A stretch of 64,000 nt of DNA from Sphingomonas horti. Lineage in GTDB: Bacteria > Pseudomonadota > Alphaproteobacteria > Sphingomonadales > Sphingomonadaceae. Position numbers and translations under genes: made by a program. A model generated the notes under the pieces. The model was not told where the DNA came from. It saw nothing but the letters and a program-made list of their open reading frames with translations, and ran no database searches. This document shows, in pieces, positions 1-64,000 of the stretch; position 1 is the stretch's first letter, and each line of letters opens with the position of its first letter. The stretch is taken from positions 186,001-250,000 of the forward strand of contig NZ_WQMS01000006.1 in the NCBI RefSeq assembly GCF_009753715.1, read 5' to 3'.

Positions 1-554
1 GTGTCGAAGATGGTTTCGATCAGGATGAAGTCGACGCCGCCGTCCAGCAGCGCGTCGGCCTGCTCGCGATAGACGGCCTTCAGCTCGTCGAACGAGATCG
101 CGCGATAGCCGGGATCGTTGACGTCCGGCGACAATGACAGCGTCTTGTTGGTCGGGCCGATCGCGCCGGCGACGAAGCGCGGGCGCCCGTCGGCGGCTTC
201 GGCGGCGCTGGCGGCCTCGCGCGCGATCCGCGCCGAAGCGAGGTTGATGTCGCGGACCAGATGCTCGGCGCCGTAATCGGCCTGACTCACCGCATTGGCG
301 TTGAACGTATTGGTCGAGACGATGTCCGACCCGGCATCCAGATACGCCTCGGTGATCTTCGCGACCACCTGCGGCTGGGTGAGCGCCAGCAGGTCGTTAT
401 TGCCCTTCTGGTCGTGGCCGAGATCGAGCGATCCGCGATAGTCCGCCTCGGTCAGCCGGTATGACTGGATCATCGTCCCGAACGCGCCGTCGGTCAGCAG
501 GATGCGCTTCGCGGCTTCGGCGCGCAGGCGCCGGGCGGCTTCGGATGTGATCAT
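1..554 (-). CDS. metH: Methionine synthase, homocysteine-methyltransferase domain (3' part outside window)
   Basis: N-terminal 184 residues are visible, starting [20 protein letters not shown], with the Hcy-binding features [23 protein letters not shown] and [13 protein letters not shown]. This domain transfers a methyl group from the cobalamin carrier to homocysteine. The ATG at 554 overlaps the metF stop (ATGA), so the two are translationally coupled in the order regulator-metF-metH. Some alphaproteobacteria split MetH into two genes, with this domain alone in the first; the window ends too early to tell which applies here. The product call is secure, the full length is not. Confidence 0.93.
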
Positions 555-1492
555 GCGGCCTTCTCCTGTGCCGTCGCGACCGGCCGTAGCCCGAGCAGAT
601 GGCAGATCGCGTAGGCGAGCTCGGCGCGGTTCAAGGTGTAGAAATGGAAATGGCGAACGCCGCCGGCATAGAGCTTGCGGCAGAGCTCGGCGGCTAGCGT
701 CGCGGCGACCAGCTGGCGCGCGGCCGGGCGGTCGTCCAGCCCCTCGAACAGCCGATCCATCCAGCCCGGGATTTCCGCGCCGCACAGCCCCGCGAACTTG
801 CGGGTCTGCGCGACGTTCGAGACAGGCAGGATGCCCGGCACGATCTCCGACTCGATCCCCGCCGCCGCTGCCGCGTCGCGGAAGCGGAAGAAACAGTCCG
901 GCGAGAAGAAGAATTGGGTGATCGCCCGTGTCGCGCCGGAATCGAGCTTGCGCTTCAGATTATCGAGATCCGCGACCTGTGTGCCCGAATCCGGGTGGCA
1001 TTCGGGATAGGCGGCGACCGAGATTTCGAACGGGTGCAGGCTGCGCAGGCCGGCGACCAGTTCGGCCGCATTGGCATAGCCGCCCGGGTGTGCGCGAAAC
1101 GGTTCGCCCGCCACCGGCGGATCGCCGCGGAGCGCGACGATGTGGCGCACGCCGGCCGCCCAATATTCCTCGGCAACAGCATCGATTTCGGCCCGGCTGG
1201 CCTCGACGCAAGTCAGGTGCGCGGCGGCGGCAAGGCTGGTCTCGCGCTGGATGCGGGCGACGGTCGCGTGCGTGCGCTCGCGGGTCGACCCGCCCGCGCC
1301 ATAGGTGACGGAGACGAAGCGCGGCCCGAGCGGCGCCAGCGTCTGGACCGACTCCCAGAGCTGGGCTTCCATTTTTTCGGTCTTGGGCGGGAAGAATTCG
1401 AACGACACGCCGATATCGCCCGGCAGGCCGGCGAACAGCGGGGCGTCGAGCGCGCGCCGCGCTTCCTCCATCTGCGAAAGCGAGAGCGTCAT
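551..1492 (-). CDS. metF: 5,10-methylenetetrahydrofolate reductase
   Basis: A 313-residue flavoprotein that reduces 5,10-methylene-THF to 5-methyl-THF, the methyl donor for MetH encoded just downstream. Family motifs are clear: [12 protein letters not shown] near residue 31, [37 protein letters not shown] and PGILPVSN. The frame stays open far upstream, but ATG 1492 ([11 protein letters not shown]) gives the normal family length and overlaps the stop of the regulator gene in ATGA. With metH it forms the methyl-supply branch of the SAM cycle, probably under the upstream SahR-like regulator. Confidence 0.96.
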
Positions 1493-2427
1493 GCGGCTTT
1501 CTCCCGGACTGCGCTCGGCCGTTCGGCGAGCCAGAGCTTCACGGTCAGTTCGCCCCCTTCGAGTTCGCGGATCGCGCTGAGTTCGAGTCCGGCCGCGTTC
1601 AGCCAGCCCTCGATCTGTCCGTCGGAAAAGCCGAGCCGCTGATGCGCGTCGCGGGTGCGCAGCTCCTCGCGCTCGTGCGGCGCGAAGTCGACGATCAGCA
1701 TCCGCCCGCCATCGGCGACCAGCCGCGCTGCTTCGCCGAGCGCGGTGCCGGGCTGCGGCACGAAGTGCAGCACCTGGTGCAGGATCACGGTATCGGCCAG
1801 CCCATCGGCCAGCGGCAGGGCGGTCAAATCGCCCTGGCGCAGCTCGGCGGCGGGCACCGCCTCGGCCAGCTTGGCGCGGGCGAGGCGCAGCATTTCCGGC
1901 GACCGGTCGACGCCCAGCGCGCGCGTCGAGGAGGCGCCGAACAGCTCGATCATCCGGCCAGTGCCGGTGCCGAGATCGACCAGCCGGCCGACCGGCCGCT
2001 CGCCGAGCATCTCGGCCATCGCCGCCTCGACCTGCTGTTCGGGTACGTAAAGCGAACGGATCGCGTCCCACTCGCCGGCCCGCTCGGCGAAATAGCGTTC
2101 GGCCGCCTCGGCGCGCTCGGTGCGCACGGCCGCGAGGCGGGCGGCATCCTCGTCCACCCAGTCGCCGGCGGCGTGCTCGATTGCGGCCAGCAAAGGCTCG
2201 TTGCGCGGGTCCTCGGCAAGGGCCAGGAACACCCAGCTGCCTTCGCGGCGGCGCGTGGTCAAGCCGGCATCGGCGAGGATGCGGACGTGCCGCGACACGC
2301 GCGGCTGGCTCTGCCCCAGCACCTGCGCAAGTTCGCCCACCGACAGCTCCATCCGCCGCAGCAGCGCGAAGATGCGCAGCCGCGTCGGGTCGCCTAGCGC
2401 GCGGAAGATGTCGAGCAGCCGATCCAC
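1489..2427 (-). CDS. ArsR-type regulator fused to a SAM-methyltransferase-like domain (SahR-like)
   Basis: 312 residues. Residues 1-80 form an ArsR winged helix (FRALGDPTRLRIFALL, then VLGQSQPRVSRHVRILADAGL). Residues from about 140 form a class I methyltransferase fold with the glycine-rich motif LVDLGTGTGRMIEL at 149-162. This architecture and the linkage to metF-metH match SahR, described in Proteobacteria as a repressor of SAM-cycle genes that is released by S-adenosylhomocysteine bound in the methylase-like domain. Start is GTG 2427: the upstream ATG in this region runs straight into a stop. A perfect palindrome ends 8 bp before the start, so autoregulation of the whole operon is likely. 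SahR identity is inferred from architecture and context; a true methyltransferase activity is not excluded. Confidence 0.85.
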   Translation of the reverse strand: MDRLLDIFRALGDPTRLRIFALLRRMELSVGELAQVLGQSQPRVSRHVRILADAGLTTRRREGSWVFLALAEDPRNEPLLAAIEHAAGDWVDEDAARLAAVRTERAEAAERYFAERAGEWDAIRSLYVPEQQVEAAMAEMLGERPVGRLVDLGTGTGRMIELFGASSTRALGVDRSPEMLRLARAKLAEAVPAAELRQGDLTALPLADGLADTVILHQVLHFVPQPGTALGEAARLVADGGRMLIVDFAPHEREELRTRDAHQRLGFSDGQIEGWLNAAGLELSAIRELEGGELTVKLWLAERPSAVREKAA

Positions 2428-2435
2428 AAATCAGG

Positions 2436-2455
2436 ACATAAAGATATCTTTATGT
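2436..2455. promoter_or_regulatory. Perfect 20-bp palindrome, probable SahR-type operator
   Basis: ACATAAAGATATCTTTATGT equals its own reverse complement and is AT-rich in GC-rich surroundings. It lies 8 bp upstream of the regulator's GTG start, where a bound repressor would cover the promoter or leader of the regulator-metF-metH operon. Operators of ArsR-family SAM-cycle regulators are AT-rich palindromes of this kind; the exact consensus match is from memory and unverified. Confidence 0.75.
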
Positions 2456-2473
2456 GTGGGCAAGCCTAAAGCT

Positions 2474-2492
2474 CCTCCCCGGACCGGGGAGG
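2474..2492 (-). terminator. GC-rich hairpin downstream of the flavin monooxygenase gene
   Basis: CCTCCCC pairs with GGGGAGG around a five-base loop, 4 bp past the stop codon of the monooxygenase gene. Only a short T stretch follows on the minus strand, so this is a weak intrinsic terminator at best. It separates that operon from the met operon promoter. Confidence 0.4.
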
Positions 2493-2496
2493 CGTT

Positions 2497-3558
2497 TTAA
2501 GTCAGCGGCCCGTGCTCGATGCGGGGCAGCACGTGGCGGGCGAACAGGTCCGCTTCCGCCTGGTGCGGGTAGCCGGACAGGATGAACGCCTCGATCCCCA
2601 TTTCCTGGTAGCGACGGAGCTTCGCCAGCACCTGGTCGGGATCGCCGACGATCGCCGCGCCGCAGCCGGAACGGGCGCGGCCGATGCCGGTCCACAGGCC
2701 ATCCTCGACAAATCCTTCGTCGTCCGCGGCCTCACGCAATGCGGCCTGGGCGGTCACGCCGACCGAGGTCGAATCGAGCGATTTCCGGCGGATCGCCGCG
2801 CCGGTCTCCGCGTCGAGCTTCGAGAGCAGCCGGCGCGCATAGGCGCGCGCTTCGTCCTCGCTCTCGCGGACGATCACATGGGCGCGGTAGCCGAAGCGCA
2901 GCGTGCGTCCGTAGCTTGCGGCGCGGGTCTTCATGTCGGCGATGATGTCGCGCACCGCTTCCTCGCGATCGGGCCACATCAGATAGACGTCGCAGCCCTG
3001 AGCGGCGGCGTCGCGCGCGTCCGGCGAGAGGCCGCCGAAATAGAGCGGCGGGCATTTGCCGGAAACGGTGCCGATCCGCGGCGGATCGAGCTTCAGCTTC
3101 CAGAACTCGCCGTCATGGTCGAGCGGCTCGCCGTTCAGCATCGTCTTCAGGATCTTCATCGCCTCGACGGTGCGGGCATAGCGCGGCGCCGAAGGGAGCG
3201 ATTCGCCCGGCATTTCCGACGAGATGATGTTGACCGTGAGCCGCCCGCCGAGAATCCGGTCGATCGTCGCGATCTGCCGCGCCAGCTGCGGCGGCCAGCT
3301 CTCGCCGATGCGCACCGCCATCAGCAACCGGATGCGGCGAACAAGCGTCGCGATCGCGGCGGCGAAGGCCGTGGTGTCGATGCCCAGCGCGTAGCCGGAC
3401 GGGAGCAGGATATTGTCGAAGCCGCCGGTCTCGGCGGTCAGCACGATGTCGCGGCAATGTTCCCAGCTCGATCGTAGCTTCGGGTCCGGCACGCCCAGGA
3501 ATTCATAATCGTCATCGCACAGCGCGGAGAACCAGCTGATCTCGCATTGACCCGTCAC
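2497..3558 (-). CDS. Luciferase-like FMNH2-dependent monooxygenase (SsuD-type)
   Basis: 353 residues with the bacterial luciferase-like TIM-barrel pattern: ISWFSALCDDDYEFLG, a central LGGRLTVNIISSEMPGESLPSAPRYAR stretch, CPPLYFGGLSPDARDAAAQGCDVYLMWPD and a C-terminal GVTAQAALREAADDEGFVEDGLWTGIGRAR. This pattern matches the alkanesulfonate monooxygenase branch, which cleaves sulfonates or related substrates using reduced flavin. The GTG at 3558 overlaps the stop of the upstream aldo/keto reductase (GTGA), so the two are coupled. No sulfonate transporter or flavin reductase is adjacent, so the substrate is unknown. Confidence 0.85.
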   Translation of the reverse strand: MTGQCEISWFSALCDDDYEFLGVPDPKLRSSWEHCRDIVLTAETGGFDNILLPSGYALGIDTTAFAAAIATLVRRIRLLMAVRIGESWPPQLARQIATIDRILGGRLTVNIISSEMPGESLPSAPRYARTVEAMKILKTMLNGEPLDHDGEFWKLKLDPPRIGTVSGKCPPLYFGGLSPDARDAAAQGCDVYLMWPDREEAVRDIIADMKTRAASYGRTLRFGYRAHVIVRESEDEARAYARRLLSKLDAETGAAIRRKSLDSTSVGVTAQAALREAADDEGFVEDGLWTGIGRARSGCGAAIVGDPDQVLAKLRRYQEMGIEAFILSGYPHQAEADLFARHVLPRIEHGPLT

Positions 3559-4472
3559 GGCAGTCTTTCCCCCATCGAAGCTTGCAGCACCGCGTACCAT
3601 TCGGCGCGCGTCCAGCGCGGTTTCAGCGCCTGCGGAATCAGCGCGATCCGCTCCGGCCGCTGGCTGCCGACAATCGGGATTGGCCGCGCCGGGTGCGTCA
3701 TGATCCAGCTGAGCGTCGCCGCGCTGCGGTCGACGCCGGCCTCCTCGGCCTTGCGGTCGAGCAGTGCCGCGACTTCCAACGTGCGGGCGTCGCGCGGCTC
3801 CATCAGGGTGCCGCGCGCGAGCGGCGACCAGGCGAGCACGGCCAGGCCCATGGTCATCGCCTGGTCGAGCAGGCCGGACCGGATCGGATCGAGCGCAAGC
3901 GCGGAGAATTCCGGCTGGGTGGTGGCGATCGGCACGGTCAGGAAATGCTGGAGCGCGGCGGTCTGGGCGACGGTGAAGTTCGACACGCCGATCGCGCCGA
4001 TCTTCCCCGCCGCCTGCGCGTTTTCGAGCGCCCGCGCGACTTCCTGCGGGTGGGTAAGGATGTCCGGCCGGTGGATCTGCCACAGCTCGACCCGGTCGAG
4101 GCCGAGTCGCTTCAGCGATGCGTCGATCGCCTGCTCCAGATAGGCCGCGCTCGAATCATACGGCGTGCCGATCACGATCCCGCCCTTGGTCGCCACCACC
4201 ATTCGCTGGCGCAGGCCCTGAGATTCGGCGAAGATGCGGCCCAGCAGCGACTCGGCGGCGCCGAACGGCTCGCCATTGTCGGGGCCGTAGATGTCGGCGG
4301 TGTCGAACAGCGTCACGCCGGCCTCCAGCGCCGCTTCCACTCTGCGCCTGGCGGCCGTCGTATCGTCGCCGGAAAAGCGCCACATGCCCCACGCGATCGG
4401 CGAAACCATGATCCCGCTCTTGCCGAGCGGCCGAGGATCGGGTGAGAAGGGCAGATATGTCATCGCTGTCAT
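3555..4472 (-). CDS. Aldo/keto reductase
   Basis: 305 residues. Shows the AKR barrel signatures LFDTADIYGPDNG (catalytic Asp and Tyr), VATKGG (catalytic Lys), ELWQIHRPD (catalytic His), IGVSNF and AWSPLARG, followed by a C-terminal PIVGSQRPERI that binds NADP(H). It is first in a two-gene operon with the flavin monooxygenase. ATG 4472 and an in-frame ATG at 4463 are both possible starts; neither has a strong ribosome site. Only 20 bp separate it from the divergent dehydrogenase, so the promoters must overlap or lie within coding sequence. Confidence 0.88.
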   Translation of the reverse strand: MTAMTYLPFSPDPRPLGKSGIMVSPIAWGMWRFSGDDTTAARRRVEAALEAGVTLFDTADIYGPDNGEPFGAAESLLGRIFAESQGLRQRMVVATKGGIVIGTPYDSSAAYLEQAIDASLKRLGLDRVELWQIHRPDILTHPQEVARALENAQAAGKIGAIGVSNFTVAQTAALQHFLTVPIATTQPEFSALALDPIRSGLLDQAMTMGLAVLAWSPLARGTLMEPRDARTLEVAALLDRKAEEAGVDRSAATLSWIMTHPARPIPIVGSQRPERIALIPQALKPRWTRAEWYAVLQASMGERLP

Positions 4473-4492
4473 ATGGCACGAAGGAAAGCCGG

Positions 4493-5578
4493 ATGGGAAG
4501 CAGGGTTCGCTACGGATTGATCGGCACGGGCATGATGGGCGTCGAGCACATCCAGAATCTGCGCGTCACGCCCGGCGCGGAGCTGACTGCGATCTACGAC
4601 CCGGTGCCGACCTCGCTCGACTGGGCACGCACGGCGTCGAAAGGCTGGAGCGATCCGAAGGCGTTCGAGAGCGGGGAGGCGATGGTCCGCTCGGGTGAAG
4701 TCGACGCGGTGATCATCGCCAGCCCGAATCACACGCACCGCGCGGTGCTGGAGCCGCTGATGGACTCGGCCGTCCACATCCTGTGCGAAAAGCCGCTGGC
4801 AACGACCGTCGCCGATGCGCGCTGGATCGCCGATCGCGCGGCGGCGCGACCCCAGGTCTTCTGGACGGCGATGGAGTATCGTTTCATGCCGCCGGCCGCG
4901 AAGTTCATCGAGCAGGTGCATGGCGGGCGCGTCGGGCGGCTGCAGATGCTCTCGATCCGCGAGCATCGTTTCCCCTTCCTGCCCAAGGTCGGCGACTGGA
5001 ACCGCTTCTCGCGCAACACTGGCGGCACGATGGTCGAGAAATGCTGCCATTTCTTCGACCTGATGCGGCTGATCGTCCGGTCTGAGGCGGTGCGAGTCTA
5101 TTGCTCCGGCGCGATGGACGTGAACCACCAGGACGAGCGCTATCACGGCGAGAAGCCGGACATCATCGACAACAGCTACACGGTGGTCGATTTCGAGAAT
5201 GGCGCGCGGGCGATGCTCGACCTGTCGATGTTCGCGGACGGTGCCGAGAACCAGGAAGAGATCACCGCCGTGGGCGACAAGGCGCGGCTGGACGTGCTGA
5301 TCCCGGAAGGCTCGCTCATCCTTTCGCCGCGCGTCGGGTTCATGAACCCCAAGCAGGTGACGCGCGAGCATGTGCCGGTCGACGAGACGGCGCTCGCGGT
5401 CGGCCAGCATCACGGCTCGACCTATTACCAGCACCAGGCCTTCAGCGCGGCGGTACGCGGGGAGGGGCCGGTGATCGTCACGGCCGAGGACGGCCTGCGC
5501 GCGGTCGAGATCGGCGCCGCCGCCGAGCTCAGCGCGCGCGAGAAGCGCGTGGTGACGCTGGAGGAAGTGCGACGCTGA
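4493..5578 (+). CDS. Gfo/Idh/MocA-family oxidoreductase
   Basis: 361 residues. The N-terminal Rossmann fold (YGLIGTGMMGVEHIQNL) binds NAD(P); EKPLATTV carries the conserved Lys-Pro; the C-terminal sheet domain begins around MEYRFMPPAAKFIE and includes GGTMVEKCCHFFDLMRLI with the catalytic His region. Such enzymes oxidise sugars, inositols or related polyols. AAGGAAAG six bases before ATG 4493 supports this start over the earlier in-frame ATG at 4442. Its position between a reductase operon and a TBDR uptake locus suggests carbohydrate-type substrates, but the substrate cannot be read from the sequence. Confidence 0.9.
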   Translation: MGSRVRYGLIGTGMMGVEHIQNLRVTPGAELTAIYDPVPTSLDWARTASKGWSDPKAFESGEAMVRSGEVDAVIIASPNHTHRAVLEPLMDSAVHILCEKPLATTVADARWIADRAAARPQVFWTAMEYRFMPPAAKFIEQVHGGRVGRLQMLSIREHRFPFLPKVGDWNRFSRNTGGTMVEKCCHFFDLMRLIVRSEAVRVYCSGAMDVNHQDERYHGEKPDIIDNSYTVVDFENGARAMLDLSMFADGAENQEEITAVGDKARLDVLIPEGSLILSPRVGFMNPKQVTREHVPVDETALAVGQHHGSTYYQHQAFSAAVRGEGPVIVTAEDGLRAVEIGAAAELSAREKRVVTLEEVRR

Positions 5579-5623
5579 ACCGCTCAGCGCGCGTTCAGGT
5601 TCCTGCCTTTATCAGGCGTCATT

Positions 5624-6022
5624 ATGGCTCGATTCTCGCGACTCATCCTGGGTGCGGCGCTGGCCGCCGTTACCGTCACGCCCGCGCTCGCCGGGCAACG
5701 GCCGTCGCCGGAGGCGCGGCTCGACAAGCTGATCGGGGACCGCGTGCCGGGCAAGCCGGTTTCCTGCATCAACCTGCGCGACGTGCAGTCGAGCACGATC
5801 ATCGACGGCACCGCGATCGTCTATCGCGTCGGCAGCAAGCTGTACGTAAACCGCCCGCAGAGCGGCGCCCGCTGGCTGGACGACGACGATATCCTGTCGA
5901 CCCGCACCATTGGGTCGCAGCTTTGCCGGATCGACGCAGTCCACCTGATCGACCGCAGCGCCCGGTTCCAACGGGGCTTCGTCGTGCTCGGCGACTTCGT
6001 GCCGTACAGCCGTCAGCGCTGA
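5624..6022 (+). CDS. Small secreted protein of unknown function
   Basis: 132 residues. A clear Sec signal peptide (MARFSRLILGAALAAVTVTPALA) is followed by a compact basic domain with CINLRDVQSSTIIDGTAIVY and a second Cys in SQLCRID. The pattern of an early Cys-Ile, an Asn-Arg after a YVN turn and a late Cys resembles a family of small periplasmic proteins common in sphingomonads (possibly DUF6491); that assignment is from memory. It follows the Gfo/Idh/MocA gene by 45 bp and could be cotranscribed. Confidence 0.7.
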   Translation: MARFSRLILGAALAAVTVTPALAGQRPSPEARLDKLIGDRVPGKPVSCINLRDVQSSTIIDGTAIVYRVGSKLYVNRPQSGARWLDDDDILSTRTIGSQLCRIDAVHLIDRSARFQRGFVVLGDFVPYSRQR

Positions 6023-6170
6023 TCCCCGGCCAGCCGGGACCCGCCTGAATCCGTGCGCTGATCCCTTGCGTGCGGGCGAGTGATGCGCCTGCGCAACAAT
6101 CGCCGACTCAAAATGTGTCGCCGGCAAATCGCGCACTTTCGCTCCGATTTTTTTCCGACTATTGATTTAT

Positions 6171-6182
6171 GACAACGCTATC
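6171..6182. promoter_or_regulatory. Candidate LacI-family operator upstream of TBDR
   Basis: GACAACGCTATC fits the degenerate palindrome GAYARCGYTRTC with a central CG, the usual form of LacI-family half-sites. It lies 27 bp before the TBDR start, and a LacI regulator closes the same locus at 10519-11514. I did not find a second convincing copy in the window. Confidence 0.5.
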
Positions 6183-6208
6183 TGAAAAACATTGCGGGGG
6201 AGGTCTGA

Positions 6209-8503
6209 ATGCGCCGGATTTGCTTGAGCACCAGCCTTGTCGCGTTGGCGATCGGATCCGCGCCGGCGCTGGCGCAGAACGCCGCACCGGCGACCGCCGC
6301 CGACGAGGCCGGCTATGGCGACATTGTCGTCACCGCCCAGAAGCGCGAAGAGAATCTGCAGAGCGTGCCCGCCGCGATCAGCGTCGTCACCGGCGAGCAG
6401 ATCGAGAATCGCGGCGTCATCAACATCACCTCGCTGCAGCAGCTGGTGCCCAGCCTGAACTTCAAGGACAGCGCGACGACGATCGATTCGTCGGTGTTCC
6501 TGCGCGGCGTCGGCACGATCAATTTCTCGATCGCGGCCGAGCCGAGCGTCGGCTTTGTCGTCGACGGCGTGACCTATGCCCGATCGGGCGAGGCGTTCGG
6601 CGACCTTTACGACATCGAGCGCGTCGAGGTGCTGCGCGGACCGCAGGGCACGTTGTTCGGCAAGAACGCGTCGGCCGGCGTGATCAGCATCACGACGCGA
6701 CGGCCGGGCAACGAGCTCGGTGGCTTTGTCGAGGGGCAGGCGACCACCGACGACGAATACAAATTGCGCGGCGCGATCGACCTGCCGGTCAGCGACAGCA
6801 TCAAGACCCGCTTCACTGGCAATTACGGCTGGTACGACGGCATGGTGCGCAACATCACGCTGGGTCGCACCGTCAACGGCTATGAGCGCTGGGGCGTGCG
6901 CGGCATGGCGGTGGCCGAGGCGACGCCCAGCCTGACCTTCACGCTGATCGGCGATTATCGCCACCAGAACAGCGATTGCTGTGCCGAGGTGATCGGCACG
7001 ACGCCGGCCGGCGCGCTCGCCGCCGCACTCAACGGCGTGAAGCTGCGCGGCGACGAGACGCGGCAGATCCGGCAGAACACGCTGACGAGGACCAGCGAGA
7101 CCAGCTGGGGCGTGTCGCTGGAAGGTGATCTCGACGTCGGTGCGCTCGGCACGCTGACCTCGATCACCGCCTATCGGAAATACCGCAATTTCGGCATCCG
7201 CGACGGCGACTTCATCGACACGGTGTACAATATCGCCGGCGGCAACCAGCTCGACGATTTCGGGCCGCAGCCGTCCAAGACGTTCACGCAGGAAGTGCGG
7301 CTTGCCTCGCCCGGCAACCAGCCGTTCGAATACGTCATCGGCGCCTTCTACTACAACGCGAAGCAGCAGCGGACTTTCCAGCGCGACGACATCGTCTGCT
7401 CGGCGACGACGCTGGCGCCCGTCGCGCCGGGACTGGCGCCTTGCGCGGCGGGCTCGTCGACCTTGCGCTTCCCGAGCGCGGTCGGGACCTTCGGCTCGAC
7501 GATCGAGAATTATGCGCTGTTCGGGAATCTCACCTACAATGTCACCGACTGGTTCCGGCTGATCGGCGGCGGCCGCTTCACGCATGACAGCGTCGACGCG
7601 TTCAACCGCCGCACGCCAGCGTCGAACGGCGGCGGGCCCGGCCTCGCCAATGCCGGCGCCAACTACCAGCTGCACACCAGCAACGACGATTTCTCGTGGC
7701 GCGCGGGCGCGCAATTCGACGTGAACCCGGACTGGATGCTCTACGGCACCTACAGCCAGGGCTATAAGGGGCCAGCCTTCAACGTCTTCTTCAACCAGAA
7801 CGACAACCAGCTCGCGCCGATCGCTGCGGAGACGGCCGACGCCTATGAGGTCGGCTCCAAATACCGGACCGCGGACGGCGTGTTCACGCTGAACACCGCG
7901 CTGTTCTACGCCAAGTATCACAATTTCCAGGCGAACAGCTTCGTGAACCTGAATGGGTCGGTGATCACGCAGCTGACCAATGCTGGCGACGTTTCGACGC
8001 GCGGCGTCGAGGTCGACACGGTTCTGCATCCGGCCCGCAACTTCACGCTGACCGGCGGCCTGGCCTTCACCGACGCCCATATCGACCGCTTCAACCTGCC
8101 GCCGGGTGCGCCGGCGGGCGCCAGCACACGGCAAGGCGAGCGGCTGCCGCTGGCGCCGAAATGGAAGGGCAATCTGGGCGCGACCTGGAAGATCGAGACC
8201 GGCGGCTTCGCCGATATCGAGCTGGGCAGCCAGCTGTCGATCACCAGCGACCAGGTCTCGTCGCTGGAGCCGAACCCGGTGACGCGGCGCGCGATCACGA
8301 TCGACGGCTACACGATCATCGACGCGAACATCGCCCTGGTCGACCCGAACGGGGTGTGGCGGGTGAACTTCATCGGCCGGAATCTCACCGACCAGAGCTA
8401 TGCGACGCTGATCACGCCGGGGGGTCCGGGCGGCAGCTACCGTTATCTGCTGCCGCGCGACGTCGACCGCTATTTCGGCGTGAATTTGCGCTTAAATTAT
8501 TGA
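6209..8503 (+). CDS. TonB-dependent outer-membrane receptor
   Basis: 764 residues. Signal peptide 1-22, then a TonB box-like GDIVVTAQKR at 37-46, plug domain (SVVTGEQIENRGVINITSLQQL, DIERVEVLRGPQGTLFGKNASAGVISITTRRP), and a long beta-barrel ending in VNLRLNY with the terminal aromatic residue typical of outer-membrane proteins. It is the IROMP/sphingomonad type used for carbohydrates and aromatic or plant compounds as well as iron complexes. Downstream PhyH and MFS genes and a LacI regulator suggest a carbon source, probably a sugar derivative, taken up across the outer membrane here and the inner membrane by the MFS carrier. Confidence 0.95.
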   Translation: MRRICLSTSLVALAIGSAPALAQNAAPATAADEAGYGDIVVTAQKREENLQSVPAAISVVTGEQIENRGVINITSLQQLVPSLNFKDSATTIDSSVFLRGVGTINFSIAAEPSVGFVVDGVTYARSGEAFGDLYDIERVEVLRGPQGTLFGKNASAGVISITTRRPGNELGGFVEGQATTDDEYKLRGAIDLPVSDSIKTRFTGNYGWYDGMVRNITLGRTVNGYERWGVRGMAVAEATPSLTFTLIGDYRHQNSDCCAEVIGTTPAGALAAALNGVKLRGDETRQIRQNTLTRTSETSWGVSLEGDLDVGALGTLTSITAYRKYRNFGIRDGDFIDTVYNIAGGNQLDDFGPQPSKTFTQEVRLASPGNQPFEYVIGAFYYNAKQQRTFQRDDIVCSATTLAPVAPGLAPCAAGSSTLRFPSAVGTFGSTIENYALFGNLTYNVTDWFRLIGGGRFTHDSVDAFNRRTPASNGGGPGLANAGANYQLHTSNDDFSWRAGAQFDVNPDWMLYGTYSQGYKGPAFNVFFNQNDNQLAPIAAETADAYEVGSKYRTADGVFTLNTALFYAKYHNFQANSFVNLNGSVITQLTNAGDVSTRGVEVDTVLHPARNFTLTGGLAFTDAHIDRFNLPPGAPAGASTRQGERLPLAPKWKGNLGATWKIETGGFADIELGSQLSITSDQVSSLEPNPVTRRAITIDGYTIIDANIALVDPNGVWRVNFIGRNLTDQSYATLITPGGPGGSYRYLLPRDVDRYFGVNLRLNY

Positions 8504-8511
8504 GATCGGTG

Positions 8512-9264
8512 ATGGGCTTCGAGCAGCAGTCCCGCCAGTTCACCGAGCAAGGCTATGCCGTCTTCCCCGGTGCGCTGGCAGGGGACGCGCTCAACCTGCT
8601 GCGGCGCGAGTGCGACGCGTTCGTCGCCCGCGAGGATGCGCGGATGGACGCGGCCGGCGTCGACACGCTCGGCATCAGCCACCGCGGCAAGCGCTATTTC
8701 GCGAACGAATGCCAGCGCGTCGCGCCTGAGCTGCGCCGCGTGCTGTTCAGCCCGGTGATGGCGGAGATTTGCCGCGCGACCTTGGGTGATGACGCCTATT
8801 TCTTCTTCGACCAATATGTCGTGAAGGGCCCGGAGGGTGGCCTGCCGTTTTCCTGGCACCAGGATTCGGGCTATGTCGTCGGCAATGGCGGCCCTGCCGA
8901 TCACGCGCCCTATCTCACCTGCTGGTGCCCGCTCGACGATGCGACCGAGGAGAACGGCACGGTGCGGCTGATCCCCGGCAGCCACCGGAACGGCATCCGG
9001 CCGCACGACCGCCAGCCGGGCAGCAACGACCTGGTCGGCGCGCCTGCGGATTCGGAAGGGGTGCTGGTCGAGGCGAAGGCCGGCGACGTGGTCGCATTTT
9101 CCAGCCTCACGCTGCACGCGACCGGCGCCAACCGTTCCGACCGGCCGCGCCGCGTCTATCTCGCGCAATACACGCCCGAAGCGATGCTCGACCCGGGCAC
9201 CAGGCATCTGCGGCGCAACGCGATCCCAATCCTGCGCCATGGCGAGCGGGTAACGATTGGCTGA
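8512..9264 (+). CDS. Phytanoyl-CoA dioxygenase (PhyH) family protein
   Basis: 250 residues with the Fe(II)/2-oxoglutarate oxygenase facial triad: SWHQDSGY gives His116 and Asp118, and SLTLHATGANRSDRPRR gives the distal His202 plus the Arg that holds 2-oxoglutarate. ENGTVRLIPGSH is also typical of the family. Starts 8 bp after the TBDR gene and overlaps the start of the MFS gene, so the three form an operon. A GTG directly precedes ATG 8512 and is an alternative start. It probably hydroxylates the imported compound; substrate unknown. Confidence 0.88.
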   Translation: MGFEQQSRQFTEQGYAVFPGALAGDALNLLRRECDAFVAREDARMDAAGVDTLGISHRGKRYFANECQRVAPELRRVLFSPVMAEICRATLGDDAYFFFDQYVVKGPEGGLPFSWHQDSGYVVGNGGPADHAPYLTCWCPLDDATEENGTVRLIPGSHRNGIRPHDRQPGSNDLVGAPADSEGVLVEAKAGDVVAFSSLTLHATGANRSDRPRRVYLAQYTPEAMLDPGTRHLRRNAIPILRHGERVTIG

Positions 9265-10522
9265 TGCCCTCGTGACCTTCTCGCGCGGCCGCCGCAATCT
9301 TCTGTTCGTGCTGGCGCTCAGCGCCACGATCCTGAACCTGGTCGATCGCCAGATCATCTCGGTGCTGAAGCCGGAGATGGCGCACGAACTCGGCTGGAGC
9401 GACAACGATTATGGCACGCTCGCCGCCTGGTTCCAGGGCGCGGCAGCAGTCGCCTTTCTGTTCACCGGCTGGATCGTCGACCGGCTCGGCGTCAAATGGG
9501 CGAACCCGGTCGGCGTCGCGCTGTGGAGCCTGGCGGCGATGGCGCACGCCATCGCGCGGACCTTCGGCCAGTTCGTGCTGTGCCGCGTGGCCTTGGGCGC
9601 GACGGAGGCGATGGGCACGCCGGCTGCGATCAAGACGATTGCCGCGATCTTCCCGCCCGCGCAGCGCTCCAACGGCTATGGCCTGCTGAACGCGATCGGC
9701 AGCCTGGGCGCGATCGTGACGCCGCTGCTGATCCCGTTCGTGGCGCTCGCCTGGGGCTGGCACGGCGCGTTCCTGCTGGGCGGCGTGCTCGGGCTCGTCT
9801 GGTCCGTGCTGTGGCTGGTCGCGGTGCGCGGCGTCCGCTTCGGCGGCGACCATGATGCGCCGGGCGACGTGCCGGCGACGAAACGCGGGCCCAGCATCCT
9901 GACTGAGCGCCGCAGCTGGGCGATCGCGATCGCCAAATTCCTGTCCGATGCGACCTGGTGGCTGATGCTGTTCTGGATGCCGGACTTTTTCCACCGCAGC
10001 TTCGGCCTGTCCGGCGTCGCGCTGGGCCCGCCGCTGGCCATCGCCTATAGCTGCGCCGCCGTGGGCGCGGTGCTCGCCGGCACGATCACGACGCGAATGA
10101 TCGCCGCCGGCCATGACCTTGCGCGCGTGCGCAAAGGCGCGCTGCTGGTCGCGGCCTTGTTCGCGACGCCGCTGCCGTTCGCGGACCTGGCGCACGATTA
10201 CTGGCTGGCGGTGGCGCTGCTCGGCCTGGTCATGGCCGCGCACCAGGCCTTTTCGTCGAGCCTGTTCACGCTGATCGCCGACGTCTCGCCGCCGGAAAAG
10301 GTTGGCCGGGTGACTAGCTTCGGTGCCTTTGCCGGCAATATCGGCGGCATGGTGATCGCCAAGGTCGCCGGACTCGTGCTGGCGGCAAAGCTCGGCTACC
10401 TGCCACTGTTCCTGTTCGCGGGCTTTTCCTACCTGCTCGCCTACGGAGCGATCCAGCTGCTGATGCCCCGCCTGCCGCTGGAGGGCGTGGGGTCAAAGGG
10501 CCCGCCGCAGGGCGCGCACTAG
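9257..10522 (+). CDS. MFS transporter, anion:cation symporter (hexuronate-type)
   Basis: 421 residues, about twelve membrane segments. Near the N-terminus NLVDRQIISVLKPEMAHELGWSDNDYGTLAAWFQGAAAVAFLFTGWIVDRLG and near the end TLIADVSPPEKVGRVTSFGAFAGNIGGM match the ACS branch that includes ExuT-type hexuronate carriers. The frame begins with TTG 9257, overlapping the PhyH stop; GTG 9272 is an alternative. Its stop is interlocked with the convergent LacI gene. Role inferred: inner-membrane uptake of the compound brought in by the TBDR. Confidence 0.9.
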   Translation: MADALVTFSRGRRNLLFVLALSATILNLVDRQIISVLKPEMAHELGWSDNDYGTLAAWFQGAAAVAFLFTGWIVDRLGVKWANPVGVALWSLAAMAHAIARTFGQFVLCRVALGATEAMGTPAAIKTIAAIFPPAQRSNGYGLLNAIGSLGAIVTPLLIPFVALAWGWHGAFLLGGVLGLVWSVLWLVAVRGVRFGGDHDAPGDVPATKRGPSILTERRSWAIAIAKFLSDATWWLMLFWMPDFFHRSFGLSGVALGPPLAIAYSCAAVGAVLAGTITTRMIAAGHDLARVRKGALLVAALFATPLPFADLAHDYWLAVALLGLVMAAHQAFSSSLFTLIADVSPPEKVGRVTSFGAFAGNIGGMVIAKVAGLVLAAKLGYLPLFLFAGFSYLLAYGAIQLLMPRLPLEGVGSKGPPQGAH

Positions 10523-11514
10523 CCCCAGCGCGGCGCCGTCGACGCGCGCTCGATCAGCTCCGAGGGCAGTACCACCTGCTCGACAGTTCCGGAGAACAGC
10601 AGCTCCGCCGCCCGCTCCGCCATCGCGCGGATCGGCTGGCGCATCGTCGTCAGCGGAGGCCAGACCAGCTTCGCCAGATCGGTGTCGTCGAAGCCGGCGA
10701 TCGACAGCTGCTCGGGCACGCGGATGCGGCGCTGGTGCGCGACGCTCAGCACGCCGGCGGCCATGTCGTCGCTGCTGGCGAAGATTGCGGTCGGCGGCTC
10801 CGGCAGGCCCAGCAGCGCCTCCGCCGCCGCCCGGCCGGAGCCGAAGTCGAACCAGCCCTGCTCGACCAGGTTGAGGTCGAGCGGAATGCCGGCCTCGCGC
10901 AGGGCGTCGAGATAGCCCGCCAGCCGCTGATTGCTGACCGCATAGCTGCGGTGCCCGACGACGAAGCCGATCCGGCGATGGCCGAGCGCGATCAGCCGCC
11001 GCGTCATCGCCCGCGCCGCGCCTTCGTTGTCGATCGCGACCGAGGCGCTGCGATCGCGCTGCACGCCTGGCGAGATGCGGACATAGGGGGTGCCGGCGCG
11101 GTCCAGCTCGTCCAGCACCGGCGCGTTGTCGACGATCGGCGGCGTCAGGATCGCGCCGTCGAACCCCATCTGGCGGAAGAAAGTCAGCACGTCGGCGCCG
11201 AGCTCGTCCGCCTCCACTTCATAAGCGTGGACGATCAGCCGCACGCCCTCCGCCGCGCAGCGCCCGCGCAGCCCGGCGATCAGACCGTGCAGGTAATAGG
11301 GGCCGGGGTTCGAGCAGACGAGCGCGATCTGGAACGACCGGCCACCGGCGAGCGCCCGGGCGGCCTGGCTGGGATGGAAGCCCAGCGCCGCCATCGCTTC
11401 CTCGACCCGCGCGCGGGTCGCGGGGCGGACATAGCGTTCGTTGTTGATCACCCGCGACACGGTCTTGATCGAGACCCCGGCGGCCTGGGAGACGTCCTTG
11501 ATGTTGGCCCGCAT
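10519..11514 (-). CDS. LacI-family transcriptional regulator
   Basis: 331 residues. N-terminal LacI helix-turn-helix (ANIKDVSQAAGVSIKTVSRVINNERYVRPATRARVEEAMAALGF) with the hinge helix ending HPSQAARALAGG, then a periplasmic-binding-protein-like sensor domain (YYLHGLIAGL, IAFASSDDMAAG-type effector pocket, SIAGFDDTDLAKLVWPPLTTMRQP). ATG 11514 is preferred to an upstream in-frame ATG because it puts the HTH at residue 2 as in the family. It converges on the MFS gene and is the likely local repressor of the TBDR-PhyH-MFS operon. Confidence 0.92.
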   Translation of the reverse strand: MRANIKDVSQAAGVSIKTVSRVINNERYVRPATRARVEEAMAALGFHPSQAARALAGGRSFQIALVCSNPGPYYLHGLIAGLRGRCAAEGVRLIVHAYEVEADELGADVLTFFRQMGFDGAILTPPIVDNAPVLDELDRAGTPYVRISPGVQRDRSASVAIDNEGAARAMTRRLIALGHRRIGFVVGHRSYAVSNQRLAGYLDALREAGIPLDLNLVEQGWFDFGSGRAAAEALLGLPEPPTAIFASSDDMAAGVLSVAHQRRIRVPEQLSIAGFDDTDLAKLVWPPLTTMRQPIRAMAERAAELLFSGTVEQVVLPSELIERASTAPRWG

Positions 11515-11638
11515 GAATGCGTTCTGGGGGATCGGGGCCAAGTCTGTCCAGAGATGTCCTTATCCGGGACAGGGTGGCTGCCATGTTAACCAATTAGCGT
11601 GCGAGACAGAATCGTTACCGAAACGTTAACCTGCATCT

Positions 11639-11812
11639 ATGAAACGCAGACTCGTCCTCAGCAATGAAGCCGCGCGACATCCGTTTCGCCAAAGGCTTCC
11701 CCGCCCCACCCTGCAGGCGATCGAAGCCGTCGCCGACGACCGGAACGACCTCCGGCTGTTCGCGATGAGCTTCACCGCTTTCTTCATCGCGATCTACGGC
11801 CTGTTCGGCTGA
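11639..11812 (+). CDS. Small protein with a C-terminal membrane segment
   Basis: 57 residues starting MKRRLVLSNEAARHPFRQRL. The N-terminal half is basic and the C-terminal stretch FAMSFTAFFIAIYGLFG would span the membrane. It is read away from the LacI gene with about 120 bp of AT-richer upstream sequence. Size and layout (basic soluble head, acidic VADDRNDL, single membrane anchor) resemble unnamed small sphingomonad proteins. Supported by open frame and composition only. Confidence 0.55.
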   Translation: MKRRLVLSNEAARHPFRQRLPRPTLQAIEAVADDRNDLRLFAMSFTAFFIAIYGLFG

Positions 11813-11850
11813 GCTACCGCCCGAGGCGAAGCGCCTAAGAAGGGTGGGTT

Positions 11851-12017
11851 GCGGACGTTAGCCCCTCTCCGCTTGCGGGAGAGGGAGGGGCCCGCGCCCG
11901 CGTAGCGAGCGCGGGAGGGTGAGGGGGGAAACACCGAAGTCCGAGTTTCCCCCTCACCCCGCTCGCGCTGAAGCGCGAGTCGCCCTCTCCCGCAAGGGGA
12001 GAGGGGCTAGTGTCCGC
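11851..12017. repeat. Long imperfect inverted-repeat element
   Basis: The outer 35 bases at the left end and the last 35 bases at the right end are inverse complements with two mismatches. Inner arms also pair (AGGGTGAGGGGGGAAAC against GTTTCCCCCTCACC). The whole 167 bp folds into one long hairpin. It lies between a 57-residue ORF and the convergent LplT-like gene, has no coding capacity, and contains the CCCTCTCCCGCAAG words common in intergenic repeats of GC-rich proteobacteria. Confidence 0.8.
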
Positions 12018-12093
12018 TATGGGTCGAAAGCGGCCCTCGACCGTCGAGGGTTCGAAATAGACAGGGTACGCCTCTTGTCGGTCTTCCGACGCC

Positions 12094-13362
12094 TCAATCG
12101 CAGGCGAGGTGGAGTTTCCAGGCGAGCCAGGCTGCGACGAAGCACATGGCGGTGACCATCAGCAACTGGTCGACCGCGGAAACCCCGAGGGCACTGAGCG
12201 TGAACGCCAGCAGCGAGCCGGCGACCATCGCGCCTGAGTTGACGATATTGTTGGCCGCGACGGTGCGCGCGGTCTGGTCCTTGCCGACGGTCGTCGTCAG
12301 GAACGCATAGAGCGGCACCACGAACATGCCGCCGGTCACTGCCACGCCCAGCAGGGCGACCAGCAGCACCAGTGCGGAGGGGTGCCGGACGAACTCGGCG
12401 ATATTGTAGAGCTGGCCGGGATGGTCGCCGATCCAGCTGCGTGCGACCATGTAGAGCAGCAGGATGAAGCCGGCCATCGCGATCACGCTGCCCGGCGCGT
12501 AGCGGGCCGAGACCTGGCCTTTCAGCAGCCGGTTGATCGCCACCGACCCGATCGCGACGCCGACCGAGAAGACGGCCAGGAACAGGCTGGCCACTTCCTG
12601 GTCGGAGGTCAGCACGTTCTTCACCAGCGGCGGGAATTCGATGATCAGCACCGCGCCGATCGTCCAGAAGAAGCTGATCGCGCAGATCGCGAGGAACAGT
12701 CGCGGAATGTGCATCGTCGCATTGACCAGCCGCACCGAGGCGCGGACGATGTGCCAGTCGAACGTATGTTCCTCGTGCAGCGGCGGCGCCGGCGGCACCT
12801 GGCGACCGGCGAACCAGCCTAGCACCGCGACGCCGAGCACGATCGCGGTCGTCTCCTGCGGCGTGGTGAAGCCGGCGAGGATCGTGCCGGCCAGAATCGC
12901 GATATAGGTGCCGGCCTCTACCAGACCGGTGCCGCCCAGCACTTCGTCGGGCTCGAGATGCTGGGGCAGGATCGCGTATTTGATCGGACCGAAAAATGTC
13001 GAATGCACGCCCATCGCCAGCACTGCCGCCAGCATCAGCGGGATGGACGGGAGCAGCAGCCCCAGCCCCCCGGCCAGCATGATCGCGATCTCGGCCGATT
13101 TGACGATGCGCACGATCCGCGCCTTGTCGCGCGTGTCGGCTAGCTGGCCGGACAGGGCGGAGAGCAGGAAGAAGGGCAGGATGAACAGTCCGGTCGCCAG
13201 CGCGTTGAACTGGGTTTCGACCTTCGGGTCCGAATAGACCTGATAGGTCGCGAACAGCACCATCGAGGTCTTGAACAGATTGTCGTTGAACGCGCCGAGG
13301 AACTGGGTCGCAAAGATCGGCAGGAACCGCCGCCGGCCGAGAAGCCGCATCGAAGTCTGCAT
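12094..13362 (-). CDS. MFS transporter, lysophospholipid transporter (LplT)-like
   Basis: 422 residues, about twelve membrane segments. The N-terminal FLPIFATQFLGAFNDNLFKTSMVL and the GVHSTFFGPIKYAILPQHL loop are the signatures of LplT, which flips lysophospholipids inward for reacylation. In many proteobacteria LplT is fused to, or encoded beside, an acyltransferase/acyl-ACP synthetase (Aas); neither is present here. The divergent gene is pgsA, another phospholipid gene. Function is inferred from family motifs. Confidence 0.82.
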   Translation of the reverse strand: MQTSMRLLGRRRFLPIFATQFLGAFNDNLFKTSMVLFATYQVYSDPKVETQFNALATGLFILPFFLLSALSGQLADTRDKARIVRIVKSAEIAIMLAGGLGLLLPSIPLMLAAVLAMGVHSTFFGPIKYAILPQHLEPDEVLGGTGLVEAGTYIAILAGTILAGFTTPQETTAIVLGVAVLGWFAGRQVPPAPPLHEEHTFDWHIVRASVRLVNATMHIPRLFLAICAISFFWTIGAVLIIEFPPLVKNVLTSDQEVASLFLAVFSVGVAIGSVAINRLLKGQVSARYAPGSVIAMAGFILLLYMVARSWIGDHPGQLYNIAEFVRHPSALVLLVALLGVAVTGGMFVVPLYAFLTTTVGKDQTARTVAANNIVNSGAMVAGSLLAFTLSALGVSAVDQLLMVTAMCFVAAWLAWKLHLACD

Positions 13363-13479
13363 GAGGTGCGGTGGGCCGTGACGTTGAAACTGATCCGGCT
13401 CTACCGGGAATGGGGCGTGACGGGAAGGGGAGGTTCACGCTGGACCCTCGGCCGCTTTGCCCGCTAAGCACGAAAGCAC

Positions 13480-14049
13480 ATGCTGACGCTGCCGAACCTG
13501 CTGACCCTGTCGCGCATCTTCGCGGTGCCGATTCTGGTGTTCCTGCTCTGGTATCCCGGCTGGCGGGTCGGCTACGGTTTCGGCTTCGTGCTCTACTGCA
13601 TCGTCGGCGTCACCGATTACCTGGACGGCTATCTTGCCCGCGCGCAGGGAACGGTGTCGAAGCTCGGCATCTTCCTCGATCCGATCGCCGACAAGATCAT
13701 GGTCGCGGCCGTGATCGTGATGCTGATCTCGACCGAAGGCGGCGGCCATCATCCGATCATCCGCGGCTGGGATGTGATCCCGGCGCTGATCATCCTGCTG
13801 CGCGAGATCGCTGTGTCGGGTCTTCGGGAATTCCTCGCGCAGCTCAGCGTCTCGGTGCCGGTCAGCAAGCTCGCCAAGTGGAAGACGACCTTTCAGATGG
13901 TGTCGCTGGGCGCGCTGATCCTGGCCGGCGCCTTGCCGGGCGAACCCTGGGTCCTGCTTGTCGGCCAGATCTCGCTCTGGGCGGCGGCGGCGCTGACGGT
14001 CATCACCGGCTGGGATTATCTGCGCGTCGGCCTGAAGCACATGGACTGA
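13480..14049 (+). CDS. pgsA: CDP-diacylglycerol-glycerol-3-phosphate 3-phosphatidyltransferase
   Basis: 189 residues with the CDP-alcohol phosphotransferase motif DYLDGYLARAQG...LDPIADK, whose aspartates bind the metal and CDP-DAG. Several membrane segments and the start MLTLPNLLTLSRIFAVPILV fit PgsA, the committed enzyme of phosphatidylglycerol and cardiolipin synthesis in the inner membrane. moaD starts 2 bp after its stop, so the three genes pgsA-moaD-moaE form a tight unit. Confidence 0.95.
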   Translation: MLTLPNLLTLSRIFAVPILVFLLWYPGWRVGYGFGFVLYCIVGVTDYLDGYLARAQGTVSKLGIFLDPIADKIMVAAVIVMLISTEGGGHHPIIRGWDVIPALIILLREIAVSGLREFLAQLSVSVPVSKLAKWKTTFQMVSLGALILAGALPGEPWVLLVGQISLWAAAALTVITGWDYLRVGLKHMD

Positions 14050-14051
14050 CG

Positions 14052-14306
14052 GTGCCGACCATCCTCTATTTCGCCTGGGTGCGGGACATGATCGGCACGG
14101 CCGAGGAAAGCGCCGATCCGCCGGCCGACGTGACCACGGTGGGCGCGCTGGCGGCGTGGCTCGCGGGGCGCAGCGAGGGCCACCGCGCGGCGCTGGCGGA
14201 CCTGACGCGCATTCGCGCCGCCGTCGATCAGCAATTCGCCGATCTCGACGCGTCGATCGAAGGCGCTCGCGAAATCGCCTTTTTCCCGCCGGTGACGGGC
14301 GGATGA
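14052..14306 (+). CDS. moaD: Molybdopterin synthase small subunit
   Basis: 84 residues starting with GTG (VPTILYFAWVRDMIG) and ending in FFPPVTGG, the C-terminal Gly-Gly that is adenylated and thiocarboxylated to deliver sulfur to molybdopterin. Ubiquitin-like fold expected. GTG 14052 is 3 bp after the pgsA stop, and its own stop overlaps the moaE start (ATGA). Confidence 0.93.
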   Translation: MPTILYFAWVRDMIGTAEESADPPADVTTVGALAAWLAGRSEGHRAALADLTRIRAAVDQQFADLDASIEGAREIAFFPPVTGG

Positions 14307-14758
14307 TCACCGTTGCGGTCCAGCAGGCGCCGTTCTCGGTGGAGGACGCGCTGGCGCCGCTGGAAGCGCTGGGCGGCGGCGCGGTGGCGAGCTTTGTCGG
14401 GCTCGTGCGGAGCGACGGCGGCATCGAGGCGCTGACGCTCGAACATTATCCGGGCATGACCGAGGTGGCGCTGCGCCGGCTGGCCGAGGAAGCGGTGGCG
14501 CGCTGGTCGCTGATCGGCGCGACCGTCATCCACCGCGTCGGGGAACTGCGCCTGGGCGAGCGGATCGTGCTCGTCGCCACCTGTGCGCCGCATCGCCGCG
14601 ACGCGCTCGACGCCTGCGCCTATCTGATCGACCGGCTGAAGACCGACGCCCCGTTCTGGAAGCGGGAGACGAGAGGCGGCGACGGCCGCTGGGTGGAGGC
14701 GCGCGCGAGCGACGATGCCGCAGCCGCACGCTGGAGCCAACCATCACCCCAGTCTTGA
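14303..14758 (+). CDS. moaE: Molybdopterin synthase catalytic subunit
   Basis: 151 residues. Contains GGGAVASFVGLVRSD, LTLEHYPGMTEVALRRLAEEA, HRVGELRLGERIVLVATCAPHRRDALDACAYLIDRLKTDAPFWKRE, the conserved core of MoaE with the substrate-binding Arg and Lys (KTDAPFWK). It forms a heterotetramer with MoaD from the overlapping gene and makes molybdopterin from cyclic pyranopterin monophosphate. The C-terminal tail beyond GGDGRWVEA is variable. Confidence 0.95.
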   Translation: MITVAVQQAPFSVEDALAPLEALGGGAVASFVGLVRSDGGIEALTLEHYPGMTEVALRRLAEEAVARWSLIGATVIHRVGELRLGERIVLVATCAPHRRDALDACAYLIDRLKTDAPFWKRETRGGDGRWVEARASDDAAAARWSQPSPQS

Positions 14759-14807
14759 GCCGGGGCCTACCTTCTTACCCCGCGGCTAAGAAGGTAGGCC
14801 CCGGCTC
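14757..14807. repeat. REP-like hairpin, 21-bp perfect arms; likely bidirectional terminator
   Basis: A 21-base arm beginning GAGCCGGGGCCTACCTT pairs perfectly with its inverse complement around a nine-base loop. It sits between the convergent moaE and oxyR genes. Related words (GGCCTACCTTCTT, AGGTAGGCCCCGG) recur at 16448-16522 and 17083-17153, so this is a dispersed repeat rather than a single terminator. Confidence 0.75.
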
Positions 14808-14825
14808 AAACCTGGGATAACGAGT

Positions 14826-15728
14826 TCAGGGCGCCGCCTTCCTCAGCAAATCCGCGAGCAGCCGGAAGTCCTTTTCCCGCGGGCTGTTGCGACGCCAGAC
14901 CAGCGCGATCTCGCGGGCCGTGTGCTCGCCTTCCAGCGGCCGGGCGACGATGTGCGTGTGGTCGAGGATGCCGGCGTCCAGCGCCATTTCGGGCAGCATC
15001 GTCACGCCAAGGCCGTTGTCGACCATCTGCACCAGCGTGTGCAGCGACGTGCCGAGCATCGTCGCATGGGCGCGGAGCTCCGGCCGGTTGCAGGCGGCGA
15101 GCGCATGGTCGCGCAGGCAATGCCCGTCCTCCAGCAGCAGCAGCCGCTCCGGGTCGATCAGGTCGGCCGACACATGATCGGGCGGCGCGCCCTCGCTTTC
15201 GGGAAAGGCGACCATCAACTGGTCCTCGAACAGGATCTCGCGATCCACATCGCCGCACGCATAGGGCAGGGCGAGCAGCACGCAGTCCGCGCCGCCGCGG
15301 CTCAGCGACTCGCAGGCGGCCGCGCTCGGCTCCTCGCGAAGATAGAGCTTCAGCTCCGGCCGCTCCTTGCGGATGCGGGGCAGGATGCGCGGCAGCAGGA
15401 ACGGCGCGATCGTCGGGATCACGCTCATCCGCAGCTCGCCGGACAGCGGCTGGCCGGCGGTGCGGGCCAGGTCCGCCAGCTCGTCCGCCTCGCGCAGCAC
15501 GCGCCGTGCCTTCTCCGCGATCTTCTCGCCGGTCGGTGTGAAGCGGACCACCCGCCGCGTCCGCTCCACCAGGGTGATGCCGATCAGCGATTCCAGCTCG
15601 CGCAGGCCCGCCGACAGCGTCGATTGCGTGACGAAGCAGGCGTCGGCGGCGCGCCCGAAATGGCCATAGTCGTGGAGCGCGACGAGATATTGCAGCTGCT
15701 TGAGCGTCGGCAGGTAGGTGCTGCTCAT
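14826..15728 (-). CDS. oxyR: Hydrogen-peroxide-sensing LysR regulator OxyR
   Basis: 300 residues. LysR HTH at the N-terminus (TLKQLQYLVALHDYGHFGRAADACFVTQSTLSAGLRELE), effector domain with LLLEDGHCLRDHALAAC: Cys204 and Cys213 have the nine-residue spacing of the peroxide-sensing pair (Cys199/Cys208 in E. coli). ATG 15728 is chosen because GGAG precedes it at proper distance and the HTH then starts in register; an ATG 21 bp upstream is less likely. It is divergent from ahpC, the classical OxyR target. Confidence 0.93.
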   Translation of the reverse strand: MSSTYLPTLKQLQYLVALHDYGHFGRAADACFVTQSTLSAGLRELESLIGITLVERTRRVVRFTPTGEKIAEKARRVLREADELADLARTAGQPLSGELRMSVIPTIAPFLLPRILPRIRKERPELKLYLREEPSAAACESLSRGGADCVLLALPYACGDVDREILFEDQLMVAFPESEGAPPDHVSADLIDPERLLLLEDGHCLRDHALAACNRPELRAHATMLGTSLHTLVQMVDNGLGVTMLPEMALDAGILDHTHIVARPLEGEHTAREIALVWRRNSPREKDFRLLADLLRKAAP

Positions 15729-15753
15729 AACATCGCTCCAGTCGATCAATACG

Positions 15754-15790
15754 GAAGGAATAATCTATTGGATCGATATCTTCCACTCCC
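15754..15790. promoter_or_regulatory. Possible OxyR site between oxyR and ahpC
   Basis: The core CTAT-N7-ATAT at 15765-15779 matches the two inner tetranucleotides of the OxyR pattern ATAG-N7-CTAT-N7-ATAG-N7-CTAT except for one base. The two outer tetranucleotides match poorly. The divergent oxyR-ahpC region is the expected place for such a site. Confidence 0.35.
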
Positions 15791-15863
15791 TATATCGGCC
15801 GGCGTCGAGCGGGGCGATGGGTCGCGCCCGCCGCCAGTTTCATAACAGGAGACGAAGAGAACC

Positions 15864-16409
15864 ATGCTTACCGTTGGCGACAAGCTCCCCGAACTCACTC
15901 TCCCGGTCCAGCAGGGCACGTCCGCGCTTCCCGCCGGCGAGACCATCGATCTCGGTCAGACGAACGGGAAGTGGAAGGTCCTGTTCTATTGGCCCAAGGA
16001 TTTCACTTTCGTCTGCCCGACGGAGATTGTCGGCTATGGCCAGCTGAAGGGAGAATTCGCCGATCGCGATGCCGAGCTGATCGGCGCCTCGACCGACACC
16101 GCGCACGTCCACTTCGCGTGGCGCCGCTCCGACGCGGAGCTCGCCGAGGCCGATTTCCCGTGGATCGCCGACAATGGTGCGAAGCTCGCTTCGGCGCTCG
16201 GCATCCTCGACAAGGATGAGCATGTCGCGTTCCGCGCGACCTTCGTCGTCGATCCGGACAACGTCATCCAGCACGTGACGGTCAACGGCCTGAACGTCGG
16301 CCGCAACCCGCAGGAGACGCTGCGCGTGCTCGACGCGCTGCAGACCGACGAGCTCTGCCCGTGCAACTGGAACAAGGGCGAAGAAACCCTTCAGCCGGTC
16401 GCGGCGTAA
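15864..16409 (+). CDS. ahpC: Peroxiredoxin AhpC (AhpD-dependent type)
   Basis: 181 residues. Peroxidatic Cys51 lies in FYWPKDFTFVCPTE; the C-terminal ELCPCNW gives Cys165 and Cys167, the arrangement of the actinobacterial-type AhpC that is reduced by AhpD rather than AhpF. Reduces H2O2 and organic peroxides. AGGAGA upstream of ATG 15864 supports the start. Divergent from oxyR and followed by ahpD, so it is very likely OxyR-controlled. Confidence 0.96.
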   Translation: MLTVGDKLPELTLPVQQGTSALPAGETIDLGQTNGKWKVLFYWPKDFTFVCPTEIVGYGQLKGEFADRDAELIGASTDTAHVHFAWRRSDAELAEADFPWIADNGAKLASALGILDKDEHVAFRATFVVDPDNVIQHVTVNGLNVGRNPQETLRVLDALQTDELCPCNWNKGEETLQPVAA

Positions 16410-16447
16410 GCTGCCGGGCGCGGGGCCGACCGGTCCCGCGCCCCCTC

Positions 16448-16522
16448 TCGTCATCCCGGCCTCGAGCCGGGCCCACTTTCTTTGCCGAAACAGGTAGGCC
16501 CCGGGTCAAGCCCGGGGTGAGG
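16448..16522. repeat. REP-like palindromic repeat between ahpC and ahpD
   Basis: Two GC-rich hairpins (CCCGGCCTCGAGCCGGG and CCCCGGGTCAAGCCCGGGG) inside an overall inverted repeat bounded by CGTCATCCC and GGGGTGA. Shares CAGGTAGGCCCCGG with the elements at 14757 and 17083. It occupies nearly all of the gap between ahpC and ahpD, so it may shape processing or termination between them. Confidence 0.7.
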
Positions 16523-16547
16523 ATTATCTGTGGCTGGAGACAATGTG

Positions 16548-17069
16548 ATGTCCCTCAAGGAATTCGCGGACACGCTTCCCGATTTCGCCAAGGATCTGCG
16601 GCTGAACGTCAGTTCGATCCTCAACGACCAATTGCTGGGCGACCAGCGCAAATACGGGCTGCTGCTCGCGACCGCGCACGGCACCGGCTATCGCCCGCTG
16701 GTGGCGGCGGCGGAAGCCGAGGTCGAGGGAAAGCTGAGCGCGGAGGCTGCGAACGCGGCGCGCGCCGCGGCGGCGATCATGGCGATGAACAACGTTTATT
16801 ATCGCTTCACCCACCTCGCCTCGAACCCGGAATACCGGACCATGCCAGCCAAGCTGCGCATGAACGTGATCGGCAACCCGGGGATCGACAAGGCCGACTT
16901 CGAGCTGTTCAGCCTCGCCGTCTCTGCCCAGAACGGCTGCGGCATGTGCATCGACAGCCATGAGAAAGTGCTGAAGCAGCACGGCGTGAACGCAGAGACC
17001 ATCCAGGCCGGCGCGCGCATCGGCGCGGTCATGACTGCGGTCGCGACGGTGCATAGCGCACTGAACTGA
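16548..17069 (+). CDS. ahpD: Alkyl hydroperoxide reductase AhpD
   Basis: 173 residues, close to the 177 of the mycobacterial protein and alignable from its first residues (MSLKEFADTLPDFAKDLRLNVSSI). NGCGMCIDSHE gives the redox pair Cys131/Cys134 and the proton-relay His138. AhpD transfers electrons to AhpC from the lipoamide system. ATG 16548 is preferred over GTG 16530 because GGAG lies nine bases before it and the N-terminus then matches the family. Confidence 0.94.
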   Translation: MSLKEFADTLPDFAKDLRLNVSSILNDQLLGDQRKYGLLLATAHGTGYRPLVAAAEAEVEGKLSAEAANAARAAAAIMAMNNVYYRFTHLASNPEYRTMPAKLRMNVIGNPGIDKADFELFSLAVSAQNGCGMCIDSHEKVLKQHGVNAETIQAGARIGAVMTAVATVHSALN

Positions 17070-17082
17070 GCACGTCGTCACC

Positions 17083-17153
17083 CAGGGCATGAGCCGGGGC
17101 CTACCTTCTTCGCGAAGACAGGCGGGGCCCGGGCACGGGCCAGGGATGACGAA
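17083..17153. repeat. REP-like palindromic repeat between convergent ahpD and comM
   Basis: Inverted repeat bounded by GTCGTCACCC and GGATGACGAA with inner words GAGCCGGGGCCTACCTTCTT and GGCGGGGCCCGGG. Same family as 14757-14807 and 16448-16522. Placed between convergent genes, so it probably doubles as a terminator. Confidence 0.65.
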
Positions 17154-17155
17154 TC

Positions 17156-18664
17156 TCAGTTCCGCGGCGCCTGCCGTCGATAGCTGAGCGCTTCCGCCAC
17201 ATGGATGCGGCCGACCGTCTCGGCGCCCGCAAGGTCCGCGATCGTGCGTGCCACGCGCTGGATGCGGGTATAGCCGCGTGCCGACAGCCGCATCGCCTCC
17301 GCCGCCTGCGCAAGCAGCTTGCGGCCGGGTTCATCGGGCGCGGCGACCGCCTCCAGCGTCGCCCCGTCGGCCTCCGCGTTGGTCCTGATGCCGCCGCCGT
17401 TATAGCGCCGCGTCTGCACCTCGCGTGCCGCACGCACCCGCTCCGCCACTTCCGCGGAGCCTTCGCTCGGCGGCGGCAGCACCAGGTCGGCGGCGCTGAC
17501 GGCGGCGACCTCGACGTGCAGGTCGATGCGGTCGAGCAGCGGGCCGCTCACCTTGGCCTGGTAGTCGGCCGCGCAGCGCGGCGCGCGGGCGCAGGCGAGG
17601 GCAGGATCGCCGAGATGGCCGCAGCGGCACGGGTTCATCGCCGCGACCAATTGCACGCGCGCCGGGAAAGTCACGTGCGCATTGGCGCGGGCGACGCTGA
17701 CATTGCCGGCCTCGAGCGGCTGGCGCAGCGAATCGAGCACGGTGCGCTGGAATTCGGGCAACTCGTCCAGGAACAGCACGCCCAGATGGGCGAGGCTGAC
17801 TTCGCCCGGCTTGGCGCGGATGCCGCCGCCCACCAGCGCCGCCATCGATGCCGAATGATGGGGGCTGCGAAAGGGCCGGTTGCGCGAGATTCGCCCTCCC
17901 TCCAGCGCGCCCGCAACGCTCGCGACCATCGACACTTCCAGCGCTTCGCCGGCGGTCAGCTCGGGCAGGATGCCCGGCAGGCACGCCGCCATCAGCGACT
18001 TGCCCGCGCCCGGCGGGCCAACCATCAACAGATTATGCCCGCCGGCGGCCGCGATCTCCAGCGCGCGCTTGGCGGTTTCCTGCCCCTTCACCTGCGAGAG
18101 GCACGGTCCGCTGCCGGGCTCGTCCGCCAGTCCGGGCGCCGGCGCGGGCAACAGCGCCGTCCCGCGCAGGTGATTCAGCAGCGCCAGCAGGTCGGGCGCC
18201 GGGATGACCTCGACCGATCCCGCCCAGGCCGCTTCGCCGCCTTGTGCCGCCGGGCAGATCAGCCCCAGCTGCCGCTCCGACGCGTGCAGCGCCGCCAGCA
18301 GCACGCCCGGCGACGGGGCGACGCGCCCGTCCAGCCCCAGCTCGCCGACGATCAGATATTGGCTGAGCGTTTCGGCATCGACGACGCCCATCGCCGCGAG
18401 CAGGCCCAGCGCGATCGGCAGGTCGTAATGCGATCCCTCTTTCGGCAGGTCGGCGGGGGACAGGTTCACGGTGATATGCTTGGGCGGCAGCGACAGGCCC
18501 AGCGCCGCGATCGCGCTGCGCACCCGCTCGCGGCTTTCGGCGACCATCTTGTCGGGCAAGCCGACCACGACGAATTTCGGCAAGCCCGGCGTCAGCTGAA
18601 CCTGAACTTCGACGGCGCGCGCTTCCAGCCCCAGATAGGCTGCCGTCGAGACGATGGCGACCAT
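17156..18664 (-). CDS. comM: YifB/ComM-family Mg-chelatase-like AAA+ ATPase
   Basis: 502 residues. N-terminal ChlI-like domain (AIVSTAAYLGLEARAVEVQVQLTPGLPKFVVVGLPDKMVAESRERV, ITVNLSPADLPKEGSHYDLPIAL), AAA+ core with Walker A GPPGAGKS and the FRSPHHSASMAALVGGG loop, Walker B-like GVLFLDELPEF, and a cysteine cluster in NPCRCGHLGDPALACARAPRC that may bind zinc. ComM is a helicase that extends branch migration during integration of transforming DNA. Isolated gene; convergent with ahpD. Confidence 0.93.
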   Translation of the reverse strand: MVAIVSTAAYLGLEARAVEVQVQLTPGLPKFVVVGLPDKMVAESRERVRSAIAALGLSLPPKHITVNLSPADLPKEGSHYDLPIALGLLAAMGVVDAETLSQYLIVGELGLDGRVAPSPGVLLAALHASERQLGLICPAAQGGEAAWAGSVEVIPAPDLLALLNHLRGTALLPAPAPGLADEPGSGPCLSQVKGQETAKRALEIAAAGGHNLLMVGPPGAGKSLMAACLPGILPELTAGEALEVSMVASVAGALEGGRISRNRPFRSPHHSASMAALVGGGIRAKPGEVSLAHLGVLFLDELPEFQRTVLDSLRQPLEAGNVSVARANAHVTFPARVQLVAAMNPCRCGHLGDPALACARAPRCAADYQAKVSGPLLDRIDLHVEVAAVSAADLVLPPPSEGSAEVAERVRAAREVQTRRYNGGGIRTNAEADGATLEAVAAPDEPGRKLLAQAAEAMRLSARGYTRIQRVARTIADLAGAETVGRIHVAEALSYRRQAPRN

Positions 18665-18748
18665 GATTCCTCCCCCTGTTCAGTCACATAGTCACAGTCA
18701 TGACGCCATGTCGAGCCGTGGCGCTTGCGTGGGCGAGCCGGGCGTCCC

Positions 18749-19036
18749 ATGTGCTCCGCCGTGAAAGCCCCGCCCGATTCTGTCCTCCGCATCGTCTATC
18801 TGGGCCTTGGCTGGCTGCTGATCGTGCTGACGCCCATCGTCGGCGCGCTGCCGGGCCCCGGCGGCATCTTCGTGTTCGCCGGCGGCGCGGCGCTGCTGCT
18901 GAAGAATTCGAACTGGGTGAAGCGCGCCTATGTCCGGTACACGCGCCGTTACCCCAGTCACGGGCGGCTCGCGGACAAGGTATTGCGCCGCGCGCCCGCC
19001 CCCCGCGGGCGCGCTAAGCGGGAGAGATCGGATTGA
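18749..19036 (+). CDS. Small PGPGW-type membrane protein
   Basis: 95 residues with one long hydrophobic region (VLRIVYLGLGWLLIVLTPIVGALPGPGGIFVFAGGAALLLKNSNW) and a very basic tail. The Pro-Gly-Pro-Gly turn between two hydrophobic halves is the hallmark of the PGPGW transmembrane family, whose function is unknown. Start ATG 18749 is uncertain; an upstream in-frame ATG at 18725 exists. An intrinsic terminator follows 40 bp after the stop. Confidence 0.72.
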   Translation: MCSAVKAPPDSVLRIVYLGLGWLLIVLTPIVGALPGPGGIFVFAGGAALLLKNSNWVKRAYVRYTRRYPSHGRLADKVLRRAPAPRGRAKRERSD

Positions 19037-19060
19037 CTTTCGCCAGCATTGCGCATAACC
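19033..19060 (+). promoter_or_regulatory. Candidate sigma70-type promoter for the rpmH operon
   Basis: TTGACT at 19033, overlapping the stop of the preceding gene, is followed after about 17 bases by TAACCG or, shifted, CATAAC. Transcription would begin near 19067, just before the hairpin at 19076. Confidence 0.45.
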
Positions 19061-19075
19061 GCCCGGCAACGGTGC

Positions 19076-19103
19076 GGCCGCCCTTGTTTGGCGGCCCTTT
19101 TTG
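19076..19103 (+). terminator. Intrinsic terminator, possibly an rpmH leader attenuator
   Basis: GGCCGCC and GGCGGCC pair around a seven-base loop and are followed by CTTTTTG. It can end transcription from the upstream small membrane gene. If the TTGACT promoter at 19033 is real, the same hairpin forms the very 5' end of the rpmH transcript, 22 bp before the ATG. Confidence 0.75.
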
Positions 19104-19125
19104 TTCAGATTTTGAGGAATGAGCG

Positions 19126-19260
19126 ATGAAGCGCACGTTTCAGCCGAGCAACCTGGTGCGCAAGCGGCGTCACGGGTTCCGCGCGCGGATGTCGACGGTG
19201 GGCGGCCGCAAGGTGATCGCGGCGCGCCGCAGCCGCGGCCGCAAGACGCTGTCGGCCTGA
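19126..19260 (+). CDS. rpmH: Ribosomal protein bL34
   Basis: 44 residues: [20 protein letters not shown] followed by [23 protein letters not shown], a textbook bL34. GAGGA ends seven bases before ATG 19126. First gene of the conserved rpmH-rnpA-yidD-yidC-engB block. A second ATG four bases upstream (19119) opens the rnpA reading frame, so the whole rpmH gene may be nested inside a longer rnpA frame. Confidence 0.98.
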
Positions 19261-19598
19261 GCAAGCTTACTCGCCGCGCGGATTTCCTCGCGGCGAACGC
19301 CGGCCGCAGGGCGCCGATGCCCGGCTTCGTTCTTCTCGTCCGCCCGCGCGGCGACGACGACCCGGCCATGCGCTACGGCATCACCGTCACCAAGAAGATC
19401 GGCGGCGCGGTCGTCCGTAACCGGATGAAGCGCCGCTTTCGCGCGCTTGCCGCCGAGCTGCTGCCGGAGCGGGGTGTGCCGGGCGCCGACCACGTGCTGA
19501 TCGGCCGTGCCGGCGGCGTGGAGCGCGATTTCTCCCTGTTGCGGGCGGAGCTGGGGAATGCGCTCGCCCGCCTGTCCCGAACGGAGGCGGCACGATGA
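19257..19598 (+). CDS. rnpA: Ribonuclease P protein component (start uncertain)
   Basis: Core protein of 113 residues beginning [24 protein letters not shown], with the RNP motif [30 protein letters not shown] that binds RNase P RNA. No ATG, GTG or TTG lies in frame between 19119 and the conserved N-terminus. Either translation starts at CTG 19257, overlapping the rpmH stop (CTGA), or at ATG 19119, which would add a 46-residue extension and nest rpmH within rnpA as in Thermus. A downstream ATG at 19318 would remove conserved sequence. The coordinates given use the CTG. Confidence 0.9.
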
Positions 19599-19804
19599 AG
19601 TCCGTCCTCATCTCGGCCGCCCGTTTCTGGCAGCGTTATCCGTCCGCCATCCTGCCCCCCTCGTGTCGCTTCACGCCGTCATGTTCGGCCTATGCAATCG
19701 AGGCGGTGGAGCGCTATGGCGCCGCGCGAGGCGGGTGGCTGGCGCTGAAGCGCCTGTGCCGCTGCCACCCGTTCGGCGGCCACGGCTACGACCCGGTACC
19801 TTAG
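19595..19804 (+). CDS. yidD: Membrane protein insertion efficiency factor YidD
   Basis: 69 residues with the conserved CRFTPSCSAYAIEAVERYGAARGGWLALKRLCRCHPFGGHGYDPVP core of the YidD family. Supports YidC-dependent membrane insertion. Its ATG overlaps the rnpA stop (ATGA), and yidC follows 11 bp later. Confidence 0.96.
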   Translation: MKSVLISAARFWQRYPSAILPPSCRFTPSCSAYAIEAVERYGAARGGWLALKRLCRCHPFGGHGYDPVP

Positions 19805-19815
19805 GAGCGAGTTTC

Positions 19816-21537
19816 TTGGAAAATCAGCGCAACATGATCCTAGCGATCGTGCTTTCGGCCATCGTTCTGTTCGGCTGGAGCGCGCTGTCGAATCGCATCT
19901 TCCCCACCGCGAACCCGCCCGCGACCAAGGTCATCAATGGCAAGCAGGTGCCGGTTCCCAGCCCGACGGTCGCGCCGACCGTGGCGACGCCGAAGGCGGT
20001 CCGCAGCCGGGACGTCGTGCTGCGGGAAACGCCGCGCGTGCGCGTCGACACGCCCTCAGTTGCGGGCTCGATCAGCCTTGTTGGCGCGCGCGTCGACGAC
20101 CTGGTCCTGAAGCGCCACCGCGAGACGATCGCCAAGAACTCGCCGCCGGTGCGGCTGCTGTCGCCCGAGGGTGCGCCGGGCGCGATCTACGCGCAATTCG
20201 GCTGGTCGGGGCAAGGCATGGCGCTGCCGGGCAACGATACCGTCTGGCAGGCGGACGGGCAGCTGCTCGCACCAGGCAAGCCGGTCACGCTCAGCTGGAG
20301 CAACGGCACCGGCCAGACCTTCCGCATCAAGCTCGCGATCGACGAAAACTACATGATCACGGCCGAACAGAGCGTCGCCAACGGCGGCGCCGGCCCGGTC
20401 GCGGTGCGTCCGTTCGCGCTGGTGAAGCGCACTGGCGTATCGGCGGACCCGAGCAGCTGGACCCAGCACACCGGCCCGATCGGCGTGTTCGACGGCACCG
20501 CCAACTACAAGATCGACTTCAAGGACCTGGACAGCGCCGGCGCGCAGGGCGAGAGCTTCACCTCGACCGGCGGCTGGCTGGGCTTCACCGACAAATACTG
20601 GCTGACCGCGATCGCGCCCGCGCCGAATACGCGGATGGATGCATCCTTCCGCGCGATCGGGGACAAGCTCTATCTCGCGGCGATGACGCCCGCAGGCCAG
20701 ACGGTCGTTGCGCCCGGCAAGGCGGTCAGCACCTCCACCTATCTGTTCTCGGGCGCGAAGGAAGTATCTGTCCTCCAGCATTACGAGAACGACCTGAACA
20801 TCACCGGCTTTGACAAGGCGATCGACTGGGGCTGGTTCAGCTTCTTCGAGCGGCCGATCTTCTGGCTGCTCGACAATCTGTTCAAGGCGGTCGGCAATTT
20901 CGGTGTCGCGATCATCCTGCTGACGCTGATCGTGCGCGGGCTGATGTTCCCGATCGCGCAGCGCCAGTTCGCGTCGATGGCCGCGATGCGCGCGCTACAG
21001 CCCAAGGTGAAGGCGCTGCAGGAGCGTCACAAGGACGACAAGCCGAAGCTGCAGCAGGAAATGCTGGAGCTGTACAAGCGCGAGAAGGTCAATCCGCTCG
21101 CCGGCTGCCTGCCCATCGTGCTGCAGATCCCGGTCTTCTACGCGCTCTATAAGGTGCTGATGCTGACGATCGAGATGCGGCACCAGCCGTTCGTGCTGTG
21201 GATCAAGGACCTGTCCGCGCCCGATCCGCTGACGCCGGTCAACCTGTTCGGTTATCTGGACTTCACGCCGCCGCACATGCTGGCGCTGGGCGTGCTGCCG
21301 ATCCTGCTCGGCATCACCATGTACATCCAGTTCAAGCTCAACCCGGCCCAGATGGATCCGGTGCAGCAGCAGGTCTTCTCGATCATGCCCTGGGTGTTCA
21401 TGTTCATCATGGCGCCGTTCGCGGCCGGCCTGCAGCTCTACTGGACGGTCTCGAACCTGCTCGCGATCGCGCAGCAGAAGTGGCTGTACAGCCGTTATCC
21501 GGCGCTGAAGAACAATCCGAATACCGCGACCACATGA
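19816..21537 (+). CDS. yidC: Membrane protein insertase YidC
   Basis: 573 residues. N-terminal anchor (MENQRNMILAIVLSAIVLFGWSALS), large periplasmic beta domain, then the conserved insertase core with IDWGWFSFFERPIFWLLDNLF, LTLIVRGLMFPIAQRQFASMAAMRALQPKVKALQERHKDDKPKLQQEMLELYKREKVNPLAGCLPIVLQIPVFYALYKVL. Start is TTG 19816, with AGGAG eight bases upstream and the N-terminus typical of the family. Overlaps engB by ATGA. Confidence 0.97.
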   Translation: MENQRNMILAIVLSAIVLFGWSALSNRIFPTANPPATKVINGKQVPVPSPTVAPTVATPKAVRSRDVVLRETPRVRVDTPSVAGSISLVGARVDDLVLKRHRETIAKNSPPVRLLSPEGAPGAIYAQFGWSGQGMALPGNDTVWQADGQLLAPGKPVTLSWSNGTGQTFRIKLAIDENYMITAEQSVANGGAGPVAVRPFALVKRTGVSADPSSWTQHTGPIGVFDGTANYKIDFKDLDSAGAQGESFTSTGGWLGFTDKYWLTAIAPAPNTRMDASFRAIGDKLYLAAMTPAGQTVVAPGKAVSTSTYLFSGAKEVSVLQHYENDLNITGFDKAIDWGWFSFFERPIFWLLDNLFKAVGNFGVAIILLTLIVRGLMFPIAQRQFASMAAMRALQPKVKALQERHKDDKPKLQQEMLELYKREKVNPLAGCLPIVLQIPVFYALYKVLMLTIEMRHQPFVLWIKDLSAPDPLTPVNLFGYLDFTPPHMLALGVLPILLGITMYIQFKLNPAQMDPVQQQVFSIMPWVFMFIMAPFAAGLQLYWTVSNLLAIAQQKWLYSRYPALKNNPNTATT

Positions 21538-22166
21538 ACGACGAATTGGTCGAGCAGGCCCGGAAGCTGTTCGCGGGGCCGATCGCGTTCCTCAAGTCGG
21601 CGCCGGAGCTGAAATTCCTGCCCGATCCGGACGTGCCCGAGGTCGCGTTCGCCGGCCGCTCGAACGTCGGCAAATCGTCGCTGTTGAACGCGCTGACCGG
21701 CCGCAACGGGCTCGCGCGCACCTCGAACACGCCGGGGCGGACGCAGGAGCTCAATTTCTTCGATGTCGGCGAGCCGCTGCAGCTGCGGCTGGTCGACATG
21801 CCCGGCTACGGCTTCGCCAAGGCGCCCAAGGACCTGATGCGCCGGTGGAAGTATCTGGTGAACGATTTTCTGCGCGGGCGCGCCATGCTGAAGCGCGTGC
21901 TGGTGCTGGTCGACAGCCGCCACGGGCTGAAGGACGTCGATCGCGAGCTGATGGAAATGCTCGATAAGGCGGCCGTCTCGTACCGCCTCGTCCTCACCAA
22001 GGCCGACAAGGTGAAGGCGACCGAGCTCGCCGCGGTGCGCCAGAAAACGGCGGACGAGGCCCGCAAGCACCCCGCCGCCCATCCGGACGTGATCGCCACG
22101 TCCAGCGAAAAGGGCATGGGCATTCCGGAGCTGCGCGCCGCCGTGCTGGAAGCGGTCACCTCATAG
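21534..22166 (+). CDS. engB: Ribosome biogenesis GTPase EngB/YsxC
   Basis: 210 residues. G1 GRSNVGKSSLLNAL, G2 region TSNTPGRTQELNFF, G3 DMPGYGFAKAP, G4 TKADKV, G5-like ATSSEKGMG. Essential GTPase of large-subunit assembly. Translationally coupled to yidC, with which it is usually linked in alphaproteobacteria. Confidence 0.97.
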   Translation: MNDELVEQARKLFAGPIAFLKSAPELKFLPDPDVPEVAFAGRSNVGKSSLLNALTGRNGLARTSNTPGRTQELNFFDVGEPLQLRLVDMPGYGFAKAPKDLMRRWKYLVNDFLRGRAMLKRVLVLVDSRHGLKDVDRELMEMLDKAAVSYRLVLTKADKVKATELAAVRQKTADEARKHPAAHPDVIATSSEKGMGIPELRAAVLEAVTS

Positions 22167-22167
22167 C

Positions 22168-22251
22168 CGTCATTGCGAGCGGAGCGAAGCAATCTAGTGG
22201 GCCCCGGCCTCGGACTGGATTGGTTCGTCGCTGCGCTCCTCGCAATGACGG
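22168..22251. repeat. Palindromic repeat, TCATTGCGAG...GAAGCAATC family
   Basis: CGTCATTGCGAGCGGAGCGA at the left is mirrored by an arm ending CTCCTCGCAATGACG at the right, with GAAGCAATCTAG inside. The same words occur in the element at 26481-26565. This is a dispersed intergenic repeat; here it fills the gap between engB and a GST gene. Confidence 0.75.
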
Positions 22252-22290
22252 GCTTGAGCCGAGGGGAAGCGAAAGGCTACGGGCGGCCGC

Positions 22291-22956
22291 ATGTTGAAGC
22301 TCTTTATCGGCAACAAGGCCTATTCCAGCTGGTCGATGCGCGGCTGGCTCGCGGTCAGGCAATCCGGCCTTCCGTTCGAGGAAGCGACCGTGCCGCTGTT
22401 CGACGAGGACTGGAATCGCAGGCGCGAGGGCGACGAATTCGCGCCGAGCCACGGCAAGGTGCCGATCCTGTGGGAAGACGAGGTGGTCGTCTGGGACTCG
22501 CTGGCGATCGTCGACTGGCTGGCGGACAAGGTCGGCCGCGACATTTTCTGGCCGGCAGATGAAGGCGCGCGGGCGATGGCGCGCTCGATGGCGGCGGAAA
22601 TGCACTCCAGCTATCCGAACCTGCGCCGCGACCTGACGATGAACGTCCGCAAGCAATTCCCGACGCGCCAGTTCCAGAGCGAGACCGTGCAGGAGATCGG
22701 GCGCATCCTCGGCCTCTGGGCGCAGGCCCGCGCGCGCTATGGCGGCACCGGCAAATATCTGTTCGGCGACTATACCGCCGCCGACATCATGTTCGCGCCG
22801 GTCGCGACGCGCTTCGTCACCTACTCGGTGCCGTTGCCGGGCTTTGCCGCGACCTATGTCGAGGCACTGTTCACGCACCCGCACATCCGCCAGTGGATCG
22901 AGGACGCGCAGGACGAGAGCTGGACGATCGAGAAATACGAGCAGCCGGTCGCCTGA
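22291..22956 (+). CDS. Glutathione S-transferase family protein
   Basis: 221 residues. Thioredoxin-like N-terminal domain starts LKLFIGNKAYSSWSMRGWLAVRQSGLPFEE with a candidate catalytic Ser, and contains the cis-Pro and GSH-binding VPILWEDEVVVWDSLAIVDWLADK. Helical C-terminal domain holds YLFGDYTAADIMFAPVATRF. Substrate unknown; YfcF-type GSTs are the nearest pattern I recognise. Weak ribosome site before ATG 22291. Confidence 0.9.
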   Translation: MLKLFIGNKAYSSWSMRGWLAVRQSGLPFEEATVPLFDEDWNRRREGDEFAPSHGKVPILWEDEVVVWDSLAIVDWLADKVGRDIFWPADEGARAMARSMAAEMHSSYPNLRRDLTMNVRKQFPTRQFQSETVQEIGRILGLWAQARARYGGTGKYLFGDYTAADIMFAPVATRFVTYSVPLPGFAATYVEALFTHPHIRQWIEDAQDESWTIEKYEQPVA

Positions 22957-23406
22957 TCAGAAGTCGCTGCCGTCCTTGCGCTTCTGGCGGCCCGCGCCGG
23001 CGAACAGGTGCATGTCGATATCGGGATAATGGCAGTCGGACAGCGCGAGCTTGCCGATCGCCAGCAGCGTGCAATCTCGCTCGCTTTCGTTGATCAGCAC
23101 ATGGCCATTGCCGTCGTTCTTGACGAAGACGGCGATGTCGCCCGCGCGCATCGGCGTGCGGCCGCTGTCGTCGACCAGGGTCGCTTCGCCGTCCAGCATC
23201 ACGACAAGCTCGTCCTCGCCCTCGTGCCAGTGGCGCTGCGATGACCAAGCGCCGGGTTTCAGCACCACATGGCTGGCGCCGAAATCGGTGAGCCCGGTCG
23301 GGCCCATCAGCTTGCGATACCAGCGCCCCTGTACCACGCCGGCATATTCGGGCGGGTAGCCGGTTGCATTGGTCTGCGGGATTTGGTCGAGGTGGAGCTT
23401 GGGCAT
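22957..23406 (-). CDS. Cupin-domain protein
   Basis: 149 residues. The cupin motif 1 region SSQRHWHEGEDELVVMLDGEATLVDDSGRTPMRAGD provides two His and one Glu as metal ligands; the second motif is GNGHVLINES. ATG 23406 is the natural start because an in-frame ATG further upstream lies inside the divergent dapE gene. A C-terminal GAGRQKRKDGSDF tail is common in small cupins that act on sugars or aromatic acids. Substrate unknown. Confidence 0.85.
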   Translation of the reverse strand: MPKLHLDQIPQTNATGYPPEYAGVVQGRWYRKLMGPTGLTDFGASHVVLKPGAWSSQRHWHEGEDELVVMLDGEATLVDDSGRTPMRAGDIAVFVKNDGNGHVLINESERDCTLLAIGKLALSDCHYPDIDMHLFAGAGRQKRKDGSDF

Positions 23407-23416
23407 GGGAGGAATG

Positions 23417-24538
23417 ATGTCGCACGCGCTGGAGCTTGCCAAGCAGCTGATCGCCTGGCCCAGCGTGACGCCGGCGCGCGGGGCCGTGTTCGAGGCGGTC
23501 GAGGCGATGCTGACCGCGCGCGGCTTCACCGTTGACCGCTTCACTGCCGGCGAGGCGCCGGACGGGCCGGTCGAGAACCTGCTCGCCTGGCGGGGGGAGG
23601 GCGGGCCGCACTTCGCCTTCGCCGGCCATCTCGACGTTGTGCCGCCGGGCGACGGCTGGTCCGCCGACCCGTTCGCGGCGGAAGTGAAAGGCGATCTGCT
23701 CTACGGCCGCGGCGCCGTCGACATGAAGGGAGCGATCGCTGCGTTCATCGCCGCGCTCGATCGGGTGGAACAGCACACCGGCACGATCAGCCTGGTCCTG
23801 ACCGGCGACGAGGAGGGGCCGGCGATCTTCGGCACCCGCGCGCTGATCGAACGCATAGCAATGCGCGGGCTGAAACCCGACCTCTGTCTCGTGGGCGAGC
23901 CGACGTCGGTCCACCGGCTGGGCGACACCATCAAGATCGGCCGGCGCGGCTCGGTCAATATCTGGATCAAGGTGCCCGGCACGCAAGGCCATGTCGCCTA
24001 TCCCGCGCTCGCCGACAATCCGATCCCGAAGCTGGTCCGCGCCCTTGCCCGCATCGACGCGGTCCACCTCGACGACGGCACCGACTGGTTCCAGCCGTCG
24101 AACATCGAGATCACCGACCTGGAGGTCGGCAACCCGGCCAGCAACGTGATCCCGGCGCGCGCCAGGGCCCGGCTCAGCATCCGCTTCAACGATCTGCACC
24201 GAGGCGACGACCTCGCCGCGCGCGTGCGCGACCTGGTGCTGGCGGAGGCGCCGGACGCGATTGTGACGCCGCGCGTTTCCGGCGAGGCGTTCCTGACCGA
24301 GCCGGGCGCCTTTTCCGGCCTGGTCGCCGCCGCGATCCGCGACCACACCGGCATCGAGCCCGAGCTGTCGACCAGCGGCGGCACGTCCGACGCGCGCTTC
24401 CTGTCGAAGCTGTGCCCGGTCGTGGAGTTCGGCCTCCCGAACGCGACGATGCACAAGCTGGACGAAGCGGTCGCCCTTGCCGACCTGGAGGGCCTGACGG
24501 CGATCTACGCGGACATCATGCGGCGCGCTTTAGGCTAG
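23417..24538 (+). CDS. dapE: Succinyl-diaminopimelate desuccinylase
   Basis: 373 residues. Zinc-binding motifs of the M20 family: GHLDVVPPGDGW, LYGRGAVDMKGAIAAF, LTGDEEGPA, VGEPTS and ELSTSGGTSDARF. Hydrolyses N-succinyl-LL-diaminopimelate in lysine and peptidoglycan precursor synthesis. GGGAGGA precedes adjacent ATGs at 23414 and 23417; the second gives the better spacing. Converges and overlaps by nine bases with the TauE-type gene. Confidence 0.94.
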   Translation: MSHALELAKQLIAWPSVTPARGAVFEAVEAMLTARGFTVDRFTAGEAPDGPVENLLAWRGEGGPHFAFAGHLDVVPPGDGWSADPFAAEVKGDLLYGRGAVDMKGAIAAFIAALDRVEQHTGTISLVLTGDEEGPAIFGTRALIERIAMRGLKPDLCLVGEPTSVHRLGDTIKIGRRGSVNIWIKVPGTQGHVAYPALADNPIPKLVRALARIDAVHLDDGTDWFQPSNIEITDLEVGNPASNVIPARARARLSIRFNDLHRGDDLAARVRDLVLAEAPDAIVTPRVSGEAFLTEPGAFSGLVAAAIRDHTGIEPELSTSGGTSDARFLSKLCPVVEFGLPNATMHKLDEAVALADLEGLTAIYADIMRRALG

Positions 24539-25288
24539 CGCGCTGTAGATCGAGAAGCCGCAGGTGATCACCAGCAGCCCGCCGACAAAGCCCATCAGCC
24601 TGCGCGCGGACAGCCGCTTGACCAGCACCGCCCCGAACGGCGCCGCCGCCAGGCCGCCGACCAGGATGCCGATCGTCTGGAACGTGAACGCCTCCCAGCC
24701 GAGCGTCCACAGGAAGGTGGCGGAGATCGTCGCGGTCAGGAAGAACTCGGCTGTGTTGACGGTGCCGACCGTCTTGCGCGGGCTGGCGCCCTGGACAAGC
24801 AGGTTGGACGTGACCACCGGTCCCCATCCGCCGCCGCCGGCCGCGTCAAGGAACCCGCCGACGGCGCCCAGCGGCTCGACATAGCGGGGCGGACGATGCT
24901 CATGCTCGCCGTGCCAGGCCCGATAGAGCAGGTAGAGGCCGATCGCGCCCAGATAGGCCATCACGAATGGCCGCGCGACGCTCGCGTCGATGTTGCTGAG
25001 CAGATAGGCGCCGATCGCGCCGCCGATCACGCCGGGGATCATCAGCCGCAGGAACAGCTTCCAATCCACGTTGCGGTGCAGCGTGTGGCTGATGCCCGAC
25101 GCGGCCGTGGTGAAGGTTTCGACGGCATGGACGCTCGCCGATGCCGCGGCTGGGGACACGCCCATGGCGCTCATCAGGAGCGTCGAGTTGATGACGCCGA
25201 ACGCCATGCCCAGCGCGCCGTCCACCAGCTGCGCGGCGAACCCGATCCCGACGAACGGGAGCAGCGAGATCAGGTCCGAAGGGCTCAA
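24530..25288 (-). CDS. TauE/SafE-family membrane exporter
   Basis: 252 residues with eight or so hydrophobic segments in two halves. GFAAQLVDGALGMAFGVINSTLLMSAMGVSPAAASASVHAVETFTTAASG and GGFLDAAGGGGWGPVVTSNLLVQGASPRKTVGTVNTAEFF are the repeated motifs of the sulfite/organosulfonate exporter family. TTG start at 25288 with GGGAG nine bases upstream. The next gene, in the opposite direction, is cysE, so a role in sulfur metabolism is reasonable but not proved. Confidence 0.88.
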   Translation of the reverse strand: MSPSDLISLLPFVGIGFAAQLVDGALGMAFGVINSTLLMSAMGVSPAAASASVHAVETFTTAASGISHTLHRNVDWKLFLRLMIPGVIGGAIGAYLLSNIDASVARPFVMAYLGAIGLYLLYRAWHGEHEHRPPRYVEPLGAVGGFLDAAGGGGWGPVVTSNLLVQGASPRKTVGTVNTAEFFLTATISATFLWTLGWEAFTFQTIGILVGGLAAAPFGAVLVKRLSARRLMGFVGGLLVITCGFSIYSALA

Positions 25289-25443
25289 TCCGTTTCACTC
25301 CCGCACCGTTCGATCGCCGCCTCTGCGCTCGCCGGTCCCGTCGGGCAAGACAGAAGCGCTTGTGCCCCGACAAGCCGGACGTTCATAAACTGGCAATCGC
25401 ACCTGGGTTTCCCTAAATATGTGCGCCCAAGGGAGGGAGAGGC

Positions 25444-26133
25444 ATGGCGAGCAGGCTTGTCGCTTATCTGGATTCCATTCGTGCCCGCGACCCTGCGCCT
25501 CGCAGCCGCTGGGAGATTCTTCTCTATCCGGGCGTGCTCGCGGTCGCGATGCACCGCGTTGCCCACTGGCTGTTCGAAGGGGAGCTGTTCTTCCTCGCCC
25601 GCTTCGTCAATCACCTGTCGCGCGTACTGACCGCGATCGACATCCATCCGGGCGCGAAGATCGGGCGCAACCTGTTCATTGATCACGGCTTCAGCGTGAT
25701 CGGCGAGACGGCCGAGATCGGCGACAACGTCACCATCTACCAGTGCGTGACGCTGGGCGGCACCAACCCGGCCGACGGTGTCGCCGGCAAGCGCCATCCG
25801 ACGCTGGAGGACGGGGTGATCGTCGGATCGGGCGCGCAGGTGCTCGGGCCGATCACCGTCGGCAAGGGCGCGCGGGTTGGCGCAAATGCCGTCGTGACCA
25901 AGGACGTGCCGGAGGGGGCGGTGATGGTCGGGATTCCGGCCAAGCCCACCCTGATGGATGCGGAGCAGTATCAGAAGGACTTCATCCCGTACGGGACCGT
26001 CTGTTCCGATCTGTGCGATCCCGCCGGTCAGCGGCTGGAAGGGATGAAGGCGGAAATCGACCGGCTCCAGGCCCGGATCGACGCGCTGCTGGCGGAGCGC
26101 AAGCAGACGGAGCGGCAAGACCTCTTCGGATGA
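25444..26133 (+). CDS. cysE: Serine O-acetyltransferase
   Basis: 229 residues, EpsC-type short form. Left-handed beta-helix hexapeptides are evident in IDIHPGAKIGRNLFIDHGFSVIGETAEIGDNVTIYQCVTLGGTN and GKRHPTLEDGVIVGSGAQVLGPITVGKGARVGANAVVTKDVPEGAVMVGIPAKP; the catalytic His is in the IDHGFSVIGE stretch. Makes O-acetylserine for cysteine synthesis. GGGAGGGAGA before ATG 25444. A charged coiled tail (MKAEIDRLQARIDALLAERK) follows. Overlaps the next gene by ATGA. Confidence 0.95.
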   Translation: MASRLVAYLDSIRARDPAPRSRWEILLYPGVLAVAMHRVAHWLFEGELFFLARFVNHLSRVLTAIDIHPGAKIGRNLFIDHGFSVIGETAEIGDNVTIYQCVTLGGTNPADGVAGKRHPTLEDGVIVGSGAQVLGPITVGKGARVGANAVVTKDVPEGAVMVGIPAKPTLMDAEQYQKDFIPYGTVCSDLCDPAGQRLEGMKAEIDRLQARIDALLAERKQTERQDLFG

Positions 26134-26474
26134 GCAACGTCCACCCTTTTCCGGTAGCGCAGCGCTGGTGCGGGCAGGTCGGCTTCGACCGGCCCGAGCT
26201 GATGCGCATCCTCGATCTCTACGGGCGGATGGTCGCCGCCGGCCTGTGGCGGGATTACGCGATCGACCTGGGGCGCGACGCTGCCGTGTTCAGCGGCTTC
26301 CGTCGCACCGCCGAACGGCCCGAGTTCCGGATCGAAAAACGCCCGGCGCTGCGCCATCGCCAAGGCCAATGGGCGCTGATCGGCGAAAGCGGCACGGTGC
26401 TGAAGCGCGGCCATGAGCTGGGGCCGGTGCTCGCGCCGGTCGAGCGAAAACTGCTGAAGCTGGTGCAGAATTAG
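26130..26474 (+). CDS. DUF2794-like conserved protein
   Basis: 114 residues, soluble. Contains FDRPELMRILDLYGRMVAAGLWRDYAIDLGRDAAVFSGFRRTAERPEFRIEKRP and ends in VLKRGHELGPVLAPVERKLLKLV, a pattern I associate with the DUF2794 family of alphaproteobacteria (from memory). Its ATG overlaps the cysE stop, so it is expressed with cysE. Function unknown. Confidence 0.78.
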   Translation: MSNVHPFPVAQRWCGQVGFDRPELMRILDLYGRMVAAGLWRDYAIDLGRDAAVFSGFRRTAERPEFRIEKRPALRHRQGQWALIGESGTVLKRGHELGPVLAPVERKLLKLVQN

Positions 26475-26480
26475 CCCTTT

Positions 26481-26565
26481 GTCATTGCGAAGACCCCGGA
26501 TTTGGTCCGGGGGCGAAGCAATCCATTGCGGTTGACACTGGATTGCTTCGTACGCCCGCAATGAC
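26481..26565. repeat. Palindromic repeat, second copy of the TCATTGCGA family
   Basis: GTCATTGCGAAGACCCCGG at the left and CGCAATGAC at the right bracket inner arms GAAGCAATCCA and TGGATTGCTTCGTACG; a smaller CCCCGGATTTGGTCCGGGG hairpin lies within. Lies between convergent genes, so probably also terminates both. Confidence 0.75.
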
Positions 26566-26570
26566 GGGGC

Positions 26571-27668
26571 TCAGGCCGAAACCGGCTGTCCCACCGCCAC
26601 CTCATGCGCCGGCGGCAGCTTGGCGCGGAATCCCTCCGGCAGCCGCTCGACGATCGCCGCCCGCACCATGTGCCAATAGGCGGAGAGCAGCAGCAGCGCC
26701 GATCCGATCACCAGCGCGGTAAGCGCGAGGTTGAGGCCGACTGCGCCCAGTTCCCGGAACAGCGCGCTCAGCGCGTAGAGCACATAGGCGAGTGCCGAGA
26801 CCATCAAGGCGCGGCGGTCGATCACCAGCGCGACGGCGGCGAGCAGCACGTAAAGCAGCACCACGATTACCGCGCTGCCCATTGACACGCGGTTGTCCAG
26901 CACGCCCAGCGCCTGGAACACCGGATGGACGATCAGCGGCGCGGCCAGCAGGTGCAGCCAGAAGCCGACATCGGCGCGGCGCGTCTTGCGCTCGCGGTCG
27001 GACGCGTCCCACCACATCGCGAAGGCGAACACGCCAACGCCGAGCACGAACGCGCCGGTCAGCATCGCTGCCCTGAGAGCCGGCGTGTCGCCGATCGCGA
27101 ACGCGATCAGCGCCAGGACGAGCCCGGCGATGGCCGCGGCGCCTGCCGCGATCGTGATCGGCACGCGGAAACGGCGCCAGTGCAGCCAGGTCGCACCCGC
27201 CGCGACCGCAGCGGCAGCCGCCGCGACGAGCGCCGCGGTGCGGTCGTTTTCGCCCTGGAACGCCGCGTCGCCGATCGGTAGCGCGATCGCGACCAGCGCG
27301 GTCACGAACGCGCCGCCAGCAAAAGCGAGCAGCAGGATGATACTGGGCAGCGCCATCCTCCGCTGGCGAGTGAAGAACTCGGCGAGACCCCAGGCGGCCG
27401 CCGCCACGAACAGGCCGGCCATCAGCGACGGTCCGTCGCGACCCAGCTTCGGCCCGATCGAATCGCCGATCCACGCCAATGCGACCAGAAGCAGCACGCT
27501 CGCGATCGCGACGAAAATGTCGTTGAAGCCGCTGAGCAGCCGGAATTGCTCTTCGTCCACCACCGGCGTGGTGCCATGATCGGCCAGGTAGCGCCTGAGC
27601 GCCCCCGCCGCATCGGCCGAAATCGCCCCTGCGGCGACGGCGCGCTCGATATCCGTATCGCTGTACAT
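26571..27668 (-). CDS. Polytopic membrane protein of unknown function (DUF2157-like)
   Basis: 365 residues. A soluble N-terminus (MYSDTDIERAVAAGAISADAAGALRRYLADHG, then VDEEQFRLLSGFNDIFVAIASVLLLVALAWIGDS) precedes about ten hydrophobic segments and a short cytoplasmic tail. The N-terminal helical head followed by many membrane spans recalls DUF2157 proteins. GGGAGGA lies seven bases before ATG 27668. A good promoter (TTGCTA, 17 bp, TATTCT) with an overlapping palindrome lies just upstream, so this gene is probably specifically regulated. Confidence 0.72.
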   Translation of the reverse strand: MYSDTDIERAVAAGAISADAAGALRRYLADHGTTPVVDEEQFRLLSGFNDIFVAIASVLLLVALAWIGDSIGPKLGRDGPSLMAGLFVAAAAWGLAEFFTRQRRMALPSIILLLAFAGGAFVTALVAIALPIGDAAFQGENDRTAALVAAAAAAVAAGATWLHWRRFRVPITIAAGAAAIAGLVLALIAFAIGDTPALRAAMLTGAFVLGVGVFAFAMWWDASDRERKTRRADVGFWLHLLAAPLIVHPVFQALGVLDNRVSMGSAVIVVLLYVLLAAVALVIDRRALMVSALAYVLYALSALFRELGAVGLNLALTALVIGSALLLLSAYWHMVRAAIVERLPEGFRAKLPPAHEVAVGQPVSA

Positions 27669-27688
27669 CGGCAGTCCTCCCGGACGGG

Positions 27689-27717
27689 AGAATAGCAGAA
27701 CTGTATTGCTGTAGCAA
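27689..27717 (-). promoter_or_regulatory. Sigma70-like promoter of the membrane-protein gene
   Basis: On the minus strand TTGCTA (27717-27712) and TATTCT (27694-27689) are separated by exactly 17 bp. Transcription would begin near 27682, giving a leader of only about 14 bases that starts at the ribosome-binding GGGAGGA. Confidence 0.6.
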
Positions 27718-27723
27718 TACAGT
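27700..27723. promoter_or_regulatory. 24-bp palindromic candidate operator
   Basis: Arms ACTGTATTGCT and AGCAATACAGT are exact inverse complements around a central GT. It covers the -35 region of the promoter above and ends 3 bp from the stop codon of the SDR gene. No T-run follows, so an operator (TetR- or GntR-type size) fits better than a terminator. The binding protein is unknown. Confidence 0.6.
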
Positions 27724-27725
27724 AG

Positions 27726-28625
27726 TTATCCGCCCTGCAGCAGCTTGAGGATCGCCATCGACTGCTCGCCGCCCGATTGCGGGACCGTCTCGACGCTGCG
27801 GTCGGTGATCTCGTCCCAATGCGCCGCAATGCCTTCGGGCGTACGTTCGGCTTCCGGCAGCAGCACGCCCTTCGTCATGGTCACATAGGCGGCGTGGAAA
27901 GCGCCGGCCCCCGCGCCGACAATCATGTTCGACGGCGCGTCCTCGCTGACCAGGAACAGCGCGGCGGGAACCACATTCTCCGGCGCGAAGGCCTTGAACG
28001 CTTCGGGCGGAAACAGGTCCTCGGTCATCCGCGTCCCGGCGACCGGCGCGATCGTGTTGACGCGGATGTTGTACTTGGCGCCTTCCAGGTTGAGCGTCTT
28101 GGTCAGGCCGGCCAGCCCCAGCTTGGCAGCGCCGTAATTGGCCTGGCCGAAATTGCCGTAAAGGCCGGTCGAGCTGGCCGTCATCAGGATGCGGCCATAG
28201 GCCTGCTCGCGCATCGTCTCCCACGCCGCCTTGGTGCAGTTGGCGGAGCCGTTCAGGTGCACGTCGACGACAAACCGGAAATCGGCCGGCTCCATCTTGG
28301 CGAAGCTCTTGTCGCGCAGCACGCCGGCATTGTTGATCAGGATATGGACGCCGCCCCAGCGCTCCTTGGCCCTGGCGACCATCTCCACCATCTGCTCATA
28401 TTCGGTGACGCTGCCGCCGTTCGACATCGCCTCGCCGCCCGCGGCCGCGATCTCCTCGACCACCTTCAGCGCCGCATCCGAATGGCCGGTGCCGTCGCGC
28501 GCGCCGCCGAGATCGTTGACGACGACCTTCGCGCCGCGCCGGGCAAGCTCCAGCGCATAGGCGCGGCCCAGGCCGCCGCCGGCGCCGGTGACGATCGCGA
28601 CGCGGTCCTTGAAACTGATGATCAT
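27726..28625 (-). CDS. SDR-family oxidoreductase, 17-beta-HSD4/multifunctional beta-oxidation type
   Basis: 299 residues. NAD-binding [30 protein letters not shown], then [12 protein letters not shown] and the catalytic Ser-Tyr-Lys in [22 protein letters not shown]. The long N-terminal block with [11 protein letters not shown] and the C-terminal extension after [28 protein letters not shown] are typical of the 3-hydroxyacyl-CoA dehydrogenase domain of peroxisomal-type multifunctional enzymes. Start ATG 28625; its SD lies in the 3' arm of a perfect hairpin. Confidence 0.9.
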
Positions 28626-28629
28626 GCGA

Positions 28630-28664
28630 AAAGAGCCTCCCGAAACTGGTTCGGGAGGCTCTTT
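28630..28664 (-). terminator. Perfect 15-bp hairpin: terminator of the upstream gene and/or SD-sequestering leader
   Basis: AAAGAGCCTCCCGAA pairs perfectly with TTCGGGAGGCTCTTT around a five-base loop, with TTTT continuing on the minus strand. It lies 28 bp after the stop of the small secreted gene and ends 5 bp before the SDR ATG. The SDR ribosome site GGGAGG is inside the 3' arm. Confidence 0.8.
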
Positions 28665-28692
28665 GCTCGACTTGGCGGTTGACCCGCAAGCC

Positions 28693-29091
28693 TTAGCGGC
28701 GGCTGTGCTTCACGTCGCGGGCGCGGCTCTCGTCCTGCTTGCAGTGATCGGTGATCGTGCGGGAGCAGCGCGGATAGGGACCGGTCGATGCCGGCGGTGC
28801 GGTCATGTTGCCGCCCTGCTGGACCATAACCGTGCCGGAGCCGGACGTCCCCATGGTGGACGTGGTCGTACCCGTCGACATCGTGCTGCTCATTGTCGAA
28901 TCGGGCATCGTCGTGGTCGTCGCGGGCGGGTTGGTCGCCGGCGGTGGCCCCATCGTGTCGCGCTCGCCCATGGTCGTGCCCGGCTGCAGCGTCGCGTTCG
29001 AACCGATCGGCTGGCCGGCGTCGCGCGGATCGGCCTGCGCGAAGGCGACGCCGCTGATCATCAGTGCCGAAGCCAACAAGATGCTTTTCAT
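28693..29091 (-). CDS. Small secreted Thr/Met/Ser-rich protein
   Basis: 132 residues. Signal peptide [18 protein letters not shown], then a low-complexity region rich in Thr, Met, Ser, Pro and Gly ([40 protein letters not shown]), and a C-terminal [20 protein letters not shown] with two cysteines that may form a disulfide. GAGGAG upstream of ATG 29091. No family recognised; the composition suggests a disordered periplasmic or surface protein. Confidence 0.72.
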
Positions 29092-29173
29092 AACCGTCTC
29101 CTCGTTGCGGCGCGGCCCGGCCGCCCGCTTCAAAGCCCCGTGCCCAAAGCGCGGTGACGCGCGCGAGGGGTGT

Positions 29174-29198
29174 AACGATCAAGCTTCGGAGCGGTTTC
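29174..29198 (-). promoter_or_regulatory. Possible EcfG-type promoter (one mismatch)
   Basis: On the minus strand GAAAC, 16 bp, CGTT: one mismatch to the GGAAC-N16/17-CGTT consensus of the alphaproteobacterial general-stress sigma factor. It lies 83 bp upstream of the small secreted protein's start. Confidence 0.3.
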
Positions 29199-29214
29199 AG
29201 GAGAGGGGAAGAAT

Positions 29215-30996
29215 CTATGCGGCAAGGCCTTCGAACTGCAGCCGGGCGAGGCGCGCATAAAGGCCGCCCGCCGCGTTCAGCGTCTCGTGCGTGCCGGCCT
29301 CGACGATCCGCCCTTCGTCCATGACGACGATGCGGTCGGCGGCGCGCACTGTCGCCAGCCGATGGGCGATAACGATCGTGGTCCGATCCGCCATCAGCCG
29401 TTCCAGCGCATCCTGCACCAGCCGTTCGGATTCGGCATCGAGCGCGCTGGTCGCCTCGTCGAGCAGCAGGATGGGGGAGTCGCGCAGGATCGCGCGGGCG
29501 ATCGCGAGCCGCTGGCGCTGGCCGCCCGAAAGCCGTGCGCCGCCTTCGCCCATATAGGTGTCGAGGCCGGCGGGCAGCGCTTTCAGGAAGCCGGCCGCGT
29601 TCGCCGCCTCCGCCGCCGCCCACAGCTCGGCATCGGTGGCGTCCCAGCGGCCATAGCGCAGATTGTCGCGCGCGGAGGCGGCGAAGATCACGGTTTCCTG
29701 GGGCACCATCGCGAGGCGCGCGCGCACCTCGGCCGGATCGGCGTCGCGCAAATCGACTCCGTCGAGGCGGACGGAGCCCAGCTGCGGATCGTAGAAGCGC
29801 TGGGCCAGCTGGATAAGGGTCGACTTGCCCGCGCCCGAGGGACCGACCACCGCGACGGTCTCGCCCGGCGCGACCTCGAGCGAGAAGTCGTGCAGCGCGC
29901 TCGTGTCTGGGCGCGTCGGATAGCGGAACGTTACGTGGTCGAAGCTCAGCCGCCCCTCGGCCGGCGCGGGTAGGGCCACGGGATGCGCCGGCGCCTTGAT
30001 CTCGGGTCGCTCGGCGAGCAGCTCCGACAGGCGGCCGGCCGCGCCCGCGCCGCGCAGCAGGTCGCCATAGACTTCGGTCAGCGCGCCGAACGCGCCGGCG
30101 ACTAGGCCGCCGGTCAGCACGAACGCAGCGATCGAGCCGCCGCTCAGCCGTCCGGCGGCGACGTCGGTCACGCCTTCCTTCAGCACCAGGGTGACGGAGC
30201 CGAAGATCAGCGCGATGACGACCGCCGTCATGATCGCGCGGATGAAGATGCGGCGCTTGGCGACGCCGAATGCGGCCTCCACCGCGGTCGCGAAGCGGCC
30301 ACGCTCGCGCTGCTCCTGCCCGAACGCCTGGACGATCTTCATCGCCCCCAGCGTCTCGGCCACGATCGCGCCGACATCGGCGATCCGGTCCTGGCTGGTG
30401 CGGGAGAAATTGCGGACGCGCCGGCCCAGCAGCACGATCGGCGCCACCACCAGCGGAATGCCGATCATCAGCGATCCCGCCAGCTTGGGCGACAGCACGA
30501 ACAGATAGACGACCCCGCCGATGCCGGTGAACAGGTTCCGCAGCGCCACGGAGACGGTCGAGCCGACGATCTGCTCGATCACTGAAGTGTCGGACGTCAT
30601 CCGTGACGCGATCTCGGACGGGCGGTTTTCCTCGAAAAAGCGCGGCGCCAGCGTCACCAGGTTGGCATGCACGGCCTTACGGATGTCGCCGACCACGCGC
30701 TCGCCGAGCCACGAGACGAAGTAGAAGCGGAAGGCCGTCGCGATCGCCAGCACGCCGACGATCATCAACAGATAGTAGAAGGCCGTGGTCACCGCAGATG
30801 GATCGCCGCCGTGCGAGAAGCCGCGGTCGATCACGCGCTTGAAGCCATAGGGGATCGCGACTGTTGCGCCCGATGCGATGACCAGCGCGACCGCGGCGCA
30901 GGCGATATGGCCGGGGTAGCGCGCGGCGAACCGCCAGACCATCGCGAGGCTGGAGAGCTTGCGGGTCTTCGGCTCCGCGTCCGTTTCGTTCGCCAT
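29215..30996 (-). CDS. ABC exporter, fused transmembrane and ATPase domains
   Basis: 593 residues. N-terminal six-helix exporter domain (FAARYPGHIACAAVALVIASGATVAIPYGFKRVIDRGF, RFYFVSWLGERVVGDIRKAVH), then the ATPase with Walker A VGPSGAGKST, Q-loop MVPQETVIFAASARDNLRYG, signature LSGGQRQRLAIARAIL and Walker B ILLLDEATSALD, H-loop IAHRLATVR. MsbA/multidrug type half-transporter acting as a homodimer. Start ATG 30996 (MANETDAEP) chosen by family length; an in-frame upstream ATG exists. Divergent from the PHB depolymerase gene. Confidence 0.92.
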   Translation of the reverse strand: MANETDAEPKTRKLSSLAMVWRFAARYPGHIACAAVALVIASGATVAIPYGFKRVIDRGFSHGGDPSAVTTAFYYLLMIVGVLAIATAFRFYFVSWLGERVVGDIRKAVHANLVTLAPRFFEENRPSEIASRMTSDTSVIEQIVGSTVSVALRNLFTGIGGVVYLFVLSPKLAGSLMIGIPLVVAPIVLLGRRVRNFSRTSQDRIADVGAIVAETLGAMKIVQAFGQEQRERGRFATAVEAAFGVAKRRIFIRAIMTAVVIALIFGSVTLVLKEGVTDVAAGRLSGGSIAAFVLTGGLVAGAFGALTEVYGDLLRGAGAAGRLSELLAERPEIKAPAHPVALPAPAEGRLSFDHVTFRYPTRPDTSALHDFSLEVAPGETVAVVGPSGAGKSTLIQLAQRFYDPQLGSVRLDGVDLRDADPAEVRARLAMVPQETVIFAASARDNLRYGRWDATDAELWAAAEAANAAGFLKALPAGLDTYMGEGGARLSGGQRQRLAIARAILRDSPILLLDEATSALDAESERLVQDALERLMADRTTIVIAHRLATVRAADRIVVMDEGRIVEAGTHETLNAAGGLYARLARLQFEGLAA

Positions 30997-31127
30997 GCGC
31001 TTGCGAGTAGCAGGGCGTCCCGTGCGCCTCAACCTGGGGATAGCCCGGAAGCCGGCGTTGCGCGGCGCGGCGGATTGAGCCTAAACCGGTGACGAAGCGT
31101 TCAGGGGTGGGCGCTAGAAGGACGCTG

Positions 31128-32348
31128 ATGCTTTACGACGCTTATGAATGGCAGCGCTCGCTGCTCGCGGGGGCCAGCGCGTTTGCCAATGCAGGCGCCG
31201 AGTTCCTGTCCAATCCCGCCAATCCGATGGCCTATTTCGGCGGCGGCCCGCTGGTCGCGTCGGCGCTCGAAGTCTTTGCCCACGCCGCCGCGCCGCGAGG
31301 CAAGCCCGAGTTCGGGATCGCCAGCACGACAGTGGACGGCCGCAAGGTCGTGGTCGAGGAAGAGATCGTCCTCAGAAAGCCGTTCGGCCAGTTGAAGCGC
31401 TTCCGGCGCGAAGGCGTCGAGGGCGGGCCGAAGCTGCTGATCGTGGCGCCGATGTCTGGCCATTACGCGACGCTGCTGCGCGGCACGGTCGAGCGGATGC
31501 TGCCGCGCCACGACGTTCACGTCACCGATTGGCGCGACGCCAAATTGGTGCCGCTGGAGGAAGGGAGCTTCGACCTTGAGGATTATGTCGATTATCTGAT
31601 CGGGTTCCTGGAGGCGATGGGGCCGGGCACGCACGTGCTGGCGGTCTGCCAGCCTTCGGTACCCTGCTATGCTGCGGCGGCGCTGATGGCCGCGAACGGG
31701 CATCCCTGCCGGCCGCGCACGCTGACGATGATGGGCGGCCCGGTCGACACGCGCGAGGCGCCGACCGCTGTCAACACGCTCGCCACGCAGCGGCCGCTTG
31801 CCTGGTTCCAGCAGAATGTGATCGCCACCGTGCCGTTCAGCTATCCGGGCGCCGGGCGGAAAGTCTATCCGGGCTTCCTGCAGCTCGCCGGCTTCATGTC
31901 GATGAACCTGGGCGATCACCTGATGAGCCATTGGGAGATGTTCAAGCACCTCGTCCAGGGCGACGGCGAGAGCGCGGACCGCACCAAGGAATTCTACGAC
32001 GAATATCGCTCGGTCTGCGACATGACAGCCGAGTTCTACCTGGAAACGGTCGAATTGGTATTCCAGCGCCACGCGCTGCCGAAAGGCGAATGGGTGCACC
32101 GGGGCACCCGGGTCGATCCGGGTGCGATCACCGATATCGGCCTGCTCGCGATCGAGGGCGAGCGCGACGACATTTCCGGCATCGGCCAGACCAAGGCGGC
32201 GCTGACGCTCGCCACCAGCCTGCCCAAGGCCGACAAGAAATACCTGCTCGCGAAAGGCGTCGGCCATTACGGCATCTTCAACGGCAGCAAATGGCGCGAC
32301 CGGATCGCTCCGGTGGTCGAGGACTGGATCGCCGCCCACCGCGCCTGA
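31128..32348 (+). CDS. phaZ: Intracellular polyhydroxybutyrate depolymerase
   Basis: 406 residues. N-terminus MLYDAYEWQRSLLAGASAFANAGAEFLSNPANPMAYFGGGPL and the alpha/beta hydrolase core match the intracellular PhaZ family. The nucleophile is Cys174 in LAVCQPSVPCYAAAALMA, as in the Ralstonia i-PHB depolymerase where Cys replaces the usual Ser. TMMGGPVDTREAPTAVN, EGERDDISGIGQT (acidic member) and KGVGHYGIFNGSKWRDRI (His) complete the triad. AGAAGGA supports ATG 31128. Mobilises stored PHA; no phaC or phasin in the window. Confidence 0.93.
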   Translation: MLYDAYEWQRSLLAGASAFANAGAEFLSNPANPMAYFGGGPLVASALEVFAHAAAPRGKPEFGIASTTVDGRKVVVEEEIVLRKPFGQLKRFRREGVEGGPKLLIVAPMSGHYATLLRGTVERMLPRHDVHVTDWRDAKLVPLEEGSFDLEDYVDYLIGFLEAMGPGTHVLAVCQPSVPCYAAAALMAANGHPCRPRTLTMMGGPVDTREAPTAVNTLATQRPLAWFQQNVIATVPFSYPGAGRKVYPGFLQLAGFMSMNLGDHLMSHWEMFKHLVQGDGESADRTKEFYDEYRSVCDMTAEFYLETVELVFQRHALPKGEWVHRGTRVDPGAITDIGLLAIEGERDDISGIGQTKAALTLATSLPKADKKYLLAKGVGHYGIFNGSKWRDRIAPVVEDWIAAHRA

Positions 32349-32515
32349 TCTGTCCTCGGCGGCTGCCGGCTTTCTTTGCCAAATTGGGACAGCGGGCCGG
32401 TCAGCGAGCCGTTGACCGCCTTGGCGATTTCGCGGCAATGGACCTGGGTCCGCAACGATCGGGGATGCGCAGAACGCAACCCGGCGGGTTCTAAAGTACG
32501 AAGGGGGTTTTCCAG

Positions 32516-33088
32516 ATGCGCGTTACCACTTGGCTGCTTGCGGCCTCCATGCTCACGGCGGCCACCGCGGCCGAAGCTGTCACCTATGTCGGCTCCCGTT
32601 CGATCGGCACCGGATCGGTCAACATCTCGATCACGACCGACGGCTCGATCGGCGCGATCGGGGCCGGGAACATCGTCGACTACACGATCGACCTGTTCAA
32701 CACGGACGGCAGCTTCACCCTGACATCGGCCAACAGCGGCATGCTGATCACCGGCGGCCTCAGCGCCACCGCGACGGACCTGCAGTTCGACTTCGGCGCG
32801 AACGGCCTGGCGCTGTTCCAGGCGCCGGGGGTCGGCTCGGGTGCGACCTTCTACTGCTTGCAGGGCGTGTCCAACTGCTACGCGCCGACCGGCGTGCCGG
32901 GTGAGGCGGTCGAGGCGACCGGCGACTATGTCTATCCCTGGGTTGCCCAGTCGGGCCTGCAGGTGATCGCCAGCGCCACCGGCAATGCCGTGCCGGAGCC
33001 GGCGACCTGGGCGATGATGATCGGCGGCTTCGGCCTGCTGGGCGCCGCCGCGCGCCGCCGGGGCCGCACCAGCGTCGTTTTCGCCTGA
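32516..33088 (+). CDS. PEPxxWA-CTERM exported protein 1
   Basis: 190 residues. Signal peptide MRVTTWLLAASMLTAATAAEA, a beta-rich Gly/Ser/Thr domain with one disulfide candidate (FYCLQGVSNCYAP), and the sorting tail VPEPATWAMMIGGFGLLGAAARRR, in which the Pro-Glu-Pro motif, a membrane helix and an Arg cluster direct exosortase-dependent processing in sphingomonads. Function of the domain unknown. Followed by an intrinsic terminator. Confidence 0.88.
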   Translation: MRVTTWLLAASMLTAATAAEAVTYVGSRSIGTGSVNISITTDGSIGAIGAGNIVDYTIDLFNTDGSFTLTSANSGMLITGGLSATATDLQFDFGANGLALFQAPGVGSGATFYCLQGVSNCYAPTGVPGEAVEATGDYVYPWVAQSGLQVIASATGNAVPEPATWAMMIGGFGLLGAAARRRGRTSVVFA

Positions 33089-33106
33089 GCCCGACTCAAG
33101 ACAAGA

Positions 33107-33139
33107 AGAGCGCCGCCGGCTGATGCCGCGGCGCTCTTT
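33107..33139 (+). terminator. Intrinsic terminator after PEPxxWA-CTERM gene 1
   Basis: AGAGCGCCGC pairs with GCGGCGCTCT around an eleven-base loop and is followed by TTCCTT. It lies 18 bp after the stop codon and before the convergent metalloprotease gene, whose own stop is at 33175. Confidence 0.75.
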
Positions 33140-33174
33140 CCTTGCGGGTCCTGCCATGCGGGACCCGGTGATGG

Positions 33175-34233
33175 TCAGGCGAAGCGGACCGCGGTCCGTG
33201 CCCGCCGGCGCAGCGCTCCGCCGATCAGGCCGAAGCCGGCGATCATCATCGCCCAGCTCGACGGTTCCGGAACCGCCAGATAGTCCCACAGGATCCGGCT
33301 GGTCGACTTGTGGTAGCCCGGGTTCGACAGGATATCGAGGTTAAGGTCCCAGCCAATCGCGTCGAACAGGGCCAGGTCCTGCGCCGTCACGATGCCTTCC
33401 TGGCACAGCCCGCCGGTGGGATCGAGGATGCCGATCTGCGGCTCCAGCAGCTTGGTGCAGTGCACGCCGTCATGCTGGCGCAGCCCTTCCTGCCAGTGCG
33501 AGGTCTGGAACCCGTCGCTGCCCGGCGAGAAGTCGGAGCGGCCGAACACTTCGGTCGCGCCGCCGTCGATCGAGAAATAGGGATCCTCGCCCCAGGTGAT
33601 GTTCCAGGCGCCGTTCTTGTAGCGGAACATGTCGGTGTTGGACGGGCGCGACGCGTTGGTCGTGGTCTGGCTCACCGCGCTGGTGAAGCCGAGCGCGTGG
33701 CCCATTTCGTGGACGGCCACGCCGATGAAGTCCGACGCAACGCTCTGGAAGCCGTCGCGCGTGTCGAAATCGAACGGACGGGCGCTGTTGAACCGGATCG
33801 TCGCGTCGATCGCAGCCTCGGTGCCCGTATAGATGCCCAGCGCCTTCTGCAGCGCCGTGTTCAGGCTCACATTGGCGTTGGAGAAAGTGGGAAGGTGGTT
33901 GACCGCGATGCCGTCCAGCGTCGTGGTCGCGTCGCCGATGATGGCGGTGCGCCAGACGCCCTGGGCCTTGCTGCCGGACGAGCTGGACGTGGAACCGAGA
34001 GTGTTCGGATCGAACCCCTGGCTGCTGAAGCCGACGCGGAAGTTCAGCGTCACATCGTCCTTCAGCACCGATTCCCAATAGCGGGCGGCCGCGGAAAAGC
34101 CGATGAACGCAGCGGTGCCTTCCTCGACACCGCCAGTGTTGATCAGGTTGATCTTGAGCGCCTGGGCGCCGGTGGCGGTGCCGAGCGCCAGAGCAGCGGC
34201 GGCGGCATAAGCAAACGGACGGTATGATGTCAT
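33175..34233 (-). CDS. PEPxxWA-CTERM exported zinc metalloprotease
   Basis: 352 residues. Signal peptide 1-26; metalloprotease motif AVHEMGHALGF (HExxHxxG, metzincin-like third ligand not obvious); a substrate-type domain with TLNFRVGFSSQGFDPNTLGSTSSSSGSKAQG; four cysteines near the C-terminus; and the tail VPEPSSWAMMIAGFGLIGGALRRR. Matches the 'NF038122 family metalloprotease' proteins annotated in sphingomonads (name from memory). Probably anchored, then released, by exosortase processing. Neighbours are two more PEPxxWA-CTERM genes. Confidence 0.88.
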   Translation of the reverse strand: MTSYRPFAYAAAAALALGTATGAQALKINLINTGGVEEGTAAFIGFSAAARYWESVLKDDVTLNFRVGFSSQGFDPNTLGSTSSSSGSKAQGVWRTAIIGDATTTLDGIAVNHLPTFSNANVSLNTALQKALGIYTGTEAAIDATIRFNSARPFDFDTRDGFQSVASDFIGVAVHEMGHALGFTSAVSQTTTNASRPSNTDMFRYKNGAWNITWGEDPYFSIDGGATEVFGRSDFSPGSDGFQTSHWQEGLRQHDGVHCTKLLEPQIGILDPTGGLCQEGIVTAQDLALFDAIGWDLNLDILSNPGYHKSTSRILWDYLAVPEPSSWAMMIAGFGLIGGALRRRARTAVRFA

Positions 34234-34371
34234 CAGAAACCCCCTGTCAGCGGGCGCGACCCCTGCGCCCGAGAACAGGGTTAACGGAACATTTCACATT
34301 CGCAATCAGCAGCTTCACCACATTTGTTAGGGTTCGGCTGGCGAGTTAAGGCCGGCTTGCGGCAGGGAAGG

Positions 34372-35025
34372 TCAGGCCGCCGCCGGCATCCGCGATTTCC
34401 GGCGCGCGACGGCTCCGAGCAGGCCGAAGCCGCCGAGCATCATCGCCTAGCTCGCCGGTTCCGGAACCGCGGGGGGCGGCGCAGCGGCTTCGATCGCGCC
34501 AAGTCGGACTTGGCGGATATCGTCGACGCCCGAGCCGCTGGTATCGAACGCCACAGCGGTAATCAGGTCGCCGCCGTCGGTGCGGGCCGCGAACCAGTTA
34601 TTGCCGTTGCCCAGGTCGAAGGTGCGCGTCTCGGTGCCGAAGCTGCCGAAGAAGGTGACGGCCACGGTGCCGGTGTCGCCCGCGGCTTTGTGCAGGTCGA
34701 ACTCGACCTCGCCGAACCGTTCGCCGTTGGTCAGAAAAAAGCGCAGCGAGTCGAGCGGGCTGCCGACCGCTTCCACGCGCGCCTGACCGTTGGCGAAGCC
34801 GGCCAGGGTCTCGCCGGCGCCCGACGCCAGGAAGCTGACGCTCGTATTGGTGTTGTTAGTATTGCCGAACACCGTCTGGCCGGTCAGGCCGTCGACGATC
34901 AGCACGTTTTCCGAAGGCTGGACGTTCCCGGCCGAGTTGAAGATCGTAATCGCTGCCGCTGCCGGAGCGGCAAATGCGCACGCGGCTGCGATTGCAATGG
35001 AGGCCAGGACGCGTGAAGCCATCAT
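34372..35025 (-). pseudogene. PEPxxWA-CTERM protein 3, interrupted by TAG at the signature Trp
   Basis: The frame from ATG 35025 gives 192 residues: signal peptide (MMASRVLASIAIAAACAFAAPAAAA), a beta-rich domain (FNSAGNVQPSENVLIVDGLTG, RFFLTNGERFGEVEFDL, RTFDLGNGNNWFAARTDGGD), then AVPEPAS and TAG at 34449-34447. Reading through the stop continues in the same frame as AMMLGGFGLLGAVARRKSR and ends at TGA 34372, which is exactly the missing half of the PEPxxWA-CTERM tail. The TAG occupies the invariant Trp codon, a single TGG-to-TAG change. The product would be secreted without its sorting helix. Either a recent nonsense mutation or an assembly error; the rest of the frame is intact. Confidence 0.85.
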
Positions 35026-35193
35026 ATACCCCTTTCCTTGTGGCCGCCCGGAGGCTCTTCGAGCCCCTCGCCAAGCGACCTGGGCTGGTTAACGCCGCGA
35101 TTCCCAAACGGTTGCACCTCGTGGCGCACAAGGAATGCGAGAGATTCCCGGAGCCATTTGAATGAGCGCGCCGGGATGCTAGGCAGTGCGTCC

Positions 35194-37248
35194 ATGACCA
35201 AGACGCTGATCGCGCTCGCCCTGGGCTCCGCCGCCCTGTTCCCCACCCTCGCTTCAGCCCGCCCGATGACGGCGACCGACCTCGCCACGATGCGCCGGAT
35301 CGGCGCGCCGGCAGTGTCGCCCGACGGCCGCTGGCTGGTCTATCAACTGCGCGAGACCGACCTGGCCGCGAACAAGGGCCGCAATCACCTGTGGCTGCTG
35401 GACCTGAAGGCGAAGAACGCGGAGCCGGTGCGGATCGCCTTCACCGCCGCCGACAAGAGCGAGCACGACCCCGTCTTCTCGGCCGATGGCAAGTGGATCT
35501 ACTATCTCGGCAATGCCGGCGGATCCGACCAGCTTTGGCGGGTGGCCGCGTCCGGCGGCACGCCCGAGCGGCTGACCGATCTTGCGACCGATATCGGCGG
35601 CTTCCTGCTGGCGCCGAGCGGCGACCGCATCGCGATCTGGGGCGATCGCAAGCTCGATTGCGCCGATTATAACTGCGCCGCCGACAAGACCGAGCCCGCG
35701 GCCGGCGGCAGCGGGCGGACCTACGACCAATTGTTCGTGCGTCACTGGGACAGCTGGGCCGAGCCGAACACCCGCTCGCGCATTTTCATCCTGCCGCTCG
35801 TCGACGGTAAGCCGACCGGCGCCGGCGTGCCGGTCGCGACGAAGCTGGTCGGCGACGCGCCGTCCAAGCCGTTCGGCGGCAGCGAGGAGCTGGCCTGGAG
35901 CCCGGACGGCAAGACGCTCTATTTCGCGCTGCGCGAGGCCGGGCGGATCGAGCCGCTTTCGACCAATCTCGACATCTTCGCGGCCGGGCCGAACGGCGAG
36001 CCTGTCAACCTGACCGACGCCAGCGACGCGACCGATACGCTGCCGGCCGTCTCGCCCGACGGCAAATGGCTTGCCTATGCGGCGATGAAGCGGCCCGGAT
36101 ACGAGGCGGACCGGCTCGCGATCATGCTGCGCAACGTCGCGACCGGCGAGACGCGCGAGGTCGCGCCGGCCTGGGACCGCTCGGTCAGCTCGATCGCCTG
36201 GGCATCCGACGGCAAGAGCCTGCTGGTTACGGCCGGCGAAGTGCTGGACGATCCGCTGTTCCGCGTCGATGTCGCCAGCGGCAAGGTCACGCGGCTGACC
36301 GAGGGCGGCACGGTCGGCAACGTCCGGCCGCTCGCCGACGGCTCGATCGTCTACACGCTCAACAGCATCCAGGCGCCCGACGATCTCTACCGCTGGAAAG
36401 GCGGCAAGTCGGTCAAGCTGACGGCGGTCAACGCCGACAAGTTGAAGGATATCGACCCGGTCAGCGTGAAGCGCTTCAGCTTCGCCGGCGCGAACGGCGA
36501 CACCGTCTGGGGCCAGATCGTCAAGACCGAAGGCGCAACCGGCAAGCTGCCGGTCGAGCTGCTGGTCCATGGCGGGCCACAGGGATCATTCGGCAACAGC
36601 TGGTCCTACCGCTGGAACCCGAAGCTGTTTGTCGCGCCGGGTTATGCCGCTGTGACGATCGATTTCCACGGCTCGACCGGCTACGGCCAGGCCTTCACCG
36701 ACAGCATCAACAGGGATTGGGGCGGGAAGCCGCTTCAGGACCTGAAACTCGGCATGGCCGCCGCGGCGAAGGAGGATCCGCAGATCGACACCGCCAACGC
36801 CTGCGCGCTGGGCGGCAGCTATGGCGGCTACATGATGAACTGGATCGAGGGCAATTGGCCCGACGCGTTCAAGTGCATCGTGATGCACGACGGCGTCTTC
36901 GATGCCCGCGCCATGGCCTATGAGACCGAGGAGCTCTGGTTCGACGAATGGGAGCATGGCGGCAAGCCCTATTACGAAGCGCCGCAGGAATATGAGAAGT
37001 GGAACCCGGTGAACTTCGTCGACAAGTGGAAGACGCCGATGCTGGTGATCCACGGCGAGAAGGATTTCCGCATTCCCTACACCCAGGGGCTGGCCGCGTT
37101 CACCGCGCTGCAGCGCCGCGACATCCCGTCGCGGCTGCTGATCTTCCCGGACGAGAATCACTGGGTGCTGAAGCCGCGCAACTCGATCCAGTGGTACACC
37201 GAGGTGTTCGCCTGGCTGGACCGCTGGTTGAAGCCGGAGGCGCAGTAA
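35194..37248 (+). CDS. Exported S9-family (prolyl oligopeptidase/acylaminoacyl-type) peptidase
   Basis: 684 residues. Signal peptide about 1-22, then a seven-bladed propeller with repeated SPDGRWLVY / SADGKWIYYLG / SPDGKTLYFAL signatures, and an alpha/beta hydrolase with nucleophile motif CALGGSYGGYMMNW, acid VIHGEKDFRIPYTQG and His in FPDENHWV. Start ATG 35194 puts the signal peptide first; ATG 35176 is possible. A periplasmic exopeptidase or oligopeptidase; convergent with kup with one base between the stops. Confidence 0.92.
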   Translation: MTKTLIALALGSAALFPTLASARPMTATDLATMRRIGAPAVSPDGRWLVYQLRETDLAANKGRNHLWLLDLKAKNAEPVRIAFTAADKSEHDPVFSADGKWIYYLGNAGGSDQLWRVAASGGTPERLTDLATDIGGFLLAPSGDRIAIWGDRKLDCADYNCAADKTEPAAGGSGRTYDQLFVRHWDSWAEPNTRSRIFILPLVDGKPTGAGVPVATKLVGDAPSKPFGGSEELAWSPDGKTLYFALREAGRIEPLSTNLDIFAAGPNGEPVNLTDASDATDTLPAVSPDGKWLAYAAMKRPGYEADRLAIMLRNVATGETREVAPAWDRSVSSIAWASDGKSLLVTAGEVLDDPLFRVDVASGKVTRLTEGGTVGNVRPLADGSIVYTLNSIQAPDDLYRWKGGKSVKLTAVNADKLKDIDPVSVKRFSFAGANGDTVWGQIVKTEGATGKLPVELLVHGGPQGSFGNSWSYRWNPKLFVAPGYAAVTIDFHGSTGYGQAFTDSINRDWGGKPLQDLKLGMAAAAKEDPQIDTANACALGGSYGGYMMNWIEGNWPDAFKCIVMHDGVFDARAMAYETEELWFDEWEHGGKPYYEAPQEYEKWNPVNFVDKWKTPMLVIHGEKDFRIPYTQGLAAFTALQRRDIPSRLLIFPDENHWVLKPRNSIQWYTEVFAWLDRWLKPEAQ

Positions 37249-37249
37249 G

Positions 37250-39148
37250 TCAGATCTGCACCTGCGAGCCGAGCTCCACCACTCGGTTCGCAGGCAGCCT
37301 GAAGAACTCCATCGCGGTCGCGGAATTGCGGACCATCCAGCCGAACAATTTCTCCCGCCACAGCGCCATGCCCGGGCGGCCGCCGGCGATCACGGTCTGG
37401 CGCGAGATGAAATAGCTGGTGCTCATCGGCGGCAGCGGGCCCAGCCTCGCCTTCGCGGAGGCGAGGGCGACAGGAATGTCCGGGTCCTCGCTGAACCCGT
37501 AGCGGAGCAGGACGCGCCGCAGTCCGCCGCCGAGATCTTCGACCGAGACGCGGTTCTCGCTCTTGACCCTGGGCACGTTCAGAAATGAGACCGTCAGCAG
37601 GATAACCTGCTCGTGCAGCACCTGGTTGTGCTTCAGATTGTGCAGCAGCGAAGGCGGGATGCCCTCGGGCTGCGCGGTGAGGTAAATGGCGGTGCCGCGC
37701 ACCCGGTGAATGTCCTGGGCGACCGACTGGACGAACACGTCAACCGGCATGTTTCCTTCGGCCAGGCGGCGGCGCACCAGCGCGCGGCCTTTCGCCCAGG
37801 TGGTCAGCATCGTGAAGGCGATCGCGGCGACCAGCAGCGGGAACCAGCCGCCGTCCGCGAATTTGGTCAGGTTGGAGGCGAAATAGACGCCGTCCACCGT
37901 CGCCAGCACCGCGATCAGCGCGAACGCGAGCGGCTTCGGCCAATGCCAGAGGCGGGTCAGCACCACTGCCAGCATGACGGTGGTGATCAACATCGTGCCC
38001 GTCACTGCGATACCGTAAGCGGAGGCAAGATTGGTCGACGTCTTGAACGCCAGCACCAGCAGCACGACCGTGACCAGCAGCGACCAGTTGACCAGCGGCA
38101 GGTAGATCTGCCCCTCCGCCCGTTCGCTCGTGTGCAGCACGTTCAGCCGCGGGAACAAGCCGAGCTGGACCGCCTGGCGCATCACCGAGAAGGCGCCGGT
38201 GATCACCGCCTGGCTGGCGATGATCGTGGCCAGTGTCGCAAGCACGATCATCGCTGGCCGCCAGGCATCCGGGGCAAGCAGGTAGAAGGGGTTTTCGATC
38301 GATTGCGGGCTGCCGAGCAGCAGCGCGCCCTGGCCCAGATAGTTGAGCATCAGCGTGGGAAAGGCGACCAGCAGCCAGGCGAGCCGGATCGGCCCCCGGC
38401 CGAAGTGGCTCATATCGGCATACAGCGTCTCGGCACCCGTCACCGCCAGCACGATCGAGCCGAGGGCGAGGAACGCCGTCGCCGGATCGGCCGCGATGAA
38501 GCGGGCGCCATAGGTCGGCGACAGCGACGCCAGGATTCGCGGCTCGCGCAGGATCGCGCCGATGCCGAGCAGCGCGAGCGTCACGAAATAGACGAGCATG
38601 ACCGGGCCGAAGATCGCGCCGACCCGCTCGGTGCCATGGCTCTGGATCGAGAACAGTCCGACCAGGATCGCGACCGCGACCGGAAGTACGAAACGCGCGA
38701 AGTCGGGATTGAGCACCTCCAGGCCTTCGACCGCCGACAGGACGGACACCGCCGGCGTGATCATCGCATCGCCGAAGAACAGCGCGGTCGCGAATACGCC
38801 CAGGATCGTCAGGCCCGCGGTCCAGCGGCCCGGCCCGGAATGGCGCGAGATCAGCGCGAGCAGCGACAGGCTACCGCCTTCGCCCTTGTTGTCCGCGCGC
38901 ATCATGATGGTCACATATTTGAAGGTGACGATCAGCAGCATCGTCCAGAAGATGACGCTGATCACACCCATCACCCGCATCGGTTCGACCGCCATCTGGT
39001 GGTGGCCGGCGAACGTCTCGTGCAGCGCATAGAGCGGGCTGGTGCCGATGTCGCCGAACACGACGCCCAGCGCGCCGAGGGCGAGCCACGCGGTGCTTTG
39101 GCGGGAATGAATTGCGTCAGAAAGCTCCGAAACAGCGGCGTCGGCCAT
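37250..39148 (-). CDS. kup: Potassium uptake transporter Kup
   Basis: 632 residues, twelve membrane segments and a soluble C-terminus. Family signatures: LALGALGVVFGDIGTSPLYAL, DNKGEGGSLSLLALI, FFGDAMITPAVSVLSAVEGLEV, GSIVLAVTGAETLYADMSHFGRGPI, ASQAVITGAFSVMRQAVQLGLFPRL. Proton-coupled K+ uptake in the inner membrane. The frame is open far upstream, but ATG 39148 (MADAAVSELSD) fits the family. Divergent from the dedA gene. Confidence 0.94.
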   Translation of the reverse strand: MADAAVSELSDAIHSRQSTAWLALGALGVVFGDIGTSPLYALHETFAGHHQMAVEPMRVMGVISVIFWTMLLIVTFKYVTIMMRADNKGEGGSLSLLALISRHSGPGRWTAGLTILGVFATALFFGDAMITPAVSVLSAVEGLEVLNPDFARFVLPVAVAILVGLFSIQSHGTERVGAIFGPVMLVYFVTLALLGIGAILREPRILASLSPTYGARFIAADPATAFLALGSIVLAVTGAETLYADMSHFGRGPIRLAWLLVAFPTLMLNYLGQGALLLGSPQSIENPFYLLAPDAWRPAMIVLATLATIIASQAVITGAFSVMRQAVQLGLFPRLNVLHTSERAEGQIYLPLVNWSLLVTVVLLVLAFKTSTNLASAYGIAVTGTMLITTVMLAVVLTRLWHWPKPLAFALIAVLATVDGVYFASNLTKFADGGWFPLLVAAIAFTMLTTWAKGRALVRRRLAEGNMPVDVFVQSVAQDIHRVRGTAIYLTAQPEGIPPSLLHNLKHNQVLHEQVILLTVSFLNVPRVKSENRVSVEDLGGGLRRVLLRYGFSEDPDIPVALASAKARLGPLPPMSTSYFISRQTVIAGGRPGMALWREKLFGWMVRNSATAMEFFRLPANRVVELGSQVQI

Positions 39149-39286
39149 CGATCTGCGACTCGGATTCAAAAGACGGCGCGCTCTGCGCCCGATCCAGAGC
39201 TGCTTCAAGCCCGAAACGATCCGCCCTTTTTTTGACCCTTCGACAAGACCTTTGCGACCGGCTAGGGGCGGCCGCGAGCGGAGCCC

Positions 39287-39919
39287 ATGACAGTCATTCA
39301 CACCATCATCGCCGCGATGGCGGCGTTCATCATCGCAGTCATTTCCGCCGGCGGCTATCTCGGCATCGTCATCCTGATGGCGATCGAGAGCGCCTGCATC
39401 CCGCTCCCGTCGGAGATCATCATGCCGTTCGGCGGCTATCTGGTCTCGACCGGCGAGCTGAACCTTTACCTGGTCGCGACCGCGGGCGCGATCGGCTGCA
39501 ATGTCGGCTCGATCCCGGCCTATGAGCTCGGCAAGCGGGGCGGCCGCGCCGCGATCCTGCGCTGGGGCAAATATGTGCTGCTCGACGCGCACGACCTGGA
39601 GTTGTCGGAGCGGTTCTTCGCGCGCTTCGGCAGCATCGCGGTGCTGATCGCGCGGATGCTGCCGGTGGTGCGCTCGTTCATCGCGCTGCCCGCCGGCGTC
39701 GCCGCGATGCCGCTGGGGCGCTTCCACCTCTACACTTTCGTCGGCTCCTGGCCGTTCTGCTTCGGCCTGGCATGGATCGGGATGAAGCTGGGCGAGGCGT
39801 GGGACAGCGACCCGCGGCTGAAGGACTGGTTCCACCGGGCCGATGCCGTGATCGTCGCTGTCGGGCTGGTCGCGGTCGGCTGGTTCCTCTGGACCCGCTG
39901 GAAGCGTCGGGTGCGCTGA
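39287..39919 (+). CDS. DedA-family membrane protein
   Basis: 210 residues. GGYLGIVILMAIESACIPLPSEIIMPFGGYLV, GAIGCNVGSIPAYELGKRGGR, FFARFGSIAVLIARMLPVVRSFIALPAGVAAMPLGRFHLYTFVGSWPFCF are the DedA core, a family linked to lipid-carrier (undecaprenyl phosphate) flipping and membrane homeostasis. Ends in a basic tail WTRWKRRVR. Upstream is kup on the other strand. Confidence 0.92.
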   Translation: MTVIHTIIAAMAAFIIAVISAGGYLGIVILMAIESACIPLPSEIIMPFGGYLVSTGELNLYLVATAGAIGCNVGSIPAYELGKRGGRAAILRWGKYVLLDAHDLELSERFFARFGSIAVLIARMLPVVRSFIALPAGVAAMPLGRFHLYTFVGSWPFCFGLAWIGMKLGEAWDSDPRLKDWFHRADAVIVAVGLVAVGWFLWTRWKRRVR

Positions 39920-39922
39920 ACG

Positions 39923-39948
39923 GGAACCGCCGCCCCCTCCGGCGCGTG
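39923..39948 (+). promoter_or_regulatory. Possible EcfG-type promoter (one mismatch)
   Basis: GGAAC, 17 bp, CGTG: one mismatch from GGAAC-N16/17-CGTT. It begins 4 bp after the dedA stop and lies 23 bp before the start of the small acidic gene. Confidence 0.35.
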
Positions 39949-39970
39949 AATACCGCCGAGGAGAAGCGAG

Positions 39971-40144
39971 ATGGATCGCGAACGCCACGAAGACGATGAG
40001 AACGAGGCCCTGAACGCGGTCGGCGCGGCCGGGCAGAGCACCGATCCGAACGTCGCCGAGCCGGTCAGCGGCATGCCCGCCGGCGGCCCGCACGATCTGG
40101 GCGAAAAAGCGTCCCGAAAGCAGGACGCGACCGGTCAGGCCTAG
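39971..40144 (+). CDS. Small acidic hydrophilic protein
   Basis: 57 residues, MDRERHEDDENEALNAVGAA at the start, ending KASRKQDATGQA; no hydrophobic stretch. GAGGAGA six bases before ATG 39971 is a strong ribosome site, which is the main support for a real gene. Its stop codon is interlocked with that of the convergent arsC gene in CTAG. A possible stress promoter precedes it. Family not recognised. Confidence 0.6.
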   Translation: MDRERHEDDENEALNAVGAAGQSTDPNVAEPVSGMPAGGPHDLGEKASRKQDATGQA

Positions 40145-40479
40145 AGGATTTCCCGCACCTTCTCGGCGGGGCGGCAGAGGCGGGCGCCTTTTTCGGTCTC
40201 CGCCAGCGGGCGTTCGATCAGGATCGGATTCGCCACCATCGCGTCCAGGACAGCGTCGTCGCTCGCGCCGGCGAGTGCCGCTGCCGCTTCTTCCTTCGTG
40301 CGCAGGCCCTGGCGCGGGCTGATGCCGGCGCGGGCGTAGAGGCGGGCGAGCTCGTCGCGGCTGGGCGGCGCCTTCAGATAGTCGATCACGGTCAGCGCGA
40401 TGCCCGGTTCGGCCTCGAGCATCGCCAGCGTGTTGCGCGAGGTGCCGCAGCGCGGGTTGTGCAGGATGGTCGCTTTCAT
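40141..40479 (-). CDS. arsC: Arsenate reductase (glutaredoxin-coupled type)
   Basis: 112 residues. Nucleophile Cys11 in ILHNPRCGTSRNTLAML, then DYLKAPPSRDEL, GLRTKEEA and NPILIERPLAETEKGARLCRP with the conserved Arg residues that hold arsenate. Start ATG 40479 is fixed by the Cys position. Not in an ars operon: no arsR, arsB or acr3 is near, so it may be one of the housekeeping ArsC/Spx-like proteins. Confidence 0.92.
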   Translation of the reverse strand: MKATILHNPRCGTSRNTLAMLEAEPGIALTVIDYLKAPPSRDELARLYARAGISPRQGLRTKEEAAAALAGASDDAVLDAMVANPILIERPLAETEKGARLCRPAEKVREIL

Positions 40480-40510
40480 GCGCCCCCGATCAGCACAATC
40501 GGCCCGGCTT

Positions 40511-40535
40511 GGAAAGAGATGGATCATGTCGCGTT
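40511..40535 (+). promoter_or_regulatory. Possible EcfG-type promoter (one mismatch)
   Basis: GGAAA, 16 bp, CGTT: one mismatch in the -35 element. It lies 30 bp before the start of the PAS histidine kinase. Confidence 0.3.
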
Positions 40536-40564
40536 CCGTTTCGTTCACGAATCGGAGGTGGAGC

Positions 40565-41758
40565 ATGATCGCCGATCCTGCCGACGACACGCATGTTGCC
40601 GCTGAAATCGCGGAGCGGACCGCCGAGCTGGAACAGGCGCAGGCGCAGCTGCGCGAGAGCGAGGAGCTTTACCGCCACGTCGTCGAGCTGAGCAGCCTCA
40701 TCCCCTGGACGGCAGACGGACGCGGGCAGCTCCTGGCGGTCGGAGAGCGTTTCCGCGACTGGACGGGCGCCGCGCCGCGCGAGGCTCTGGGCAACGGCTG
40801 GCTCGATTTCGTGCATCCGCAAGAGGTCGAGCGCCTGCACGAAGCCTGGATGCAGGCGGTGTGGAGCGGCCGCCGCTTCGAGCGCGAGTGGCGGATGCGC
40901 GATGCCGAAGGCGGGTATCGCTGGTGCCACGCCCGCGCCTCGAAGCGCGAGGATCAGGCCGCGGGCAAGGTCGTGTGGTACGGCACGCTCGAGGACGTGC
41001 AGGAGCGCCATGACGCGGAGGAAGCCTATCGCCGCGCCCAGGCCGATCTCGCCCGGGTGTCGCGGCTCAGCGCGATGGGCGTGATGGCGTCGGCGATCGC
41101 GCATGACATCAACCAGCCGTTGACTGCGATCGCGCAATATGTCCGCGGGTGCAAACGGCTGCTGGACCGGATCGACGGCGCCGGCAAGCCGGACCTGGCG
41201 CGCGGCCTTGAGGAGGCGGACCAGAACACGGTGCGCGCGTCGGAGATCGTCCGCCGCGTCCGCGAATTCGTGACGCGCGGGACGATCGAAACAAGGCGCG
41301 AGAACCTGCACGCGCTGATCGACGAGGCGTGCGGGTTCGCCATGAACGATCCGGCGGCCGCCGGTGTGACTTGTCGTGTCCAGGCGGAGGGAGAGTGTTT
41401 CGTCTTTGCGGACCGCATCCAGATTCGCCAGGTGCTGATCAACCTGATCCGCAATGCGGTCGCGGCGATGGAGGATTTGCCCCGGCGCATCATCACGGTC
41501 GGTGCCTCGCCCGGCGCGCCCGGCTATTGCGAAGTGTCGGTCAGCGACACCGGTCCCGGGATTCCACCGGAGGCGGTGCCGCGGCTCTTCGAGACGCTCT
41601 ACACCACGCGTCCGAACGGAATGGGGGTCGGCCTGCCGATCTGCCGCATGATCGTCGAGGCGCATGGCGGCTCGATCTGGACCGACACGGACGCGGGGCC
41701 GGGCGCGACGATGCGCTTCACCCTGCCGACGGCGCGAGCTCCTGAAGCAGCCGGATAA
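40565..41758 (+). CDS. PAS-domain sensor histidine kinase (FixL-like)
   Basis: 397 residues, no membrane segment. A coiled N-terminus (AEIAERTAELEQAQAQLRESEELYRHV) leads into one PAS domain (about 33-150, ending WYGTLEDVQERHDAEEAYR). Then the dimerisation domain with phosphoacceptor His180 (ASAIAHDINQPLTAIAQYVRGC) and the ATPase with N-box LINLIRNAVAAMED, G1 VSDTGPGIPPEAVPRLFETLYTT and G2 GMGVGLPICRMIVEAHGG. HDINQPL is the FixL/NtrB-type box. The heme-binding His of true FixL is not evident. AGGTGGAG precedes ATG 40565. Likely partner is the FixJ-like regulator at 42327. Confidence 0.92.
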   Translation: MIADPADDTHVAAEIAERTAELEQAQAQLRESEELYRHVVELSSLIPWTADGRGQLLAVGERFRDWTGAAPREALGNGWLDFVHPQEVERLHEAWMQAVWSGRRFEREWRMRDAEGGYRWCHARASKREDQAAGKVVWYGTLEDVQERHDAEEAYRRAQADLARVSRLSAMGVMASAIAHDINQPLTAIAQYVRGCKRLLDRIDGAGKPDLARGLEEADQNTVRASEIVRRVREFVTRGTIETRRENLHALIDEACGFAMNDPAAAGVTCRVQAEGECFVFADRIQIRQVLINLIRNAVAAMEDLPRRIITVGASPGAPGYCEVSVSDTGPGIPPEAVPRLFETLYTTRPNGMGVGLPICRMIVEAHGGSIWTDTDAGPGATMRFTLPTARAPEAAG

Positions 41759-42125
41759 GGTTGCGAAGCGGATATTCGTCCGCATGGCCATGCGCTGCCA
41801 GCGCCCGCTCGACAATGCCGGCGGCAAAGGTGGAATGGCCATAGACGAGCGACCAGTGCGAGAACCGGCGCGCCGATGCGGCCCGCTGGTCGAGGATGAC
41901 GATGTCGCCATGGCGCGGATCGCGCGCGATGCTCGCCATGATGGCCAGCACCGCGTCCTTCTCGCCTTCCAGCAGCTGCGCGAACCTGGCGCCGGTGTAG
42001 AGCAGCGCGCCGGTGACGCCGGTCGCCGCATTGCGCGCGGTCGCGACCTCGATAATCGCTTCGATGCCGGCTCCGGCATAGTCGGGCGTCAGCAGGCATT
42101 TGGAGACATAGACAAGCGAATACAC
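41718..42125 (-). CDS. BLUF-domain blue-light photoreceptor protein
   Basis: 135 residues, almost only a BLUF domain. The flavin-site residues are present: Tyr6 in MYSLVYVSK, Asn32 in ARNAATGVTGALLYTG and Gln50 in ARFAQLLEGEKDAV; HWSLVYG supplies the switching Trp region. A short C-terminal helix follows (NLIRLLQELAPSAG), with no output domain, so it must act on a partner protein. It is inserted on the opposite strand between a PAS histidine kinase (3' ends overlap by 41 bp) and a FixJ-like regulator. Confidence 0.93.
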   Translation of the reverse strand: MYSLVYVSKCLLTPDYAGAGIEAIIEVATARNAATGVTGALLYTGARFAQLLEGEKDAVLAIMASIARDPRHGDIVILDQRAASARRFSHWSLVYGHSTFAAGIVERALAAHGHADEYPLRNLIRLLQELAPSAG

Positions 42126-42254
42126 GCGCGATCCTTCGTTGAAACCGGAGGCTGCGCGCTACGGGGCGGCGGATAAGCGTTTCGCAAATACCGGCCCCGT
42201 AGAGCTACGGCACAACGCGCCGCGCGTCGATTTGCTCACCGGAGCTGCAGCTAA

Positions 42255-42279
42255 GGAACCGCGCCCGCGATGGCTGGTT
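42255..42279 (+). promoter_or_regulatory. Possible EcfG-type promoter before the FixJ-like regulator
   Basis: GGAAC (exact), 16 bp, GGTT (one mismatch to CGTT). Predicted transcription start near 42286, leaving a leader of about 40 bases before ATG 42327. Confidence 0.42.
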
Positions 42280-42326
42280 GAACCGGATCGGAGCCAGCGG
42301 CTCCACTCATTAGGCGGTGAACCGTC

Positions 42327-43004
42327 ATGATGTTGAAACAGGGGCCGGCCAGCACGTCAGGGCATGAAAGCGCGCCGCAGCGGATCGTCTATGTCGTCGA
42401 CGACGAAAGCGAGGTGCGGCGCTCGCTCGGCTTCTTCCTGAAGGCCGCGGACTTCCTGCCCCGGCCCTATCTGAACGGCGCGGATTTCCTCTCCGACGCG
42501 TCCGAGTTGTCGCCGGGATGCGTGCTGCTCGACCTTCGCATGGGCGAGATCGACGGGCTGAAGGTGATCGAGCGGCTCGAAGGCCGGATGCGGCGGCTGC
42601 CGGTGATCCTGATGACCGGGCACGGCGATATCGGCACCGCGGTCCGCGCGATGAAGCTCGGCGCCGTCGATTTCCTCGAAAAGCCGTTCGAGGAGCCAGT
42701 CCTGGTCGAAGCGCTGGAGCGCGCCTTCGCGATGCTGTCGCGCGACGTCGCGGAGGAGCGCGAGCGCCGTGAGGCGGAGCAGCTGATCGAGGGCCTGACC
42801 CCGCGCGAGCGCGACGTGCTGGTGCTGCTGTCCGAGGGCAGGTCGAACAAGGAAGTAGCGATCGCCCTCGACTTGAGCGTCCGCACCGTCGAGATGCACC
42901 GCGCCGCCATGTTCGATCGACTCGGCGTCCGTACCCTTCCTGAGGCGCTGCGGCTCGCCTTCCGCGCCGGTTCGGTACTGGGCCAGCCGGCGGCGGCGCA
43001 CTGA
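42327..43004 (+). CDS. FixJ-like response regulator (LuxR-type HTH)
   Basis: 225 residues. Receiver with VYVVDDESEVRRSL, phosphoacceptor Asp69 in CVLLDLRMGEIDGL, Thr in ILMTGHGDI and Lys in FLEKPFEEP; then a LuxR/FixJ HTH (LTPRERDVLVLLSEGRSNKEVAIALDLSVRTVEMHRAAMFDRLGVRTLPEALRLA). Probable output of the PAS kinase at 40565, separated from it by the BLUF gene. Two adjacent ATGs at the start. Confidence 0.94.
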   Translation: MMLKQGPASTSGHESAPQRIVYVVDDESEVRRSLGFFLKAADFLPRPYLNGADFLSDASELSPGCVLLDLRMGEIDGLKVIERLEGRMRRLPVILMTGHGDIGTAVRAMKLGAVDFLEKPFEEPVLVEALERAFAMLSRDVAEERERREAEQLIEGLTPRERDVLVLLSEGRSNKEVAIALDLSVRTVEMHRAAMFDRLGVRTLPEALRLAFRAGSVLGQPAAAH

Positions 43005-43078
43005 CTCGTCGAAGCATTCCGCCACTTCGTCGCGCGGCCAGTAGCGGCGCGCGCCGGGATCGGCTTTTCGTTGCGGTC

Positions 43079-43252
43079 ATGATCGAGCCCGACAAATTGC
43101 ACGCGCAGGCCCAGAAGTGCCGGATGCTCGCCGGCGGGCTGTCGAACCGCGACGATATCCGCGCGCTCGAGGACCTGGCGCGCGAGCTCGAGGAGCGGGC
43201 GCAGCGGCTGCAGCACGCGGACGAATCTGCGGCGGCCGGGATCGCCGCCTGA
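43079..43252 (+). CDS. Small helical protein
   Basis: 57 residues, MIEPDKLHAQAQKCRMLAGG then NRDDIRALEDLARELEERAQRLQ, predicted to be one or two amphipathic helices. The pattern HAQAQKCRMLA...DIRALEDLARELEERA recalls a group of short alphaproteobacterial proteins with conserved ERCR.LA and LA.EYE.RA words. It follows the FixJ-like gene by 74 bp and ends directly before the convergent LytTR regulator gene (stop at 43253). No recognised function. Confidence 0.6.
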   Translation: MIEPDKLHAQAQKCRMLAGGLSNRDDIRALEDLARELEERAQRLQHADESAAAGIAA

Positions 43253-44023
43253 TCAATTCTCCTTCAGCGCGCTGCGGATCAGCCGCTCATAGGTGCGCCC
43301 GACCCGCACTTCGGTGCCGTCGTCCAGCACCGCCGTCAGCGAAGCGAATTGGCCGCGGCGGAAGCTGCGCAGCCGGCGCCGGTGGATGATCGCGCTGCGG
43401 TGCACCCGGATGAAGCTCGCCGGGTCGAGCCGCTCGGCCATCGACGCCAGGCTCTCGTGATAGAGGAACGAGCGCTGGGCCGTGTGCAGCCGCGCATAGT
43501 CGCGCTCCGCCTGGATCCAGACGATGTCGATCGCCGGAACGCGGAACGTTTCGCCGCGCGACGTGACCCAGAAGCAGGCATCGGTGTCGGCGCGCTCCTT
43601 GAGCTCGCCGCGCAGGGCCCCGACCACCGTGCGTAGCTCCGCCAGTTGCTGTTCCTGCTGCTGCCGCGCGATCACGCCGCGCGCGCGATCCACCGCCAGC
43701 GCGAGGCGATCGAAAGCGACCGGCTTCAGCACATAGTCGACCGCATGGGCGTCGAACGCTGCGATCGCATATTCGTCGAAGGCGGTGACGAAGACGATTG
43801 CCGGCGCCGATCCTTCCAGCTCCGCGAGCAGGTCGAAGCCGCTGCCGTTCGGCATCTGGACGTCGAGCAGCAACAGGTTCGGCTTCAGAGCCGCGATCAA
43901 GGCGCGGCCGTCGCGAATGTTACCGGCTTCGCCAACCACCTCGATCCGGTCGAGCGGCGCCAGCGCGCGCCGGATGCGCCGTCGGGCGAGCGGCTCGTCA
44001 TCCAGGATCAGCGCTCGGATCAT
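43253..44023 (-). CDS. LytTR-family response regulator
   Basis: 256 residues. Receiver domain with ALILDDEPLARRRI, phosphoacceptor Asp54 in LLLDVQMPNGSGFDLL, VFVTAFDEYAIAAFDAHAVDYVLKPV; LytTR DNA-binding domain from about 150 (FWVTSRGETFRVPAIDIVWIQAERDYARLHT, FIRVHRSAIIHRRRLRSF). Its ATG overlaps the stop of the LytS-type kinase upstream (ATGA), so they form a cognate pair. Confidence 0.95.
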   Translation of the reverse strand: MIRALILDDEPLARRRIRRALAPLDRIEVVGEAGNIRDGRALIAALKPNLLLLDVQMPNGSGFDLLAELEGSAPAIVFVTAFDEYAIAAFDAHAVDYVLKPVAFDRLALAVDRARGVIARQQQEQQLAELRTVVGALRGELKERADTDACFWVTSRGETFRVPAIDIVWIQAERDYARLHTAQRSFLYHESLASMAERLDPASFIRVHRSAIIHRRRLRSFRRGQFASLTAVLDDGTEVRVGRTYERLIRSALKEN

Positions 44024-45162
44024 CCCGGCCTGAACCTCAGCGGCAGCGAGACGGTGGCGCGGAAGCGCCCGTCGGGCAGGTAGCCGCCAGTCAGCCGTCC
44101 CGCCTCCCCGAACCGCGTCGCAAGCCGCTCCGCGACATTCTTGAGGCCCAGGCCGGTGCTCGTCGCCGGGCGTGCATGCTCGCTGGCGTCATTGTCGATA
44201 TGGATGCTGAGCACGTTGCGATCGGCTTCCGCGCAGATGCGGATGCAGACGGTGCCGTCGACGGTGCCGATGCCGTGCTTGACCGCGTTTTCGACCAGCG
44301 GCTGCAGGATCAGGCTCGGCATCCGCGCCCGGTTGAGCTCGCCCGGCACGTCCATCTCGACCCGCAGCCGGTCGGAGAAGCGTGCGCGTTCGATCTCCAG
44401 ATAACGGGCCTGGATGTCCAGCTCCTCGGCCAGCGTGATGTCTTGCATCGGGTCGAGCGCCAGCGTCGAGCGCAGGAAGGCGGACAGCGACAGCACCATG
44501 CGCTCGGCCGGCTTGACGTCCTGCTCCTCGATCAGCGTCGCGAGCGCGTTCAGCGTGTTGAACAGGAAGTGCGGATTGATCTGGTAGCGCAGCGCCCGCA
44601 TCTGCGCGCCATAGGCCTGCTCCCGCAGCTCGGAGAGCTGGCGCTCGCGGTCGGTGACCTCGGCGCTGTATTGCTGCGCCAGGAAAAGCGCCGACCAGCC
44701 GAGATAGGCGTCGTTCCAGAACAGGATGCTCCAGAGCATCTCGCCCAGCATCATCGGCGAGGTGTTCCGGTCGGCGAATTGATAGGCGCGGTAGGCGACC
44801 AGCGCATGCGCCGTCGCCACCACCACCACGATCGCGCAGACCAGGATCGCCTTGAAGGCGAAGCTCGGGTTTCGGTAGTGGGTGATCAGCAGGATGATGA
44901 CCCAGCTCATCGCCACCGAAAAGGCGGTCATCAGGCAGCGGATCGCGAATGTCGCCCAGGTCTCCTGGCCGCCCATCAAACCCAGCGTGGTCAGCGCGGC
45001 CAGCAGCACCAGCCAGTACAGGATGCTCATCTTCAGGCCCGCGCGCATGATTCGGGCCTTGGATCGCCACGTGGCGAGGGTGCTCGCGAGGACCGGCCGG
45101 TGCATCGGCCGTTTATCGGCACCCGTATGCGGGTAAGTCGAGAGGCGTTCGTCCGCCGCCAT
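44020..45162 (-). CDS. LytS/YehU-type sensor histidine kinase
   Basis: 380 residues. Four or so membrane segments in the N-terminal half (about 45-165), then His_kinase domain with phosphoacceptor His198 in LRYQINPHFLFNTLNALATLIEEQ, N-box ILQPLVENAVKHGIG and G-box STGLGLKNVAERL. Partner of the overlapping LytTR regulator. The start (ATG 45162) may be downstream, since ATGs at 45105 or near MSILYW also precede the first membrane helix. Confidence 0.92.
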   Translation of the reverse strand: MAADERLSTYPHTGADKRPMHRPVLASTLATWRSKARIMRAGLKMSILYWLVLLAALTTLGLMGGQETWATFAIRCLMTAFSVAMSWVIILLITHYRNPSFAFKAILVCAIVVVVATAHALVAYRAYQFADRNTSPMMLGEMLWSILFWNDAYLGWSALFLAQQYSAEVTDRERQLSELREQAYGAQMRALRYQINPHFLFNTLNALATLIEEQDVKPAERMVLSLSAFLRSTLALDPMQDITLAEELDIQARYLEIERARFSDRLRVEMDVPGELNRARMPSLILQPLVENAVKHGIGTVDGTVCIRICAEADRNVLSIHIDNDASEHARPATSTGLGLKNVAERLATRFGEAGRLTGGYLPDGRFRATVSLPLRFRPG

Positions 45163-45308
45163 TCGCCATTCGCAGAATCGCGCCTGCTTTCGTCCGTGCC
45201 GAATCGCCGTTGATCGAAGCCACGCTACAATCGCCGCATCTGTCGCATCATTCTCTCACGCGGAACGGCAGCGTGAAAGGGTATGCGGTCGTGGGTAGCG
45301 TTCTGGCG

Positions 45309-46649
45309 ATGCGGGACATGGAAGGGCTTGGCCGTTCCCGCGCGCCTGCCTTCCTGCCCGTCGACCTCATGCCGGAACCGCAGGGCGGGCTCTACCAGGG
45401 CCTCTACAAGCGCCTGCGCACCTTCATCCTCGATGGCGTATGGCCGCCGGGCACGCGGTTGCCCTCGTCGCGGACTCTCGCCGCCGACCTCAAGGTCTCG
45501 CGCAACACGGCGATCCTCGCGGTCGAGCAGCTGATCGCCGACGGCTGGGCGGAATCGCGCAGCCGGTCCGGCGTCTATGTTTCGATCCGGCCGGCGGCGG
45601 CGCCCGTGGCGCTGCCGCAGCCGCGGGCGCGCGACGCGGCGGAGCTGCCGCCGTTCGCGCCGGAGCGGCCAGCCGCCGATCTGTTCCCGGCTCAGATCTG
45701 GAAGCAATTGCAGGCGCGGGCCTGGGCGCAGATCGAGCCCGAGCACCTGATCGCTGCCGATCCGGCCGGCGACGCGGTTCTGCGGGAGACGATCGCGCGG
45801 CTGGTCTGCGCGCCGCGCGGCCTGCGCTGCCACCCGGACCAGATCCTGATCGTGCCGACCGCGACGGCGGCGATCGACCTGATCGCCGCGACGCTGCTGC
45901 GTGCCGGCGATGCCGCCCTGGTCGAGGAGGCATGTCGGCCGTCGGTAAGGCATCTTCTCGAAGCGCGGGGCGCACGGCTTCAGGCCACGGGCTGCGACCC
46001 GGCGGAAGCGGCGGCCCGGCTGGCCTGCACCGGCTTTGACGGCGCGGCGCGGCACTGGCTGCCCGGCTGGGCCCGCCAGGGCGGATCGTGGATCGTCGAG
46101 GACGACCGCGACTCCGAACTCTGGTTCGACGAGGCGCCGCCACCGCCGCTCGCAGCCGAGGCGGGCGAGCATGTGGTGCTGGTCGGCAGCTTCAACCGCC
46201 TTCTCTTTCCCGGCCTGTGCGTTGCGTTCCTGGTCGCCCCGCCGGCGCTGGTCGATCCGCTCCGGGACGCACATGCGATCGTCGGCGGCCGGGCGAGCCT
46301 CGCGTCGCAGCTCGCGCTGGAGGCCTTCATCGCCGAGGGACATTTCGCGCGCCACCTCCGCCGCCGCCGCCAGGCCTATGCCGAGCGGCGGGTGGCGCTG
46401 CTCGATTGCCTGGCGGGGATTGCCGACCCGGACCGGGTCAACCGCGCCGGCCTCCACCTCGCGCTGGAGCTTGGCGAGGGGCGCGCCCCTGCGGTGGCCT
46501 CCCGCCTCGCCGCCGAAAGGCTCGGCGGCACGGCTGCGACCGGCTCCCGGCTGCTTCTCGGCCTGGGCGCGACGCCGGAAGCGATCCGCGCCCAGGGCGC
46601 GCGCCTTGCCGCCGTCATCCTGTCCGAACTTTCCAGAGGGCACGCCTGA
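45309..46649 (+). CDS. MocR-like regulator with degenerate aminotransferase domain
   Basis: 446 residues from ATG 45309 (frame open to TTG 45210; start uncertain). GntR winged helix: GLYQGLYKRLRTFILDGVWPPGTRLPSSRTLAADLKVSRNTAILAVEQLIADGWAESRSRSGVYVS. The fold-type I region is reduced: LIVPTATAAIDLIAATLLRAGDAALVEE and WIVEDDRDSELWFDEAP are present, but the usual Pro-x-His-Gln-x-Pro-x-Gly block is missing, and the PLP-lysine motif SFSKTLFPGLR is GSFNRLLFPGLC, with Arg297 for the Lys. So it probably does not form a PLP aldimine. Overlaps the TetR-MucR fusion gene by TGATG. Confidence 0.85.
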   Translation: MRDMEGLGRSRAPAFLPVDLMPEPQGGLYQGLYKRLRTFILDGVWPPGTRLPSSRTLAADLKVSRNTAILAVEQLIADGWAESRSRSGVYVSIRPAAAPVALPQPRARDAAELPPFAPERPAADLFPAQIWKQLQARAWAQIEPEHLIAADPAGDAVLRETIARLVCAPRGLRCHPDQILIVPTATAAIDLIAATLLRAGDAALVEEACRPSVRHLLEARGARLQATGCDPAEAAARLACTGFDGAARHWLPGWARQGGSWIVEDDRDSELWFDEAPPPPLAAEAGEHVVLVGSFNRLLFPGLCVAFLVAPPALVDPLRDAHAIVGGRASLASQLALEAFIAEGHFARHLRRRRQAYAERRVALLDCLAGIADPDRVNRAGLHLALELGEGRAPAVASRLAAERLGGTAATGSRLLLGLGATPEAIRAQGARLAAVILSELSRGHA

Positions 46650-47506
46650 TGTACGCTTCCGAACAGGTCTTTCGCGTGCGCGGCCGCAAGGGCCGCACTC
46701 TGACCACTGCCGGCCGGATCGAGGCCCAGTTCCGCGAGCTGCTGGCCGAGCGTGCGTTCCACCACATTTCGGTCGCCGACATCGCCGACGGCTGCGACAT
46801 CGCGCGATCGACCTTTTACCGCCTCTATGCCGACCCGGTGGAAACGCTCTGGGCATTGGCGCTGCCGATGTTCGAGGCGGCCTTCGACGCGGCGCTGAAG
46901 GGCGACAGCGCCGCGTTCATAGCGGCTTTCGGCAGGTTCTGGACGGTCCCCGGCATGGTCGGCGCCCTCAACAATGCCAAGGCGAATGCGCGCGTGCGGG
47001 GCAAGCTCACGACGCTGGTGCAGGCGCGGCTGCGCCAGCATGGCTGCGGCCGGGGCAGCGAGACCTGTGCGCTGGTGATGGTCGCCGCCTGCCTCACCGT
47101 GCTCGCGCAAGGCGAGGCGGATGAGGCGCCGAACGATGGCGAGCTCGGCGAGCTGATGTCGCTGATCTACATCGCCGCCTATCTGACGCCCGGCGCGCTG
47201 CAGTCTATCGCGCGGCAGCAGGCGCGGCGCGGGCTGCACGGCGGTTTCCCGCCGGCCGTCTCGGTCGAGGAATCGCTCGCGTCCGACGATCACATCATCT
47301 CGATGATCGACGGGCGGCCCTATCGCTCGCTGACCCGGCATATCGCCCGCTACGGCATGACGCCGGCCGATTACCGCCGCTGCTTCGACCTGGAGGATGA
47401 CTATCCGATGGTCGCCGCGAGCTATTCCGAGCGCCGCCGCGCGCTCGCGATCAACGCGGGCTTCGGCGTCCGCCGCGCTGACCAGGGCTGCCCCGCCGCC
47501 GCCTGA
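46649..47506 (+). CDS. Fusion regulator: TetR-type HTH plus Ros/MucR-like domain
   Basis: 285 residues. Residues 15-70 form a TetR helix-turn-helix (TTAGRIEAQFRELLAERAFHHISVADIADGCDIARSTFYRLYADPVETLW) followed by a helical region to about 195. Residues 204-274 follow the MucR/Ros pattern: VSVEESLASDDHIISMIDGRPYRSLTRHIARYGMTPADYRRCFDLEDDYPMVAASYSERRRALAINAGFG. In Ros the finger is C-x2-C-x9-H-x4-H; here the positions hold Ser218, Asp221, His231 and Tyr235, so zinc binding is lost, as in some zinc-free MucR homologues. Two DNA-binding modules in one chain is unusual. Its ATG shares an A with the stop of the MocR-like gene, so both are made together. Confidence 0.82.
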   Translation: MYASEQVFRVRGRKGRTLTTAGRIEAQFRELLAERAFHHISVADIADGCDIARSTFYRLYADPVETLWALALPMFEAAFDAALKGDSAAFIAAFGRFWTVPGMVGALNNAKANARVRGKLTTLVQARLRQHGCGRGSETCALVMVAACLTVLAQGEADEAPNDGELGELMSLIYIAAYLTPGALQSIARQQARRGLHGGFPPAVSVEESLASDDHIISMIDGRPYRSLTRHIARYGMTPADYRRCFDLEDDYPMVAASYSERRRALAINAGFGVRRADQGCPAAA

Positions 47507-47525
47507 GTGGGCCTGGTCCAAAGGG

Positions 47526-47545
47526 GTGTTGCAGTCGTGCAACAC
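47526..47545. promoter_or_regulatory. Inverted repeat between the regulator gene and the TBDR gene
   Basis: GTGTTGCA and TGCAACAC are exact inverse complements with a four-base spacer. It lies 19 bp after the regulator stop and 249 bp before the TBDR start, in a 287-bp gap that otherwise holds no gene. No T-run follows, so an operator or a distal promoter element is more likely than a terminator. Confidence 0.4.
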
Positions 47546-47793
47546 GCCGGTTCCAAAAGCACATTTCGATGATTTTCAGCGGCCGAGAAGGGCTGCCCCG
47601 GCCCGTGCCGCACCACCAAGCGCGTATATTAAGCGACTGACAAATAAGGCTTTGTTTGGTCGCTTCGCGCGCCTCCTTCGGCGGCATCCAAACTGGACCC
47701 ATCGGCGCGCCAAGTCTGGTTCTTTCCTCGCCAAGGCCCGCCGCTACCCCCGATCCTGACTGCCAAAGCGCAGTAACAATAAGGGGAATTTGC

Positions 47794-50700
47794 ATGCCTA
47801 CTACCAATTCGCGGCTCCGGACCCTGTTGTCGCTGGGCGCGGCGACCGTGGCGCTGTGCGCCGGCCCCGCCTTCGCCCAGGATGCGACGGCGCAGCAGAC
47901 GGCCGAAGCGGCGCCGGCGGACGAAGGGACGATCGTCGTCACCGGGTCGCTGATCACCAATCCGAACCTTGAGCGCTCGACGCCTGTCAACGTGACCACC
48001 TCGGAAGAAGTCGAGCTGCGCCAGACCAACGTCGCCGAGCAGCTGCTCCGCGAAGTTCCGGGTGTCGTGCCGTCGACCGGTTCGGCGGTGAACAACGGCA
48101 ATGGCGGCGCCTCGTTCGTCAACCTGCGCGGCCTCGGCTCCAACCGCAACCTGGTGCTGCTCGACGGCGTGCGCATCACGCCGTCGAACCAGATCGGGCG
48201 CGTCGACCTGAACAACATCCCGCTCGCCCTCATTGAGCGGACCGAAGTGCTGACCGGCGGTGCGTCGACCACCTATGGTGCGGACGCGGTGTCGGGCGTG
48301 GTGAACTTCATCACCAAGAAGGACTTCACCGGGCTGGAACTGTCTGCCTCGGAGCAGATCACCGAGCGCGGAGACGGCAACATCTTCCGCGTCGACGCGA
48401 CCATCGGCGCGAGCTTCGACGACAACCGCGGCAATGCGGTCTTTTCGATCGGCTATCAGGAAGCGGACCCGGTCTATCAGGGCGCGCGCGATTTCAGCCG
48501 CTTCAACATCAGCGCATTCACCGGCAATGTTGCCGGTTCGGGCACAACCTTCCCGACCCGCTTCTCGGTGCCGGGCCTGCCGCTCCAGAACGTCAATCCG
48601 ACGACCGGCCAGCTGCAGTCGCCGTTCACGGCGTTCAACTTCAATCCGTTCAACATCTTCCAGACGCCATTCCAGCGCTTCAACATCTTCGGCCAGGCCA
48701 ATTACCAGATCACGGACGGGGTCGAGGTCTACACGCGCGGCCTGTTCTCGAAGAACTCGGTTCAGACGATCATCGCGCCGTCGGGTGCGTTCGGCATTGC
48801 GGTGCAGATTCCGGTCAGCAATCCCTTCCTTCCGGCGGGAGCGCGGGCGACCTTCTGCGCCAATAACGACTTCGATCCGATTGCGGACGGAGTGCAGACG
48901 CTGACGCCGGCCGAGTGCGCGGCCGCGGCGGCTGCCACCGATCCGAACGATCCGGCCTATCGCGAATTCTCCACTCAGATCTCGCGTCGCGCCATCGAAG
49001 TCGGTCCGCGCATCAGCCAGTTCCGGACCAATATCTTCGACTACCGGCTCGGCTTCCGTGGGTCGATCACCGACAGCATCAATTGGGACGTGTTCGGATC
49101 GTACGGCGAATCGGAGAATACGCAGTTCATCCAGAACTACACGCTCAATTCGCGCTTCCGGCAGGGCCTGCTGACCACCGTCGATGGCAACGGCAACCCG
49201 ATCTGCCAGGATACGAGCAACGGCTGCGTGCCCGTCAACGTATTCGGCACGATCACGCCGGAGATGGCGAATTTCCTGTCGGCGGAAAGCACGACGCTCA
49301 ATCGCACCAGCCTTGCCCAGGCGCGGGCGACGGTCTCCGGCGATTTCGGGGCCACGCTGCCCTGGGCGTCCGACGCGGTCAGCTTCGCGGTCGGCGCCGA
49401 ATATCGCAAATATACCGCGCTCCAGCGGGGCGACACGCTGTCGGGCTCCGGCGACCTCGGCGGGTCGGGCGGACCGACCGCGCTGGTGGACGGCGCGTTC
49501 GACGTTTACGAAGCCTTTGGCGAGCTTATCGCGCCGATCGTGCAGGATAAGCCCTTCTTCCAGAGCCTGACTTTGGAAGGCGGCATCCGCTATTCGCACT
49601 ATTCCGTCGACGCGCCGAGCCGGCCGAAATTCAACACGACCACCTGGAAGGTCGGCGCCAGCTGGGAACCGATCGATGCGGTCAAGTTCCGCGGCAACTT
49701 CGCGCGCGCCGTCCGCGCCCCGAACATCAACGAGTTGTTCGCCCCGTTGGTTACCGGCCTGACGACGATCGCGAACGATCCCTGCGCGTCGATCGACGAT
49801 GAAGGGGCCATCATCCGACCGGCGCCGACCGGCACGCTCGCTGCGGTCTGCCGGGCGCAGGGTGCCCCGGCCTTCACGCTGGGCTCGATCCCGCAGCCGA
49901 CCGCAGGCCAGGGCAACGCATCGGCCAGCGGCTCGCTGGCGCTGCGGCCCGAAAAGTCGAACAGCTACACCTTCGGCGTCGTGCTCCAGCCTGACTTCCT
50001 GCCGGGCTTCAGCGCCTCGATCGACTACTACCACATCAAGATCAACCGGGCGATCACCGCGCCGACGCCGGGCGATGCCATCCAGGCCTGCTTCGGCGCA
50101 CCGGATGCCAACGGCAACTTCAACCCGGCGGCGGGGGCGGAGACCAGCCTGGCCTGCACGGTCATCCGCCGCAACGCGCTGACCGGCGGCCTGGCCGGCG
50201 ACCCGACCGACACGCCCGGCCTCTTCCTGCCCTTGTCCAACCTCGGCAAGGTCAAGAGCGACGGTATCGACTTCACGATGAACTACAACACCGATCTCGG
50301 CTTTGCGAAGCTGGCGCTCAGCTTTGCCGGCAACTGGTCTCACCACCAGCTGTTCCAGGCAACGGCTTATCCGAACCCCAACAATCTGCCGATCTCGATC
50401 AACCGCGAATGCGTGGGCTATTTCAGCGGCAACTGCGGTTCGCCGGCGGGCACGGCAGCGGATGTGGGCTCCATCCAGCCGGAGTTCAGCTGGACGCAGC
50501 GCACGACGCTGACCTTCGGCAATGTCGATCTGTCGCTGCTGTGGCGGCACATCAGCGCGATTCAGCACGAGCCGGATGACCGCGCGAACGGCAACGGCGA
50601 CTCCTACTCGGGTCCGGTGCCGGGCTCGCAGTCGAACCTGCCGGGAGCGCCGGCTCCGGGATCGTTCGGCACGCACGACTTCAACTTCCTGCCGTCGGCC

Positions 50701-50901
50701 GATTACTTCGACCTGGCGACCAGGATCGGGGTTGGCGACAACCTGACGCTGACGCTAACGGTCGCGAACCTGTTCGACAAGAAGCCGCCCTTCACCGGGC
50801 AGGACGTCGGATCGTCGTCGTTCAACAGCGGCAACGTCTATCCGTCGACCTATGACGCCCTGGGCCGCACCTATCGCGTCGGTGCCCGCTTGCGGTTCTG
50901 A
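47794..50901 (+). CDS. TonB-dependent outer-membrane receptor (large)
   Basis: 1035 residues. Signal peptide 1-28, TonB box-like TIVVTGSLI near 46-54, plug ([101 protein letters not shown]), and a long barrel ending [12 protein letters not shown]. The plug type with [15 protein letters not shown] is the TBDR group often linked in sphingomonads to peptide, oligosaccharide or plant-polymer uptake. AAGGGGAA precedes ATG 47794. Exported M3 and M1 peptidases lie just downstream. Confidence 0.95.
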   Translation: [1035 protein letters not shown]

Positions 50902-50964
50902 CGCCGATAAAGCCGAGGCGCGCCCTCCCGGACGCGCCCCGTCTTTCTTACCCTGGACTTGAGC

Positions 50965-50995
50965 GGGCGGAGCCGAAAGACTCCGCCCCCTTTTT
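50965..50995 (+). terminator. Intrinsic terminator of the large TBDR gene
   Basis: GGGCGGAG and CTCCGCCC pair around an eight-base loop, followed by CCTTTTT on the plus strand. The T-run overlaps the stop codon of the convergent M3 peptidase gene. A second, weaker hairpin (GGCGCG/CGCGCC) lies 30 bp before it. Confidence 0.8.
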
Positions 50996-53129
50996 AGTTG
51001 GTGGCCGCCGGAACCGGGAAACCCTTGTCCTTCAGCCAGGCATTCACGTTCGGGTCGCGGCCGCGGAAATTGCGGTAGGCAACGGCCGGATCGACCGTGT
51101 TGCCGACCGACAGGATGGCGTCGTGGAAGCGCTTGGCGGTCGCCGGGTCGAACGGGCTGCCCGCCTCGACGAACGCCTGGTACGCGTCCTGGTCCAGCAC
51201 TTCCGCCCACAGATAGCCGTAATAGCCGGCCGCATAGCCTTCGCCGGCGAAGACGTGGCCGAATTGCGGGATGCGATGGCGCATGACGATCTCGCTCGGC
51301 ATGCCGAGCTCGGCGAGCGTCGCCTTTTCGAACGCATGCGGCTCGACCGGAGTCGCGCCGGCCAGGTGCATCTTCATGTCGACGATCGCGCTCGCCTGCG
51401 CCTCGACCACGGAAAAGGCCTGGTTGAAATGTTGCGCGGCCTTGATCTTGTCGACCAGCGCCTGCGGCATCGGCTCGCCCTTCGCGTTCACCAGGAACTT
51501 CATGACCTCGGGCGTGGTCAGGAAATGCTCGTTGATCTGGGACGGGAACTCGACGAAGTCGCGCGCGACGTTAGTGCCGGCGAGCGTCGGGTAGTGCACC
51601 GCCGAGTTCAGCCCGTGCAGCGCATGGCCGAATTCGTGGAACATCGTCTCCGCATCGTCGAACGAGATCGTCACCGGCTCGCCGGGCGCCGCCTTCACGA
51701 AGTTCGCGTTGTTGGACACGATCGTCGGGATCACCCCGTCGAAGTTCGACTGGGTGCGGTATTCGTTCATCCACGCGCCGGAGTTCTTGCCCGGCCGCGC
51801 ATAGGGATCGAAATACCACAGGCCGACATGCCGGCCGTCGCGGCCCTTCACCTCATAGACGGTCACGTCGGGGTTGAAGACCGGCAGCCCCTCGACCTTG
51901 GTGAAGGTGAAGCCATAGAGCTGGCCCGCCGCCCAGAACATTGCCTCGCGGACATGGTCGAGCTGCAGGTACGGCTTCACCTCGCTCATATCGAGGTCGT
52001 ATTTCGCCTTGCGGAGCTTCTCCGCATAGAAGCGATAGTCCCACGGCGCGATCTTGAAATTGCCGCCTTCCTTGTCGGCGATCGCCTGCATCTCGGCGAC
52101 GTCGGCGCGGACCTGAGCGACCGCCGGCTTCCACGCCGCCATCAGCAGGTCGAGCGCCTTGTCCGGCGTCTTCGCCATCGTGTCGGCGAGGTGCCAGTGC
52201 GCATAGGTCGGATAGCCGAGCAGCTCCGCCTTCTGCGCTCGCAGCGCCAGGATCTGGGTCACGATCGGATTATTGTCGTGCGCGCCCGGATGGTCGCCGC
52301 GGCTGGTCCAGATATCGAATGCCTTCTGGCGCAGCGAACGGTCGGTCGCGTTGACGAGGAACGGCTCCATCGCGGAGCGGGTGTTGGCGATCACCCATTT
52401 GCCCTTCATGCCGCGCCGCTCCGCCTCTTGCGCGGCCGAGGCGATCTGCGCCTTGCTGAGCCCGCCCAGCTGCGCCTGGTTGTCGAGCACCAGCGCGTCA
52501 TGCTCTTCGTCATAGAGCTCATTCTGCGCGAACGTCGTGTAGAGCCCGGCGAGCTGCTGGTTCACCTGGCTCAGCTTCGCCTTGTCGGCGGCGTTCAGCT
52601 TCGCGCCCTGCTGGGTGAAATTGTTCCAATAGACCCAGACCAGCCGCTGCTGCTCCGGCGTCAGCTTGGCCTTGTCGGGCGAGTTGTAGATGGCGTCGAT
52701 GCGCTGGAACAGCTTGTCGTTCTGGATGATCTTGTCCTGGAACGCCGACAGCTTCGGCGACATTTCCTGCTCGACCTTCTGGAATTCGGGCGAGGACAGA
52801 TTGGACGACCAGATGCCGAAATAGGCATAGACGCGGCCGAGCGGCCGGCCAGCCTGCTCCAGCGGCACGAAGGTGTTGTCGAAGGTCGGCGGCGCCGGAT
52901 TGTTGGCGATCGCGTCGATCTCGCGCAGATTCTCGGCCATCGCCGCCTCCAGCGCCGGCTTGAACAGCGAGACCTGCACCTTGTCGAACGCCGGCACCCC
53001 GCCATAGGGCCCGGCCCAGGGGGCGAGCAGCGGATTGGCGGCTTGCGCGGCCGGAACGGAGGGCGCCGCAAGCGCGGCCGGCGCGGTGGCGGCGAGCAGC
53101 GATGCCGCCAGGATCGTAAGCGTTTTCAT
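50994..53129 (-). CDS. Exported M3-family peptidyl-dipeptidase
   Basis: 711 residues. Signal peptide 1-22; then the M3A fold with zinc motif DDAETMFHEFGHALHGLNSAVHYPTLAGTNVARDFVEFPSQINEHFL, where HEFGH and the downstream Glu bind zinc. The overall pattern is that of Dcp, which removes C-terminal dipeptides from oligopeptides. Start ATG 53129 gives the signal peptide; the frame is open upstream to 53222. Together with the M1 and S9 enzymes it suggests breakdown of peptides in the periplasm. Confidence 0.92.
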   Translation of the reverse strand: MKTLTILAASLLAATAPAALAAPSVPAAQAANPLLAPWAGPYGGVPAFDKVQVSLFKPALEAAMAENLREIDAIANNPAPPTFDNTFVPLEQAGRPLGRVYAYFGIWSSNLSSPEFQKVEQEMSPKLSAFQDKIIQNDKLFQRIDAIYNSPDKAKLTPEQQRLVWVYWNNFTQQGAKLNAADKAKLSQVNQQLAGLYTTFAQNELYDEEHDALVLDNQAQLGGLSKAQIASAAQEAERRGMKGKWVIANTRSAMEPFLVNATDRSLRQKAFDIWTSRGDHPGAHDNNPIVTQILALRAQKAELLGYPTYAHWHLADTMAKTPDKALDLLMAAWKPAVAQVRADVAEMQAIADKEGGNFKIAPWDYRFYAEKLRKAKYDLDMSEVKPYLQLDHVREAMFWAAGQLYGFTFTKVEGLPVFNPDVTVYEVKGRDGRHVGLWYFDPYARPGKNSGAWMNEYRTQSNFDGVIPTIVSNNANFVKAAPGEPVTISFDDAETMFHEFGHALHGLNSAVHYPTLAGTNVARDFVEFPSQINEHFLTTPEVMKFLVNAKGEPMPQALVDKIKAAQHFNQAFSVVEAQASAIVDMKMHLAGATPVEPHAFEKATLAELGMPSEIVMRHRIPQFGHVFAGEGYAAGYYGYLWAEVLDQDAYQAFVEAGSPFDPATAKRFHDAILSVGNTVDPAVAYRNFRGRDPNVNAWLKDKGFPVPAATN

Positions 53130-53342
53130 GAGTTTGGCCTTTGCACTTCGAGTCTGATCGGCCGCTGAACGGGCCTCGATCCCCTCTCCAGCACGAGACG
53201 GACGCGAGAGCAACGGGCGCACGGCGCAGATTGCCGGGAGACAGCGATCGGTGATATGAACGGCGCCATCGCCAGCACGTCATTCAAGACGCCCGGGCCA
53301 GTATCCGTCGGGTCGCGCTCATAGCCGAACGGAGAAAACGCC

Positions 53343-54182
53343 ATGCTGTCGTTCAAACCCGCTTGCTGTTCAGCGCTGATCCTGTCGGTTGCTTGCCTGA
53401 GCTCGCCCGCGGCCGCCGTCCCGTCCGGCGCCAGTCACCAGGGGCAGGTGCGCGTGACCGCCTATGATCCCGTCAGTCTTATCTACGAACGAACGGTCAG
53501 TTCGCAGCCCGACCCGTTTTCCGCGCGATTTGAGGAAGTTGATCCGGCCGGGTCCTTGGTCGGCATCTCGGCAGGCTCGCTCGACACAGATTATGGACGT
53601 GTCTTTACCGGCGGGTTCGCAAAGACGGAGGAGCTGATGGCGCAAAGCCTCATCTCCTATAATTGGGGCGTGGAAGGTCCGGAAATCGGCGTTTCCGTGC
53701 CGGTAACAGTGACGTTCAAGGGCTACGCGGCCGCGGCTGGCAATGGCCGGTCGGAAGCGCGCCTTTTTTTGCTGGGCGCGGATGCGCCTTGGATCGATAG
53801 CGTGCTTGCGACCTCAGCCGACGGGGAAGCGGGCAAGATCATCAGCTTCTCTCGCGTGCTGACGGTAAGGTCCGGCAGCAACGTGATCCTGTCCATGCTG
53901 GCATCCTCTCAAGTCAATTTGAGCGGCCAGTGCAGCAGGGACGCCATGGGGAGCTGCGTGTTGAGCAGCTCGGAAGTCGATTTCGATCCGATGTTCACGA
54001 TCGATCCGGCGTTCGCGGCCGATTATCACCTGGTCGGCGGCCTGTTCGATGCCGTCGCGCCGTCGGTGCCGGAGCCCCCGGAATGGGCGCTTCTGATCGT
54101 CGGGGTCGCGGCGGCCGGCGCGGCCGCGCGTTGCCGTCGGGCGGGAACGGGCATGACAACGCGGACGCAGTCGCTGGGCTGA
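53343..54182 (+). CDS. PEP-CTERM-type exported protein 4
   Basis: 279 residues. Signal peptide MLSFKPACCSALILSVACLSSPAAA, a beta-rich domain (VRVTAYDPVSLIYERTV, VSVPVTVTFKGYAAAAGNGRSEARLFLLG), a Cys pair (GQCSRDAMGSC), and the tail VPEPPEWALLIVGVAAAGAAARCRRAG, a variant PEPxxWA signal with Glu before the Trp and a Cys in the basic cluster. It continues past the signal for about 12 residues, longer than usual. Domain function unknown. Confidence 0.75.
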   Translation: MLSFKPACCSALILSVACLSSPAAAVPSGASHQGQVRVTAYDPVSLIYERTVSSQPDPFSARFEEVDPAGSLVGISAGSLDTDYGRVFTGGFAKTEELMAQSLISYNWGVEGPEIGVSVPVTVTFKGYAAAAGNGRSEARLFLLGADAPWIDSVLATSADGEAGKIISFSRVLTVRSGSNVILSMLASSQVNLSGQCSRDAMGSCVLSSSEVDFDPMFTIDPAFAADYHLVGGLFDAVAPSVPEPPEWALLIVGVAAAGAAARCRRAGTGMTTRTQSLG

Positions 54183-54268
54183 AATTATCATGGGTTGAAT
54201 TCGAATCGGCCTTTTCGCTGAAGGGCCGATCTGCCACGCTCGTGCTTCCACGACAGAGGGTAAGTACG

Positions 54269-56929
54269 ATGCAGGGGCGAACGGTCACGGCTGCACTTTT
54301 GTCGGCGACGATGCTGGTGGCGGTGCCATCGATGGCGCAGGCGCCACAAACCGCCGGCCAGCCGGCGCAGGACACGATCGATTCCGCATTCACCCAGCTG
54401 CCGCGCACCGCGGTGCCCCGGCATTACGCGATCGAGATCACGTCCGACGCGCCCAATCTGCGCTTTTCGGGCAAGGTGTCGATCGACCTTGACGTGGTCC
54501 AGCCGACCGACAGGCTGGTGCTGAACGTGAAGGACATGACGCTGGGCAGCGTCTCGATCCGGCCGGCGAACGGCGCGCCGCGCTCGGGGACCGCGACGGT
54601 CGATGCCGAGGCGGAGACCGCGACGCTGGCGTTCGGCACGCCGCTCTCGCCCGGCCGCTACCGGCTCGACATCGCCTATAAGGGAGTCATCCACCAGCAG
54701 GCGAACGGCTTCTTCGCGCTCGATTCCAAGGCGCCGGACGGATCGCCCCGCCGATCGCTCTTCACCCAGTTCGAAGCGGCCGATGCGCGGGCGTTCGTGC
54801 CCAGCTGGGACGAGCCGGACTATAAGGCGCGCTGGGACCTGTCGGTGGTTGCGCCCGCCGAGCTGATGGTTATCGGCAACATGCCCGCCGCCAAGACCGA
54901 AGCGCTGGGCAATGGGCTGAAGCGCGTGACCTTCCAGCAGACGCCGCTGATGTCCAGCTATTTGCTCTTCCTGGGCGTCGGCGATTTCGGTCGCATCAAG
55001 ACGATGGTCGGCAACACCGAAGTCGCGATCACGATGGGCCGCGGCAACGAGGCCAAGGCGCGGACCGCGCTCGATGCCGAAGCGCAGGTGCTCACCTATT
55101 ACAACCAGTATTTCGGCACGCCCTATCCGCTGCCGAAGCTGGAGAATGTCGCCGGGCCCGGCCAGTCGCAATTCTTCAGCGCGATGGAGAATTGGGGCGC
55201 GATCTTCACGTTCGAGCGCGTGCTGCTCGACGATCCCGCGATCACCACCGATGCCGAGCGCCAGGCGATCTTCGGCGTGCAGGCGCATGAAATGGCGCAC
55301 CAGTGGTTCGGCGACCTGGTCACCATGGCCTGGTGGGACGATCTGTGGCTGAACGAGGGCTTCGCCAGCTGGATGGCGAGCAAGACCACCCAGCATTTCC
55401 ACCCCGATTGGGGCGCCGACGTCGACCAGGTTGAATCGCGCGAAGGCGCGCTCGGCATCGATGCCTATGCGACCACGCATCCGATCGTGCAGACGGTGCG
55501 GACGGTCGAGCAGGCCAACCAGGCGTTCGACACGATCACCTATTCCAAAGGCGAGTCGGTGCTGACAATGCTGGAGGGCTTTGCCGGCGCCGATGTCTGG
55601 CAGAAGGGCATCCAGGCCTATATCGCCGCGCACAAATACCGGAACACGCGCACCGACGACCTCTGGCACGCGGTCGAGGCGGCAGGCGCGAAAGGCATCA
55701 CCCAGATCGCGCACGATTTCACGCTGCAGCCGGGCGTGCCGCTGATCCGCGTCGGTGCCGCGACCTGCGCCGGCGCCTCGACACAGGTTGCGCTCACCCA
55801 GGCGCAGTTCAGCGCGGACAAGCCCGATTCGAAGCCGCTCGGCTGGCACGTGCCGGTGCGCGCGCAGACGCTGGGCGGCGCGGCGGCGACCTCGATCATC
55901 GCGAACGGCAGCGGGACCACGACGGTCGCCGGCTGCGCGCCGCTGCTGATCAACGCCGGCCAGACCGGCTATTACCGCACGCTCTACCAGCCGGACCAGA
56001 TCGCGGCGCTGACCAAGGCCTACGCAAAGCTGGGGCCGGTCGACCAATATGGGCTGCTGGCGGACAATCTGGCGCTCGCGCGTGCCGATTATCAACCGAT
56101 GGCCGTGGGGCTCGACCTGCTCGCGGCGGTGCCGGCCGGTGCGCAGGCCAAGGTGACGACGCTGGCGCTGGAAGAATGGGAGGCGCTGTACGAACTGTTC
56201 GACGGCGACGCCGCGTCGCAGGCGCGGATCGCGTCGGACATGTCGGCGCGGTTCGGCCCCGTGCTGCAGAGGCTCGGCACGGCGCCGCGCAAGGGCGAGC
56301 CGGCGCTGGACGCGACGCTCCGGCCCGAGCTGATCCGCGTGCTCGGCCGGACCGGCGATCCAACGGTGGTCGCCGAAGCGCGCCGCCAGTTCCAGAATCC
56401 GGACGCCATCCCCGGCAGCCTCAAATCTGCATGGCTACGCGTCGTGGCGCAGAATGCCGACGCCGCGACCTGGGACAAGCTCCACGCGCTTGCCCGGTCG
56501 GCGGGGGGCGCCGTCGAGCGCAGCACCTATTACGGCCTGCTGGGCCGCACCCGGGACGCGGCGCTGGCCCAGCGCGCGCTCGACCTCTCGATCACCGACG
56601 AGCCCGGGCCGACGATCAGCAGCGCGATCATCGGCGCGGTCGCGGTCGAGCATTCGGAGCTCGCGCTCGATTTCGTGCTCGCCCATCTGGATCGCGTACG
56701 CGCGCTGACAGACACGTCGGGCTGGTCGCGCTTCATCGCGCGGCTGGGCACGGAGAGCCGGCAGCCGTCGACGATCGACAAGCTCGACGCCTATGCCGAC
56801 GCCCACGTCGCCGCCAGCGACCGCAAGCCGATCGACCAGACAATCGCGCTGCTGCGCACCCGCTTCGCCCGCGAGCCGCGGCTGCAGAGCCAGACCCGCG
56901 CCTGGCTCGCCGCGCACCCGGCGCGATAG
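54269..56929 (+). CDS. Exported M1-family aminopeptidase
   Basis: 886 residues. Signal peptide 1-25; N-terminal saddle domain; exopeptidase loop FFSAMENWGAI (GxMEN position occupied by Ser-Ala-Met-Glu-Asn); zinc motif QAHEMAHQWFGDLVTMAWWDDLWLNEGFASWM (HExxH-x18-E); catalytic Tyr in DTITYSKGESVL; C-terminal ERAP1-like helical domain. Removes N-terminal residues from peptides outside the cytoplasm. GAGGG precedes ATG 54269. Confidence 0.94.
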   Translation: MQGRTVTAALLSATMLVAVPSMAQAPQTAGQPAQDTIDSAFTQLPRTAVPRHYAIEITSDAPNLRFSGKVSIDLDVVQPTDRLVLNVKDMTLGSVSIRPANGAPRSGTATVDAEAETATLAFGTPLSPGRYRLDIAYKGVIHQQANGFFALDSKAPDGSPRRSLFTQFEAADARAFVPSWDEPDYKARWDLSVVAPAELMVIGNMPAAKTEALGNGLKRVTFQQTPLMSSYLLFLGVGDFGRIKTMVGNTEVAITMGRGNEAKARTALDAEAQVLTYYNQYFGTPYPLPKLENVAGPGQSQFFSAMENWGAIFTFERVLLDDPAITTDAERQAIFGVQAHEMAHQWFGDLVTMAWWDDLWLNEGFASWMASKTTQHFHPDWGADVDQVESREGALGIDAYATTHPIVQTVRTVEQANQAFDTITYSKGESVLTMLEGFAGADVWQKGIQAYIAAHKYRNTRTDDLWHAVEAAGAKGITQIAHDFTLQPGVPLIRVGAATCAGASTQVALTQAQFSADKPDSKPLGWHVPVRAQTLGGAAATSIIANGSGTTTVAGCAPLLINAGQTGYYRTLYQPDQIAALTKAYAKLGPVDQYGLLADNLALARADYQPMAVGLDLLAAVPAGAQAKVTTLALEEWEALYELFDGDAASQARIASDMSARFGPVLQRLGTAPRKGEPALDATLRPELIRVLGRTGDPTVVAEARRQFQNPDAIPGSLKSAWLRVVAQNADAATWDKLHALARSAGGAVERSTYYGLLGRTRDAALAQRALDLSITDEPGPTISSAIIGAVAVEHSELALDFVLAHLDRVRALTDTSGWSRFIARLGTESRQPSTIDKLDAYADAHVAASDRKPIDQTIALLRTRFAREPRLQSQTRAWLAAHPAR

Positions 56930-56935
56930 CCGCCC

Positions 56936-57370
56936 TCAGGCGCGCTGGACCGGAATCACGGCCAGCGTGATGCGGGACAGGCAGACCAGCCGGTCCTGCT
57001 CGTCGGTGATGCGGATGGTCCAGACCTGGGTGGTGCGGCCGACTGCCTCGGCCCTGGCGGTGCCATAGACCCAGCCGTCCTTGGCCGGGCGGGTATGGTT
57101 GGCGTTGATTTCCATGCCGACGACCACGCTGGCCGCCGGATCGACGGTCAGCGAGCCGGCGACCGAGGCGACGGTTTCGGCGAGCGCCACCGATGCGCCG
57201 CCGTGCAGGCGCCCGAACGGCTGGTGCGTGCGGCGGTCGACCGGCATCCGCGCCTTCAGCCAGTCGTCGCCGATCTCGACGAACTCGATGCCGATATGGC
57301 CCGGCAGCCCGTTGTCGCCGAGGCGGGTGAGCGCCTGCAGGTCGATTTCGGTGCGGTGCCAGATGCTCAT
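56936..57370 (-). CDS. Hotdog-fold acyl-CoA thioesterase (PaaI type)
   Basis: 144 residues. GLPGHIGIEFVEIGDDWLKARMPVDRRTHQPFGRLHGGASVALAETVASVAGSL is the PaaI-like core, with catalytic Glu in the central helix after HGG and Asn in EINANHTRPAKDGWVYGTA. Hydrolyses acyl- or aryl-CoA esters in the cytosol, probably 1,4-dihydroxynaphthoyl-CoA or phenylacetate-type; not decided. Converges with the M1 peptidase gene. Confidence 0.9.
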   Translation of the reverse strand: MSIWHRTEIDLQALTRLGDNGLPGHIGIEFVEIGDDWLKARMPVDRRTHQPFGRLHGGASVALAETVASVAGSLTVDPAASVVVGMEINANHTRPAKDGWVYGTARAEAVGRTTQVWTIRITDEQDRLVCLSRITLAVIPVQRA

Positions 57371-57481
57371 TCCTGTCGCTCCACGGCCGTTCCAAGGGGC
57401 GCTATCGGGGCCGGTGCCGCCCTTGTCAAAGACCCGAATTGCATGCCCGGCACAAATGCGGCGTCCGATGGTTCATGAAGA

Positions 57482-58228
57482 ATGGCCGGGCCCACGCAGA
57501 CGGATGTGCAGAACTGGTTGCTTCGCGCGCTTCCCCCTGAAAGCTACGCGTTGATCGGTCCGCACCTGCGTGCGGTCGAGACGCCCAAGGGCATGACCGT
57601 GTTTGAGCCGGACCAGCCGCTCCGCTTCGGCTATTTCTTCGAAGGCGGGATGGGCTCGGTCATTGCCGAGGCGGAAAGCGGACAGGCGGTCGAGATCGGG
57701 CTTTACGGCGTCGACGGATTTGCGGGCATTCCCCTGATCCTGCGATCGCATCGCTCGCCTCACCGGCTGGACATGCAGATCGGCGGGTCGGCATGGGCCG
57801 TCCCGGCGGCGGAATTCGAGGCGCTGCTCGACACCAGTCCGCCCCTCCTGACGACCATGCTCCGTTACGTGCAATTCTTCCTGCTGCAGTCCGGGGAGAC
57901 CTGTCTGTACAACGCAATGCGCCCGATCGAGGAACGCCTCGCGCGCTGGCTGCTGATGAGCCACGACCGGCTGCCGGGCGACGACGTGCCGCTCACGCAC
58001 GATTACCTGGCGATCATGCTCGGCTCCTCGCGCACCACCGTCACCTTCGCGCTCGGCAATCTGGGCGAGCGGGGCGTGATCCGAACCGCGCGGGGAACGA
58101 TCGGGATTCTCGACAGGGCCATGCTCGAACGGATCGCGGGCGACGGATATGGACTGCCGGAGCGTGAGTATAATCGCCTGATCGCGCAGCGGCTCGGGAA
58201 CGCAGCGCAATCCATGTCGGTTCATTAG
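57482..58228 (+). CDS. Crp/Fnr-family transcriptional regulator
   Basis: 248 residues. cNMP-binding-like beta roll (VETPKGMTVFEPDQPLRFGYFFEGGMGSVIAEAESGQAVEIGLYGVDGFAGIPLIL) and a C-terminal winged helix with DVPLTHDYLAIMLGSSRTTVTFALGNLGERGVIRTARGTIGILDRAMLE. No Fnr-type cysteines, so not an iron-sulfur sensor. Sphingomonads have several such regulators; the effector is unknown. A DUF6894 gene follows after 23 bp. Confidence 0.92.
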   Translation: MAGPTQTDVQNWLLRALPPESYALIGPHLRAVETPKGMTVFEPDQPLRFGYFFEGGMGSVIAEAESGQAVEIGLYGVDGFAGIPLILRSHRSPHRLDMQIGGSAWAVPAAEFEALLDTSPPLLTTMLRYVQFFLLQSGETCLYNAMRPIEERLARWLLMSHDRLPGDDVPLTHDYLAIMLGSSRTTVTFALGNLGERGVIRTARGTIGILDRAMLERIAGDGYGLPEREYNRLIAQRLGNAAQSMSVH

Positions 58229-58251
58229 ACAAACCAAAGGGGAGGCGCGGC

Positions 58252-58488
58252 TTGAACCGCTTTTATTTCCACATCGTCGACGGACAGTTCGTCAGGGATG
58301 AGGAAGGGCAGGAATTCCCTGGCCTGGAGGAAGCGAAGGCGGAAGCGATCGCGGCCGCCCGCTCGATCATGCGTGAGGCGATCTGGGCGGGCCGGCTGCC
58401 GCTCAATGAAGGAATCCAGATCACCGACGGGAACGGGACCGTCCTGATGACTGTCCCGTTCCGCGACGCGATCACGATCGAGGAGTGA
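58252..58488 (+). CDS. DUF6894-type small protein
   Basis: 78 residues starting TTG (MNRFYFHIVDGQFVRDEEGQEFPGLEEAKAEAIAAARSIM), with GGGGAGG seven bases upstream. The pattern RFYFHIVDG...D.EG.E.PGLE.A..EA...AR and the C-terminal ITDGNGTVLMTVPFRDAITIEE match the DUF6894 family of alphaproteobacteria. Probably cotranscribed with the Crp/Fnr regulator. Function unknown. Confidence 0.85.
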   Translation: MNRFYFHIVDGQFVRDEEGQEFPGLEEAKAEAIAAARSIMREAIWAGRLPLNEGIQITDGNGTVLMTVPFRDAITIEE

Positions 58489-58506
58489 GAGAGGCCGTAA
58501 AAAAAC

Positions 58507-58599
58507 CCGTTCGGGCTGAGCCTGTCGAAGCCCTCTCTCTTCTTTCTCGCACTGGGAGTACGGAAGAAGGGAAGGCTTCGACAAGCACAGCCCGAACGG
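58507..58599. repeat. Palindromic repeat / bidirectional terminator, GGGCTGAGCCTGTCGAAGCC family
   Basis: The 26-base arms (CCGTTCGGGCTGAGCCTG... and its inverse complement) match at 24 of 26 positions around a 41-base loop. The words TTCGGGCTGAGCCTGTCGAA are known to be widespread between genes of sphingomonads and relatives. Lies between the convergent DUF6894 and amidohydrolase genes. Confidence 0.8.
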
Positions 58600-58618
58600 A
58601 GCTTCTTAGACGGCGCCG

Positions 58619-60655
58619 TTATCGGGCACTTTGGCCCGGCTCGCTCACCTTCGGCGCCGCCGCGAACGGCTCGATGCCGAACTCGGGATAGACTTCCGCC
58701 GGATAGTAGAAGACGCCGTCCTTCACGACCATCGCGATCGACTTGATGGCCTTCAGGTCCTTGGTCGGATCGCCGGGCACCAGGAAGAAGTCGGCGAGCT
58801 TGCCCTTCTCGATCGAGCCCAGTTGCTGATCCTGGCCCAGATAGTGCGCCATGTCCCAGGTCGCCCGCTTCAGGATCTGCGGCGCGGTCATGCCGACCGT
58901 CTGATACAGCTCCAGCTCGCGGTGATAGGTGAAGCTGCCGCCGGTGTCGGTGCCGGGGACGATCATCACGCCCTTGTCGTTCAGCATCCGGATCGTCTGG
59001 ACGATCTTGTCGTAGGCGCCGCGATAGGCCGCGTCGTCGCCGGGGGCGGAGGTGTCGATCCACGCCTGCTTCAGCCCGCGCTGGGTGCCGATCGGCAGGT
59101 GCGTGATATAATCGACGGCGCCCTTCGGCACCTGGCCGTCGCGGTTCAGCAGCAGATTCTCGTGGATGCCCAAGGTCACGTCCATCGGGATGCGCTTTTC
59201 GGCGACCAGGTTGATCGAATGCTGCACGCGCTCGCTGTTCAGGTCCAGCGCGGGCAGGCGCTTCAGCGCCTTCAGCCGGAACAGCGTGCGCGTATCCTCG
59301 GTCGGCTTGATCACCCATTGCAGCATGAACTGGTTGATATGGGTCAGCTCGTCGAAGCCGTCCTCGACCATCTGGTCGGCGGTGGCGAAGGCGGGGACAT
59401 GGCCCTGGACCTTCAGCCCCAGCCGGTGCGCTTCCTTCACCATCGCCGGGATCCAGGCCGGGTTCATGCTGTTGTAGGACTTGATCGACCAGAAATCGCG
59501 GGCCGCGTACCAGCGCACCGCGTCCACCGCTTCCTGCTCGCTGTTGACCAGGATGCCGTTGTTCGCGCTGTAGGGGCTCTTGCCCTCGACAAAGCCGGCG
59601 CGGACGATGCGCGGGCCCGCGATCGTGCCGTCGTCGATCCGGGCGATCAGCTGCGCGAGCACCGCATTGTCGTTGCCCATGTCGCGCATTGTGGTGACGC
59701 CGGCGATCAGGTTCAGCAGCGCGCCTTCCTGGCCGGTGTGGGCGTGCATCTCGTACATGCCGGCGACCAGCGTGCCGCCGGCGCCATCGATCGTCACTTC
59801 GCCCTTGGTCGCCGGCTCGTCGAGCGGCTCGACCGCGGCGATCCTGTTGCCGGAGACGATCACCGACACCGGCCCGGTCAGCGCCTGGGTCTTCGGGTCG
59901 AACACGCGCACGTTGCGGATGCGTACCGGCACGTCATAGCGGTGGGCGACCTTCTTCTGGATGTGGACGAAGCGGTCAGTCGACCATTGGGCGGCCAGCG
60001 TCTTCAGCCGCTCCGCCTCGCCCTCATAGCCTGCGCGCACGATCACGAAGCGCGGCGAGACGGAGGCGAACATCTCGCCGTTCGCGTCCATCAGGATCGT
60101 GTCGGGCGTGGTCTCGATCCCGGACAGGTCGTAGCGGGTGACCTGCAGCGGGCCGCCCTTGCCGTCGACCGACAGCGTCTCGCCCTTGGTCAGCTTCAGC
60201 GTGCCGCCCGGCAGCGCGGGCAGGGTGGTCCCGCCTGCCTTCAGAATGGCCCGGGCGTAGAGGCCGGTCGACCAGGGGCTGCCGCTCTGCGCGACATAGA
60301 CGGCGGGCGCTTTCGCGGCGGCGCTGCCCTTGCCGGTCGAATCGGCCCAGGTCGCGGTCGTGCCCTTCTTCGCGAAATGCTCCTCGACCTTGGAGCCGAA
60401 GGTCGTCGCGCCGCTGATGTCCCACGCGGTCGGCAGACCGCCCGCGTCCAGGGTGATCGTCTCCTTCATCGTCGGCCCGCGGCCGTTATTCTTGAAATCG
60501 TAGTCGATCGTCGTCCGCTGGCCCTGCACGTCCGCGTTCAGATGGCCGACATTCTTGCCGCCGAAGATCACGCTGTACTGCTGGACTTCGGCGGAGGCGG
60601 GAGCGGCGAGCGCCGCGGCGAGAGCGGCCAGCGCCGCGGTGGTCAGGAGTTTCAT
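58619..60655 (-). CDS. Exported amidohydrolase (imidazolonepropionase-like)
   Basis: 678 residues. Signal peptide 1-22, an unrecognised N-terminal beta domain of about 230 residues (QQYSVIFGGKNVGHLNADVQG), then a TIM-barrel amidohydrolase with metal ligands GMYEMHAHTGQEG (HxH), KSYN, VQGHVPAFA, DELTHINQ and VPGTDTGGSF, and a C-terminal beta-sandwich (GSIEKGKLADFFLV). Periplasmic; substrate unknown, possibly a cyclic amide or dipeptide (such enzymes include prolidases and Xaa-Arg dipeptidases). Convergent with DUF6894. Confidence 0.88.
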   Translation of the reverse strand: MKLLTTAALAALAAALAAPASAEVQQYSVIFGGKNVGHLNADVQGQRTTIDYDFKNNGRGPTMKETITLDAGGLPTAWDISGATTFGSKVEEHFAKKGTTATWADSTGKGSAAAKAPAVYVAQSGSPWSTGLYARAILKAGGTTLPALPGGTLKLTKGETLSVDGKGGPLQVTRYDLSGIETTPDTILMDANGEMFASVSPRFVIVRAGYEGEAERLKTLAAQWSTDRFVHIQKKVAHRYDVPVRIRNVRVFDPKTQALTGPVSVIVSGNRIAAVEPLDEPATKGEVTIDGAGGTLVAGMYEMHAHTGQEGALLNLIAGVTTMRDMGNDNAVLAQLIARIDDGTIAGPRIVRAGFVEGKSPYSANNGILVNSEQEAVDAVRWYAARDFWSIKSYNSMNPAWIPAMVKEAHRLGLKVQGHVPAFATADQMVEDGFDELTHINQFMLQWVIKPTEDTRTLFRLKALKRLPALDLNSERVQHSINLVAEKRIPMDVTLGIHENLLLNRDGQVPKGAVDYITHLPIGTQRGLKQAWIDTSAPGDDAAYRGAYDKIVQTIRMLNDKGVMIVPGTDTGGSFTYHRELELYQTVGMTAPQILKRATWDMAHYLGQDQQLGSIEKGKLADFFLVPGDPTKDLKAIKSIAMVVKDGVFYYPAEVYPEFGIEPFAAAPKVSEPGQSAR

Positions 60656-60739
60656 CGGCCCCGATGACTAGCGGCGAATTCCCGCCATGCAATCCCGTCG
60701 CGCGCGACTGCATTTTGGTCGACACATTATTTCGTTCCG

Positions 60740-60834
60740 CAGCGCGCTCGCGCATCAAAACCATGCGACCCGAGGCATTCGAAAGAATGCTGACCCTAGG
60801 CCCGGCCGGCTTCAAAACCGGCCGGGCTTTTTTT
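60740..60834 (+). ncRNA. Candidate small RNA with intrinsic terminator (5' end approximate)
   Basis: The plus strand carries GCATTC-GAAA-GAATGC (60775-60790), a six-pair stem capped by a GNRA tetraloop, then a ten-pair GC hairpin (GCCCGGCCGG / CCGGCCGGGC, 60800-60827) and seven T residues at 60828-60834. That is a classic intrinsic terminator, but no plus-strand gene lies upstream: both neighbours are on the minus strand. A short untranslated transcript would explain it. I see no clear promoter, so the 5' end is a guess. Confidence 0.42.
60800..60834 (+). terminator. Intrinsic terminator on the plus strand with no gene upstream
   Basis: Ten perfect pairs, an eight-base loop and a seven-T run that overlaps the stop codon of the minus-strand kinase gene. 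On the minus strand the hairpin is not followed by T residues, so its orientation is plus. Confidence 0.82.
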
Positions 60835-61927
60835 ACGCGGCGATGGTCAGCGGGCGCTCGGCCGGCACCGGCGGCAGGTTCAGCGGCATCGTCAGCGTCA
60901 CGCGGAAGCCGTCCATGTCCTTGTGCACCTGGATCCGGCCTTCGCTGCCGAAGCTCAGCCGCAGCCGCTCGCGGACATTGGCGAGGCCGACGCCGGTGCC
61001 GGAGCCGACGCCTTCCGCGTCGGAGCCGCTGTCGCTGACCTCGAGCTCCAGCAGCCCGTCGCGCTCGCGTGCGGCGATCTCGACCCGCACTTGGCTGCGC
61101 GACGGCGCCACCGCGTATTTCACCGCATTCTCGACCAGCGGCTGCAGCAGGAAAGGCGGCACCTGGGCGCGGGCCAGCTCATGCGGCAGGTGGATCGCCG
61201 TCACCAGCCGTTCGCCGAAGCGGACGCTCTCGATGTCGAGATAATTGTCGAGCATCTCGAATTCGTCCTCGACGGAAACCATCCGGTCGGGATCGGCGGC
61301 GAGGCTGCCGCGCAGGAAGGAGGAGAGGCGGTCGATCATCGACTCCGCTTCGTCCGTGCGGCGCAGCACGACCAGGCTGGAGATCGCGTTCAGCGTGTTG
61401 AACAGGAAATGCGGATTCAGCTGGAAGCGCAGCGCCAGCATCTGCGCCTCGCGCTCGCGCTGCCGCGCTTCGTCCAGCAGCGACTGGTTGCGCTGCAGGG
61501 CCATGTACGCGGTCTGGAAGGCGAACAGGCCGGCCAGCATGCCGCTGTTATAGGTGTTGAGCGTCGCCGCGCGGATATAGGATTGGCGCAGGTCCATCGT
61601 CAGCGTGTCCGCCCAGATGCGCAGCTGCGTGTCCCACAGCGCCTGGACCAGCGCGACCGCGACCACGGCGATGGTGACCAGGCCCCAGCGCGGCACCGGC
61701 TGCAGCCGCTCCGTGCGGCGCAGCACGAAATAGAGCTGGAACCCGACAAATCCGTCGACCAGCATCATAGGCAGGCCCAGCACGAGCGATTCGTGCAGGC
61801 TTTCCGGCCCGCGCGCCCAGCCGGAGACGGTGAACACGACGAGCGTGAACAGGTTGAACCCCACCGCCAGCACGATCGCCGCGCGCAGCGGGTGCTTGTC
61901 GTCCGTCAGAATGCCGATCCGCCCCAT
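60833..61927 (-). CDS. LytS/YehU-type sensor histidine kinase without adjacent regulator
   Basis: 364 residues. Four membrane segments (about 15-140), then the His_kinase domain with phosphoacceptor His173 in LRFQLNPHFLFNTLNAISSLVVLR, N-box FLLQPLVENAVKYAVAP and G-box GTGVGLANVRERL. Similar in plan to the kinase at 44020-45162, but here no LytTR regulator adjoins: prfC is upstream and the putative sRNA downstream. It may signal to the LytTR regulator at 43253 or to one outside the window. Confidence 0.92.
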   Translation of the reverse strand: MGRIGILTDDKHPLRAAIVLAVGFNLFTLVVFTVSGWARGPESLHESLVLGLPMMLVDGFVGFQLYFVLRRTERLQPVPRWGLVTIAVVAVALVQALWDTQLRIWADTLTMDLRQSYIRAATLNTYNSGMLAGLFAFQTAYMALQRNQSLLDEARQREREAQMLALRFQLNPHFLFNTLNAISSLVVLRRTDEAESMIDRLSSFLRGSLAADPDRMVSVEDEFEMLDNYLDIESVRFGERLVTAIHLPHELARAQVPPFLLQPLVENAVKYAVAPSRSQVRVEIAARERDGLLELEVSDSGSDAEGVGSGTGVGLANVRERLRLSFGSEGRIQVHKDMDGFRVTLTMPLNLPPVPAERPLTIAA

Positions 61928-61970
61928 TGCCGATCCGTAACAGGCGGCGGGCGCGGCATAAAGAGGCGCG

Positions 61971-63497
<1,527 letters not shown>

Positions 63498-63608
63498 GAA
63501 AACCTTGGCAAATGAAGCGGGGCACTCGCCGCAGCAGCGCGGGTCGGCGCCATGTAGCGATCGAATCGGCGCTTGACGAGAGGCGGCGATTGGAGTGGCG
63601 CGTGGGCG

Positions 63609-63875
63609 ATGGACCTGGACGCGCTGCTCGAGCATTATTTCGGCCCCGGCGACCTGGAGGCGATGCCGTCCGCTGTCCTCGCTGAGGGGCGCGAGCGGCT
63701 CACCGTCGATTTTGCCAAGGAGCAGGAGCCCGGGCGCAAATTCGCGCTCTGGGTGCTGATGGAGGCGCTGGGCTTCGCGCCGCTGCCAGCCGAGGCGTTC
63801 CCGAAGAATCCGGTCCTGAAGCGCGCCGCCGACGACTACATCACCGCGTCCGAGCAATTGTCGCTCGACGATTGA
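63609..63875 (+). CDS. Small conserved-looking protein of unknown function
   Basis: 88 residues, soluble. MDLDALLEHYFGPGDLEAMP...ERLTVDFAKEQEPGRKFALWVLMEALGFAPLPAEAFPKNPVLKRAADDYITASEQ has the layout of short alphaproteobacterial proteins that pair an acidic helical N-terminus with an ALW.L...LG.AP.P..AF core. Divergent from prfC. The frame extends upstream to 63573 (TTG), so the start is uncertain. Confidence 0.68.
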   Translation: MDLDALLEHYFGPGDLEAMPSAVLAEGRERLTVDFAKEQEPGRKFALWVLMEALGFAPLPAEAFPKNPVLKRAADDYITASEQLSLDD

Positions 63876-64000
63876 GCGCCGGCCGTCCCGGCGAGATTGG
63901 CACGGACGATCGCTTCGGCACTGTCGATCAGCAGCCGCGCCGCCAGCAAATCGTTGCGCATGATCGGGGCGACGCTCGCTTCCATCTCCGCCACCAGGGC
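63836..64000 (-). CDS. Possible C-terminal end of a gene running off the window
   Basis: An open frame enters at 64000 and reads ALVAEMEASVAPIMRNDLLAARLLIDSAEAIVRANLAGTA before TAG at 63838-63836. The first part has sensible composition, with an amphipathic helix pattern. It overlaps the tail of the small plus-strand gene by 40 bp, so either its last residues or that gene's end may be misjudged. Too short to identify. Confidence 0.4.
   Translation of the reverse strand, partial: ALVAEMEASVAPIMRNDLLAARLLIDSAEAIVRANLAGTAGAQSSSDNCSDAVM

Follow-up and report, generated by a model that had tools for sequence, protein, structure and literature searches.

A TetR-type regulator joined to a zinc-less Ros/MucR finger in Sphingomonas horti and its close relatives

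Described relatives of the two domains

Zinc is not required by all Ros domains. Ml4 and Ml5 of Mesorhizobium loti have lost zinc ligands, which are dispensable there, and these domains fold and bind DNA; the Ml proteins form oligomers by way of their N-terminal region, and the DNA they bind is AT-rich, as reported in PMC9779718. The same report describes members of the Ros/MucR family in which an aspartate is the second zinc ligand (CysAspHis2). Non-standard ligand sets are also reported for Sinorhizobium meliloti (PMC13297338). There, the ligand set of MucR2 consists of Cys, Asp and His with a possible Tyr, proposed and not proven as the fourth ligand; MucR2 keeps the cysteine and binds zinc, and both MucR2 and MucR3 bind DNA. 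The available part of that paper mentions no TetR part in either protein.

Here, we describe a protein of Sphingomonas horti that resembles these systems in its Ros/MucR domain but carries it behind a TetR-type regulator. Like Ml4 and Ml5 it has lost zinc ligands, yet unlike them it has no detectable oligomerisation region and the net positive charge of its finger is gone. The nearest relatives of the finger are zinc-less MucR paralogues from its own bacterial family (L007-L027, L029, L032, L037-L042). In all 29, serine replaces the first ligand as it does here, and the one-residue gap is shared as well; they differ in having a MucR-type N-terminal region before the finger and a core net charge of +4 to +9. 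With TetR regulators such as EthR and the DhaS-type 4mk6/2iu5 the protein shares the HTH sequence and, as predicted, the overall TetR fold, whereas the C-terminal Ros finger is its own addition. A limited literature search (weak evidence, subscription papers and domain databases being outside it) found no description of a TetR-Ros/MucR fusion. The case, in which a finger from a nucleoid protein is grafted on a one-component regulator, is well bracketed by close relatives on either side, the zinc-less donors and the four descendants. It offers a test of what becomes of a DNA-binding domain when a neighbouring domain can keep it on DNA, and of whether regulation by a Ros finger survives the loss of the oligomerisation domain.

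Architecture and distribution of the fusion

The window, i.e. the whole stretch of 64,000 nucleotides that was analysed, carries the fusion gene at positions 46649..47506 of the forward strand. It encodes 285 residues, and its start, MYASxQVF, is conserved in four genomes. The product is one intact protein in which a TetR-type regulator is joined to a zinc-less Ros finger. The TetR-type part spans residues 1-195 (46649..47233, forward strand), with the HTH at about 16-68 and a helical domain to about 190. The Ros/MucR finger spans residues 201-276 (47249..47476, forward strand), with Ser218, Asp221, His231 and Tyr235 at the ligand positions.

The original prediction placed a TetR HTH and a MucR domain in this single frame, the latter over residues 204-274, and the profile searches bear it out. 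PF05443 (ROS_MUCR) matches residues 183-272 with E=3.1e-23 and 82.6 bits, against a curated cut-off of 25.4, and the best match among solved sequences is Ros (2jsp, E=5.2e-15, residues 201-277). PF00440 (TetR_N) matches residues 29-59 with 23.6 bits (E=4.5e-5) in the full chain, missing its cut-off of 24 by 0.4 bit, and a scan of residues 1-188 by themselves brings it to that cut-off. Two NCBIfam TetR models, DhaS (residues 23-67) and MftR (16-68), also match, both far under their equivalog cut-offs. Among the 26 other rows for solved sequences most are TetR-type chains matching within residues 16-89, the rest being weak matches to DNA polymerase gamma. The protein has the N-terminal HTH and the all-helical C-terminal ligand or dimer domain by which the TetR family is recognised, as well as the PF05443 domain. 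That profile has two matches in the genome of S. horti, the fusion and a canonical MucR. Ser218, Asp221 and His231 are also found where they had been predicted, and the zinc-less state stands. Counting Asp221 as a loss does not, since aspartate is a ligand in CysAspHis2 members; what has clearly been lost is the first Cys, replaced by Ser218, and the last His, replaced by Tyr235 with the spacing reduced by one residue.

Structure prediction points to two separate folds, with a TetR fold in one model and a confident finger in another. The first model took three fusion orthologues as input and had an overall pLDDT of 58, with 72-88 at residues 21-130 and less than 50 in the finger. Foldseek gave it eight matches below 0.001, all to EthR (best E=4.1e-4, probability 1.00, about 190 columns), and a TM score of 0.63 (by target) against 4mk6. 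VIA-align compared the TetR part with this same TetR-type structure at Z 12.9 over 170 residues, a range (below about 13) that in helical proteins may reflect mere common arrangement. The second model used 44 sequences, including 41 extra finger sequences; in it the finger is confident (pLDDT 78-91 at residues 201-270) and shows three main helices besides short strands, but the TetR part is poorer. A PDB search with it gave nothing under E=0.001, and the 50 rows listed included no Ros chain. In a viral structure library one row alone was telling, a ROSMUCR protein with rmsd 2.3 over 66 columns (probability 1.00, E=0.65). The two-domain reading stands, on a basis that is chiefly sequence.

The genome scan gave orthologues in Sphingomonas changbaiensis (L003, about 85-86% identical) and in a MAG (L004, 80%), and the family search gave another in genome G081 (71%). 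The full-length fusion is present in four of the six genomes of the genus; G149 and G152 are probably the genomes of L003 and L004, given their equal open-frame lengths. We searched further with a profile of the four fusions at cut-offs from 1e-22 to 1e-32, only six candidates being scored in most genomes. No full-length fusion was found in the other 391 of 397 family genomes (E<=1e-32), in the other 384 of 385 genomes of the class sample (1e-22; one finger-only match) or in the other 395 of 396 genomes of the order sample (1e-30; five partial matches), the three samples overlapping. Among 72,556 plasmid records, 453 had a match and none of these covered 80% of the query. The TetR part alone (E<=1e-7), searched in 149 family genomes, matched in two, both times the fusion itself, and the adjacent MocR gene (1e-60) matched only within the same genus among 99 family genomes. 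Hence, as far as sampled, the fusion is restricted to one genus. We claim this for this fusion alone, since such cut-offs would miss TetR-Ros fusions with unrelated TetR parts.

Origin and divergence of the finger

The usual ligands are Cys, Cys or Asp, His and His; the four fusions have instead an invariant S218, D221, H231 and Y235. Serine at the first position is common to them and to all the zinc-less sphingomonad relatives compared, and 28 of these 29 have aspartate at the second. In a tree with a canonical outgroup the four fusion fingers form one clade (100/100), nested in a set of 19 rows (96/93) in which all other rows are zinc-less. The ligand changes thus predate the fusion, and the loss of zinc ligands is, on the evidence of these sequences, an ordinary trait that is not special to it. 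The 39 domains compared were the best matches to the fusion, without L002, L005, L035, L036, L043 and all loci after L043, and without domains of less than 70 residues; the 29 zinc-less against six canonical domains in such a set give no frequency. The six canonical domains were chosen by the motif CLED and have their Cys and Asp by definition. Each of the two fusion-free genomes of the genus (G150 and G151) has three very similar zinc-less MucR domains (L037-L042).

A long stem (1.1 changes per column) leads to the fusion clade, in which the branches are short. Over six pairs of fusions, dN/dS is 0.05-0.13 in the finger and 0.17-0.35 in the TetR part, so that the finger is the more constrained and conserved half. 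The pattern suggests a finger that changed fast around the fusion event and is constrained now.

Over residues 204-273 the net charge is -2, -1, -1 and -1 in the four fusions, +4 to +9 in the zinc-less relatives and +3 to +7 in the canonical domains. It is +2 to +8 in 41 domains from viral contigs, and +2 to +9 in the 76 other Ros domains taken together. Over residues 203-276 the values are 0, 1, 1 and 1 in the fusions, +7 to +12 in the 29 zinc-less domains and +5 to +10 in the six canonical ones. All four fusions have Glu207 and Glu208 where the zinc-less relatives have Arg (28/29) and Lys (25/29), Thr229 where these have Lys or Arg (28/29), and Cys245 where most have Arg (23/29). All four also keep Arg230, Arg263 and Arg264. 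Mapped by alignment, Thr229 falls on Lys91 of MucR, Arg230 on Arg92 and Arg263 on Arg126. A docking model together with earlier mutagenesis, as reported in PMC11662661, gives these MucR residues contacts with a phosphate (Lys91), a base (Arg92) and the minor groove (Arg126). Since the positive charge of the relatives is lost, the job of the finger has probably changed. The Glu-Glu pair alone is no mark of lost function, since it is also found in L096, a standalone MucR-type frame of 139 residues in a viral contig.

The viral-contig domains used for charge came from 80 loci, out of 153 confirmed, and L096 alone was examined as a gene. Domains of the Ros/MucR type occur in many such contigs (L087-L166): a relative of the finger is encoded by 153 of the 172 stretches taken as candidates, and among the domains listed several lack the first Cys.

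MucR proteins have an N-terminal oligomerisation domain of two helices, which a profile of 120 such N-terminal regions did not detect in the fusions. Run against the four fusions and 200 shuffles, the profile ranked shuffles in all ten best places, and hhalign gave a probability of 0.1 percent. The 120 regions left out L002-L006, L035, L036, L044-L081 and regions of less than 50 residues, and within them L043 repeats L014. We also considered, and rejected, a disguised MucR N-terminal domain before the finger: some MucR matches extend back to residues 101-136, but the 120-region profile gave nothing there. As the oligomerisation domain is undetected, we do not file the whole protein as a MucR.

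The locus and the possible role of the finger

The ATG of the fusion gene shares one base with the TGA of the upstream gene (TGATG). This neighbour encodes a MocR-type regulator, with a GntR HTH and an aminotransferase-like domain (45309..46649, forward strand; start placed by eye in an ORF opening at 45210). Downstream lies a TonB-dependent receptor gene (47794..50901, forward strand), the probable target, and frames read at L003, L004 and L006 have it in the same position. A LytTR response regulator (43253-44023) and a His_kinase-family sensor (44020-45162) are encoded on the reverse strand, divergently from the MocR-fusion pair. The order MocR, fusion, TonB receptor is conserved in four loci (Pfam families were tested for the window only). 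In all four loci the sensor kinase gene comes before the MocR gene; in three of them, the window, L003 and L004, the response regulator was also observed. Among the six genomes of the genus, relatives of the sensor at 58-74% occur only in those bearing the fusion, against 37% at best in the other two.

Three features before the receptor gene keep nearly the same distances to its ATG in four loci. The palindrome TGTTGCA-N4-TGCAACA (47527..47544) is conserved in the four, with a decayed left arm in L006, and its right half starts 255-258 bases before the ATG. The most AT-rich intergenic 40-mer (47618..47657; AT 0.625 against a window mean of 0.327) ends 134-139 bases before it, with differing sequence. 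Its placement has P=0.00075 over four loci and 0.0049 over three, in a post hoc test devised after the pattern was seen. A direct repeat, AACTGGACC-N15-TCTGGTTC (47691..47722, forward strand), is exact only here in the genome; in the form CTGGACC...CTGGTTC it stands 102-104 bases before the ATG in the four loci, and its other matches in its own genome are at control level. The stretch between palindrome and repeat measures 146-147 bases, with a pairwise identity of 34-46% against 25-26% expected by composition. The direct repeat is most likely the site of the MocR protein, a predicted operator, since it resembles the CTGGACYTAA repeats given as the consensus of the MocR-type TauR in PMC5320631.

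With up to two mismatches the palindrome occurs in 15 places of its own genome, against none for the reversed control. With up to one it is found in 19 of 20 sphingomonad genomes (42 places against 5 for the reversed control), including 15 of 16 fusion-free ones, and these matches do not include the copy at the G081 fusion locus. A palindrome so common in fusion-free genomes is not supported as the fusion's own operator, which leaves the fusion without an assignable one; the palindrome may serve some widespread regulator. As for the AT-rich patch, its place is kept and its sequence is not, which would suit a degenerate reader of AT-rich DNA and equally a plain promoter; it may simply be the promoter of the receptor gene.

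Our preferred reading, held tentatively and at a little less than even chances, is that a TetR dimer and the MocR protein control the adjacent receptor gene and that the finger is a weakened auxiliary contact, in a hybrid factor confined, within the genomes sampled, to one genus. Control by the two proteins is inferred from gene order and conserved sites. The TetR part would dimerise, bind a specific site near the cluster and answer a small molecule, and the fusion would act with the MocR protein on the receptor gene. The finger would no longer bind DNA autonomously; it would be a constrained auxiliary domain, most likely contacting DNA weakly and only when the TetR dimer holds it beside AT-rich promoter DNA. 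Such a tethered contact may persist, since Arg230 and Arg263 are kept; yet the loss of charge argues against any binding of DNA by the finger.

The same loss could instead mean that the finger has left DNA and become a protein-contact or allosteric domain, touching RNA polymerase, the MocR protein or the TetR core. This is a real possibility, to which we give somewhat less credence. A core charge outside the range of all other Ros domains compared, the substitutions at 207, 208, 229 and 245, strong purifying selection and the long stem branch would all suit it. But the arginines at the base-contacting Arg92 position of the docking model (PMC11662661) and at the Arg126 position are invariant, and the Glu-Glu of L096 deprives that change of weight when taken alone. 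We therefore favour, narrowly, a weakened and tethered DNA contact over a pure protein-contact domain, and find an autonomous second module less likely.

A bolder version of the tethered contact, which we think rather unlikely, is that a ligand-responsive TetR dimer acquired the part of an H-NS-like silencer that reads DNA and lost the part that oligomerises, and so became a tunable silencer with a local address. Here the TetR part would set the address, and the weakened finger would read the AT-rich patch at its fixed distance from the receptor gene.

The original prediction went on to suggest that the two modules bind DNA independently, bridging two sites or reading a composite operator, and this we consider doubtful. 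Two modules of unrelated origins do share one chain, and palindrome, AT-rich patch and direct repeat do lie at nearly fixed distances in four loci. Yet the palindrome also occurs in genomes without the fusion, the 120-region profile detected no MucR oligomerisation domain, and the net positive charge of the finger has disappeared, with threonine at 229 and an Arg-Lys arm that is now Glu-Glu. Hence, the fusion and its zinc-less state survive from that interpretation, and the bridging of two sites is weakened.

The idea that a frameshift error or a missed gene boundary merged two genes near residue 195 finds some comfort in the marginal TetR_N match, but it can be dismissed: the window and the three orthologues (about 85, 80 and 71% identical) have single uninterrupted frames through that residue in four assemblies, dN/dS is low on either side of the junction, and the fusion recurs in four of the six genomes with its gene order kept.

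Minor observations concern other sequences around these genes. The palindrome was also located at G000:C23:102161-102178 and G000:C5:51529-51586; judged by eye, one copy sits next to a dnaJ-like gene, in the gap between divergent genes, and two weaker ones precede an ntrY-like kinase gene. In all four loci a stretch close to GTCGAAGCCACGCTACA is present between the sensor kinase and the MocR gene (45163-45308).
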